Origin: Symbiobacterium sp.
Lineage (GTDB): Bacteria; Bacillota; Sulfobacillia; DUSP01; DYEP01
NCBI GenBank assembly: GCA_020725675.1
Contig: DYEP01000186.1
Location: 1-44,326, forward strand
Direction: 5' to 3'
DNA: 44,326 nucleotides
Positions within the stretch are counted from its first letter, which is position 1. The number at the start of each line of letters is the position of its first letter. Under the pieces are notes generated by a model. That model was given only the letters and a program-made list of their open reading frames with translations. It did no database searches and was not told the DNA's origin. Made by a program: the position numbers and the translations under genes. Below are positions 1-44,326 of this stretch, piece by piece.

Positions 1-56
1 ACAATAATCTCAAGTTCCCGGAAGGAGGTTTCGAGCAAATCTCGTACTCTTATCAT

Positions 57-124
57 AACGAGGGTTCGTCTCCTTTCTAGTTGGGGGTTGCTACCAAACT
101 AAATTGGAGACTGAAGCCCTCGTT
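57..124. other. Long imperfect hairpin / structured element
   Basis: This lies in the 344-base gene-free stretch before tatA. AACGAGGG (57-64) pairs with CCCTCGTT (117-124). GTCTCC (68-73) pairs with GGAGAC (106-111). TAGTT (78-82) pairs with AACTA (97-101), and GG (84-85) with CC (94-95). That makes about 21 base pairs in a rod with small internal loops and an 8-base end loop. It is not GC-rich and has no T-run, so it is not an ordinary terminator. It could be a small RNA, a leader RNA or a relic of a miniature inverted-repeat element. I do not recognise a known family. I see no gene in the rest of 1-344. Confidence 0.5.
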
Positions 125-186
125 CCCTTCTTCTTACCTGCTTCTCTCCAAAGTACCCACATTAATTTTACTCATACGTTTCAGTC

Positions 187-215
187 TTGGAGGAAAGAAT
201 TGGTTAGGATATGAT
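187..215 (+). promoter_or_regulatory. Candidate promoter for tatAC
   Basis: TTGGAG (187-192) and TATGAT (210-215) are separated by 17 bases. The -10 is good and the -35 weak. They lie about 130 bases upstream of the tatA start. No other clear promoter is visible between the hairpin and tatA. Confidence 0.3.
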
Positions 216-344
216 GAAATGTCAACAGTACCTCACAGGTGTTGTTGATAAAATAAATACCACATGAGACTTGAAGGAGTTTGTTCGTGCGTTCTCGAAA
301 TCACAGACGAAGATGCAGGTCGTTTAGCCAAGGGAGGTATAACT

Positions 345-530
345 GTGTTATTTGGTAGGATCGGCTGGGTGGAACTTGTACTGGTGCTTGTGCTCGCGCT
401 TATCATCTTTGGTCCGGGTAAGTTGCCCGAGGTGGCCAGGGCTCTTGGCAAGTCCCTCGGAGAGTTCAAGAAGGCCACGAAAGAGGGAACGGAGGACCGG
501 GAAGACCCTGACAAAGGTGCCAGGTGCTGA
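345..530 (+). CDS. tatA: Twin-arginine translocase subunit TatA
   Basis: A 61-residue pore-forming Tat subunit. One membrane helix (residues 8-22) is followed by the FGPGKLPE hinge (22-29) and a charged amphipathic helix and tail, the standard TatA/TatE layout. The start is the GTG at 345, because GGGAGGT lies a few bases upstream and TatA proteins begin a few residues before the helix. An upstream in-frame ATG at 264 would add 27 residues with no family counterpart. tatC follows 62 bases downstream, so the two form a minimal TatA-TatC system like that of many Gram-positives, where TatA also does the TatB job. A clear Tat substrate, the formate dehydrogenase catalytic subunit, lies at the other end of the window. 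Confidence 0.92.
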
Positions 531-592
531 GGAAGTAACCGCGCATCAGGAAAGGACAGGTAGCGGCGCGACGTGGTAAGCCGCGGATCGGT

Positions 593-1294
593 ATGGCAGA
601 CCAAAAGGAGATGTCAGTAGTAGAACATTTGAGCGAACTCCGGCGCAGACTCATCATTTCTGTGCTTGCGGTGTTTTTGGGCAGTGCAGGCTGTTTTGCA
701 TTTGTCGCCACCATCAGAACGTTGTTTACTCTACCCGCCGGTAGTGTGCAGCTTGTGTATCTTACTCCGCCTGAGGTGTTAATGACAGATATAAAGGTGG
801 CATTTACTGCAGGTCTGGTCGTTGCATCCCCGGTGGTGCTGTACCAGATATGGGCTTTCGTTGTACCGGGGCTCAAGCCGGGCGAGAAGAGGCTCATCCT
901 CCCAGTAGTTGTCGCTTCGCTTGTCTTCTTTCTGCTGGGCGTGGTCTTTTCGTATTTTATCGTATTGCCGTTCACCTTACGGTTCTTCTTAGGGTTTGAA
1001 ACGCCGGGTCTTGCTGCTATGTTTTCTTATTCCCGATACGTATCCTTTGCCATGGTCATCATCTTCTCATTCGGGCTCGTGTTTCAGATGCCGCTGGTCA
1101 TTTTGCTGCTTGGAAAGCTCGGGATTGTCACCTCAGCGGGACTCCGGCGTGCTCGCAAGTTCGCTATACTGGCAGTGTTCATCGTGGCTGCGGTGCTAAC
1201 TCCGCCTGATGTCATCTCGCAAGTGTTGATGGCGGGGCCAATGATCGTGCTGTATGAGCTCAGCATAGCGCTGCTACGTCTTTCTCGAAGGTGA
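593..1294 (+). CDS. tatC: Sec-independent translocase protein TatC
   Basis: A 233-residue polytopic membrane protein, the receptor that binds twin-arginine signal peptides. Visible family marks are the N-terminal HLSELRRRL (12-20), TPPEVL (58-63), a SP..LYQIWAFV stretch (79-90) and PGLKPGEKR (92-100), with about six hydrophobic segments. Length is slightly short of the usual 240-260 residues. It is the downstream partner of tatA. The stop codon ends at 1294 and the stop codon of the convergent acetyltransferase begins at 1295, so the two genes touch without overlapping and there is no room for a terminator between them. Confidence 0.95.
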   Translation: MADQKEMSVVEHLSELRRRLIISVLAVFLGSAGCFAFVATIRTLFTLPAGSVQLVYLTPPEVLMTDIKVAFTAGLVVASPVVLYQIWAFVVPGLKPGEKRLILPVVVASLVFFLLGVVFSYFIVLPFTLRFFLGFETPGLAAMFSYSRYVSFAMVIIFSFGLVFQMPLVILLLGKLGIVTSAGLRRARKFAILAVFIVAAVLTPPDVISQVLMAGPMIVLYELSIALLRLSRR

Positions 1295-2119
1295 CTACAA
1301 GTACTTGCACACAATGTAACTTACGCTTCCGGTTCTTCCAAAGCCGAACCGCTTATACAGCTGCTGTGACCGCAGGTTATCGACCTGGGTACCCAAGTTG
1401 AAGCGCGTCGCACCTTGGCTGCAGAGGAATTGTATTGCGTGAGAGAGGAGCTTTGCGCCAAAACCCCTGCCCTGGTGTTGGCGGGCTACCGCGAGCCGGC
1501 CTATGTGGGCTTCACCGTTATCCATTAAAGTGTTAATGTTATACCCTATGACCTTCTCGTCTAGTTCCAGCACGAAGAAACTATTACGTTCCGCCTGCGC
1601 ATACCGCAGGAATGCCTCTGCACTTTCTTCCCATAGCCAGTTGAACGCCGACACCTCCACTTCCCTGATCTGTTCGAGGTCGCTGGCCCGAAAAGGCCTG
1701 ATCATGCCAGGGACGTTAGATGTGTTGGGTACTGTAACATCGTCTTTTTGCATGATGATAATTCCCTCTGCGACGAAATATCCCCTGCTCTTGAACAGGT
1801 CTAACAGGTGCTCAGTCAGGTTCGTCACGAGGAGACGGCGGGTTTCTCCTCCTGTGCAGTACCCTTCTGCGCTCTGAACGAGCTTTTGTACCACCTCGTG
1901 CCTGGGGTCATCGCGGGTTCTTACCGCGAAGGATTTGTCCCATGGGCGCCCCTTCCACGAGTACAACAATCCATAACCCTCAAGACCGCCTTCGGATTCA
2001 ACGATGAACAGGCAGCCTCCCTGCTCCACCACTCTTTCGAATTCCGGCGTACGGGGTAAGCCGAGTGAATCCCTGAACTCCAGCACTCTATGTTTCACTG
2101 ATTCCCAGGATACTAACAC
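1295..2119 (-). CDS. GNAT-family N-acetyltransferase with two tandem GNAT-like halves
   Basis: 274 residues. The C-terminal half (from about 142) is a clear GNAT domain: a RPFRASDLEQI opening strand, then HIGRLAV followed by the acetyl-CoA loop HQGRGFGAKLL, and the closing LYKRFGF motif. The N-terminal half has a GNAT-like strand pattern but no obvious acetyl-CoA loop, so it is probably a degenerate copy. The substrate cannot be told from sequence. The GTG start at 2119 has a GAGGGGTG site just upstream. It lies head-to-tail with the DMT transporter on the same strand (24 bases apart), so the two are probably co-transcribed. Confidence 0.85.
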   Translation of the reverse strand: MLVSWESVKHRVLEFRDSLGLPRTPEFERVVEQGGCLFIVESEGGLEGYGLLYSWKGRPWDKSFAVRTRDDPRHEVVQKLVQSAEGYCTGGETRRLLVTNLTEHLLDLFKSRGYFVAEGIIIMQKDDVTVPNTSNVPGMIRPFRASDLEQIREVEVSAFNWLWEESAEAFLRYAQAERNSFFVLELDEKVIGYNINTLMDNGEAHIGRLAVARQHQGRGFGAKLLSHAIQFLCSQGATRFNLGTQVDNLRSQQLYKRFGFGRTGSVSYIVCKYL

Positions 2120-2143
2120 GCGATCACCCCTCTTAAGCGTAGT

Positions 2144-3040
2144 TTAAGTCTGGCGCTGCCTCATATTCCGCGGTATGTGCTCAAGCTCGGCTAGCACCCC
2201 TCCAGCGAGCATGAGCGTTGCACCAAGAGCTTCAGCGGACGAAAACGACTCGCCCAACGCCATTCCGGCGAATATCAAAGTGAAGACTGGTTCCATTGCA
2301 AGAAGGATAGCGGCTCTCCAGGGTACAGTCAGGCGCTGTGCCCACGCCTGAGCGTAAGTGGCACCTATGGTGTTGGGCAGGGCTAAGAACACCACGGCAA
2401 GCCAAACTCCTGCAGGCACAGCCGCAGGCATTTGTTCCACAAGCAGCGCGGGTATAAGGCAACCCATGCCGACAACCGAGATCTGTCCCAACGTGAACGA
2501 ACCCAGATCATATCGTGGCGAGTACTTATCAACAGCCAGAATCTGAAGGCCGAAGAACAGGGCACAGCCCAGCACCAGGACCTCGCCCCCCAGGAATTGG
2601 CGATAGCTGTCTTGGCTGATTCCGCTCATCACTCCAAGGCCCACTGTGGCCAAAACTGCTCCCGCCCACGCGAGTGCGGACGGTGAGCGCTTCGATACGA
2701 CTGTTGAGATGACAGGTACGAATACCATGTACAGTCCGGTAATGAACGCCGCCCTAGAGGCGGAGGTGTAGTTCATGCCCACTGTCTGGAGTATGTATGC
2801 CATGCATAAGAAAGCGCCGGTGATCAGCACGGGAAGAGGCCTAGTACGAAGTGGCAAGACATACGTCGGCCTTGCGGCCAGCATGATCAGCGCTGATAGA
2901 GAAAACCTGACCCCAAGGAACAAAAGTGGAGGAACGTAAGCCAGGATGTATTTGGTCAGCACGAAGCCAAGCCCCCAGAAAGCGGCAATTGTCAACAGTA
3001 TCAGGTCGGCAGCTAGAGTACGGTAGTGTCTGAAGTTCAT
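2144..3040 (-). CDS. EamA/DMT-superfamily transporter
   Basis: 298 residues made almost wholly of hydrophobic helices, about ten, arranged as two EamA repeats. The N-terminal repeat holds AAFWGLGFVLTKYIL and the TSASRAAFITGLY signature. The second repeat holds the matching LAMEPVFTLIFAGMALGE motif near the C-terminus. These proteins are drug/metabolite exporters, often for amino acids or metabolites. The ATG at 3040 has AAGGAG nine bases upstream. It precedes the GNAT gene in the same direction. Substrate unknown. A second, different EamA protein is encoded at 12548-13453. Confidence 0.9.
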   Translation of the reverse strand: MNFRHYRTLAADLILLTIAAFWGLGFVLTKYILAYVPPLLFLGVRFSLSALIMLAARPTYVLPLRTRPLPVLITGAFLCMAYILQTVGMNYTSASRAAFITGLYMVFVPVISTVVSKRSPSALAWAGAVLATVGLGVMSGISQDSYRQFLGGEVLVLGCALFFGLQILAVDKYSPRYDLGSFTLGQISVVGMGCLIPALLVEQMPAAVPAGVWLAVVFLALPNTIGATYAQAWAQRLTVPWRAAILLAMEPVFTLIFAGMALGESFSSAEALGATLMLAGGVLAELEHIPRNMRQRQT

Positions 3041-3192
3041 GCATCCACGCTCCTTACCAGATTCAGCACTTAAGGATTATCCGGCGCGGCGTAAGGTTCC
3101 TTCTTGGGGACATACCGTTTTCTCCGCTTCTTCACCAGAGGGTGCCGCTTCATCGTAAGATAATACAGCCGAATCTCTAGGGAGGTATCCGC

Positions 3193-3510
3193 GTGACATG
3201 CCTTTATGATGAAGCGAGGAACCTGGGTTTCCGCCTGATTTACGTCAAAAACCCCAAACTGGTGGCGAGGCGCGTCTTCGGGCGGATCCTGTTGGCTAAT
3301 CATATTCTATACAACTGCCCTCAAGAAGTGGCCTCGGCGCTTGTGGGGATATATGAAGACCCGGCTGCTGCACACAAGTACCTTCCCATCGTTCAGGAAT
3401 ACTGGAACGCCCAGGGGCTGCCGCCCGATGCGCGCCTGCTGGGCATCACGTGGGGGAAACCTGGGTACTACAGCATGTGTGACAGGGTAGCAAACCCCGA
3501 AAAACAGTGA
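3193..3510 (+). CDS. Hypothetical protein (105 aa)
   Basis: I do not recognise a family. The call as a gene rests on an ideal GGAGGT (3181-3186) six bases before the GTG at 3193, and on protein-like composition: alternating hydrophobic and charged residues, no signal peptide, no membrane helix. The central part (VARRVFGRILLANHILYNCPQ) looks helical, and the C-terminal part contains ITWGKPGYYSM. It stands alone between the divergent DMT gene and the sensor kinase, about 100 bases before the latter. A short overlapping minus-strand frame has no ribosome site and was rejected. Confidence 0.6.
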   Translation: MTCLYDEARNLGFRLIYVKNPKLVARRVFGRILLANHILYNCPQEVASALVGIYEDPAAAHKYLPIVQEYWNAQGLPPDARLLGITWGKPGYYSMCDRVANPEKQ

Positions 3511-3547
3511 GCTATGTTTAGAAAATTGATGTAGACAAAGTGAAGCA

Positions 3548-3566
3548 TTCCTGCAAGTTGCAGGAA
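3548..3566. promoter_or_regulatory. Perfect 9-1-9 palindrome upstream of the haem sensor kinase
   Basis: TTCCTGCAAGTTGCAGGAA is exactly self-complementary around its central G. It lies 47 bases before the kinase start, has no T-run after it, and sits where an operator would be expected. It could equally be a stem at the end of the preceding small gene. A weaker hairpin (ACTCA...TGAGT) follows at about 3577-3594. Confidence 0.5.
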
Positions 3567-3612
3567 ATTGCCGTTTACTCAAAGAATATGAGTTAATGTT
3601 CGGGGTGGTGTG

Positions 3613-4893
3613 ATGTTCAGGTTGCCCAGGCCACAATGGTTGTTGGTGATCATGGTTGTGATGGCATTCACAACCATGATCTATGCCCTGCTTCAATATG
3701 CTACGCGCCAGTTTCTTGAGAGGGAACTTGTGTCACGCGCTCGGGTCGCAGAGGCACAGTTCCTCCTGGAGAGGGATTACAAGGCTGCAGACAGGGCTGT
3801 TGTTGCGTTGGCCTGTCCCTTGCAGTTTCACCGCCGCTTTGACTTTTCTTCAGCCTACGCGTTGATCTTTGGTCCTGATACTCAGTGCTGGGCATACAGT
3901 GAGGGTCCCCTCTACAACGAAAAGACCTGGTACTTCTTCACGGAATCGGGCCGGAGGCGCTTTCGGTATGCCTCCCCGGTCAGGGCCCAACCCGAATGCT
4001 TCGAATGCCACACGGGAGAGTACGCACCTGCGTTCAACCTGGGTCAGGTCGTGGGCCAATTTAATGTCATAGTTGATGTAGCTTCCTTTGCCAGGGCCAC
4101 GGTGCCAAGGCCACTTCAGCCTTCGTGGTCATTTGTCATATCGCTGAGTCTTAGCACACTCAGCGTGCTCACTTACGTCTTAAGCAGGCAGCGCGAGATG
4201 GATCATTCCCATTGCGGTTACAGGAGGCTGGCGGAGACGGTAGCATATGCCACTCACGAACTGAAGACGCCCATCGCATCTGTGGAGGCCCTGGCAGAAA
4301 TGCTTCTTTCCGATGTTACCGACGACAGGGAGAGAGAGTACTTAAGCGGCATCGCACGCAACTGCAAAGAGCTCCTGTTATCTATAAATAACATATTGGA
4401 CATGGCAAGGCTCGAGGCTGGCAAACTCACCATCCGCCGAGAGAAGACTAACGTCTCAAGGCTTCTTCGGGAGATCGTAGCTGAGGCCATACCCATTGCT
4501 GATCGGAGAGGGGTACGGATCGAGCTGGCTGTCACACCCCTTCCTGAGGTCAACATCGACCCGCGCGCGCTGCGCTCCATAATACTGAACTTGCTCAGCA
4601 ACGCGGTCAAACACTCGCCCAAGGGAGGCATGGTAGACCTTGGCGTGTCGCATCAAAAGGAACAAGGGAATATCAAGTTTGTTGTCCGGGACCGGGGCCC
4701 CGGCATTCCCAAGGAGATGCTGGCTCACATATTCGAGCCTTTTTGTCCTACGTCTGGGAACGGGGGATCGGGTCTTGGCCTTTCCCTCACGCGCAGGCTT
4801 GTCACTATGCACGGAGGTGATATCTGGGTTTTGAGCAACGAGGGGAAGGGTGCGTCGTTCTTCTTTACGTTACCGCTTGAAGGGAAGGAGTGA
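3613..4893 (+). CDS. Sensor histidine kinase with extracytoplasmic c-type haem domain (DUF3365/Tll0287-like)
   Basis: 426 residues. A first membrane helix (about 9-29) is followed by an outside domain of about 140 residues ending near a CFECH motif (Cys129, Cys132, His133). This is the CxxCH signature for covalent haem c, placed as in DUF3365/Tll0287-type sensor domains. A second helix (about 172-190) leads to a HisKA domain with phosphoacceptor His215 (ATHELKTP) and a HATPase with the DRGPGIP and GGSGLGLSL ATP-lid motifs. The protein should sense redox state or a diatomic gas and signal to the response regulator that follows four bases later. The ATG at 3613 is preferred over the GTG at 3610 because of the GGGGTGG site. 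Haem attachment needs a cytochrome c maturation system, which is not in the window. Confidence 0.87.
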   Translation: MFRLPRPQWLLVIMVVMAFTTMIYALLQYATRQFLERELVSRARVAEAQFLLERDYKAADRAVVALACPLQFHRRFDFSSAYALIFGPDTQCWAYSEGPLYNEKTWYFFTESGRRRFRYASPVRAQPECFECHTGEYAPAFNLGQVVGQFNVIVDVASFARATVPRPLQPSWSFVISLSLSTLSVLTYVLSRQREMDHSHCGYRRLAETVAYATHELKTPIASVEALAEMLLSDVTDDREREYLSGIARNCKELLLSINNILDMARLEAGKLTIRREKTNVSRLLREIVAEAIPIADRRGVRIELAVTPLPEVNIDPRALRSIILNLLSNAVKHSPKGGMVDLGVSHQKEQGNIKFVVRDRGPGIPKEMLAHIFEPFCPTSGNGGSGLGLSLTRRLVTMHGGDIWVLSNEGKGASFFFTLPLEGKE

Positions 4894-4897
4894 GCTG

Positions 4898-5590
4898 ATG
4901 CCCAACAGAATTCTGGTCATTGAAGACGACCCCGACATAGCACAGGTGATACTGGACAAGCTGTCTTCAGAAGGTCATGCCGTATCCGTCGGCTCTGACG
5001 GGCAGGCCGGGCTTTCTGAGTTTTTAAGTCACGGGGCGGACCTGGTTGTGCTCGACCTGGTGCTACCAAAGATGGATGGCTATGAGGTGCTGACGAAGAT
5101 CCGCAGTGCAAGCGACGTGCCGGTGATCATCCTTTCCGCACGAGGAGAGGAACTGGACAAGGTGCTTGGTTTTAGGATGGGAGCAGACGACTATGTGGTA
5201 AAGCCGTTCAGCCCCCAGGAACTCTGTATGAGAGTCCAGGCGGTGCTGAAGCGCTTCCAGCTCCAGGGTGGTGAACTACCCGGACACTCCATTACGCTCA
5301 AGACGGGCATTACGATTGACAGGGACCGACGGAAGGTGCTGGTTTCAGGAACGGATGCCGGGCTCACCAGGCGGGAATTTGACCTCCTGTACCTTTTGGC
5401 TACCAGACCGGGCCACGTGTTCACATACGATCGGATCGTTCAGGAGCTGTGGGAGACAGACTACACCGGGGATATGGGGAACCTCACCGTGCTTGTAAGC
5501 AGACTTCGAACCAAGTTGAAAAATGCCGGTGTCAGTGATGATCCGGTTGAATCGGTAAGAGGAGTGGGCTACAGGTTAAAAGAGAAGTAG
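4898..5590 (+). CDS. OmpR/PhoB-family response regulator (partner of the haem sensor kinase)
   Basis: 230 residues. The receiver domain has the acidic pair EDD (9-11), phosphoacceptor Asp53 (VLDLVLPKMDG) and the conserved KPF lysine. A winged-helix DNA-binding domain follows (LTRREFDLLYLLA ... VRGVGYRL). The start is the ATG at 4898, after GGAAGGAG. An upstream in-frame ATG at 4850 lies inside the kinase gene and would add an unrelated leader. The kinase stop ends at 4893, so the pair is clearly one operon. Targets are not visible, but the TPP enzyme immediately downstream is a candidate. Confidence 0.93.
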   Translation: MPNRILVIEDDPDIAQVILDKLSSEGHAVSVGSDGQAGLSEFLSHGADLVVLDLVLPKMDGYEVLTKIRSASDVPVIILSARGEELDKVLGFRMGADDYVVKPFSPQELCMRVQAVLKRFQLQGGELPGHSITLKTGITIDRDRRKVLVSGTDAGLTRREFDLLYLLATRPGHVFTYDRIVQELWETDYTGDMGNLTVLVSRLRTKLKNAGVSDDPVESVRGVGYRLKEK

Positions 5591-5625
5591 TGGGGAGGCA
5601 GAGCCTTCGCACCGTTTGATGAGGA

Positions 5626-5654
5626 GGTCGCATCGTGACCGGAGGATTTTCCGG
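5626..5654 (+). promoter_or_regulatory. Overlapping alternative hairpins before the TPP enzyme gene
   Basis: GGTC (5626-5629) can pair with GACC (5637-5640). CCGGA (5639-5643) can pair with TCCGG (5650-5654). The two stems share bases 5639-5640, so they exclude each other. This may be a weak attenuator or an end-of-operon structure in the 135-base gap between the response regulator and the TPP enzyme. No T-run follows either stem. Confidence 0.3.
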
Positions 5655-5725
5655 CTGAGAGGCGAAAAAGAACTGCATCTTGAGTTTATGGGATAGAGCT
5701 CCCTGGACCACGGGGTGATGGGTAT

Positions 5726-7321
5726 ATGGAGAAGGCAAGCGAGGCGGCGGCGAAGGCACTGAAAGAGGCGGGAGTGAAATTCGTGTTCGGCGTCCCGGGC
5801 GGTGAGATCACTGACCTGGTGGAAGGCTTCCGCAACCAGGGGGTGCAGTTCATACTCACCCACCACGAAGCCACAGCGGCGTTTATGGCGGGGGCGGTAG
5901 GTGAGCTCACAGGGGTGCCCGGTGTGTGCGCTGCGACGCTCGGCCCAGGTGCCACCAATTTGGTGAGCGGTGTGGCCCAGGCGTATCTTGACCGGTCTCC
6001 AATTATTGCCTTTACGGGCCAGATGCCGGGATGGAGGCGGCTGACCGAGACCCACCAGGTGCTCGACCTTCAGGCACTTTTTGCCCCGATCACCAAATGG
6101 CATTGTGCGCTTGAGCCAAAGAGATGCAGGGAGACCATCCTAAAGGCCGTGGACGTGGCGTGCTCGGAACGCCCGGGCCCCGTGTATATCGAAGTCCCTG
6201 CAGACGCGGCGAATCAAGAAGCTGAGCTGCCAGATCCTTACACTTTCACTGTCAGGTACATGGCAGAGGCGTGCACTTCTGACGCGTTCTTGGAATCAGC
6301 CAGATTGCTGCAGTCATCTCTTAGACCCGTACTCGTCGTAGGCGCGGCAGCGCTGCGTTCCAAGTGCGATGACGCGTTGCGGGAGTTTGTCGATCTCGTG
6401 CAGATCCCGGTTCTGGCAACTCCGAAGGGCAAGGGCCTCTTCCCGGAGGACCATGAATGCTTTGTAGGTACCCTTGAAATGCTGGGTAGTGCAGTCCTTT
6501 TTGAACTGCTCCATTCCTCCGATCTCGTGGTGAGCGTAGGTGTGGATGCCGTGGAACTAATGAGACGCTGGCAGCCCAAACCCGGGATTTGCCTGGACTT
6601 GGTCCCGAACCTCGATCACTACTACACCTGTTCTATCGAATTGGTAGGTCCTATCGGGAAACACTTGAGCCTTCTTTCGTCTGCGGTGTTGTCTTGTGCT
6701 ATTGGGCCCAAATGGAGCAAGAGCGAAATCAGGGACTGGAAAAGGCGCCTTTACGATAGCATTCCTGTCTCCGGCGCTAATTTTTATCCGTCGCAGCTTT
6801 TTTCAGTGATGAACCGTATGCTTCCTGAAGACACCATGATGAGCTGTGACGTGGGGGCGCATAAGTTCGCCACAGGACAGCTATGGCAGCCCAAGCGCCC
6901 TCGAAGTTTTTTAGTATCCAATGGACTTTCGTCCATGGGATATGGGCTTGCATCCGCTATTGCGGCCAAACTCATATACCCCAAACGGCCGTCAGTAGCA
7001 GTCGTGGGCGACGGCGGGCTGCTGATGTACGCGGGTGAACTTGAGACAGCAGCGCGCCTTGGAACGGCCGTCATCATCGTGGTGTGTGCAGACCGGACTC
7101 TTAGCCTAATAAAGATGAACCAGGAACGCAAGGGTTACCCACCCTGCGGCGTCGAGTTTACGAGTCCTGATTGGACCGCGGTAGCCAGGGGCATGGGTCT
7201 TGGTGCAGTGCGCGTCGAGACAGAAAGGGACCTGGAAGGCGCGTTGGAATTGGCGCTGTCGTGGCAGGGGCCGTTCCTCATTGAGGCGAATATCGATCCT
7301 GCAGGCTACAGAACCCGGTGA
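5726..7321 (+). CDS. Thiamine-pyrophosphate-dependent enzyme, acetolactate synthase-like
   Basis: 531 residues with the three-domain plan of the acetolactate synthase/pyruvate decarboxylase family. The N-terminal PYR domain has the catalytic glutamate (Glu48 in HHEATAAF) and the LGPGATN loop. A central nucleotide-fold domain follows, then a PP domain with the Mg/TPP motif beginning GDGGLLM. The usual NN at the end of that motif is replaced by AD (VVCADRTLSLI), where Asp can still ligate magnesium. This variant is typical of catabolic or uncharacterised paralogues rather than biosynthetic IlvB. There is no small regulatory subunit and no ilv gene nearby. The exact reaction (acetolactate synthesis, or decarboxylation of another 2-oxo acid) is unknown. 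Confidence 0.82.
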   Translation: MEKASEAAAKALKEAGVKFVFGVPGGEITDLVEGFRNQGVQFILTHHEATAAFMAGAVGELTGVPGVCAATLGPGATNLVSGVAQAYLDRSPIIAFTGQMPGWRRLTETHQVLDLQALFAPITKWHCALEPKRCRETILKAVDVACSERPGPVYIEVPADAANQEAELPDPYTFTVRYMAEACTSDAFLESARLLQSSLRPVLVVGAAALRSKCDDALREFVDLVQIPVLATPKGKGLFPEDHECFVGTLEMLGSAVLFELLHSSDLVVSVGVDAVELMRRWQPKPGICLDLVPNLDHYYTCSIELVGPIGKHLSLLSSAVLSCAIGPKWSKSEIRDWKRRLYDSIPVSGANFYPSQLFSVMNRMLPEDTMMSCDVGAHKFATGQLWQPKRPRSFLVSNGLSSMGYGLASAIAAKLIYPKRPSVAVVGDGGLLMYAGELETAARLGTAVIIVVCADRTLSLIKMNQERKGYPPCGVEFTSPDWTAVARGMGLGAVRVETERDLEGALELALSWQGPFLIEANIDPAGYRTR

Positions 7322-7358
7322 CATACGTGATATACCCACCTCCAATCTCTGAACCAAG

Positions 7359-7378
7359 CGAATGCCCCTGGGCATTCG
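7359..7378 (+). terminator. Hairpin after the TPP enzyme gene
   Basis: CGAATGCC (7359-7366) and GGCATTCG (7371-7378) form a perfect 8-bp stem with a 4-base loop, 38 bases after the stop codon. A second small stem, CCCG...CGGG, follows at about 7400-7413. The T-rich tail expected of a strong intrinsic terminator is weak, so this may be a 3-prime protecting hairpin instead. Confidence 0.4.
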
Positions 7379-7439
7379 GGCAGGCTCAGTTGTCTTGTTC
7401 CCGGTATTTCGGGCACAGTTCGTGTATTCCTGACTTATT

Positions 7440-7453
7440 GAATACATGTATTC
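7440..7453. promoter_or_regulatory. Perfect 14-bp palindrome upstream of mdh
   Basis: GAATACATGTATTC is fully self-complementary and is followed directly by seven Ts. With no loop it is a better operator than hairpin. It lies about 100 bases upstream of the mdh start and about 24 bases upstream of the candidate -35 box. Confidence 0.45.
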
Positions 7454-7476
7454 TTTTTTTGTATGACGGCAGGAGT

Positions 7477-7504
7477 TTGAGATTTTGGGCAGAAATCATA
7501 CACT
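7477..7504 (+). promoter_or_regulatory. Candidate mdh promoter
   Basis: TTGAGA (7477-7482) and TACACT (7499-7504) are separated by 16 bases, about 50 bases before the mdh start. The fit to a housekeeping promoter is moderate. Confidence 0.4.
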
Positions 7505-7555
7505 ACATTTTGGAATAATGTTTCTGTCAATGGAATACTGGAGGTGTGAAATGGG

Positions 7556-8515
7556 ATGTTTAAGCGTCCCAAGGTGACAATTGTGGGTGCGGGTGCAACA
7601 GGATCGGCAACGGCGCACCGGATAGCCGCTATGGGGCTTGGAGATGTCGTGCTCTTGGATGTTGTTCCCGGAATTCCTCAGGGAAGAGCACTTGATTTGC
7701 AGCAGGCGGCTCCGCTTGAGGGGTTTGATGCACGGATCACAGGGACCAACGATTACGCGGACACTGCTGGTTCGGACGTGGTGGTAATAACGGCCGGCTC
7801 TCCCAGAAAGCCCGGAATGACCCGGGAGGACTTGCTCCGCGTGAACTATGCCATCGTAAAGAGCGTGACTGAGAACATCGTAAGGTACTCGCCGGATTGC
7901 TACCTTATCGTACTCACTAACCCGCTTGATGTTATGACCTATGTCGCTTACAAAGAATCCGGGTTTGATGCCTCCAAGGTCATGGGGCAGTCGGGAATAC
8001 TAGATTCTGCCAGGTTCAGAACGTTTCTTGCCCTGGAACTAGGGGTGGCGCTCGAAGATACCAGCGCGATCGTGCTGGGTGGACATGGAGATGCCATGCT
8101 TCCGCTACCCCGGTATGCCTCGGTGGGGGGCGTACCCGTAGAACAACTGTTGAGCAGCGATGCCATCCTGAAGATCGTGGAACGTACGAGAAACGGCGGT
8201 GGGGAGATCGTAAACCTGCTCAAGACAGGCAGCGCGTCTTATGCCCCCGGGGCTGCGGTCGCCGAAATGGTGGAGGCGATCGTTAGGAACAAAAAGCGGG
8301 TGCTTCCAGTCGCAGCTTATCTGAACGGCGAGTATGGGCACACTGACGTATATGCAGGTGTTCCTGTTGTTCTCGGAGGCAACGGCGTGGAAAAAGTAAT
8401 TGAACTGGAACTTACAACCGTAGAGAAAGAAGAGTTCGGTAAGTCCATTCAGGTAATTAAGACGAACATTTATATGCTGTACGGGGGAGAGGACGCAGGG
8501 GAGAGGGTCTGTTAG
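7556..8515 (+). CDS. mdh: Malate dehydrogenase (NAD-dependent, LDH-like type)
   Basis: 319 residues. The Rossmann loop [11 protein letters not shown] starts near residue 11. The [10 protein letters not shown] segment carries the first substrate arginine typical of malate rather than lactate dehydrogenases. [10 protein letters not shown] follows, and then the catalytic histidine loop GGHGDAM. It interconverts malate and oxaloacetate in the cytoplasm. The ATG at 7556 has GGAGGTG about nine bases upstream. It is transcribed alone, ending in a strong terminator. In an anaerobe this step usually belongs to a partial TCA or reductive branch. Confidence 0.95.
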
Positions 8516-8532
8516 AGACCTCATAATACAGA

Positions 8533-8571
8533 AAAAGCCCCTGTACTGCACCGTGCGGCACAGGGGCTTTT
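8533..8571. terminator. Bidirectional terminator between mdh and the DUF1540 gene
   Basis: The stem AGCCCCTGT/ACAGGGGCT (8536-8544 with 8560-8568) is flanked by A-run and T-run on both sides (AAAA...TTTT), so it can end transcripts from either direction. The genes on each side are convergent and both stop within 20 bases of it. Confidence 0.88.
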
Positions 8572-8578
8572 GGCATGG

Positions 8579-8776
8579 CTAGCTTTCGTTCCTTGGTCTG
8601 AATGTCTCGCAAATTGTTTCGGCACTGGTCCGTGCTTTGCCGGGTTGGCCTATCTGACCTGCATCAGCGTAAGGGGACGTTTTCAGGTTGTTCTTTACCA
8701 GAATTTCTGATGCTTCACACTTGTTTCCGCGTCCCCAATAGTAACAGCTCGACACTGTGCATGATACGTCCGTCAT
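8579..8776 (-). CDS. DUF1540 domain-containing small Cys-rich protein
   Basis: 65 residues starting at the ATG at 8776, with GGAGGTG seven bases upstream. The protein opens VSCTVSSCYYWGRGNKCEA, the DUF1540 pattern of spaced cysteines (Cys6, Cys11, Cys20, later Cys56) around a YW.xGN.C core, with an ETF ending. DUF1540 proteins are small, probably metal-binding proteins common in Clostridia and often linked to sporulation; their function is not established. A much longer reading frame extends upstream on this strand, but it has no ribosome site there and the family starts here. The gene diverges from degV. Confidence 0.85.
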   Translation of the reverse strand: MTDVSCTVSSCYYWGRGNKCEASEILVKNNLKTSPYADAGQIGQPGKARTSAETICETFRPRNES

Positions 8777-8902
8777 AGCTGAACACCTCCAACTATATTG
8801 TTGGGTAACGATCTTTTTGTTATTCTTATGGCTCTTGGTTAAGAGGAAAAACACCCCGGACCACGAATGTTGGTTGCATGACCAGATTGGGGGAATGGGT
8901 GA

Positions 8903-9760
8903 ATGGAAAAGATCGGCATAGTCACGGACTCCTCTTGCAGCCTGCCTCCGGAACTTGTAAAGCAATACGAGATTGTCGTTGTGCCTGTAAGCATTCAGAT
9001 TGGTGATCGGAGCTTTTCTGATGGAGTAGATCTCTCGCCGAATGAATTTTATGCCCACATTGAAAGTGGAAGCATGGCCACCACTTCGCAACCTTCCCCC
9101 GGCGATTTTCTCAAGGTGTACAGGGCGCTGTCAGAACGGGTAAACACCATAATCTCCATTCATGTCACAGGACGGGCAAGCGGTACGGTACAGGCGGCCC
9201 ACCTCGCCAGACAAGCCGTACCGTCCGTGGATATTGAGGTCGTGGACTCCGGGTTTACTACCATGGCTTTGGGCTTTATGGCCATGGAATCTGCCCGGGC
9301 GGCGCTGCTGGGCTGGACCAAGGAGGAGATCCTCCGCCTCATTGAAGACCTAAAATCCCGAATACATGTGTTTGCGGCTCTACCAACCCTGACATATTTG
9401 CGCCGGAGCGGCAGGGTAGGGGCGGGTCAAGCGCTCATTGCATCCGTACTCTCAGTCAAACCCATCCTCAGCATGGCCAACGGAGTCTTGGAAGTTGTGG
9501 ACCGGGTGCGCACATATCCAAGGGCGCTGACGAGAATGATTGAGCTTACGGAGAGGGCGGTGGGAGACCACCCGGTGAGGCTCTCTGTTCTCTATACCAA
9601 GACCCGCGAGCAAGCTTTTGGCTTTGCAGGCGAACTGGAAAGACGGTTGCGGTGCGTGGGTGAAACCATAATCACCGAGATGGGCACGGCTCTCGCAGTG
9701 CACGGCGGACCGGGCATGCTGGGTCTTGCGATGATGAAGGTACAGCGCGACACACCTTGA
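8903..9760 (+). CDS. DegV family fatty-acid-binding protein
   Basis: 285 residues. The N-terminal KIGIVTDSSCSLP, the SFSDGVDLSPNEFY segment, the TSQPSPGDF loop and the ISIHVTGRASGT motif are all hallmarks of the DegV fold, which binds a single fatty acid for delivery to fatty-acid kinase (FakA). The C-terminal half has the usual LTYLRRSGRVG segment. No fakA lies nearby. The ATG at 8903 follows a G-rich site. The gene ends 47 bases before the fur start and may be transcribed with it. Confidence 0.93.
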   Translation: MEKIGIVTDSSCSLPPELVKQYEIVVVPVSIQIGDRSFSDGVDLSPNEFYAHIESGSMATTSQPSPGDFLKVYRALSERVNTIISIHVTGRASGTVQAAHLARQAVPSVDIEVVDSGFTTMALGFMAMESARAALLGWTKEEILRLIEDLKSRIHVFAALPTLTYLRRSGRVGAGQALIASVLSVKPILSMANGVLEVVDRVRTYPRALTRMIELTERAVGDHPVRLSVLYTKTREQAFGFAGELERRLRCVGETIITEMGTALAVHGGPGMLGLAMMKVQRDTP

Positions 9761-9807
9761 CCACAGATATCTGGGGCTGTATGATAGGTAGCGGGAGGAG
9801 GCATATT

Positions 9808-10251
9808 GTGGACTCCGATTACGGGAAGCTCCTTGATAAACTGGATACGGGCAAGTACAAAGTGACAAGACAGCGCGAGGCGATCTTGCAGGTATTGTGT
9901 GATCACAAAGACGAACACATGAGCGCTGAGGAAATTTACGACCGTGTCCGCGAGCTCTATCCTGATATCGGACTTGCGACGATTTATAGAACTCTTGACA
10001 TTCTGACCGACCTGCATATATTGCACAGGATGGACTTCGGGGACGGGAGAGCCCGTTATGAACTGGTACAGGATAAGCCTCATCACCATCACCACCTCAT
10101 TTGCCTACGCTGCGGTTCCATCAGTGAGGTAAAAGACGATCTCTTGTACCAACTGGAAGAAACGGTGGACAGAGAACATGGGTTTCTGGTAGTTGACCAC
10201 AGGCTTCAATTCCTCGGGTATTGCGCGAATTGCAGGGATTTTGACAGTTAA
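9808..10251 (+). CDS. fur: Fur-family metal-dependent repressor
   Basis: 147 residues from the GTG at 9808, which has GGGAGGAGG six bases upstream. The in-frame ATGs further up give a leader foreign to the family. An N-terminal winged helix (LATIYRTLDIL, residues 56-66) is followed by the metal site HHHHH (92-96) and the zinc-binding pairs C99-x2-C102 and C139-x2-C142. The family includes Fur, Zur and PerR. Iron is favoured because feoB and feoA follow directly and a Fur-box-like site lies between. It probably represses feoBA when ferrous iron is plentiful. Confidence 0.88.
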   Translation: MDSDYGKLLDKLDTGKYKVTRQREAILQVLCDHKDEHMSAEEIYDRVRELYPDIGLATIYRTLDILTDLHILHRMDFGDGRARYELVQDKPHHHHHLICLRCGSISEVKDDLLYQLEETVDREHGFLVVDHRLQFLGYCANCRDFDS

Positions 10252-10258
10252 CCGGGCG

Positions 10259-10275
10259 CCCCGGCTCCGCCGGGG
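10259..10275 (+). terminator. GC-rich hairpin between fur and feoB
   Basis: CCCCGGC (10259-10265) and GCCGGGG (10269-10275) make a perfect 7-bp stem with a 3-base loop, 8 bases after the fur stop. Only TT follows, so termination is probably partial and would separate fur from the iron-regulated feo genes. Confidence 0.5.
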
Positions 10276-10293
10276 TTAATCCTGAATATCTAT

Positions 10294-10308
10294 TGAGAAA
10301 GATTATCA
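10294..10308 (+). promoter_or_regulatory. Fur box upstream of feoB
   Basis: TGAGAAAGATTATCA matches the Gram-positive 7-1-7 Fur box (TGATAAT-N-ATTATCA) at 12 of 14 defined positions. It ends 19 bases before the feoB ATG. With fur immediately upstream, it predicts iron repression of feoBA. Confidence 0.7.
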
Positions 10309-10327
10309 TTGCTGAGGAGAATGAGTC

Positions 10328-12271
10328 ATGCAGGTCCCTACCAAGATAGCCCTAGTGGGGCAGCCCAATGTGGGAAAGTCGGTTATTATGAATAACTTGA
10401 CAGGGGTCGGCGCCGTGGTATCGAACTATGCGGGTACCACCGTGGAGATCACACGGGGGTACGCCAGCATCGCGGGAAAGATCGTGGAGGTGATCGATAC
10501 CCCGGGTACCTACACCTTGCACTCAGATACCGAAGAGCAACGGGTGACCCAGCGGATACTGCTGGAAGAGGATATCGACCTTATCATCAACGTGATAGAT
10601 TGTGTGAACTTGGCCAGGAGCCTTTACCTTACGTTCCAACTGCTGGACTTCGGGATCCCCATGATAGTGGCGGCGAATCAGGCAGACAGAGCTGCAAAAC
10701 TAGGCATCATCGTGGACGCCTCTCGACTGCAGGAGGAGCTTGGTGTGCCGGTCGTTCTGATGGTGGCCACTGCCAACGAAGGCACTGAAGAGCTGCGAAA
10801 GTTGATCCGTTACGGAGGCGCAGTGGGGCGACCCATAAGGTTCTCGGAGATGCTGGAGTCTACTATCAGTCGACTCGAAGGTTATATCCGTCAGACGACC
10901 TATTCAGGCGGACATTCGTCGCGCACCCTCGCCATCCACCTTCTCGAGCATGATACGGTTGATGAGGGTATTCTGAGTAGCCACCCCGAGCTGGAAAAGC
11001 TCATCGAGCGGCTACAAACCGAGATGGGAGCAGATGACCCGCTTTGCCCAAATTGTTTTCGTGGGTGTGCCTTTTGTCCCGCCAGGGGCAGCGATCACCC
11101 GGTGTTTCTTACCTGTATTGAAAGGACCAACCAAGCCAGGGAGGTCGCATCCAGGGTCACGAGGAATACTCACAGGGATCGCGTGGATTTCATGGAAAGA
11201 CTGGAAGAGGTGCTTGATCACCCTGTTGCGGGAATCTTGGCGATGGCATTTTTGGCATGGATCTCATTTCGGTTGATCACCTTGTTTTTGGGATACGCGG
11301 AAGACGTGGTTGAATGGGCGATGGCGCCGATTGGATCCGGTATTGTACGGATCGTCCAGGCGCTCCTGCCGGAAGGCGCTCTGCGGTCTATGCTCATGGA
11401 TTCGCTACCGGAGGGACTGGTTATTCCATTCAGTGTGGTATTTCCCGCCATGCTGGCAGTGTACGTATTTATTGCGCTGCTTGAAGACACAGGACTTCTT
11501 GCGCGTTTTGCAGTAGCGCTTGACAGGCTTGCAGCGCTGTTTGGACTGCCAGGCCAGTCGGTTATCCCTGTTCTTTTAGGATTTGGGTGCCGTGCTCCCG
11601 CGGTAATGGCCACCCGCATCCTCCCGGATCGCCGCAGTAGGTTCATTGCGACCGCGCTCATCGGGGTTACAGTACCCTGTGCGGCCACTCTGGGGATACT
11701 CGCCGGGGTCGTGGTTCAGTTTCAGGCCAATGCGTTTGCCATTGGAGCTACTATCATTGTTGCTTTTGTACTCATCGGGCTTGGGCTCAGCCTGCTTACT
11801 GCAGGTGAAGACACTCCGCTGGTGCTCGAGGTCCCGCCGCTTCGCTTACCTGTTTTGAGGAATGTGATAGCGAAAACGGCATTCCGCATGAAAAGCTTTT
11901 TCTTACACGTGTTGCCGCTCTTGGTCGTAGTGAACGTGGCGCTAAGAGCACTGCTTTACACAAACGTGCTGGCGCGGCTGGGTGCTCTGGATCCGGTTAC
12001 GGTCAGGTTCTTTGGTGTGTCAGGACCTGCCTTTGCGGGAGTGCTGATCACTGTTGTCCAGCGGTACCTCGCTCCTATGGTCTTGCTTAACCTGCCACTT
12101 ACCGCAAGGGAGGCGACTATCGCTTCCAGCATGGTGGCCTTATCCTTCCCGTGTTTGCCTGTTACTATCCTAAGCATCAAAGAGCTTGGCCTTTCTGATA
12201 CAGCAAAAGTATTCGGAATCGCACTGCTCGCACCGGTGATCGCTGCTTTGGTGTTAAACCTGATTCTTTGA
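10328..12271 (+). CDS. feoB: Ferrous iron transport GTPase/permease FeoB
   Basis: 647 residues. The N-terminal G domain has the P-loop GQPNVGKS (11-18), the TT switch, DTPG and an AANQAD base-recognition motif (NQAD in place of the common N-x-x-D forms). A helical insert contains CPNCFRGCAFCPARG, a Cys-rich stretch not usual in FeoB. The C-terminal membrane domain shows two Gate-like repeats, including GFGCRAPAVMATR and the later FPCLP. It imports Fe(II) across the membrane. The length is slightly below the E. coli protein (773) but normal for clostridial forms. feoA follows 16 bases later, the reverse of the common feoA-feoB order. Confidence 0.95.
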   Translation: MQVPTKIALVGQPNVGKSVIMNNLTGVGAVVSNYAGTTVEITRGYASIAGKIVEVIDTPGTYTLHSDTEEQRVTQRILLEEDIDLIINVIDCVNLARSLYLTFQLLDFGIPMIVAANQADRAAKLGIIVDASRLQEELGVPVVLMVATANEGTEELRKLIRYGGAVGRPIRFSEMLESTISRLEGYIRQTTYSGGHSSRTLAIHLLEHDTVDEGILSSHPELEKLIERLQTEMGADDPLCPNCFRGCAFCPARGSDHPVFLTCIERTNQAREVASRVTRNTHRDRVDFMERLEEVLDHPVAGILAMAFLAWISFRLITLFLGYAEDVVEWAMAPIGSGIVRIVQALLPEGALRSMLMDSLPEGLVIPFSVVFPAMLAVYVFIALLEDTGLLARFAVALDRLAALFGLPGQSVIPVLLGFGCRAPAVMATRILPDRRSRFIATALIGVTVPCAATLGILAGVVVQFQANAFAIGATIIVAFVLIGLGLSLLTAGEDTPLVLEVPPLRLPVLRNVIAKTAFRMKSFFLHVLPLLVVVNVALRALLYTNVLARLGALDPVTVRFFGVSGPAFAGVLITVVQRYLAPMVLLNLPLTAREATIASSMVALSFPCLPVTILSIKELGLSDTAKVFGIALLAPVIAALVLNLIL

Positions 12272-12287
12272 GCCGGAGGGAAGCCAA

Positions 12288-12524
12288 TTGAAACTGAGCG
12301 AGGCACGGCCAGGGCAGAGACTTTGCGTCATCGGCTTTGGACGGTTGGGGCGCGCGCAACTCAAACTCATGGACCTTGGCATCGTACCAGGGGTGGAGAT
12401 AAAACTGCTTTCCAGATTCCTGCTGGGTGGCCCGCTGCTCCTGCAGGTGGGCCGGACCCATGTGGCAATTGGGAGGCGCATCGCTGACGGCATACTTGTT
12501 GAGGAAGTGTCCGGTAAAGACTGA
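12288..12524 (+). CDS. feoA: FeoA family protein
   Basis: 78 residues from the TTG at 12288 with GGAGGG seven bases upstream. The SH3-like FeoA fold is recognisable: LSEARPGQ, GFGRLGRAQLKLMDLGIVPG, and a closing strand VAIGRRIADGILVE. FeoA is a small cytoplasmic partner of FeoB. It directly follows feoB and would share its Fur-box control. Confidence 0.9.
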   Translation: MKLSEARPGQRLCVIGFGRLGRAQLKLMDLGIVPGVEIKLLSRFLLGGPLLLQVGRTHVAIGRRIADGILVEEVSGKD

Positions 12525-12547
12525 GTCCGGACTCTTCCGTCGGAGGA

Positions 12548-13453
12548 GTGAGCTGTTTGAGGAGAATGACACTGGTGAAATTGACACTGGTTGCAGCGGC
12601 CTGGGGCGCATCTTTTGTGGCAGGCAAACACGCCGTAGAGCAGCTACCCCCGATGACTGTGGCCTTTTTCCGGTTTTTGCTTTCAAGCAGTTACTTTCTT
12701 CCCTTCTTGCTCAGGACCCCTTGCCCGTCGCGCAGGGACTGGCTGCCCATCGCCTTCTTGGGCCTCACCGGCATCTTCCTTTACAACGTGTTCTTTCTGT
12801 TCGGAGTCGCACTAAACCCTGCAGGCGAGACCGCTTTAGTCATTGCGTCAAACCCGCTTGCCATCACCACATTATCCGTCATATTCCTCAAAGAACGTGT
12901 TTCAGCAGCACAGGTAGCTGGGGTGTTGATAGGTTTTCTCGGTGTCATTGTGGTGCTGACAAACGGCACGTTCAATCTTCACATTGCTCCATCACAGCTA
13001 ATCCTGCTGGGCGGGGTCATATCGTTCGCAGCCTACTCGGTCGCCGGCAAACCCGTGGTAAGACGGATCGGTGCGACCCGTTCCGCAGCTTACTCGTGTG
13101 TAGCAGGCACGCTGATGCTCGCACCCTTTGGGATTTACGCCGCAGCGGGAGTGAACCTTTTGAAAGTAACGTGGCTTGGATGGTTTTCCATAGCGTACCT
13201 CGGAATACTGTGTTCAGCAGTTGCCTATGTATGGTGGTATGACGGCATCGCGGAGGTCGGCGCAGCCAGAACAGGCGTATTCGTTAACCTGGTACCGGTA
13301 TTTGCGTCACTGTTTTCGTGGGTGTTGCTCGGCGAGAGAATGAAACAATCACATGTGCTCGGAGCGGCCATGGTTATTCTCGGCGTAACACTGGCACTGA
13401 GCAGGCGCAGCGAGCGAGCGGAGGCGAAAGCATCGTGCAGCCTGAGATCGTGA
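12548..13453 (+). CDS. EamA/DMT-superfamily transporter (second copy)
   Basis: 301 residues with about ten membrane helices in two EamA repeats: AAAWGASFVAGKHA at the N-terminus, NPAGETALVIASNPL closing the first repeat, and FVNLVPVFASLFSWVLLGE in the second. It is only distantly similar to the DMT protein at 2144-3040. The start is uncertain: GTG at 12548, TTG at 12557 (nine bases after GGAGGA) or ATG at 12566. Its last 19 bases overlap the start of the DNA glycosylase gene, so the two are translationally linked. Substrate unknown. Confidence 0.88.
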   Translation: MSCLRRMTLVKLTLVAAAWGASFVAGKHAVEQLPPMTVAFFRFLLSSSYFLPFLLRTPCPSRRDWLPIAFLGLTGIFLYNVFFLFGVALNPAGETALVIASNPLAITTLSVIFLKERVSAAQVAGVLIGFLGVIVVLTNGTFNLHIAPSQLILLGGVISFAAYSVAGKPVVRRIGATRSAAYSCVAGTLMLAPFGIYAAAGVNLLKVTWLGWFSIAYLGILCSAVAYVWWYDGIAEVGAARTGVFVNLVPVFASLFSWVLLGERMKQSHVLGAAMVILGVTLALSRRSERAEAKASCSLRS

Positions 13454-14295
13454 GGTTCAGCGGGCCACTGGATCTTGACAGGACCTTCGGCTCCGGCCAG
13501 TGCTTCCGCTGGATGAAGAAGGGTGACGCCTATGAAGGGGTGGTGGAGCATCGCGCGTTTCGGCTCACGCTCAAAGAGGGCGACTTGTCAGTACTATCTG
13601 ACGCTCCAGGAGCAGGGGAGTTCATAAGGTCATATCTTGACCTTGATACGGACTATGCTCGCATTGAGCAGCAACTGTCGGCTGCGGGCGGGGTATTGAA
13701 GGAAGCATGCGAGTACGGGTCGGGTCTTAGGCTTCTGCGCCAGTACCCGTGGGAAACCCTAATCTCTTTCATCATTTCTGCGAATAACAATATAAAGCGG
13801 ATCACCGGGATCATCGAACGAATGTGCCAAAGATTGGGAAGCCCAACCAGGTGGCCAGGCATGTACGGTTTCCCGTCGCCGGAACACATTAGTGCATGCA
13901 GCGAAGCGGAGTTGCGCGCTCTAGGTCTCGGTTACCGCGCGGCTTATGTGAGGGAGGCTGCACTGTTAGTGGCATCTGGTGAGCTAGACCTCGAGCGCCT
14001 TCGTACGCTGCCGGAGGAGGATATGAGGAAACATCTCTTGAGGGTGCCTGGAGTAGGCCAAAAGGTAGCAGACTGCGTCATGCTGTTTGCGTACAGGCAG
14101 ACCTCAGTCTGTCCTGTTGACGTGTGGATGAAGAGAGCGCTCATTACGTATTACGGGGAAGCATCTTGCACAAGAGTAGAAGACATGCAAAAACAGTTCG
14201 TGAGACGCCACGGGTGCCTGTCGGGCTTTGCCCAGAATTACCTCTTTTACTACCTCAGGACCCACCCGGTCCAGTACCACACATCTGGCGAGTAG
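13435..14295 (+). CDS. ogg: 8-oxoguanine DNA glycosylase/AP lyase, OGG1 type
   Basis: 286 residues from the GTG at 13435, with GGAGG ten bases upstream inside the DMT gene. The FGSGQCFRW motif (18-26), SANNNIKRI (115-123) and the helix-hairpin-helix-GPD core are present: Lys210 in GVGQKVADC is the Schiff-base nucleophile and Asp229 in PVDVW the catalytic aspartate. This matches the eukaryotic/archaeal OGG1 family rather than bacterial MutM. It removes 8-oxoguanine opposite cytosine. The longer upstream frame from 13318 is inside the DMT gene and was not used. An OGG1 homologue is unusual but known in Clostridia. Confidence 0.9.
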   Translation: MQPEIVRFSGPLDLDRTFGSGQCFRWMKKGDAYEGVVEHRAFRLTLKEGDLSVLSDAPGAGEFIRSYLDLDTDYARIEQQLSAAGGVLKEACEYGSGLRLLRQYPWETLISFIISANNNIKRITGIIERMCQRLGSPTRWPGMYGFPSPEHISACSEAELRALGLGYRAAYVREAALLVASGELDLERLRTLPEEDMRKHLLRVPGVGQKVADCVMLFAYRQTSVCPVDVWMKRALITYYGEASCTRVEDMQKQFVRRHGCLSGFAQNYLFYYLRTHPVQYHTSGE

Positions 14296-14298
14296 GCT

Positions 14299-14628
14299 CT
14301 ACCTCTGTTCGGGAGCGGAACAGGTGCAGCCCTGACAGTGTGATTCATCCCCCAGGTTGCAGTATCCCAGCACCAGGTTTCTTAAGAACGTGCTGGAGAT
14401 CCGGTAGTAAGAACGGGAGCCGGCCTTACGGCGAGTGATAAGGCCCGCGTCTGACAGGATCTTCAGATGGTAGCTCAGCGCGGGTTGAGCCATGCCCATG
14501 TTGTCAACCAGGTGGTTCACGCACATCTCACCTGGACCTGCCAGAAGCGCTGCGATCCGTACCCTGTTTTGGTCTGAGAGCGCGCGAAATATCTGCACAA
14601 TGTGCTCAAGTTTGGCGGTTGTCTCCAT
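14299..14628 (-). CDS. ArsR/SmtB-family transcriptional regulator with Cys-rich tail
   Basis: 109 residues of winged-helix repressor: FRALSDQNRVRIAALL, then MAQPALSYHLKILSDAGLI as the recognition helix region, then RRKAGSRSYYRI. The C-terminal tail ends in HCQGCTC, a cluster of Cys and His residues that could bind a soft metal or a metalloid. MCVNHL in the middle also carries a Cys near the position of the ArsR metal site. The second in-frame ATG (14628) is preferred because a G-run sits a few bases upstream. It is convergent with ogg (3 bases apart) and divergent from the response regulator at 14793. Confidence 0.87.
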   Translation of the reverse strand: METTAKLEHIVQIFRALSDQNRVRIAALLAGPGEMCVNHLVDNMGMAQPALSYHLKILSDAGLITRRKAGSRSYYRISSTFLRNLVLGYCNLGDESHCQGCTCSAPEQR

Positions 14629-14792
14629 GTTCATCCCCCAAACGTTAGTATCAAGTTAAATATTTCGCAAACGATATGGCTATATCCTGCCGGGTTATGT
14701 ATGATTATCGAGAAAGTATGAATTTCATAATGCAAAGAAGCGAGTGCCTGAAGACTGAGAAGCAAAGGAGGCGTGCGGTTTTCCGCTCTCTC

Positions 14793-15488
14793 ATGAGTTC
14801 AAGAAAAGTGCTGGTTGTGGACGATGATGCACATATCCGCGAGCTCATAAGGCTTTGTCTTGGCCGGGAAGGATTTGAGGTACTGTCCGTGCCCGACGGG
14901 GACACCGGCCTTCAGGAGTTTTACAGGCAGAACGTGGACCTGGTGATCCTGGATGTGATGCTGCCCAGGACAGACGGCTGGGAGGTGCTCCGGAAAATCA
15001 GGGCCAAGAAGCAAACCCCAGTGATCATGCTGACCGCAAAAGACGAAGAGATGGACAAGGTCTTAGGGCTGGAACTGGGTGCTGATGATTACGTGACCAA
15101 ACCCTTTGGACCCAGGGAACTGGTGGCGAGGGTGAAAGCCGTACTCAGGCGGTCTGCCGGTTGTGCAGAAGAGCAGGTCATGGAATTTTCAGGCCTCACC
15201 ATTGACGTGCCGCGTCACCAGGTCAGATTCTGCGAGCGTGAGGTGGCACTCGCTCCCAAGGAGTTCGATCTTCTGGTTTATTTGGCTCAGAGGGAGGGGC
15301 GTGTAGTTACAAGGGAGCAGATCCTGGAACAGGTATGGGGTTATGAGTACGTAGGAGATGCGCGAACAGTGGATGAACACGTAAAACGCATCAGGCAGAA
15401 GATAGAGAAAGTGACCTACCCCATGCGGTTTATCCGAACTGTATGGGGTGTAGGCTATAAATTCGAAGTATGGGATGATACCCAATGA
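14793..15488 (+). CDS. OmpR/PhoB-family response regulator
   Basis: 231 residues: receiver with DDD (10-12), phosphoacceptor Asp54 (VILDVMLPRTDG) and a TKPFGPRE lysine; then a winged-helix domain ending RTVWGVGYKF. The start is placed at the ATG at 14793 because the family begins just before KVLVVDDD. No good ribosome site precedes that ATG, and upstream ATGs (14718, 14730) are possible. The sensor kinase overlaps its stop codon by four bases (ATGA), so the pair is one operon. Probable targets include the Spy-like gene downstream, which has direct repeats in its promoter. Confidence 0.92.
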   Translation: MSSRKVLVVDDDAHIRELIRLCLGREGFEVLSVPDGDTGLQEFYRQNVDLVILDVMLPRTDGWEVLRKIRAKKQTPVIMLTAKDEEMDKVLGLELGADDYVTKPFGPRELVARVKAVLRRSAGCAEEQVMEFSGLTIDVPRHQVRFCEREVALAPKEFDLLVYLAQREGRVVTREQILEQVWGYEYVGDARTVDEHVKRIRQKIEKVTYPMRFIRTVWGVGYKFEVWDDTQ

Positions 15489-16921
15489 AGTTCTCCGGTC
15501 TGTTTTCAAGACTTATGGCCAGCTACATCCTGATAGTGCTGATGAGCCTTACTTTTGCAGGGGTCGGGCTCACTTATCTTGTAAGGCAGTGGGTATTCTC
15601 CGCGAGAGAGAAGGAACTGCTGTCCAGGGGTACAGGTATCGCCCAGCTGCTCGAAGGCTACATCCAGGGGACGCTTGATGCCGGTTCGGCGGTAAAGTTG
15701 CTTGACATTATGGACACATTCCTAGACGCAAGACTCTGGTTATTTGATGCCGAAGGCCGGGTGATCGCGACCTCTGAGCGCCACATGGGTGCGCAGCGCA
15801 GGTTCGGGCCCACGCAGGCGCAGGTCCAGGCGGTGCTCGCCGGGGAATTAAGCGTGACCAGATGGCCTGCTCTTGCGCTAACCGCTGCTCGCATCAACGT
15901 AGGTCTCCCGGTTGTAGTGAACGGCCGCGTGCAGGGTGCTGTGTTCTTAAGCGCTACTGTGGCGGGCTACGTGGATATTCTCGCTGCGGTGAGAAGGCAG
16001 ACCATCTACGCTGTGCTAGCAGCGCTGGTAGTTGCGGTATTCGTCGCTTGGAATATCTCAAGGGCCATATCAAGACCGCTTTCCGAGATAGCGAGGATCG
16101 CCGAGCAGGTAGCAAATGGCAACTTCAGCGAAAGGGTGGAGGAGACCGGAACCGATGAGATCGCTTCATTGGCACGCACGTTCAACCTGGCTGTTGATCA
16201 GGTGGAACGGACTGTCAGCGAGCAGCAGAGGCTTGACAGCATCCGGAGGGAATTCGTGGCCAACCTGTCACACGAGTTCAGAGCCCCTCTTGCGTCCATA
16301 AGGGGATTTCTCGAGGCGATGCTTATGGACATGGTGAACGAGGAGGAGCGAGCCAGATATTTGAGCATGATGCTAGACGACGCAAAGCGCCTCGGGCGGC
16401 TGGTCGATGACATGCTGGAACTCTCCCGGATCCAGGCGCCTCAGGCAAGGGTGGACCTGCTCGAGGTGGACGCGGTGGAGGCGCTCGAAAGGGCAAAGAC
16501 ACGTATGGCCCAGCGTGCTGCCCGTGCTGGAGTCAGTATCGAAGTGGCGTTGGAATCTGACCCGGTACAGGTGCTTGCTGATCCAGACAGGCTCGACCAG
16601 ATCCTAACAAACCTTGTGGAAAACGCCATCAAGTTTACAACACCCGGGGGTCGCGTGAGGTTGTCTGTGCGGGATGCAAAAGACAGAGTATGGTTCTGGG
16701 TATCCGACACGGGGCGCGGCATACCTGAGCAAGACCTTCCGTACATCTGGGACAGGTTTTACAAAGTCGACAAGTCCAGGGACCGGGCGGACCTGGGTAC
16801 TGGCCTTGGCCTTGCTATAGTAAAAGAGTTGGTGCTCCTTCACGGTGGTGACGTGGCAGTGCAAAGCGAGCCGGGTCAGGGATCAAAGTTTGGCTTCTGG
16901 TTAAAGCGCGTTTCGCAGTGA
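15485..16921 (+). CDS. Sensor histidine kinase (HAMP, HisKA, HATPase)
   Basis: 478 residues. A membrane helix (about 13-35) precedes an outside domain of about 130 residues with a PAS/Cache-like pattern (ARLWLFDAEGRVIATSE). A second helix (about 169-188), a HAMP linker (ISRPLSEIARIAEQVANG), a HisKA domain with LSHEFRAPLAS (Phe-Arg-Ala where most kinases have Leu-Arg-Thr) and a complete HATPase (NAIKFT, DTGRGIP, GTGLGLAIVKEL) follow. The layout is that of WalK/ResE/PhoR-type kinases. With the secreted Spy-like gene downstream, envelope stress or cell-surface damage is the likeliest input. Confidence 0.93.
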   Translation: MKFSGLFSRLMASYILIVLMSLTFAGVGLTYLVRQWVFSAREKELLSRGTGIAQLLEGYIQGTLDAGSAVKLLDIMDTFLDARLWLFDAEGRVIATSERHMGAQRRFGPTQAQVQAVLAGELSVTRWPALALTAARINVGLPVVVNGRVQGAVFLSATVAGYVDILAAVRRQTIYAVLAALVVAVFVAWNISRAISRPLSEIARIAEQVANGNFSERVEETGTDEIASLARTFNLAVDQVERTVSEQQRLDSIRREFVANLSHEFRAPLASIRGFLEAMLMDMVNEEERARYLSMMLDDAKRLGRLVDDMLELSRIQAPQARVDLLEVDAVEALERAKTRMAQRAARAGVSIEVALESDPVQVLADPDRLDQILTNLVENAIKFTTPGGRVRLSVRDAKDRVWFWVSDTGRGIPEQDLPYIWDRFYKVDKSRDRADLGTGLGLAIVKELVLLHGGDVAVQSEPGQGSKFGFWLKRVSQ

Positions 16922-16941
16922 AGTTTATGAGTTGTTCGTGC

Positions 16942-16977
16942 TTCGTTTAGATTTCGTTTAAACCAGTGAGATATGAT
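16942..16977 (+). promoter_or_regulatory. Spy-like gene promoter with response-regulator direct repeats
   Basis: TTCGTTTA occurs at 16942-16949 and again at 16953-16960, start-to-start 11 bases, one helical turn, as expected for an OmpR-family dimer on direct repeats. TATGAT (16972-16977) is a good -10. The second repeat covers the expected -35 region, which has no recognisable -35 hexamer. This fits an activated promoter controlled by the upstream two-component system. Confidence 0.6.
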
Positions 16978-17010
16978 CAGAGTAGACACTGTGAAAGGAG
17001 GTGTAAGGAT

Positions 17011-17517
17011 ATGAGGAAGTATGGGTGGGTCGTAGCCTTTGCGGTATTGCTTGCTCTCTTTGCAGGTACCGCGCTGGCTGCTCCCGCAGGGGACTTTCTG
17101 ATAGCGCCTCGCCGAACGACGCTTTCGGACGACAACATAGTAGGCTGTCAGCAGGGGTTCGGTTATAGAAAGGTTGGGCTTGCCGGTTTGGGACTCACTG
17201 CGGAACAGGCCGACCAGATTTACCAGATCCAGGTCAACTTCATCAACGAGTCTGCCAAGATTCAGAAGGAAATGGCGCTCCTTGCTGCGGAGATAAGAAG
17301 AGATAGGATCAAGGGCGCCACGACGGAAAGCCTCCAATCCCGCATAGACCAGCTTGACGCCTTGAGGGAGAAGATGGTGGCGCTCAGAGAAGAAAAGCTT
17401 GAGGCCATCCGCTCCATACTCACGCCAGAACAGCTGCAGATACTCGAAGATGCGGCACAGAATCGTGGCTTAAAGGGTAGGGGGCCAGGCAGGTTTGGAC
17501 ACAAGGGCTGCTTTTGA
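17011..17517 (+). CDS. Secreted Spy/CpxP-like (LTxxQ-type) protein
   Basis: 168 residues from the ATG at 17011, with AAAGGAGGTG upstream. A signal peptide is clear (MRKYGWVV, hydrophobic core, cleavage likely after TALA). The mature part is mostly helical, with two LTxxQ-like motifs: LTAEQADQIYQI and LTPEQLQILEDA, the signature of the Spy/CpxP/CnrX family. The region between is a charged helix (EIRRDRIKG ... EKMVALREEKLEAI). Spy and CpxP are extracytoplasmic chaperones or sensor inhibitors, and the genes often follow their two-component system, as here. It ends in a strong terminator. Confidence 0.82.
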   Translation: MRKYGWVVAFAVLLALFAGTALAAPAGDFLIAPRRTTLSDDNIVGCQQGFGYRKVGLAGLGLTAEQADQIYQIQVNFINESAKIQKEMALLAAEIRRDRIKGATTESLQSRIDQLDALREKMVALREEKLEAIRSILTPEQLQILEDAAQNRGLKGRGPGRFGHKGCF

Positions 17518-17544
17518 GGACTGACAAAGAGGGACGGCTGAAAT

Positions 17545-17575
17545 GCCCCGGCTGTGACCGGGGCTCACTGTTTTT
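17545..17575. terminator. Terminator after the Spy-like gene
   Basis: GCCCCGG (17545-17551) and CCGGGGC (17558-17564) form a 7-bp GC stem with a 6-base loop, followed by TCACTG and TTTTT. The convergent HEPN gene stops right at its edge (17565). Confidence 0.85.
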
Positions 17576-17975
17576 CTCTGACTTGCGTTTCCGCCCGGGC
17601 TACACCGAGCCACGTGGCAGCCCACCGTTCGGCAATTCGAGCCTCCTTTTCCGTGTACAGTTCATCCGGTGGGATCCCCAGGAACTCATCGCCGAGCCTG
17701 GCTTTTTCTTCCTCGCTTTGGAGCTTACGGGCTACGAAATAAAGGTCCTGGAGGTCGCCGGCATTCAGCGTGGAAAACCTATCCGGGTACATCCGCAGGA
17801 TTTCGGGCAGGTCCTCAGGATCTGCGTCTATGCCTGAGATGTGAGCCAGCACCTTGAGGCACAGAACGACACATTCATATGCTGAGTGGATGGCATACGC
17901 CGGATTGTTCAGAGCGATCTGCCTCCTGACTGTATCAAGGCGGGCTTCAGCCTGCCGGATGAGTGAACTGGTCAT
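17565..17975 (-). CDS. HEPN-like domain protein
   Basis: 136 residues from the ATG at 17975, which has AAAGGA six bases upstream. An ATG at 17990, overlapping the upstream stop as ATGA, would add five residues. The pattern is HEPN-like: a helix with SSLIRQAEARLDTVRRQIA, then YAIHSAYECVVLCLKVLAHISG, then PEILRMYPDRF. The RX4-6H motif of active HEPN ribonucleases is not visible, so this may be a substrate-binding or degenerate member. It directly follows a nucleotidyltransferase-like gene, the usual HEPN/MNT pairing. Assignment is by pattern only. Confidence 0.55.
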   Translation of the reverse strand: MTSSLIRQAEARLDTVRRQIALNNPAYAIHSAYECVVLCLKVLAHISGIDADPEDLPEILRMYPDRFSTLNAGDLQDLYFVARKLQSEEEKARLGDEFLGIPPDELYTEKEARIAERWAATWLGVARAETQVREKQ

Positions 17976-17986
17976 GTTTTTTCCTT

Positions 17987-18421
17987 TCATACCGCCAGAT
18001 CCCCTAAAGATGTATTCCGGTCCCAGTAGAGTTTCCTGTTATGGCGCAGCTGTCGGGTCCTTGTAATCACTGCATCTACAAGCACGCGGCGGGAGAGACC
18101 TTCTGCAAATGCCCGATTGTCTATGAGTACAATGCCTTCTTCAATTATTCTCATGCCTGCTCCGCTGCAAGCCGGCACTTCGTGCTCATCATAAATATCA
18201 ATGGGGATCCAGCAAGATCCAAGCTGCATAGCTTCTTTTGCCACTTCGGAGGACAGTTCGCGCCTTTCAAGGCGGAGTGCAGGGGCATGCCTGACAAAAG
18301 CAACCAGGCGGCACCTCTTTGAGAGCGGTTGGTACGCCAGCACCGCAAGAAGGTCTTTCCCGAGCCAGCGGCGGATCGCTCTCATGTAAGGTTTGAGGTC
18401 AGGCAGATCCATCTCATTCAC
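17987..18421 (-). CDS. Degenerate nucleotidyltransferase-like protein (MNT-type, HEPN partner)
   Basis: 144 residues. The start is uncertain: GTG at 18421 follows a GGGGGTGG site and lies downstream of a TATAAT box, whereas the ATG at 18439 lies within that box. The sequence LLAVLAYQPLSKRCRLVAFVRH ... WIPIDIYDEHEV has the strand order of a minimal nucleotidyltransferase. The GSxxxG and DxD active-site residues are missing, so catalysis is unlikely. The HEPN-like gene overlaps or follows immediately. Together they may be an eroded HEPN/MNT toxin-antitoxin pair. Confidence 0.4.
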   Translation of the reverse strand: MNEMDLPDLKPYMRAIRRWLGKDLLAVLAYQPLSKRCRLVAFVRHAPALRLERRELSSEVAKEAMQLGSCWIPIDIYDEHEVPACSGAGMRIIEEGIVLIDNRAFAEGLSRRVLVDAVITRTRQLRHNRKLYWDRNTSLGDLAV

Positions 18422-18439
18422 GCCACCACCCCCGAGCAT

Positions 18440-18469
18440 ATTATACCATAATTTCCCATACTAAATGAA
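18440..18469 (-). promoter_or_regulatory. Promoter for the nucleotidyltransferase/HEPN pair
   Basis: On the minus strand, TTCATT (18469-18464) and a perfect TATAAT (18445-18440) are separated by 18 bases. It overlaps the stop codon of the upstream TPR gene and would give this pair its own transcript. Confidence 0.5.
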
Positions 18470-19276
18470 GAGCCCGGGTTCTCCCGGATATCCCGGGAAA
18501 AGTTTCTTCAGCCTGGCCATGTAAACATCTGACTTTTCGCGTTCCCCAATCAAGCGGTACGCGACAGCCAACAGGTAATATGGGGTACCTCCACCGGGGC
18601 GTGTGAGGCCCCGGGTATCCGTCTTTATCACATTGATGGCTTGACCTGGCTGTCCGGATTTGAGAAGGCACCAGGCAGCAAGGCATCGTATTTCTCCGCC
18701 AGAGCGATCCAGCATGTTCATGAGCGCTGTCGCGGCCATCTGATACTCTCCCCGGCAGGCATGGACGAAGGCGAGTATCAGCTGAAGGTCCGCATTCTCC
18801 GGTTCTTCGTCGGTCAAATGGTGGGCAAGTTCATGTGAATCTCTAAGATCTCCGGAGACCAGTCGCGCAAGTACCCGAATCCTGCCAAGACGGGCACGAG
18901 GACACATTCTGTCAGCCAGATCTAGGTGGTGTACGGCAGCCTGCCCGTTCCCTACCCTGAGTGCCGATATCCCGGCCTGAAAGTGGTACCGCGCCCGAGC
19001 TCTACGTCTCCGAGCTGACACTGCAATAAGGCACAGTATAAACAGCAAGAACTTCAACGCAAGCGGCGTTGCAAACGAAAGGCCGAGCACCCCGGCTGTG
19101 ACTAAAACACCAAGCCAGCCGTCCGTGGCCGCAGGCTTCAGTACGGGCGGGGTCTTCTCATTCTTAAGCAGAAGCCTCCATGAATAAATGTATTCAGGCA
19201 CCGGCAGCTCCACGTTCCAGCTCCGGCGGCGACGAAAGCCTTGTGCAGATTTCCTAATAGTTTCTATAGGTTTCAT
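18461..19276 (-). CDS. Membrane-anchored TPR-like protein
   Basis: 271 residues. A cytoplasmic-looking basic N-terminus (RKSAQGFRRRRSW) is followed by two close hydrophobic segments (about 56-87), a basic patch (ARRRRARARY), and a helical region with TPR-like repeats: QAGISALRVGNGQAAVHHLDLADRMCP and AAWCLLKSGQPGQAINVIKTD among them. The repeats would form a protein-binding surface on the side of the basic patch. It follows the L,D-transpeptidase gene after 11 bases (AGGAAG site, ATG at 19276), so a link with cell-wall work is possible but unproven. Confidence 0.65.
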   Translation of the reverse strand: MKPIETIRKSAQGFRRRRSWNVELPVPEYIYSWRLLLKNEKTPPVLKPAATDGWLGVLVTAGVLGLSFATPLALKFLLFILCLIAVSARRRRARARYHFQAGISALRVGNGQAAVHHLDLADRMCPRARLGRIRVLARLVSGDLRDSHELAHHLTDEEPENADLQLILAFVHACRGEYQMAATALMNMLDRSGGEIRCLAAWCLLKSGQPGQAINVIKTDTRGLTRPGGGTPYYLLAVAYRLIGEREKSDVYMARLKKLFPGYPGEPGLFI

Positions 19277-19287
19277 TTCGCTTCCTG

Positions 19288-20265
19288 CTACTCCTCATCG
19301 ATTTCCAGTCGCTGAAACGTACTCCACCCTACAAGACCGTCAACAGTCAACCCGTTATCCCGCTGAAACGCAATGACCGCTGCTTTCAGCATGGGACCGA
19401 AAAAGCCATCCAGTTCACCTCTATAATATCCAAGCTCCTCCAGTCTTTTCTGAATGAGCAGCACATCTGAGCCACGATCTCCATCCTGCAGTACTCTCTT
19501 GGGAGCCAGGTCTCCTATGATTTTTACTGGTGTGCCCACATCGACCATCTCATATAGCCTTGCCACATGGGCATTGTGCATCCGAATGCACCCACCGCTC
19601 AGATCCCTTCCGATGCTGTAAGGTTTGTTAGTGCCGTGAATACCGTAAATACCCCAGGGGATGTCAAGTTGCATCCAGTGCGTGCCGAAGCCTCCGCCCC
19701 AGCCGGACAACTTACGCTTTATCTTCCAGTCACCCATAGGCGTTGGAGTGGAAGGCTTGCCCAGCGCTACGGGAAACCGTGCTATTTCCTCGCGACCGGA
19801 GAACACATACAAGGTATAGGTGTATGTATCGATGAGCACACGGACATCCTTTGGCGTTACACTAGCCATAACGGAAGATTCCGAAGTTGCATCTATCATC
19901 CAGGGCAACAGTGCGAAAAGAGTATCCAGATCCACAACGCCAGTGGGCGCAAGCCCTTCAATCTCCTGGAACTTGGATACTGCCGCCGCCGTCTGATGAG
20001 TAAATGCAGAAGATACAGTGCATTCCAGTCCGTAATAGCTGAGCGCGCTGGTGATTAACCGCGCCCATTCAGGGTCCGAATGTTTAACTGAGATGGGAAT
20101 GAAATCCTCGCAATCTGGAAAGTGGGGAGTGTATGAAGTGTACGTGTCGGAAACTATGACTTTCGGCTCGGGGTTCGGGACGGAAAAACTGTCTTTGGAC
20201 CTAATATCGCCGCACGACGACAGTACCAGGGTGATTAGGCACAGCAGCAGCATACGAGTTGGCAT
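19288..20265 (-). CDS. L,D-transpeptidase (YkuD) lipoprotein with two peptidoglycan-binding domains
   Basis: 325 residues. A lipoprotein signal with lipobox LVLSSC puts the mature protein on the outer face of the membrane. A first peptidoglycan-binding repeat (about 75-120, SKFQEIEGLAPTGVVDLDTL) precedes the YkuD catalytic domain: IHGTNKPYSIG, then the nucleophile motif SGGCIRMHN. A second repeat closes the protein (IQKRLEELGYYRGELDGFFG, FQRDNGLTVDGLVG). The enzyme forms 3-3 cross-links in peptidoglycan or attaches proteins to it. It is in an operon with the TPR-like gene. Confidence 0.92.
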   Translation of the reverse strand: MPTRMLLLCLITLVLSSCGDIRSKDSFSVPNPEPKVIVSDTYTSYTPHFPDCEDFIPISVKHSDPEWARLITSALSYYGLECTVSSAFTHQTAAAVSKFQEIEGLAPTGVVDLDTLFALLPWMIDATSESSVMASVTPKDVRVLIDTYTYTLYVFSGREEIARFPVALGKPSTPTPMGDWKIKRKLSGWGGGFGTHWMQLDIPWGIYGIHGTNKPYSIGRDLSGGCIRMHNAHVARLYEMVDVGTPVKIIGDLAPKRVLQDGDRGSDVLLIQKRLEELGYYRGELDGFFGPMLKAAVIAFQRDNGLTVDGLVGWSTFQRLEIDEE

Positions 20266-20399
20266 TTAATCGCTTCACCTCTGAACTCGTTACCCTGGAA
20301 ATACAATACTCAGTCAGAGAGAGGATAATGACGGCATCAAGGCGAACAAAACACCCGAACGAAGCCAGAACCCGCTGACGTCGGGAGGGGGTGCGGAGC

Positions 20400-21935
20400 A
20401 TGTGGCGCTGGATAGCACTACCCCTGTGCGTATTAATACTTGCTGCAGCCGTTTTTCAGGGCTGTGTAGCACCTATGGAACTGCTGGACGTGAGCCCAAG
20501 GCCAGGCCAGAGCGGCGTATCGCTGGATGCAAAGATATCGATTGCTCTGTCCCGTCCAGTTCGCTCGGGGCATTCGCTCTCGTTGTTACCTCCTGTTTCG
20601 GGTACGCTCCTTGTGGATGATACAAAAGTGGTGTTCTTACCGGAAGTCTTACTACCTGGGGTTCGGTATACAGCCACTTATTCAAACCCAAGACTCAAGG
20701 GCGGTTCTTTTTCGTGGAGCTTTGTTACGGAGGGCGTGGAAGAACCCTTTCCCTCAGCACCTGCCGTGGTGCTCACTGCAGGACCCTTTGAAAGAGTCAC
20801 GGGGCTCAGCTGGTATGACGACGAGAGGCTCGTTGCCGCATTGCGCTCGGGCTCCAAAGAGAGCATCTCACTGATATCCATAGAAGGAGACAGGACGGAC
20901 CTTCTGTCGCTCTTCCCCAATTCGTTCTTCCGGTTTTATGTGTTCCAAGACAGGATCTATTACTCCAACCAGCACACGCAGAGGACATGGTGGTTGCCTG
21001 CTGGTGAAACAGAGCCAAGGGAGATTCTCCCAGGGCTTGTATTCCATCCATCTCCCGATGGGAGCAAAGTGGTGGCATACGGCACCAGCAGAGCAGGGCA
21101 ATCCGCCGCGCGGATGTGGGATAGCCATACTGGCTCGGTGAGGGAGCTTGCCGGTGTGGCAGTGAAGGACTTTCCTTTCACAGGTCTTGGAAACTCATGG
21201 AGTCCGGATAGCGCGTTCTACCTGTGCGTATCAGCTGATGGGACCCGGGGGTTTTCCATCATTCATTCGGCAACTGGCGAGGCGATTTATACCAGTGACT
21301 CAGGCAGCAATCCGGTATGGTCAAAGCAGGGAGCGTCGCTGGCTTTCTTCAACTGGGTGGGCGAGCAGCCGACGCTCTTTGTGGTAGAACTCTACTCCGG
21401 AGACATCCTTGAAGTTCCGCTACCACAGGATCCCGTAACCCCACCGGTGTGGTCGGCTGAGGGGGAGCTAATCGCTGTAGCGGCGGGAAACAACGTATAT
21501 GTTTACAACCTTGTAGAAGGAGACTGGCGGCACCTTGCTGAGTTCCCAAAGGACGTGTTCTCAGTGCCGCAGGAATTCTCTCCTGGCGGAGACTACTTGC
21601 TCGTTACTACCTTCAGCGTGGACTTGTCAAGGCTCGGCGAGGTGCTCATAGACAAAGCCGGAGGACTGACCGATCTCGGACAGGTGGATCGGGTATTGTG
21701 GCTTGACCACTCCACGCTCGTAATCAAGCACTTCTTCGAGGAGATGGGTTCTGAAATCTGGCTTGTGGACGCGCAGTCAGGGCTGCCGCTTCACCCTTTG
21801 AGCCCTTCAGGATGGTTGACGCAGCCGGGCAGCGTGGCTATCTCCCCGACAGGTGAGTACGTCGCGTTCACTTCTGCGACCGCTAGCAGGGACAGAGAAT
21901 ACATCTTCATCGTGTCTACGGGCATTTCCAAGTAG
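20400..21935 (+). CDS. Lipoprotein with Ig-like (Big_5) and beta-propeller (TolB/WD40-like) domains
   Basis: 511 residues from the ATG at 20400 (GGGAGGGG nine bases upstream; GTG at 20391 is also in frame). A lipobox AVFQGC near residue 22 marks a surface lipoprotein. Residues about 28-110 resemble a Big_5 Ig-like domain (VSPRPGQSGVSLDAKISI). The rest consists of repeated blades with SPDGSKVVAYG, SWSPDSAFYL and ISPTGEYVAFTS, the TolB/WD40-like propeller pattern. Role unknown; such proteins usually bind other surface proteins or polysaccharide. It diverges from the transpeptidase gene, and a common surface role is plausible. Confidence 0.75.
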   Translation: MWRWIALPLCVLILAAAVFQGCVAPMELLDVSPRPGQSGVSLDAKISIALSRPVRSGHSLSLLPPVSGTLLVDDTKVVFLPEVLLPGVRYTATYSNPRLKGGSFSWSFVTEGVEEPFPSAPAVVLTAGPFERVTGLSWYDDERLVAALRSGSKESISLISIEGDRTDLLSLFPNSFFRFYVFQDRIYYSNQHTQRTWWLPAGETEPREILPGLVFHPSPDGSKVVAYGTSRAGQSAARMWDSHTGSVRELAGVAVKDFPFTGLGNSWSPDSAFYLCVSADGTRGFSIIHSATGEAIYTSDSGSNPVWSKQGASLAFFNWVGEQPTLFVVELYSGDILEVPLPQDPVTPPVWSAEGELIAVAAGNNVYVYNLVEGDWRHLAEFPKDVFSVPQEFSPGGDYLLVTTFSVDLSRLGEVLIDKAGGLTDLGQVDRVLWLDHSTLVIKHFFEEMGSEIWLVDAQSGLPLHPLSPSGWLTQPGSVAISPTGEYVAFTSATASRDREYIFIVSTGISK

Positions 21936-22029
21936 TACCTGCCGTGATACCGGTTGATAATAATAACGAATGGAGGGATGAGGCGCGGGCTAACTGGTAC
22001 CACCGGTTCTGGATCCGGCGCCGCTGATT

Positions 22030-23550
22030 GTGAACATGCTCGTCTCTTGTGTACAGACAAAAGCGTACTCGATCTACGAAAGTGAAGAAGGACTTGAGCA
22101 TTCGTTAGAAATGTTGGACCAGGCACTTGAACACGGCCCGGAGTTAGTGGTATTGCCTGAGTGTGTGTACCCGGCCTATTACCTCCACGAGTTTCGGCCT
22201 GAGAGGCACCGTCCCTTTGAGGATGTGATCAAACTATTTGCACAAAGGGCGAAGGCACATCATGCATATATCGCAGTAGGTCTTGTGGAGGGCACCTCGG
22301 AACTGTATAACTCCGTGTTCCTGTTGGGGCCTGATGGGAATATCGAAGGTCATGCCAGGAAGGAATTACTCTGGCATTTCGACTCGAAGTGGTTTACGCC
22401 CGGCTGGGAGCACACGCCGGTCAGCATCAAGGGTACGACCGCAGGCATGTTTGTATGCGCGGATGGCAGACAGCCAGAAATTGCCAGAATCCTCCGGATC
22501 AAAGGGGCCCGCATGCTCATTGACGTGACCAACTGGGTTACCACAGGGCGCGATCTGTCAAACCTCCCAAATCCTCAGCCAGACTTCATTATGCGTGTGA
22601 GGGCCATGGAGAATGAGGCGTGGGTGCTTGCTGCCAACAAGGTTGGGCGGGAACTGGACTCAGTCTTGTACTGCGGTAAAAGCATAGTGATCAACCCTGC
22701 GGGGGAGGTCGTAGCCCAGGCGCCATCGGACCAGCCCACTATCCTATTGGCTGAAGTGGACGTTGATGCGAAAGGACTGGACACGCGTCCCCACCCCGTG
22801 CGGGATCGGCGGCCTGATCTGTACGGTGGGCTGCTGAAGAAGGGGAAAGTGGAAAACCCGCTGAGGAACGAGGTCTACGTTGCGCTCGCTCAGGTGGACC
22901 CGGGGGAAGCAGCGGTAGCTGACACTGTGAAGCGCTTCGCCGGTTATGCGCAGGAACAAGGGGCAGACCTGGTGATCTTCCCCGAACTGCCTGCAGGTAC
23001 ATACCACGCCGTAAAAGACGCACTCTCCTCAGTCTCTGTACTTACCTGCTTTACCACCATGAACGACGGAAAGAAAGTAACGTACATCTTGAGGTCCGGA
23101 CGCACGCTGCATGAGTACTGCAGGGTACACACAACGGAGGAAGAGGGTATTACCCCGGGTGATTCCATTGACGTCGCCGACCTCACACACTTTGTGGCCG
23201 GGGTGATGCAGGATGCAGAAGGCCTCATACCCGAACAGGCCCGGACCCTGTCTCTTGCAGGTATGCATTTGCTTATATGGCCGGGAGACTGCCCCGAGAA
23301 AGAAATGGTCGCAAAGGCGCGGGCCGCCGAGAACCGCATCTTCGTCGCCAGCGTGACTTCACCGTCGGGATCGGGGAGCTTTGTGATAAACCCGTACGGG
23401 GCTGTAATGGGAGGATGTCCTCCCGGTTTATCCCACATGGCCATCATTCAGGTACCGGTGGTGCTGGCTGCAAGCAAGCACCTGGCACCATATACCGATG
23501 GATTTTTGGGAAGAATACCTGCAGCCTACGGGGACATTGCCGGACGGTAA
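22030..23550 (+). CDS. Tandem carbon-nitrogen hydrolase (nitrilase superfamily), second domain inactive
   Basis: 506 residues: two nitrilase-fold domains in one chain. Domain 1 (1-275) has the complete catalytic triad Glu44 (VVLPEC), Lys111 (HARKELL) and Cys143 (GMFVCADG). Domain 2 (from about 280) keeps Glu319 (VIFPEL), but Lys is replaced by Arg365 and Cys by Asp395 (by alignment to domain 1 with identical spacing), so it should be dead. Superfamily members release ammonia from amides, nitriles and N-carbamoyl compounds. The neighbourhood (carbamoyltransferase, carbamate kinase, hydantoinase) fits an N-carbamoyl amidohydrolase. Starts at GTG 22030 or ATG 22036. Confidence 0.82.
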   Translation: MNMLVSCVQTKAYSIYESEEGLEHSLEMLDQALEHGPELVVLPECVYPAYYLHEFRPERHRPFEDVIKLFAQRAKAHHAYIAVGLVEGTSELYNSVFLLGPDGNIEGHARKELLWHFDSKWFTPGWEHTPVSIKGTTAGMFVCADGRQPEIARILRIKGARMLIDVTNWVTTGRDLSNLPNPQPDFIMRVRAMENEAWVLAANKVGRELDSVLYCGKSIVINPAGEVVAQAPSDQPTILLAEVDVDAKGLDTRPHPVRDRRPDLYGGLLKKGKVENPLRNEVYVALAQVDPGEAAVADTVKRFAGYAQEQGADLVIFPELPAGTYHAVKDALSSVSVLTCFTTMNDGKKVTYILRSGRTLHEYCRVHTTEEEGITPGDSIDVADLTHFVAGVMQDAEGLIPEQARTLSLAGMHLLIWPGDCPEKEMVAKARAAENRIFVASVTSPSGSGSFVINPYGAVMGGCPPGLSHMAIIQVPVVLAASKHLAPYTDGFLGRIPAAYGDIAGR

Positions 23551-23583
23551 CGCATCGTGCGTCGGCGGAGTCTGTGCCGACCA

Positions 23584-23613
23584 TTGACATACCGTTCCAA
23601 TTGGTAGTACAAT
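23584..23613 (+). promoter_or_regulatory. Strong promoter of pyrB
   Basis: A consensus TTGACA (23584-23589) and TACAAT (23608-23613) are separated by 18 bases. This is the best promoter in the window. It gives pyrB its own transcript, independent of the nitrilase gene upstream. Confidence 0.75.
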
Positions 23614-23628
23614 CGTGTAAAGCTACCA
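23602..23628. promoter_or_regulatory. Inverted repeat flanking the pyrB -10 box
   Basis: TGGTAG (23602-23607) and CTACCA (23623-23628) are perfect complements with centres 21 bases apart, two helical turns, straddling the -10 box. A smaller palindrome, CCAATTGG, overlaps the left arm at 23597-23604. The layout fits a repressor operator. Confidence 0.5.
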
Positions 23629-23677
23629 GTGTATATACCAAGACTCAATGTATGTTACAGAGAGGAGGATGTCTGAC

Positions 23678-24610
23678 TTGAAGAATCTCCTGAAGGGGAA
23701 GGACGTATTAACCGCGCAGCAATTCTCGAAGGAAGAGATATTGCAGGTCATGGACGTGGCCGCCGATATGGAGAAGGCTGTACGCAAGGGTAAGAACTTG
23801 GACAACATGGAAGGGAAAATTCTGGCGACGCTATTTTTTGAGCCAAGCACCAGGACCAGGCTTTCATTTGAGGCAGCAATGCTGCGTGTTGGCGGGCAGG
23901 TCATCAGTGTGGCAAGCGGTGCCACATCGTCTGCAGCGAAAGGTGAGACCATCGCCGACTCTGTAAAGACTGTGGAAGGCTACGCTGATGTGATAGTGAT
24001 AAGACATCCCCAGGTGGGCTCGGCGCAAGAAGCGGCAGATGCTGCGGATATTCCCGTCATAAACGGGGGCGATGGCACTGGCCAGCACCCCACTCAGGCG
24101 CTTCTTGACGTGTATACAATTACGAAGGAAAAGGGAGGACTTGAGGGGCTCACCGTATGCTTGCTGGGTGACTTGAAGAACGGCAGGACAGTGCACTCGC
24201 TGTCGCATATGCTTGCACTTTTCGGTGCAAGGATTGTACTATGTGCGCCCGAGGTGCTGAAGATGCCCGACTACATAGTAGCAGATCTAAAACAAAGGGG
24301 CGCGGAAGTCCTGGAGATTCCGGACGCTGCTGAAGCCGCACAGCAGAGCGATGTACTGTATGTGACACGGGTGCAAAAGGAGCGCTTCGCATCCGAGGAG
24401 GATTACCTAAAGGTCAAGGGCATTTACGTCATTGACATGAACATGATACGGCAGGCGAAGAAGGGTATTACCATCATGCACCCGCTGCCCAGGGTGGATG
24501 AGATCGCGTATGAAGTGGACTCGTACGAAGGCGCCGCATACTTCAGGCAGGCCCACAACGGATTGCCCGTGCGGATGGCCCTTCTGTCTATGGTGTGTGG
24601 TAGAGTATAA
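23678..24610 (+). CDS. pyrB: Aspartate carbamoyltransferase catalytic subunit
   Basis: 310 residues. The carbamoyl-phosphate motif FFEPSTRTRLSFE, the QHPTQALLD motif and the C-terminal HPLPRVDEI with NGLPVRMALL are the aspartate carbamoyltransferase marks. It joins carbamoyl phosphate and aspartate to give N-carbamoylaspartate in pyrimidine synthesis. The start is debatable: GAGGAGG touches the ATG at 23669 but lies nine bases from the TTG at 23678, which is chosen. No other pyr gene is present, and the neighbours are catabolic. It may therefore serve biosynthesis from a scattered pathway, or run with carbamate kinase in the degradative direction. Confidence 0.9.
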   Translation: MKNLLKGKDVLTAQQFSKEEILQVMDVAADMEKAVRKGKNLDNMEGKILATLFFEPSTRTRLSFEAAMLRVGGQVISVASGATSSAAKGETIADSVKTVEGYADVIVIRHPQVGSAQEAADAADIPVINGGDGTGQHPTQALLDVYTITKEKGGLEGLTVCLLGDLKNGRTVHSLSHMLALFGARIVLCAPEVLKMPDYIVADLKQRGAEVLEIPDAAEAAQQSDVLYVTRVQKERFASEEDYLKVKGIYVIDMNMIRQAKKGITIMHPLPRVDEIAYEVDSYEGAAYFRQAHNGLPVRMALLSMVCGRV

Positions 24611-24638
24611 CAGAGGTTTAGCCACACAGCAGAGACTA

Positions 24639-24669
24639 AGGACGGGTGTCTTTGACTCCCGTCCTTTTT
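24639..24669 (+). terminator. Intrinsic terminator after pyrB
   Basis: AGGACGGG (24639-24646) and CCCGTCCT (24658-24665) form an 8-bp stem with an 11-base loop, ending in a run of five Ts. It closes the pyrB transcript 28 bases after its stop. Confidence 0.92.
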
Positions 24670-24810
24670 GTATCTACGCAATGATTCATGGGAGGAAATC
24701 AGGCACAGGAAGAGAATCTTTTTAATAAGCGAAACGGAGTTTTATTCATCGGAAAGGAAGACAGAAGGGCTCTACGGCAGTGATCCAGCGGAAAGGGTGA
24801 TGGCATAGAT

Positions 24811-25479
24811 ATGTTGGCAAAAGTGGGCTTGATCACGATCGGACAGTCCCCTAGGGAGGACATCGTACCTCACATCACTCGCATTCTCGGACCGGAAATC
24901 GAGGTCAGGGAGGTCGGCGCTTTGGATGACGCATCTCCCGGGGCAGTTGATTACAGGTACAGCGGGGAACAAGGGCCCGTGTACGTCACCCGCTTAAGAG
25001 ATAAAAGCCAGGTGGAAGTGGCAGAATCAACACTCTTACCTTTAATTCGCCGGTGCGTTAGCGAACTCAGAAAAGACGGCATATCGACTTTTGGTCTTTT
25101 GTGTACAGGTGAGTATCCAGACCTGGCGGACATTCCTGGATTGATCAGGCCGTACCCGGTACTACACCGGCTGATAGATGCACTCTTGCCGGCGGGTAGG
25201 CTTGGGGTGGTCGTACCCAGCGTCCGGCAGGTGGAGGAGAAGAAACGCGACTGGGCGTCACCCGGTCGCGAGGTGTGCGTAGCTGTTGCCTCGCCTTACA
25301 GCGCTGAAGACGAGTTGAATGACGCGTGCGCACGTCTAAAAACTTGGGGTTCTCAGCTCGTGGTGCTCGATTGTCTTGGATTTTCGCATGAGCTGAAAAT
25401 GAAAGCACGATTCATGCTCGGTGTGCCCGTTGTGATGGCTGGGTCAGTGCTCGCGTGGACCATGAAAGAGCTTCTTTAG
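24811..25479 (+). CDS. AroM family protein
   Basis: 222 residues. The N-terminal GLITIGQSPREDIVPHI and the later LLCTGEYPDL motif are typical of AroM, a family of uncertain function with similarity to the Asp/Glu/hydantoin racemase fold. Mid and C-terminal segments (LGVVVPSVRQVEEKK, LVVLDCLGFSHELK, GVPVVMAGSVLAW) agree with it, including a Cys in the second half at the position where racemases carry a catalytic cysteine. In this neighbourhood a racemase-like role on an N-carbamoyl or cyclic ureide substrate is possible. The ATG at 24811 follows AAAGGGTG. Confidence 0.82.
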   Translation: MLAKVGLITIGQSPREDIVPHITRILGPEIEVREVGALDDASPGAVDYRYSGEQGPVYVTRLRDKSQVEVAESTLLPLIRRCVSELRKDGISTFGLLCTGEYPDLADIPGLIRPYPVLHRLIDALLPAGRLGVVVPSVRQVEEKKRDWASPGREVCVAVASPYSAEDELNDACARLKTWGSQLVVLDCLGFSHELKMKARFMLGVPVVMAGSVLAWTMKELL

Positions 25480-25598
25480 CAGGAGCAAAATTCTGCAGGT
25501 TCAAAAGAGGAATTTCAATGCACGTGCCGAATATAGTAATTATTCCAACCATAAGAACTGTGTGCCATTATCCGGAACTGAGGTGGGCGAAAGGGCCA

Positions 25599-26372
25599 AT
25601 GCAGGGAATACAGCGGGTTGTATCTGTTCTCAAATTGCTGAGCGATTCTAGCGAAGGACTGGGCGTTACGGAAGTGGCCGACAAGCTGGATCTCCCAAAG
25701 AGCACTGCTTTTCGGATACTGCAGGCGCTTGGCGAATCGCACCTTGTGTATCAGGATGAATCGACGAAGAAATACGGGTTGGGAATGGGGATCCTGGCAC
25801 TGGGAACTAGGCTCTTGAACCGGTTGGATATCCGACCCGTGGCAGAGCCGTACCTGCACCAGCTGAAGGACCTCCTCGGCGAGACGGTATTCTTGAGCCT
25901 GTGGGAAAAGGGTCTGGTCATATGTGTCCATAAGGTCGAGACAGAGAAGAACCTGAGATATTTTGTGGAAGTCGGACGCCCCATGCCGCTTCACTGTACT
26001 GCAGCAGCAAAGGCCATTTTAGCTTATCTGTCGGAGAGCGAGCTTGCACGCGTGATAGAAGACATTAAATTCGAGAGATACAACGCCCGTACATGCACTA
26101 CGCGAGAAGCGTTTATCAAGGAGCTGTTGCTTACTAGAGAGCGAGGCTACTCTGTCTGTGACAGAGAGATGGAACATCTGGTGAAAGCCATCGGCGCGCC
26201 GGTATTCGGTTCGGATGGCAATGTGCTCGGAAGTATTACCGTGCTCGGGCCAGTAGACCGGTTTACTGACGATTTTATGGAAAGAGCCGGAGAGGCTGTG
26301 AAGGCGTGTGCCCGGAGGATTTCGGAGCACATGGGCCCGGGCTATGACAGGCTACACGGGGGAAACCCGTGA
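25599..26372 (+). CDS. IclR-family transcriptional regulator
   Basis: 257 residues from the ATG at 25599, where the family begins (MQGIQRVVSVLKLL). An ATG at 25518 has a better AGAGGA site and would add 27 residues of unusual composition, so the start stays open. A winged helix (VTEVADKLDLPKSTAFRILQALGE) precedes the IclR effector domain with VGRPMPLHCTAAAKAILA and GAPVFGSDGNVLGSITVLGP. IclR proteins respond to small organic acids and usually control neighbouring catabolic genes. The livKHMGF transport operon starts 43 bases downstream and is the likely target. Confidence 0.92.
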   Translation: MQGIQRVVSVLKLLSDSSEGLGVTEVADKLDLPKSTAFRILQALGESHLVYQDESTKKYGLGMGILALGTRLLNRLDIRPVAEPYLHQLKDLLGETVFLSLWEKGLVICVHKVETEKNLRYFVEVGRPMPLHCTAAAKAILAYLSESELARVIEDIKFERYNARTCTTREAFIKELLLTRERGYSVCDREMEHLVKAIGAPVFGSDGNVLGSITVLGPVDRFTDDFMERAGEAVKACARRISEHMGPGYDRLHGGNP

Positions 26373-26415
26373 CATAGCGACTTGAGGCAACAACACCATG
26401 CGGAGGTGGGAAGAA

Positions 26416-27567
26416 ATGGGTAAGGTAGGCAAATTAGTGGCGGCAGCTCTGGTGCTGGTTTTTATTGCATCGTTTGCTGCAGGGTGTTCTTCGCCCAAGA
26501 AAGACCCGATTAAGATCGGGATTGTAGCTCCGCTTTCCGGAGGCGCGGCTATGGTGGGTGACACCCAGGTCAAAGGAGTAGCCCTGGCGATCAAACAGAT
26601 CAACGCCGCAGGGGGCATTCACGGCAGGGAAGTCATATACATCGCGGAGGACGATGAGCAGATTCCTGCCAAGTCAGTAAGCGCAGTAAACAAGCTGGTC
26701 TACAACGATAAGGTGGATGCGGTCATCGGTACGGTGAACAGCTCGGCTACGCTGGCCAACATGGAAGTCACCCGCAAGGCGGGAGTTCCTCAGATTACAC
26801 CAATATCTTCAAACCCGAAGATCACGAAATTAGGGAACGAATGGATTTTCCGACTTCAGGCCTCTGATGAACATCAGGCCAGGGCCATTGTGGACTATGC
26901 GGTCAACGAGCTCAAGATTAAGAAACCCGCGGTAATCTACCAGTCTGACGACTATGGTACAGGCGGCAAGGACGTTATCGTTGACCGGCTGAAGGAGCTG
27001 AACGTAAATCCGGTGGCAGTCGAAGCGTTTGCGCCTGATGCCCAGGACATGACGGGTCAGCTTCTCAAGATCAAGAACGCAGGAGCAGATGGTCTGTTCA
27101 TGTGGACCATGTATGCTCAGGCCGCGCTCATTGCAAGGCAGGCTCGGCAGATAGGGCTAGATGTGCAACTTATGGGAGGAGGCGGGTTGACCAACCCGAA
27201 ACTGGTTGAGCTGGCAGGCGATGCAGCTTATGGCCTCTTGAACACGCAGACGTTCTTCCCGGACAAGGAAGGCGCATCGCCTGAGGCGGCTGCGTTCATC
27301 GATGCATACGAGAAAGAATATGGTATGCTCCCTGACTCAAACGCCGCAATGAGTTACGACTCTATGATGATATTGGCTAAGGCAATGGAAGCTGCAGGTC
27401 CGAGTTTGGACAAAAAGAAGGTACGTGACGCCATCGCCGCGACCCGGGACTACAGAGGAGTCACTGGCGTAATCACCATCGATGAGTACGGCGACGCCAA
27501 CAGAGACATCCTCATCATCAGGGTCAAGGTGGGCGGTGGGTACGAAGTTGTCTGGCCCAAGAGGTAA
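26416..27567 (+). CDS. livK: Branched-chain amino acid-type ABC transporter, substrate-binding lipoprotein
   Basis: 383 residues from the ATG at 26416, with GGAGGTGG upstream. Lipobox SFAAGC anchors it outside the membrane. The periplasmic-binding-protein type I fold is clear: IGIVAPLSGGAAMVGDTQVKG, VNSSATLANMEVTRKAGVPQ and IYQSDDYGTGGKDV. The ligand may be branched-chain or other amino acids, amides or urea-like compounds, because this family is broad. It is the first gene of the transporter operon and should be the most highly expressed, being separated from the permeases by a stable hairpin. Confidence 0.93.
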   Translation: MGKVGKLVAAALVLVFIASFAAGCSSPKKDPIKIGIVAPLSGGAAMVGDTQVKGVALAIKQINAAGGIHGREVIYIAEDDEQIPAKSVSAVNKLVYNDKVDAVIGTVNSSATLANMEVTRKAGVPQITPISSNPKITKLGNEWIFRLQASDEHQARAIVDYAVNELKIKKPAVIYQSDDYGTGGKDVIVDRLKELNVNPVAVEAFAPDAQDMTGQLLKIKNAGADGLFMWTMYAQAALIARQARQIGLDVQLMGGGGLTNPKLVELAGDAAYGLLNTQTFFPDKEGASPEAAAFIDAYEKEYGMLPDSNAAMSYDSMMILAKAMEAAGPSLDKKKVRDAIAATRDYRGVTGVITIDEYGDANRDILIIRVKVGGGYEVVWPKR

Positions 27568-27593
27568 GAGGCAATAAGTATAAGACCCATCTC

Positions 27594-27628
27594 GAGATAA
27601 GCGCGGCGTCAGCTGCCGCGCTTATCTC
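27594..27628 (+). promoter_or_regulatory. Stable hairpin between livK and livH
   Basis: GAGATAAGCGCGGC (27594-27607) and GCCGCGCTTATCTC (27615-27628) are perfect complements: a 14-bp stem with a 7-base loop. No T-run follows. Hairpins placed like this behind a binding-protein gene usually protect the upstream message and lower expression of the permeases. Confidence 0.75.
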
Positions 27629-27647
27629 CAAGACCCGAGGAGGCAAC

Positions 27648-28505
27648 ATGTTTGTCCAACAAGTAATTCAGGGGCTCGCGATAGGGAGTGTGTATGGACT
27701 TATGGCCCTGGGTTACGCGCTGATGTGGCAGGCCTGGGCGGTGCTTGACTTTGCTCGGGGCGAGGCCGCTATGATCGGTGCCTTCTCGATTTTGGTATTT
27801 CATTCGTTTTTCAAGATACCGTTCGTGGCTGCCTTTCCTTTGGCCATAGCAACCAGCGCGATCCTTGGCTATGTGATTCAGTGGCTTGCTTACAGGCCCC
27901 TGATAGGGGGCATACCAATAAACAGGCTCATCGCCACGTTGGGAATGGGAATCTTGCTTCGGAACCTGGCCCGGGTAATTTACGGGGCGGACCCATACCC
28001 GTTTCCCACAGTATTTGGGGACAAACCCGTTTCTATAGGCAATGTGCTTGTGGTACCTCAGAACGTGTGGATTACCGCAATAGGCTTTGCACTAGTAGTA
28101 CTGCTCAGGCTGTTCCTCACCCGCACATACACGGGTAAAGCGATGAGAGCGGCCGCGCAGGACAGGGAAACCGCTGCTCTTATGGGCATCCGGGTGAAGC
28201 AGAGCATGGCATTGACATTTGTGCTTGCGACGTGTCTTGGCGCGATTGCCGGCCTCTTAGTGGCTCCCGTCTATTTCGTCCGGGCAGACATGGGATTGTC
28301 CATCGGCCTTCGAGGCTTTGCATCGGCGGTGCTCGGCGGACTTGACAGCGTAACCGGGGCGATGATAGGAGGACTGCTGCTTGGTGTCACCGAAAACCTG
28401 GCCGCCGGCTATATTTCCTCCGGTTACCAGGCTGCCATTGCATTTTCCATCATGATTCTTATTCTGATTTTCCGTCCCCAGGGCATCATGGGACGGAGAC
28501 TGTAG
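27648..28505 (+). CDS. livH: Branched-chain amino acid-type ABC transporter permease LivH
   Basis: 285 residues, about eight membrane helices. The opening QQVIQGLAIGSVYGLMALGYALMW is the LivH signature, and the EAA-like cytoplasmic loop (AAAQDRETAALMGIRV) contacts the ATPase. It follows the livK hairpin with GAGGAGG before the ATG at 27648. The livM start is 12 bases beyond its stop codon. Confidence 0.94.
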   Translation: MFVQQVIQGLAIGSVYGLMALGYALMWQAWAVLDFARGEAAMIGAFSILVFHSFFKIPFVAAFPLAIATSAILGYVIQWLAYRPLIGGIPINRLIATLGMGILLRNLARVIYGADPYPFPTVFGDKPVSIGNVLVVPQNVWITAIGFALVVLLRLFLTRTYTGKAMRAAAQDRETAALMGIRVKQSMALTFVLATCLGAIAGLLVAPVYFVRADMGLSIGLRGFASAVLGGLDSVTGAMIGGLLLGVTENLAAGYISSGYQAAIAFSIMILILIFRPQGIMGRRL

Positions 28506-28517
28506 GAGGTGAAGGAC

Positions 28518-29507
28518 ATGAAAAACCTCTATAGGAAGTACAGGACGGTAGCATTGCTTCTGTTGGCATACGCCGTTCCTGTGCTCACACGTGATCCGTA
28601 TGTCCTCCACCTGGCAAACATGGCCTGCATTTTCGCCATACTGACGCTATCTCTTAATATTCTCACGGGCTTCACAGGGCAGTTCTCAGTCGGCCATGCC
28701 GCTTTTTACGGGATAGGCGCATACACCTCCAGCCTGCTGGCTGTCAAGGCAGGGGCGCCGGTGTGGCTTGGATTCCTGGCCGCCCCGGTGGTTGCCGCTG
28801 TATTTGGCATACTGCTTGGACTGCCCACGTTGAGACTCAGGGGATTCTACCTCGGAGTGGTCACGCTCGGGTTTGGAGAAATCATGTACCAGGTATTTGT
28901 GAACTGGATATCGCTTACGAACGGCCCTAAGGGGTTGACCGGGGTGCCCGCACCGCGCATCGGTTCAATCGTGCTGGATACCTACGGCAGCTACTATTTT
29001 CTTTCTATCACGCTACTTGTGCTTACCATTGTCGTTGCGTACAGGCTGCTTTATTCTCGTGTAGGCAGGGCGCTGCTGGCTATTAGGGAGAACGAGACGG
29101 CTGCGGAAGCTATGGGGATTAACTCCACGTACTACAAGGTGATGGCATTTTGCGTCAGCGCCGCGCTGGCAGGTATGGCGGGAGCGCTGTATGCTCATGA
29201 GATCATGTTCGTCAGCCCCGAGTCTTTCGTGAATGCCGAGTCCGTGTCTATACTCAGTATGATGGTAGTGGGGGGCATAGGCAGCATCCCTGGATCCGTA
29301 GTGGGGGCTATCACTCTGACTCTCGTACCCGAGTATCTCAGGTCATTCGGAGACCTGAGGCTGGTGGTTTACGGCCTGGCCATCGTGCTCATGGTAATCT
29401 ACTCTCCCCAGGGTATCGGTGGTTGGATCACCAGAGTAGATCAGTATTTGTCGGGAACTGCAATCAGGAAACCGGTAAGAGGAGGTGTGGAACGTGGCGC
29501 TGCTTGA
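28518..29507 (+). CDS. livM: Branched-chain amino acid-type ABC transporter permease LivM
   Basis: 329 residues from the ATG at 28518, six bases after AGGAGGTG. Diagnostic stretches are LTLSLNILTGFTGQFSVGHAAFYGIGAYTS and the ATPase-contact loop AIRENETAAEAMGIN. It forms the heterodimeric channel with LivH. Its last 14 bases overlap the livG start. Confidence 0.94.
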   Translation: MKNLYRKYRTVALLLLAYAVPVLTRDPYVLHLANMACIFAILTLSLNILTGFTGQFSVGHAAFYGIGAYTSSLLAVKAGAPVWLGFLAAPVVAAVFGILLGLPTLRLRGFYLGVVTLGFGEIMYQVFVNWISLTNGPKGLTGVPAPRIGSIVLDTYGSYYFLSITLLVLTIVVAYRLLYSRVGRALLAIRENETAAEAMGINSTYYKVMAFCVSAALAGMAGALYAHEIMFVSPESFVNAESVSILSMMVVGGIGSIPGSVVGAITLTLVPEYLRSFGDLRLVVYGLAIVLMVIYSPQGIGGWITRVDQYLSGTAIRKPVRGGVERGAA

Positions 29508-30255
29508 GACTCAAGGCCTGTCCATATCCTTTGGAGGAGTGCACGCTGTCCAAGGGGTAGACCTCCAGGTCGAAAAGGGCGAGATCTTTACTATCATCGG
29601 TCCCAACGGAGCCGGAAAGACCACGTTCTTCAATCTCGTCACCGGATATTACAAGGCAAACAGCGGACGGGTGATTTTCAAGGGCGATGACATTACGCAT
29701 CTTGCCCCATACCACAGAACGAAAAAAGGCATAGGAAGGTCGTTTCAGGTCCTCATGCTGTTTCGCGACATGACTGTGTTAGACAATGCAATGGTTGGCT
29801 TGCACTGCAGGCTCAAGTCCAATCTTGCTGGCGCGCTACTTCGAACTTCCGCGACCGTCAGAGAGGAAGCGGAGGGACGAGAGAAAGTTCGGCAGCTGCT
29901 GCACTTCGTCGGTCTTGACGGAAAAGAACACGAGATGGCAAAGAACCTATCGTACGGGCAGCAGAAACGGCTTGACATAGCGCGCGCCCTGGCCACCGAC
30001 CCGGAGATCCTGCTGCTTGATGAACCCGCGGCTGGTCTTAACACGCAGGACCTGGCAAGCCTTACAGACATGATACAGCGCATTCGGGACAGAGGTATTA
30101 CCGTCCTGCTTATCGAGCACAAGATGGATCTGGTGATGAGCATATCAGATCGTATCATGGTCTTAAACTTCGGCAAGAAGATTGCCGAGGGCACGCCGGA
30201 CGAGGTCAGGCAGAACGAAGCGGTAATAGAGGCCTACCTCGGAAAGGAGGAATAA
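29494..30255 (+). CDS. livG: ABC transporter ATP-binding protein LivG
   Basis: 253 residues from the GTG at 29494, six bases after GGAGGTG. Walker A GPNGAGKTT, signature LSYGQQKRLDIARAL (the LivG form), Walker B LLLDEPAAGL and the switch His (LLIEHKMD) are present. It pairs with LivF to power uptake. It overlaps livM by 14 bases, consistent with coupled translation. Confidence 0.95.
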   Translation: MALLETQGLSISFGGVHAVQGVDLQVEKGEIFTIIGPNGAGKTTFFNLVTGYYKANSGRVIFKGDDITHLAPYHRTKKGIGRSFQVLMLFRDMTVLDNAMVGLHCRLKSNLAGALLRTSATVREEAEGREKVRQLLHFVGLDGKEHEMAKNLSYGQQKRLDIARALATDPEILLLDEPAAGLNTQDLASLTDMIQRIRDRGITVLLIEHKMDLVMSISDRIMVLNFGKKIAEGTPDEVRQNEAVIEAYLGKEE

Positions 30256-30258
30256 CGG

Positions 30259-30993
30259 TTGCTCGAGCTTAAGAACGTACACACCTTCTATGGTGTGGTG
30301 GAGGCTTTGCGGGGCATCTCGCTCACCGTGAATGAGGGTGAGATCGTCACCCTGATCGGTGCCAACGGGGCCGGAAAGACCACCACGCTCAAGACCATTA
30401 CCTCCTCGGTCAGGGCAGCCTCCGGCGAGATCCACTTTGACGGCAAGAGAATCGACAGGCTTCCTGAAGACGAGATAGTGAAGATGGGAATATCGCTGGT
30501 ACCGGAAGGCAGGCGGGTGTTTCCCCGCATGACAGTTCTTGAGAACCTGGAGATGGGCGCATACGTCCGAAGGTTTGACCGGGCAGGTATTTTGGCTGAT
30601 TTGAAGAAGATGTATGCATTGTTTCCCAGGTTGGAGGAGAGAAAGAACCAGCGCGCGGAAACGCTTTCAGGAGGCGAACAGCAGATGCTGGCTATTGCGC
30701 GCGCTCTCATGTCACGACCGCGGCTTCTTATGCTTGATGAGCCCTCCATGGGGCTTGCACCGTTAGTCGTAAAAGGGATTTTCGATATCATCAAAGAGAT
30801 TAATGAAGCGGGTACGACGGTGCTGCTTGTCGAGCAGAATGCCCGAATGGCGTTGAAGGCCGCGAACCGTGGCTACGTCATCAGGACGGGGGAGATTGTC
30901 AAGGAAGGCGACGCAAAAAGCCTCACTGAGGATCCAGCAATCCGTGCGGCTTACCTGGGGGAAAAGGTATATGGTAAAGGTGAAGCACAGTAG
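30259..30993 (+). CDS. livF: ABC transporter ATP-binding protein LivF
   Basis: 244 residues from the TTG at 30259, six bases after AAAGGAGGAA. Walker A GANGAGKTTT, signature LSGGEQQMLAIARALM, Walker B LLMLDEPSMGLAP and the LLVEQNARMAL switch are intact. It is the last gene of livKHMGF. A small hairpin (GCAGT...ACTGC, 31019-31032) downstream could be a weak terminator. Confidence 0.95.
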   Translation: MLELKNVHTFYGVVEALRGISLTVNEGEIVTLIGANGAGKTTTLKTITSSVRAASGEIHFDGKRIDRLPEDEIVKMGISLVPEGRRVFPRMTVLENLEMGAYVRRFDRAGILADLKKMYALFPRLEERKNQRAETLSGGEQQMLAIARALMSRPRLLMLDEPSMGLAPLVVKGIFDIIKEINEAGTTVLLVEQNARMALKAANRGYVIRTGEIVKEGDAKSLTEDPAIRAAYLGEKVYGKGEAQ

Positions 30994-31018
30994 TTAAGAG
31001 CGCACTGGGAGGTGGGAT

Positions 31019-31081
31019 GCAGTCATAACTGCTTTGTGACGTGTGAAAAGACCATAGGGCTGACATTGTGTATGCGTCACA
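31019..31081 (+). other. Structured spacer between livF and carbamate kinase
   Basis: In this 223-base gene-free gap, GCAGT/ACTGC (31019-31023 with 31028-31032) forms a short hairpin followed by TTT. TGTGACG (31035-31041) and CGTCACA (31075-31081) are perfect complements 33 bases apart, and CTTAG...CTAAG forms another stem near 31134-31152. It may hold a weak terminator, a promoter for arcC or a leader RNA. No known riboswitch core was recognised. Confidence 0.35.
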
Positions 31082-31216
31082 GGTGCAGTGTACCCAATGG
31101 GGCCACAGGACGCAAATAACCGGTTAGTTAGAGCTTAGGCAAATATGCTAAGAGAACTATCAAGTATCGCAGTGTGAGATGCCAAAACTGCCAAGTTACA
31201 AGAAGGAGTGTTGGAA

Positions 31217-32161
31217 TTGGGAAGGCAAAAGACCATCGTCGTAGCCCTAGGAGGCAATGCTATTCTTCAGCCGGGCCAGAAGGGGACCGCTGAGGAACAG
31301 CTCCGAAACGTGGACGCAACTGCAAAACAGATCGCCCAACTCATAGCAAGCGGGTACCGCGTGGTTATCACTCACGGGAACGGGCCTCAAGTAGGAAACC
31401 TGCTTATTCAACACGAAGCGGGGTCCTCTCAGGTGCCTGCTTTGCCGCTTGATGTATGCGGAGCCCAATCGCAGGGACAAATAGGGTATATGATGCAGCA
31501 GTGCCTGGGTAAACGACTGAAGGAAATGGGAATCGAAAAGCCGGTTGTCACTGTTGTTACCCAGATGATCGTCAGTAAGGACGACCCGGCATTCGCAAAG
31601 CCATCAAAGCCCGTCGGCCCCTTCTACACAGAAGAACAGGCGAGGTTGCGCATGGAACAAAAAGGCGAGACTTGGGTGGAAGACGCTGGCAGGGGCTGGC
31701 GCAAAGTGGTGCCATCTCCTGACCCCATAAGCATGGTAGAGAAAGAGGCTATCTTGGCCCTGGTTGAAAGCGGAGTAGTAGTCATCGCCAACGGCGGAGG
31801 CGGTATCCCCGTGGTCCAGAAAGATGGCTACTACGAGGGGGTTGAAGCCGTTATCGACAAGGACCTGGGCGGGCAGCGCCTTGCCATGGATGTAGGGGCA
31901 GATATGTTTGTCATCCTCACTGATGTGGATAAAGTAGCTTTGCACTACAAAACTCCGGAGCAAGTGAACCTCGACCAGATGACGCTGGCGGAGGTAGAGA
32001 AATATCAAAAGGAAGGCCATTTCAAGGCCGGCAGCATGGGTCCCAAGGTGGAGGCGTGCCGAAGGTTTGTGGCTGCGGGCGGAGAGGTGGCGATTATTGC
32101 CTCACTCGATACTGCAATTGATGCGATTAACGGAAGAGCTGGAACCAGGATAGTCAGATAA
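31217..32161 (+). CDS. arcC: Carbamate kinase
   Basis: 314 residues. The family marks [40 protein letters not shown] and [10 protein letters not shown] are intact. The catabolic direction is carbamoyl phosphate + ADP giving ATP, ammonia and CO2. TTG at 31217 is the likely start, eight bases after AGAAGGAG; GTG at 31208 and TTG at 31211 are too close to the site. Neither arginine deiminase nor ornithine carbamoyltransferase is nearby. The nearest source of carbamoyl phosphate in the window is the pyrB product 6 kb upstream, or a ureide route. Confidence 0.94.
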
Positions 32162-32277
32162 TGAAAGGGAGGAGGGGCGCTGGGAATGCGTCCCTTCTTC
32201 AGATTCGTCTTTGGCCCTTAATTTACATAGACAATCAGCGTGTCAGCAAGGCCTGGCGCCGGAAGGAGCGGTCGACG

Positions 32278-33636
32278 ATGTATGACTATTTGATTTACGG
32301 AGGTCTGGTTGTAACGGGATCTACAATTGTGAGGGCGGACGTGGCTGTCCGGGATGGGCGCATCGAACACATCGCTCCTGAAATCGACAGAAGTTCATCC
32401 GCGAAGCACTTCGACGCTACCGGTAAGCTGGTGCTCCCAGGAGTGATTGATGTACACTCTCACCCTGTTTACGAAGACAGGATTGGCAATACCTCCATCG
32501 CTGCGGCGTTTGGTGGAGTCACTCACACGATTCACTACGCCTATGTCAAGCCCGGTCAGCCTGTGATAGACACATTGAAGCGCTTTCAGGACGAAGGATT
32601 GGCCGACTCAGTGGTGGATTTCAGCCTGCACGCAGGTTTCTTTGACGCACCTAACCAGGTTCCCCTGATACCTGAGATGTTTAAGATGGGAATCACGTCG
32701 GGCAAGCTCTTCATGACATACGCCAAGCTGAAGTGGATGAGTGACGATTACTGGTTGATGGCTGCGGCGGACATACTGGCCAAAGAAGGTGGCCTCCTCA
32801 TGGTACACGCGGAGAACGGCTTGGCCACGGACTACCTGGAGGATAAGTACTTAAAAGAAGGCAAATCCATAATGGATGTCTTTCTTGATACGCGGCCTGA
32901 CCTACTGGAGGCTGAAGCCATTAACCGGGCCACGCGAATTGCCCAGGTTGCCGGCTGCCCAATTTACATCGTGCACAACACCGCTGCGCTGAACCTTGAT
33001 GTGATCAGGCGCATTCGCGGGGAGGGCTACCGCATGTACACTGAAACCTGCCCGCAGTACTTATGTTTAAACGATGAGGTCTATGCGAGGTTTGGAGCGA
33101 GGGCAAAGGTCGGTCCGCCCATTAGGAGGGAGACAGACAGGCTGGCGCTCTGGGAAGGGTTAAAAGATGGTAGTATCGACACCATAGCCAGCGATCACGC
33201 AGCCAAGTCCAAACAGCCTGATGACGATTTCTTCCAGGCCCCCTTCGGTGCCCCCCAGGTGGAGACCTCACTGACTGTTTGCTATGATGAGGGGGTCAAC
33301 AAGGGCAGGATCCCGGTGACCCGTCTTGTGAAGGTTATGAGCGAAAATCCGGCCCGAATTTTCGGTCTGTATCCGCATAAAGGCACTGTGCAGGTAGGAA
33401 GTGACGCCGACATCGTGGTGTTCGATCCGCACCTGAGGCATAAGATTACCGACGAAACGCAGAAAACGAAGGCGGGCTACACACTATACCATGATCGTGA
33501 AGTCCTGGGCAAACCCGTGTTTTCTATGCAACGGGGCCGGGAATTGCTGCGGGACGGAGAAATCGTTGCAAGACCCGGCTGCGCCAAGTTTTATCCAACC
33601 CGTGCAGGCCAGGTAGACATTGATGCGTTAGTTTAA
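32278..33636 (+). CDS. Hydantoinase/dihydropyrimidinase-type cyclic amidohydrolase
   Basis: 452 residues from the ATG at 32278, nine bases after GGAAGGAG; the in-frame ATG at 32161 overlaps the arcC stop but adds a leader foreign to the family. All binuclear metal ligands are visible: His60 and His62 (DVHSHP), the lysine that is carbamylated (Lys143, SGKLFMTY), His177 (VHAENG), His233 (IVHNT) and Asp306 (ASDHAAK). It opens cyclic ureides such as dihydropyrimidines or hydantoins. It lies between carbamate kinase and the hut genes, so it probably feeds an N-carbamoyl intermediate to the nitrilase-fold enzyme. The exact substrate is unknown; allantoinase or dihydroorotase activity is possible. 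Confidence 0.88.
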   Translation: MYDYLIYGGLVVTGSTIVRADVAVRDGRIEHIAPEIDRSSSAKHFDATGKLVLPGVIDVHSHPVYEDRIGNTSIAAAFGGVTHTIHYAYVKPGQPVIDTLKRFQDEGLADSVVDFSLHAGFFDAPNQVPLIPEMFKMGITSGKLFMTYAKLKWMSDDYWLMAAADILAKEGGLLMVHAENGLATDYLEDKYLKEGKSIMDVFLDTRPDLLEAEAINRATRIAQVAGCPIYIVHNTAALNLDVIRRIRGEGYRMYTETCPQYLCLNDEVYARFGARAKVGPPIRRETDRLALWEGLKDGSIDTIASDHAAKSKQPDDDFFQAPFGAPQVETSLTVCYDEGVNKGRIPVTRLVKVMSENPARIFGLYPHKGTVQVGSDADIVVFDPHLRHKITDETQKTKAGYTLYHDREVLGKPVFSMQRGRELLRDGEIVARPGCAKFYPTRAGQVDIDALV

Positions 33637-33643
33637 ATGCACA

Positions 33644-33698
33644 CGCATAACAGGCATATTGAGGCAGGCGGTAGTGCCGCCTGTCTTGTTCTTATGCG
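33644..33698 (+). terminator. Nested hairpins after the hydantoinase gene
   Basis: An outer stem CGCATAA/TTATGCG (33644-33650 with 33692-33698) encloses a GC-rich inner stem AGGCAGGCGG/CCGCCTGTCT (33662-33671 with 33677-33686, one G-T pair). The inner stem is followed by TGTTCTT, which gives modest termination. The remaining bases up to hutH (33699-33816) show no clear promoter. Confidence 0.6.
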
Positions 33699-33816
33699 CT
33701 CGGGATGGAAGTATGAATATCCATGAGGTCGGGGGGTCCGGGGCACAGCCGAGGGGGAAAGATGCAGTGAGTGTAGAAAATAACTAGCAAGAAATACTTG
33801 AGCTGAGGAGGTTTAC

Positions 33817-35340
33817 ATGGGTCCCGTCATTTTAAACGGAACGAGCCTGACTCTAGCGGAGATAAAGGACGTGGCCAGATCCGGCAGAACAGTCTGTGTT
33901 GATCCAGAGGCCCTGACCCGGGTAACCCGATCCCGGAACGTGCTGGAGCGCTACCTCCAGGACAACCGGGCTGTCTATGGAATCACAACGGGGTTTGGTA
34001 TGTTTGCAAACCGCACTATTTCCAGAGAGCAGCTCAGGCAACTGCAGGCGAACCTGATCAGATCCCATTCGGTGGCGACAGGAACACTCTTTCCTGACGA
34101 CATTGTGAGAGGTGCTATGCTACTCAGGGCTAACACTTTTGCCAAAGGGTATTCCGGAGTGAGACCTGAGGTACTGGAACAGCTGGTTCAGGCCTTGAAT
34201 AGGGGCGTATTACCGTGCGTATTTGAGAAAGGTTCGCTTGGCGCAAGCGGAGATCTCGCGCCTTTGGCTCATATGGCGCTTGCGCTGATGGGGGAGGGTA
34301 GGGCGAAGTTTGGCGGCCAAGAAATGGAAGCAGCTGAAGCGCTAAAACTTGCGGGTATGACTCCTTTGACGTATGAAGCCAAGGAAGGGCTCGCGCTGAT
34401 CAACGGTACCCAGTTTATGACGTCTTCCGGTGCGCTTTCGGTACTGGATGCAGAAACCATTATGAAGACTGCGGAAATCACAAGTGCGCTCACGCTTGAG
34501 GTATTGCGGGGTATCCCGGCGCCTTTTGAAGATCGAATACACAGGTTAAGACCGCATCCTGGTCAACTGCGCTCAGCTTTCAATCTTCGCCGACTCCTTG
34601 AGGGTAGCGAATTGGTTACCGAGCCTGGGGAGGTTCGGGTGCAGGACGCCTATACCTTGCGGTGCATCCCTCAGGTCCATGGTGCTTCGTGGGACGCACT
34701 CGAGTACGTAACCAAGGTGATTGAAGTAGAGATCAACTCGGCTACCGACAACCCGCTGGTATTTCCCGAACATGGAGACACGGTATCCGGCGGGAACTTT
34801 CATGGCCAGCCTATCGCCCTGGCACTGGACTTTCTAGCCATCGCCGTTTCGGAAATAGCCAACATCAGCGAGAGGCGGATAGAACGCCTGCTCAACCCCA
34901 GCCTGAGTGCTCTTCCTGCGTTTCTCACCGTCAACGGAGGGCTTGAATCAGGTTACATGATTGCGCAGTATACCGCTGCTGCGCTCGTGTCTGAGAACAA
35001 GGTGCTCGCATCGCCTGCATCGGTTGACTCTATACCAGTGTCGGCGAACCAGGAGGATCACGTGAGCATGGGAAGCATTTCAGCGCGTAAACTCCGTGAG
35101 ATCATTTCAAATACCATGACTGTGTTGGCGATTGAACTCATGTGCGGGTGCCAGGCGCGGGATCTTGGCCAAAAAGGCCGGATGGGCGTCGGAACCAGCA
35201 AGGCGTACGATCTTGTGCGGCAGCACTTGCCACCGCTTGATAGAGACAGGGTACTGCACAACGACGTGGAGACTGTCCGCCGGTTGGTCTCATCGGGCGA
35301 AGTGGTCAGAGTTGTAGAGGAGTGTACTGGTAAGCTGTAG
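33817..35340 (+). CDS. hutH: Histidine ammonia-lyase
   Basis: 507 residues. The Ala143-Ser144-Gly145 triad ([14 protein letters not shown]) cyclises to the MIO electrophile, and the YGITTGFG loop and [14 protein letters not shown] segment complete the active site. It converts histidine to urocanate and ammonia. GAGGAGG precedes the ATG at 33817. hutU follows 16 bases downstream. The later pathway genes hutI and hutG/ftcD are not in the window. Confidence 0.96.
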
Positions 35341-35356
35341 AAAGGAGGTTTTTCGT

Positions 35357-36994
35357 TTGGACATCAAAGCTCCCAGAGGAACCATGATTACCTGCAAAGG
35401 GTGGCAGCAAGAAGCTGCCATGCGAATGCTCATGAATAACCTGGACCCTGAGGTGGCTGAAAGGCCGGAAGACCTTGTGGTGTACGGAGGGACCGGGAAG
35501 GCGGCGAGGAACTGGGAAGCATATCACCGGATAGTCAACAGTTTGCGCCAGCTGGAGAGCGATGAGACACTGCTTGTGCAGTCAGGCAAGCCTGTCGGAG
35601 TGGTGCGCACACATGAGGATGCACCGAGAGTACTCATCTCCAACGCGATGCTGGTACCGGCGTGGGCGAACTGGGATACGTTCCGGGAGCTTGAGTTGAA
35701 GGGCCTCACTATGTACGGCCAGATGACTGCGGGCAGCTGGATCTATATAGGTACTCAGGGGATTATACAGGGCACTTATGAAACTCTGGCGGAGCTGGCC
35801 AGGCAGCACTTCGGTGGGACCCTGAAAGGGCGGCTTGTAGTTACCGCGGGCCTTGGCGGAATGGGTGGAGCCCAGCCGCTGGCGGTGACGATGAACGAAG
35901 GTGTGGTCATAGCGGTGGAGGTGGACGAAAAACGCATAGAACGGCGGGTAAGGACGGGCTACTGCGATACTCAGACCGCGGACGTGGACGAGGCGGTCAG
36001 AATGGCCGAACAGGCTGTCAAGGAAGGCAAGCCACTTTCCATCGCATTACTGGGCAATGCTGCCAACATGTTACCCGAGCTACTTATGCGGGGGATAAGG
36101 GTCGATGTGGTAACAGACCAGACCTCCGCCCACGATATACTCAATGGGTATATACCCGCAGGGATGTCTCTGGATGAAGCGGAGGCGCTCAGACGCTCTG
36201 ATCCGGCGCAGTATATCGAGCGGGCCAAGGAAAGCGTGGCGCTGCACGTACAATCAATGCTGGACTTCAAGAGGCGCGGCGCTGTAGTATTCGATTACGG
36301 AAACAACATCAGGAAGCAGGCGTACGAGGCAGGGGTAAAAGAAGCATTTGAAATACCCGGATTCGTTCCAGCGTTCATAAGGCCTATGTTCTGCGAGGGG
36401 AAAGGCCCGTTCAGGTGGGTCGCACTCTCGGGGGACCCCGAGGACATATACAAGACAGACAGGGCTGTGCTCGAAGAATTCCCGGAGGACGAGGCGCTTT
36501 CGCGCTGGATCAGCATGGCACAGAAGCGTATCCGGTTCCAGGGGCTCCCTGCACGGATCTGCTGGCTCGGGTACGGTGAAAGGGAACGCTTCGGCTTGCG
36601 GCTGAACAACATGGTTAAAAGAGGGGAACTGTCTGCTCCCATTGTGATAGGCAGGGATCACCTCGACACTGGTTCAGTGGCCTCGCCCTTCCGCGAGACC
36701 GAAGGCATGAAAGATGGTAGTGACGCCATAGCCGACTGGCCTATATTGAACGCCCTCGCCAACACTGCTTGCGGCGCGAGCTGGGTGTCAGTACACCACG
36801 GTGGCGGAGTTGGCATCGGCTATTCTATCCATGCGGGCATGGTAGTTGTGGCGGATGGCACCGACTCCATGGCGAGGCGGCTATCAAGGGTCCTGACTGC
36901 GGACCCAGGGATTGGGGTGATGAGACACGCTGACGCCGGCTATGATAAGGCGCTTTGGGTGGCAAGGGAGCGCGGCGTCAAGATTCCCAAATAG
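35357..36994 (+). CDS. hutU: Urocanate hydratase
   Basis: 545 residues from the TTG at 35357, seven bases after AAAGGAGGT. It has the NAD-binding urocanase core: [34 protein letters not shown] and the catalytic cysteine region [18 protein letters not shown]. It turns urocanate into imidazolonepropionate. It is the second gene of a two-gene hutHU unit ending in a strong terminator. Confidence 0.96.
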
Positions 36995-37007
36995 CATGGG
37001 CTAAGAA

Positions 37008-37050
37008 ACACCCCCCTCCCGGCCCCGCAGGGCCGGATGGAGGGGGGTGT
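37008..37050. terminator. Strong bidirectional terminator between hutU and rnfD
   Basis: ACACCCCCCT (37008-37017) pairs with AGGGGGGTGT (37041-37050), and CGGCCC/GGGCCG continues the stem inside around the CGCA loop. The genes on either side converge here. It is very GC-rich; on the minus strand it is followed by TGTTTCTTA, moderately T-rich, so both directions are plausible. Confidence 0.85.
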
Positions 37051-37064
37051 GATGTGTGCAGATT

Positions 37065-38057
37065 CTATTTCGATACTGTCTTGATCCGGATGACCGGGAT
37101 CCGCGCTTCGACGATCTGACCGAACTTCCTGGGCCGTGTCAGCGCGTCGATAAGCGGGACCAGCGGATTCATCAGCAATATGCTGAAAGCCACACCTTCC
37201 GGCGCTGCTTGGTACAGTCTGATCAGCGCCACGAGGATGCCCATGCCTATTCCGAAGATGATCTTACCTGCATCTGTAATGGGCGTAGTCACCCAGTCGG
37301 TGGCCATGAAGAACGAACCGAATACAAGCCCCCCTGCCAGTACGTGATAGAAGGGGTTCGAGCCCAGCAGCATGGTAAGGGCGAACACCGTTCCAATAGC
37401 GAACACAGGCGTTCTCCAGTTGATGTGTCCTTTAAACAGCAGGTAAAGCCCTCCGATCAGCACAGCGAGGACGGATGACTCGGCCATGCTGCCTCCAGGG
37501 TGGGCGATGAACAGGGCAGAGTAACTGGGCAGGAGCTGACCTTGGCCCAGTTTCAGCAGAGCGAGCGGGGTTGCTCCGCTGGTTACGTCTATGATCCCGA
37601 ACCGCAGGTGAAGAGGGGCCATGTCGGCATTGAGCCAGACGAACGCCGGCGCTAGAATGATCAGCGCGACTCGCCCAAATACGGCCGGGTTGAACAGATT
37701 CCATCCCAGTCCACCGCACATTTCTTTTGCTACACCCACTGCCAGGAAGGTACCGATCACTGCGAGCCACCATGGAAACGTGGGCGGCAGCGCCAGTGCA
37801 AGGAGCGTACCGGTAACGAACGCGCTAAGGTCCTCCAGGGAATGGGGCTTACCCATGAGTTTCCTCATGCCCCAAGCTGTACACGCGGCCGTGACGTTGC
37901 AGACAATCAGGATGAATATGGCGTTCAACCGGTAGAAAATGATGGAGACGATGATTATAGGTACCAGCGCCAACAGTACATCGCGCATAGCCCGTGTTAC
38001 AGTGTCTCCTGAGTTTAGGTGAGGAGGTGGGGAGTAGAGCAGATCAGGCTTTTCCAT
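37065..38057 (-). CDS. rnfD: Rnf-type electron transport complex subunit RnfD
   Basis: 330 residues, about ten membrane helices. The DVTSGATPLALL motif carries the threonine to which FMN is covalently bound in RnfD/NqrB proteins. GWNLFNPAVFGRV and the C-terminal NPLVPLIDALT further support the family. It is the last gene of the formate dehydrogenase operon, 16 bases after rnfC. rnfG, rnfE, rnfA and rnfB, which normally accompany rnfC and rnfD, are not here: a strong terminator and convergent hutU follow immediately. The role is therefore either as part of a complex whose other subunits are encoded elsewhere, or as a stand-alone membrane partner of the dehydrogenase. Confidence 0.9.
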   Translation of the reverse strand: MEKPDLLYSPPPHLNSGDTVTRAMRDVLLALVPIIIVSIIFYRLNAIFILIVCNVTAACTAWGMRKLMGKPHSLEDLSAFVTGTLLALALPPTFPWWLAVIGTFLAVGVAKEMCGGLGWNLFNPAVFGRVALIILAPAFVWLNADMAPLHLRFGIIDVTSGATPLALLKLGQGQLLPSYSALFIAHPGGSMAESSVLAVLIGGLYLLFKGHINWRTPVFAIGTVFALTMLLGSNPFYHVLAGGLVFGSFFMATDWVTTPITDAGKIIFGIGMGILVALIRLYQAAPEGVAFSILLMNPLVPLIDALTRPRKFGQIVEARIPVIRIKTVSK

Positions 38058-38073
38058 AACATTAACCCCCCTT

Positions 38074-39393
38074 CTAAGCGCGCCTGCGCCGGGCCATGAT
38101 CTCGGCCTTGGCGTTGCGGAAGAATTGGACTAACGGTCTCCTTGATGGGCACACGTACGCGCACGCGCCACACTCAAAGCAATCCAGAACATCAAACTTC
38201 TCGGCTTTGTCGTAGTTGTGCGCTTCTGCGTACATACCGATGAAGTTTGGCAAAAGGAACATGGGGCATGCCTTCACACACTTGCCGCATCGCACGCAGT
38301 TGTGCCATTTCGCTTCAGATACCATCGACTCAGGAAGAGCGACGATGCCGCTTGTTCCCTTAACAACCGGTACATCCAGGCTTGACTGAGCCCACCCGGT
38401 CATGGGACCTCCCATAATTACCTTCCTCGGCGTCTGGGAGAACCCCCCGCACTGCTCCAGCACATGAGACACGGGCGTTCCTATCCGTATCTTCAGGTTT
38501 TTGGGTTGCGCTATGCACGGGCCCGTCACAGTCAGTACTCTCTCGAACAATGGTTTACCCAGGGTTACCGCTTCAGCAATGGCCACCGCAGTACCCACAT
38601 TCTGAACCAGCGCACCCACCTCGCTGGGCAGCTTGCCGGGAGGAACTCGCCTGTCCAGGACCGCCTTGATTAGCTGTTTCTCTGCGCCTTCCGGGTACTT
38701 TACTTCAAGCGGCACCACTTCCATGTCTTGCTCTTCACCAGCTACTTCCTGCATGACCCGGATGGCGTCGGGTTTATTTGTTTCAATCCCGATGTAAACC
38801 TTGGATGCGCCCACCGCCTTTCGCGCGATATTGGCCCCAAGCACCACATCCTGAGGTCTCTCCAGCATGATCCTATGGTCGCAAGTGAGGTAGGGCTCGC
38901 ACTCGCAGCCATTGATGATCACGCTGTCGATGGGCTTGTTCTTAGGAGGAGTCAGCTTTACGTGAGTCGGGAACGCGGCGCCACCAAGCCCTACCACGCC
39001 CGCTTGCCTCACTGCCTGGCGGATATCTTCCACGTTGATATCCCTGTAATCCAGCGGGTCCTGGTCAGGTACCCAGACCTGATCCCCTTCCACTTCAATC
39101 ACGACGCTCAGCACGCGCGTGTTGTTGAAATATGGGAGCGGTTCGATGGCGACCACGTGACCGGCCACGCTGGAATGAACAGGTGCCGAGATGAACGCGT
39201 CGGAGTCTCCGATCACCTGTCCGACCGTCACGCTTTCCCCCACATTCACCTTGGGTGTGCACGGTGCTCCCGTGTGCTGATGAAGGGGGATTATCACTTG
39301 CTGCGGCAGATCGATCTGCTCTACAGGCAGGGAGTTGGTTTGCTCTTTGTACTCGGGGGGATGAATGCCCCCTGCAAAAGTCCTTGTAGCCAC
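38074..39393 (-). CDS. rnfC: Rnf-type electron transport complex subunit RnfC
   Basis: 439 residues from the GTG at 39393, one base after the stop of the upstream gene, with a G-run ribosome site. An N-terminal barrel-like region (GIHPPEYKEQT) precedes the NADH/FMN-binding core (GLGGAAFPTHVKL; INGCECEPYLTCDHRIM), a SLBB-like domain and two C-terminal [4Fe-4S] motifs: CVRCGKCVKACP and CFECGACAYVCP. RnfC is the peripheral cytoplasmic subunit that exchanges electrons with NAD(H). In this operon it is fed by, or feeds, an exported formate dehydrogenase. Confidence 0.93.
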   Translation of the reverse strand: MATRTFAGGIHPPEYKEQTNSLPVEQIDLPQQVIIPLHQHTGAPCTPKVNVGESVTVGQVIGDSDAFISAPVHSSVAGHVVAIEPLPYFNNTRVLSVVIEVEGDQVWVPDQDPLDYRDINVEDIRQAVRQAGVVGLGGAAFPTHVKLTPPKNKPIDSVIINGCECEPYLTCDHRIMLERPQDVVLGANIARKAVGASKVYIGIETNKPDAIRVMQEVAGEEQDMEVVPLEVKYPEGAEKQLIKAVLDRRVPPGKLPSEVGALVQNVGTAVAIAEAVTLGKPLFERVLTVTGPCIAQPKNLKIRIGTPVSHVLEQCGGFSQTPRKVIMGGPMTGWAQSSLDVPVVKGTSGIVALPESMVSEAKWHNCVRCGKCVKACPMFLLPNFIGMYAEAHNYDKAEKFDVLDCFECGACAYVCPSRRPLVQFFRNAKAEIMARRRRA

Positions 39394-39394
39394 G

Positions 39395-40174
39395 TTAATC
39401 CCCCCTCACTGTCTCTTGAGGCTGGTTTTGCCGGGTGCGGAACCTATTGGCGACCAATCCGAGAAATACGCCAAGCACCGCGAGGGCACGTACGGGTTTG
39501 AACGCGGTGCCCCAGACATATGCTGACATAGGTACCTTCGGCGAATCGGGCAACCCGTAAGCGGACGGCCGATCTCTGAGCACGTAAAAGACACCGAGAC
39601 CTCCCATCTCTTCAAGGCCGTAGACCCTTGCATCTCTGTATCCCGCCGCGCGGAGGTTGTTTACTCTCTTTTCTGCCTCGAGCATGAGTACGCGTCTTTC
39701 GCCGTACTGGAGTGCGCCTGTGGGACACGCCTTGACACATGCGGGTGAGAGCCCGTCGACGATGCGGTTGTAGCAGAAGTTACACTTCTTCATGGCGTTC
39801 TCTTTATGGTCGTAGCGGGGCACCGCAAATGGGCAGTTTGCTGCGCAGTAGTTGCACCCAATGCACCTGCGGTTATCGATGAGCACAGTGCCCATTTCGG
39901 TGCGGTGCGTAGCGCCGCTTGGGCAAACCGATATGCATGCAGCCTCTGTACAGTGCATGCACTGTGATTTCGCAAATAACCACTGTACTTCTCCGTTAAC
40001 TCTATGCTCCCGGAAATGCACCCGGGTCCAGGTATCATGCATGAACTTGGAAGGGTTTTCATATGTCCCCCCAAATTCTGTATTCTCAGCAGGCAGCTGG
40101 TTCCACTGTTTGCACGCGACCTGGCAAGCTCGACAGCCTATGCATTTAGTCGTATCTATGCATACCGCTCTCAC
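39395..40174 (-). CDS. Formate dehydrogenase iron-sulfur (beta) subunit, membrane-anchored
   Basis: 259 residues, FdnH/FdoH-like. Four four-cysteine sets (first: Cys11, Cys14, Cys17, Cys21 in CIGCRACQVACK; then CMHCTEAACISVCP, CIGCNYCAANCP and CNFCYNRI...CVKACP) bind four [4Fe-4S] clusters, forming the wire from the catalytic subunit to the membrane. One C-terminal helix (about 229-245) anchors it, as in FdnH. The GTG start at 40174 follows directly on the stop codon of the catalytic-subunit gene, with no spacer. The cytochrome b gamma subunit that normally takes the electrons is not in the operon; rnfC comes next. Confidence 0.93.
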   Translation of the reverse strand: MRAVCIDTTKCIGCRACQVACKQWNQLPAENTEFGGTYENPSKFMHDTWTRVHFREHRVNGEVQWLFAKSQCMHCTEAACISVCPSGATHRTEMGTVLIDNRRCIGCNYCAANCPFAVPRYDHKENAMKKCNFCYNRIVDGLSPACVKACPTGALQYGERRVLMLEAEKRVNNLRAAGYRDARVYGLEEMGGLGVFYVLRDRPSAYGLPDSPKVPMSAYVWGTAFKPVRALAVLGVFLGLVANRFRTRQNQPQETVRGD

Positions 40175-43100
40175 TTACATCACCTTCCTTATGTCGCACA
40201 GGAACACCTTGTACTCCGGTATCATGGTATTGGCATCACCGATATGGGCGGTAAGGAGGTTCGCTGCGTAGTTCTTGCTGCGGTCCTTCCCACCGGTGAC
40301 AAAACCGTTGAAACCGTAGTGCCAGGGCATTCCTACCAGTTCGTAGAACAAGCCACCCACCTTGAGAGCCTTGATTCGTTCTGTGATGCAGACCTTCGCA
40401 TACACCTCGCCGCGCGGGCTTACCACTTTCACCAGTTCGCCAGGTTTCAACCCTCGCGCTTTCGCCAGCTCGGGGCTGATCTCTACGAACATCTCGGGCA
40501 TGAGTTCGGCAAGCCACGGGAGGTTTCTGGTCATGGCCCCCGCCTGCCAGTGCTCGGTTACCCTGTAGGTGGTACCGATGAGCGGGTAGTCGGCCGAGCC
40601 GATGGCGGCTCTTGGGTTCATATCCCCTGACCAGATCTTGATCACGGGGTTGATCTGCTGAGATGACAGCATGTTCTTCACGGGGCTCTCGAAGGGTTCG
40701 TAGTGTTCAGGGAACGGACCGTCCGCGGTCCCATCGGCGAAAATGCAGCCTAAGCCCTCCACACGCATAATGAAAGGAGACTTGGCGGATACCTCTGGCC
40801 TTACATGACTGCCTGTGGCCGTCCTGAACACGAAATCAGGCACGTCGTAGGTAATCCACTGTTGACGTTCTTCATCCCACTGGACCAGCGCTTTTTGGGC
40901 GTTCCACGGAGTTCCGTTCACATCGCAGGAGGCCCTGTTATAAAGGATTCGCCTGTTGATTGGCCAGCACCAGGACCACCGCGGGTGGAGGCCAAGCCCC
41001 GACGGGTCTGAGTCATCTCTGCGCGCTGCCATGTTCCCTTCCTCGGTATACCAGCCGGAATAGATCCAGCAGCCACAAGAGGTCGAACCGTCGTCCTTTA
41101 GTGAAGCGAAGCTGGGCAATAGCCTGTGGGTAGTCAGGTCATAACCGTTTATTTCCTTCGCCACGAGGTGTACATCGGGGTGGTCCACGGAGCCGTAGTT
41201 CCACGTCAGGTCGAGAATCGGGCGGTCCTTGATGGACGTACTTCCCTGATACTTGTCTCTAATGGCTTTATACAGCAAAGATACTATTTCAAGGTCCGAC
41301 TTGGCATCCCCGGGGGGCTCAACCGCTTTATAACGCCACTGCGCCCACCGACCGCTGTTGGAGACGCTGCCCTCTTTCTCGAACGAAGCCGCTGCAGGAA
41401 GGAGGAATACTTCCGTCTTTATATCAGCAGGGTTTACCCCGGGTCTCTTCCAGAACACGGCCGTATCGGTTTCCCACAGGTCGACTGCTACCATCCAGTC
41501 CAGATTCTCAAGCGCTTTTGCTTCCTTGTTGGCGTTAGGACCGCCTACGCACGGGTTCTGACCCCAGAGAAACAGGCCCTTGATAACCCCTTCATACATG
41601 GCCTCGAATAGAGAGATGAAGGAGTAGTTGCCGCCTGCCTTCGGCAGGTAATCGTAGCAGAAGTCGTTTGCAGCTGTAGCCTTGTCGCCAAAAAAGGCCT
41701 TCATAAGCGATATGAAGAATTTGGGGAAGTTCTTCCAGTAGTTGACGCTGTCCGGATCGGCAGTCGTCGGGGTGCTGTTTTTCAGATACGTGGCCAAATC
41801 CCTGTCGGTGGCTACTGGGTAGCGCAGGTAGCCTGGAAGTATGTGGAACAGAAGCGCAAAGTCCGTCGACCCTTGGACGTTGGATTCCCCTCTCATCGCG
41901 TTCACGCCACCACCAGGGATACCGACGTTGCCCAGCAAGAGCTGGAGTATGGCATATGCCCGCACGTTCTGAGTACCTACGGTGTGCTGGGTGGTACCCA
42001 TGGCATACATGATTGTGCCGGCCTTCCCGGGCTGACTTGTGGCCGAGTAAGTCTCAGCGACCTTCAAGAACAGGTCCTTTGGGGCACCTGTTATGCGGGA
42101 CACGGTATCAGAGTCATACCGCGAGTAGTGGCGTTTTAAGAGTTGGAATACGCAGTTGGGGTCAGACAGCGTTTTATCACGCTTGGGTACTCCGTTTTCG
42201 TCCAGCTGGTAGACCCAGGAGGACTTGTTGTATGACCTTGTGCTCGGGTTGTAGCCCGAAAACAGGCCGTCATGGAACGAGAATTCGGGACTGACGAGAA
42301 AGGAGGCATTGGTGTATTCCACAACATACTCCCGGTTGAACAGGTTGTTATCCAGGATGTACTTGATCATGCCTCCGATGAAAGCAATATCGGTACCGGG
42401 CCGCAGTGGGCAGTACAAGTCAGCCTGCGACGCGGTGCGTGTGAACCGGGGATCGACCACTACCAGTTTGGCTCCGCGCTCCTTGGCTTTCAGCACCCAT
42501 TTCATAGAAATGGGGTGATTCTCCGCAGGATTGCTCCCGATTACGAGGAAGCAGTCGGAGTTGCGCAGATCGATCCAGTGATTTGTCATAGCTCCTCTAC
42601 CGAATGTGGGCGCCAGACCGGCGACCGTAGCGGAGTGTCATATACGTGCCTGGTGTTCGAGATATACCACGCCCAGAGCACGAAAAAGTTTGGAAATGAG
42701 GTAGCACTCCTCGTTGTCGAGGGCGGCACCACCTAACGATGCGATCGCTTCAGTGCGGTTTACGAGGTTACCCTGAGCATCACGGAGTATCCAATGAGCG
42801 TCACGGGTCTTCTTTACGTTTTCCGCGATCTTATTCAGCGCCCATGCCCAGTCCTTTTCCTCCCACCGGTCGCTACCTGGGGCACGATACTGGACCTTGG
42901 TCAAGCGAAGCTCATTGTTCGCTACCTGATACAGTGCGCTGCCTTTGCTGCAGAGAGAACCCTTGTTAATGGGATGGTCGGGGTCGCCTTCAGTGTTGAC
43001 GACTTTTCCCTTTTCGCTGTGAACGATGATCCCGCATCCGACTGAGCAGTACGGGCAAATGGTGGAGGTTTCCTTGGCATACCGGACCCGCGATGGTTCC

Positions 43101-43198
43101 ACCGCATGGGCTACCGCATTTACTCCCAGGGTCGACAGGGAGGCGGCGGCTATTCCCGCCCCGGATGCCTTCAAAAATTGCCTCCGAGAGATCTTCAT
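40175..43198 (-). CDS. Formate dehydrogenase catalytic (alpha) subunit, selenoprotein, Tat-exported
   Basis: 1007 residues, read through an in-frame UGA at 42640-42638 (residue 187) as selenocysteine. The flanks are exact family matches: YLEHQARI before and HSATVAGLAPTFGRGAMTNHW after, as in E. coli FdnG, so the stop is not a frameshift or decay. A twin-arginine signal (SRRQFLK) leads to a [4Fe-4S] motif (CPYCSVGCG ... CSKG) and the bis-molybdopterin domains with the NVQGSTD and GNVGIPGGGVN segments. It oxidises formate to CO2 outside the membrane. GAGAGGTG precedes the ATG at 43198. It is the second gene of the fdhE-fdh-rnfCD operon. A gene caller that treats UGA as stop would split it in two. 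Confidence 0.95.
42608..42640 (-). promoter_or_regulatory. SECIS element for the selenocysteine codon
   Basis: Right after the UGA (42640-42638) the message folds into an apical hairpin: GG (42626-42625), a bulged U (42624), CGCC (42623-42620), loop GGUCU (42619-42615), GGCG (42614-42611), CC (42610-42609). The GGUCU loop and bulged U are the same SelB-binding features as in the E. coli fdhF SECIS. It lies at the usual distance behind the UGA. Confidence 0.9.
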
Positions 43199-43227
43199 TG
43201 ATTGTGTTCACCTCTCCAAGACAGCTG

Positions 43228-43995
43228 TTATTCAGTTGTGTTGAACACTGCGAAGTACAGCGTTCTCGCGGCCTGAGAGCACTTTTGAAACCCCTCGCGT
43301 TCCGCTGCCAAATCGAGACCTATTGTCAAGAGGTCTTTCAGCGGTAAAAAGGTTTCACCGGCATCAGAAAACACAAAGGTCTTAATGTACGTATTGCACT
43401 CATGACATACTTGCACGCGGCTTGACCGGTCCCCAGGAGGATAAAAGTAACCGAGACGATCCTGCTTGTTGTTGCCACAATTCGGGCAGGTAAGCCTGGG
43501 GAAGGCCCATGAATGACCGCACAGCCAGCAGTGCAGATGCCGGGCGCCACCTTCATCAATCGTGGCCAAATATGGCTTTTGGCCGCAAACGGGGCATGCG
43601 TCCCCCGAATCCGGTGCATCTATCACCTCCTTCCTGAAGGCGTGGAAATATGGCACTAACGCCAGCATGATACAAGAGTCCGCAAGTGCTTCATCCGGGC
43701 CGTGGCATGATCCTTCCGACAAGAGTTGCCGAATCCTCATGGGTTTTACGTCTATATACTGGCTTACAGAGCACGCATTTGCGATAGAATTCACAAGCTC
43801 TCGAAAAGAGGGTTCGGGGATCTGATTGAGCGGGTCGTCACTGGTATTCATGACGCCATGCGCGCCCAAAAACACCCGCTCTTGCAGCCGGTACACCTCG
43901 GCATATCTGGCAAGATACGGTGCTTTTGCCTTCTCTTTGTTCAGGCGGTCACGAACTAGCCGATTAAAAAAACCATCGAACCCGTCATCAAACAT
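43228..43995 (-). CDS. fdhE: Formate dehydrogenase accessory protein FdhE
   Basis: 255 residues from the ATG at 43995 (GAGGTG six bases upstream; GTG at 44004 is also in frame). Four zinc-ribbon-like pairs mark the family: CPVCGQ, HCWLCGH, CPNCGN and CHECN. FdhE binds the immature catalytic subunit and is needed for maturation and Tat-dependent export of respiratory formate dehydrogenases. It is the first gene of the operon, 29 bases before the catalytic subunit. Confidence 0.93.
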   Translation of the reverse strand: MFDDGFDGFFNRLVRDRLNKEKAKAPYLARYAEVYRLQERVFLGAHGVMNTSDDPLNQIPEPSFRELVNSIANACSVSQYIDVKPMRIRQLLSEGSCHGPDEALADSCIMLALVPYFHAFRKEVIDAPDSGDACPVCGQKPYLATIDEGGARHLHCWLCGHSWAFPRLTCPNCGNNKQDRLGYFYPPGDRSSRVQVCHECNTYIKTFVFSDAGETFLPLKDLLTIGLDLAAEREGFQKCSQAARTLYFAVFNTTE

Positions 43996-44068
43996 GAATC
44001 CCACCTCTTAACACTTTCTTCTACACAACTTTGCATTTCCCTTCCCAAATATTGCAGAATTCCAACAG

Positions 44069-44074
44069 AGTATA
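44069..44074 (-). promoter_or_regulatory. Candidate -10 box of the fdhE operon
   Basis: TATACT on the minus strand, about 75 bases upstream of the fdhE start, is a good -10. The expected -35 zone is a T/G-rich stretch (TTGTTTTTG) with no clear hexamer, so an activator may be needed. The other bases in 43996-44188 are AT-rich and show no gene. Confidence 0.35.
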
Positions 44075-44173
44075 GGGGTAAAACAACAAAAACAACACCT
44101 GACCAGGTATATCCTAAACAAACGGCCCGAAAGACGCAAAAATAAGAAAATTGCCAAAACGTACTATTGGTTT

Positions 44174-44186
44174 GAACCAAAGGTTC
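44174..44186. repeat. Short inverted repeat next to the putative IS end
   Basis: GAACC (44174-44178) and GGTTC (44182-44186) are complementary with a 3-base spacer, ending two bases before the putative left end of the insertion element. Confidence 0.35.
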
Positions 44187-44188
44187 CT

Positions 44189-44326
44189 GTCAAGGGACAG
44201 TGAAAATGTCACCCCCAAAACGCCTTAACGGGACAGAGAAAATGTCACCCCCTTAAGTAGCGGGTAAGAGATTATCGTGGGGCAAAGAGATCGCTTTTTT
44301 AGGCGGGTTAATGGGTATACGCCGCC
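44189..44326. mobile_element. Probable left end of an IS21-like insertion element (truncated by window)
   Basis: A terminus beginning TGTCAAGGGACAG leads into two 23-base direct repeats at 44194-44216 and 44230-44252, 36 bases apart start to start and differing at one base (GGGACAG-T/A-GAAAATGTC, then a C-run). Multiple terminal repeats behind a TG end are typical of IS21-family elements, where the transposase pair binds. No transposase gene is visible in the remaining 74 bases, so the family call is tentative. It lies about 190 bases upstream of fdhE and could affect its transcription. Confidence 0.4.

Follow-up and report, generated by a model that had tools for sequence, protein, structure and literature searches.

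A formate dehydrogenase operon with RnfC and RnfD in place of the cytochrome b subunit in Symbiobacterium sp.: a probable transmembrane formate/CO2:NAD(H) oxidoreductase

Introduction

In the Rnf complex (RnfCDGEAB) of Acetobacterium woodii, electrons pass from RnfG to the covalently bound FMN of RnfD (attached at T156), then to a riboflavin (N123, D249) and finally via the clusters and the FMN of RnfC to NAD+ (PMC11889175). The structure names the three RnfD residues T156, N123 and D249 as cofactor sites. N123A/D249A in RnfD abolish growth and activity, and the authors find no Na+ transport by RnfD (PMC11889175). The operon described here codes for RnfC and RnfD with every tested cofactor residue, and it shares with the Rnf complex the outside-to-inside leg from RnfD via RnfC to NAD+. 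Unlike in the Rnf complex, RnfG, RnfA, RnfE and RnfB are missing from the locus (the host has E, A and B on another contig), the outer partner is the Fe-S subunit of a molybdoenzyme, and RnfD belongs to a separate clade.

Formate dehydrogenase-N (FdnGHI) is similar in having a Tat-exported selenocysteine protein FdnG, an anchored FdnH and an FdhE-like helper. Here, however, RnfC and RnfD are found instead of the cytochrome b FdnI (PF01292), and the predicted end point is NAD(H), not menaquinone.

Two further types of systems are related. In the NQR/RNF-like two-gene systems, an RnfD/NqrB-type protein is proposed to carry electrons between NAD(P)H and the outside (PMC8238504, PMC10979944). There, the RnfD-like protein is fused to a PF00175 NAD domain, is accompanied by an FMN_bind protein and lacks the flavinylation threonine, while the present locus has a separate RnfC, retains the threonine and codes for a formate dehydrogenase. 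MetVF-RnfC2 of A. woodii is a precedent for an RnfC homolog recruited outside Rnf as an NADH module, but it is soluble, has no RnfD and involves another enzyme (PMC8578096). In searches of the open-access literature, no formate dehydrogenase-RnfCD unit was found described. A genome in the literature that has rnfC, rnfD and two rnfG genes as its only rnf genes, together with a Tat-exported formate dehydrogenase, was interpreted as that of an Rnf-containing acetogen (PMC6295475).

Operon structure and gene assignments

The window, which is the whole stretch of DNA analyzed (44,326 nucleotides), corresponds to contig C169 of the host assembly (2.56 Mb, 253 contigs, 99% complete). On its minus strand, genes for an FdhE-like protein, FdnG, FdnH, RnfC and RnfD follow each other with gaps of 29, 0, 1 and 16 bases and are terminated by a strong hairpin. 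Gene calls, family profiles and the hairpin fold confirm the order, coordinates, gaps and terminator given in a preliminary description made from the sequence. The features are as follows.

43228..43995, minus strand: fdhE-like accessory gene, with zinc-ribbon FdhE central and C-terminal domains (Pfam FdhE_central/FdhE_C)
40175..43198, minus strand: fdnG, Tat-exported selenocysteine formate dehydrogenase catalytic subunit, 1007 aa (TIGR01553, TAT_signal)
42638..42640, minus strand: in-frame TGA, selenocysteine codon, FdnG residue 187 (alignment)
39395..40174, minus strand: fdnH, four-cluster Fe-S subunit with C-terminal transmembrane anchor (TIGR01582; aligns to 1kqf chain B)
39440..39493, minus strand: predicted C-terminal membrane anchor of FdnH, residues about 228-245 (sequence VRALAVLGVFLGLVANRF)
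38074..39393, minus strand: rnfC, NADH/FMN and 2x[4Fe-4S] subunit (TIGR01945)
38149..38298, minus strand: two-cluster region of RnfC, Cys 366, 369, 372, 376, 405, 408, 411 and 415 (alignment)
37065..38057, minus strand: rnfD, membrane subunit, covalent FMN (outside) and riboflavin (inside) (TIGR01946)
37689..37691, minus strand: RnfD Asn123, riboflavin ligand (A. woodii N123), 24/24 RnfD sequences of this type
37569..37571, minus strand: RnfD Thr163, predicted FMN attachment (A. woodii T156), 24/24 RnfD sequences of this type
37296..37298, minus strand: RnfD Asp254, riboflavin ligand (A. woodii D249), 24/24 RnfD sequences of this type
37008..37050, no strand assigned: terminator hairpin between the convergent genes rnfD and hutU (fold)

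The hairpin folds with -40.6 kcal/mol (z -5.3); it has only a short T-run and was missed by a terminator consensus scan. The first gene starts at 44004 or at 43995, the latter being the better ATG with AGAGGTGG ahead of it. Its product had been called FdhE. The FdhE domains are present, but the score against TIGR01562 is weak (56 bits, cut-off 188), and we therefore use the name FdhE-like. Most homologous clusters likewise begin with such a gene.

FdnG (1359 bits against TIGR01553, cut-off 814), RnfC (564 bits against TIGR01945, cut-off 246) and RnfD (280 bits against TIGR01946, cut-off 207) are above their family cut-offs. FdnH reaches 240 bits against TIGR01582, which is below the cut-off (335) but still the best family, and its alignment to 1kqf chain B includes the anchor region. 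Beside the operon there is no gene for RnfG, RnfE, RnfA, RnfB or a cytochrome b.

A frameshifted or broken fdnG was considered and rejected, the in-frame TGA being a selenocysteine codon. The same alignment column has selenocysteine in E. coli FdnG and cysteine in L129, L132 and L134. Because Rfam gave no match within the operon and the fold 3' of the TGA is not clearly better than shuffles (z -0.9), this assignment is drawn solely from the alignment. The features of FdnGHI that are found here are the FdnG/FdnH pair, the Tat signal, the Sec/Cys site and an anchored four-cluster FdnH.

Cofactor sites of RnfD and RnfC

All eight cluster cysteines of RnfC are conserved in 23/23 sequences of the type found here (module sequences) and in 43/43 canonical sequences; RnfC matches A. 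woodii RnfC (9eri_C) with 467 bits. An AlphaFold model of RnfD (mean pLDDT 78.8) has 9eri_D as its best match (TM 0.81/0.84). RnfD carries PF03116 only, without a fused PF00175 NAD domain, and the operon has no FMN_bind gene. Only a few positions separate module from canonical RnfD and RnfC. The conserved cofactor residues of RnfD and RnfC and the match of the RnfD model to 9eri_D lead us to infer that FdnH is able to replace RnfG at the outer face.

Conservation of the module and its phylogeny

The preliminary description had asked whether the gene order is conserved, and it is. FdnGH and RnfCD are linked in 16 genomes, with the same order in 13 and with the same content in rearranged order in three; rnfG/E/A/B and fdnI are not alongside. 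This recurrence rules out an assembly accident or chance neighbors.

Among the genomes reached through RnfC, five (L013, L014, L030, L036, L043) have FdnG-FdnH-RnfC-RnfD and one (L026) has RnfC-RnfD-FdnG-FdnH, and most of the remaining RnfC matches with sufficient flank belong to rnfCDGEAB-type operons of the ordinary kind. Across 61 related genomes, RnfD exceeds 300 bits in seven apart from the host: L129-L133 have the same order, L134 has FdnG-FdnH-RnfD-RnfC, and L135 has RnfCD with a PhsA-like enzyme. A sample of 399 genomes from the phylum adds L207 and L208, which have the same order, L212 (RnfC-RnfD-FdnG-FdnH), L213 and L214 (PhsA-like enzymes with RnfCD) and L209, L210 and L211, in which an FdnH-like protein and RnfCD are encoded with no catalytic gene alongside. 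These last three loci are a point against the explanation that we favor. Some clusters begin at a contig end, so that FdhE or part of FdnG is out of view. The term PhsA-like denotes for L135 the best NCBIfam match, which is below that family's cut-off, and for L213 and L214 the same gene layout together with Pfam molybdopterin domains. In total, the RnfD type of the module occurs in 23 genomes, two of which (G458, G459) were read over the RnfC-RnfD stretch only.

L214 also codes for a 1007-aa protein (L214:6992-10015) in which [FeFe] hydrogenase domains precede RnfC domains, adjacent to RnfD, an Fe-S subunit and the PhsA-like enzyme. RnfCD of the same clade also accompanies PhsA-like enzymes, and in one case RnfC is joined to an [FeFe] hydrogenase in a single protein, so that the pair can be viewed as a conduit of general use between inside and outside.

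Trees were computed by a quick method with SH-aLRT support only. Module RnfD sequences form one side of a single branch that separates them from 50 others (SH-aLRT 93), and shuffles were never as clustered. Their nearest outsider is from Dethiobacter (L015). A first RnfC tree joined the two longest branches, probably falsely; when rebuilt without both, it shows the same division between module and canonical sequences, except that Dethiobacter is found among the module sequences. In the RnfD tree, the catalytic partner switches at least four times. FdnH sorts by partner (RnfCD, cytochrome b or other) with 4 changes, compared to about 20 in shuffles. The Dethiobacter locus (L015:8225-13696) codes for RnfG-RnfC-RnfD and for MenA-like, Rex-like and cytochrome b proteins; its RnfD has the motif SKASP, with the flavinylation threonine replaced by serine.

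FdnI-like cytochrome b is encoded in 10 of the best 30 FdnH loci of the phylum, so that RnfCD is one among several membrane partners of FdnGH. RnfCD might also be merely co-transcribed, with no physical link, while FdnGH passes its electrons to another membrane partner. Some FdnGH operons of the phylum have no recognized membrane gene alongside, which would fit, but we consider this very improbable given the recurrent linkage with rearranged order, the separate RnfD clade and the FdnH lineages that track their partner. The proposal of the preliminary description that FdnGH recruited RnfCD as its membrane partner is supported by the linkage in 16 genomes, the RnfD clade and the partner-specific FdnH lineages.

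Two side observations concern other arrangements. FdnGH operons with neither a recognized cytochrome b nor RnfCD alongside occur in L242, L243, L244, L252, L253, L257 and L258; in L252 and L253, a different membrane protein is encoded downstream. A third, divergent RnfD-like type is found in L227, L231, L232 and L233, from genomes related to that of L013. Two of these loci were read, L231 and L233, and both have it as an orphan (about 280 aa) beside phosphate-transport-like and rhodanese-like genes.

Other electron transfer genes in the host genome

The absence of RnfG/E/A/B holds beside the operon but has to be corrected for the genome, which carries another rnf set. Contig C241 encodes a second RnfC and most of a second RnfD; C186 has the end of an rnfD, followed by rnfE, rnfA, rnfB and apbE. 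The ends of the two contigs overlap by about 74 bases with few mismatches, so these genes may belong to two operons or to a single one that was divided by strain variation. Between rnfD and rnfE no rnfG is seen, and no fdnI was found in the host genome. Operons of the type (C-)D-E-A-B-apbE with no recognized rnfG between D and E are represented by L006/L007 (the host's own C186 and C241), L138, L141 and L144. The host also codes for a 510-aa RnfG-like protein with four FMN_bind domains (L146:301-1833, on its contig C168), near a fumarate-reductase-like flavoprotein and NuoL-like proteins.

Three observations had been named as speaking against recruitment: a second Rnf with its own rnfC and rnfD, a separate fdnI, and a lack of conservation in related genomes. 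Only the first of these was found.

As the preliminary description had considered, the module might dock to an Rnf core encoded elsewhere. RnfCD of the module would then replace ordinary RnfCD on RnfA/E/B(G), and formate electrons would enter the ion-pumping complex or reduce ferredoxin. RnfA/E are indeed present in 23/23 genomes with the module RnfD type (in one only as a sub-threshold fragment at a contig edge). Fisher tests of this co-occurrence, which take no account of kinship, give p values of 0.003 (phylum sample) and 0.0008 (class sample). The association could equally reflect a shared need for ApbE, which is encoded in the host rnf operon. Moreover, the host already has ordinary rnfC and rnfD with its core, RnfD and RnfC of the module are deeply separate from the canonical ones, and the [FeFe] hydrogenase-RnfC fusion brings its own inner partner. 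We thus regard docking as unlikely, if the least so of the alternatives considered.

A cytochrome b encoded at another locus and serving FdnGH was also considered and rejected. The sole PF01292 protein of the host genome belongs to a [NiFe] hydrogenase operon.

The end point of the pathway had been left as NAD+ or menaquinone. In the menaquinone case, RnfD would reduce the quinone in the way in which NqrB, its homolog, reduces ubiquinone. Besides this homology, the cytochrome b adjoining the [NiFe] hydrogenase genes hints at some quinone use despite the missing markers, and a MenA-like prenyltransferase adjoins the sister RnfG-RnfC-RnfD cluster of Dethiobacter. However, the quinone site of NqrB is formed by N-terminal helices that RnfD lacks (PMC12174285), and there would be no need for an RnfC that keeps its clusters and FMN domain. 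Furthermore, the MqnA/D marker PF02621 was found in 0/16 genomes and MenD over its cut-off in 0/18, controls responding in both cases; the search covered these two markers only and would miss scavenged precursors or an unknown route. A formate:quinone oxidoreductase is accordingly very improbable, and NAD(H), with the residues of the path to NAD intact, is favored.

Proposed mechanism and direction

It is likely that the operon codes for a membrane-bound formate dehydrogenase in which RnfC and RnfD take the place of the cytochrome b subunit, resulting in a transmembrane formate/CO2:NAD(H) oxidoreductase. The physical FdnGH-RnfCD complex and the contact between FdnH and RnfD are inferred. FdnGH would be located outside of the membrane, with FdnH in the role of RnfG, exchanging electrons in either direction with the outward covalent FMN of RnfD. 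RnfD, using its riboflavin, would move electrons across the membrane to RnfC, whose clusters and FMN would connect them with NAD(H) in the cytoplasm. Neither heme nor quinone would be required. As RnfA/E, the Na+-pumping part in the A. woodii model, are absent, coupling would come solely from electrons crossing the membrane potential.

The standard potentials (E0') are -432 mV for CO2/formate and -320 mV for NAD. At ordinary potentials, NADH oxidation inside would drive the conversion of CO2 to formate outside; the reverse would be possible at high formate and low NADH. With two charges moved and 150 mV assumed, NADH-to-formate is exergonic in 17/18 computed conditions (by 3 to 38 kJ/mol), the direction depending on all of these assumed values. 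This charge bookkeeping makes formate oxidation outside feeding NAD+, as previously suggested, less likely than NADH-driven formate formation, to which we give a modest preference. The neighborhood, with hut and branched-chain-amino-acid-type transport genes, is indicative of amino acid degradation and agrees circumstantially with this direction.

Implications

The recurrence of the pairing in 16 diverse genomes points to an undescribed, probably cytochrome-free electron route between NADH inside and formate outside. A more far-reaching reading, which we hold to be somewhat less probable than not, sees a whole undescribed family of transmembrane oxidoreductases that work without cytochromes and quinones. 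RnfCD would be their swappable module in the membrane, serving exported molybdoenzymes of the FdnG or PhsA type, and the inner partner would be NAD(H) or an [FeFe] hydrogenase. In the formate dehydrogenase version, electrons from NADH would be driven onto CO2 outside by the membrane potential, providing formate for syntrophic partners. The module may also offer another reading of the genome attributed to an Rnf-containing acetogen (PMC6295475).

These results suggest that Rnf is divisible and that its RnfCD half would serve as a reusable membrane conduit. They bear on the question of how anaerobes that live close to thermodynamic equilibrium get rid of NADH in the form of formate. The module would connect NADH in the cytoplasm directly with formate outside, drawing on the membrane potential and needing no cytochrome, no quinone and no formate channel.
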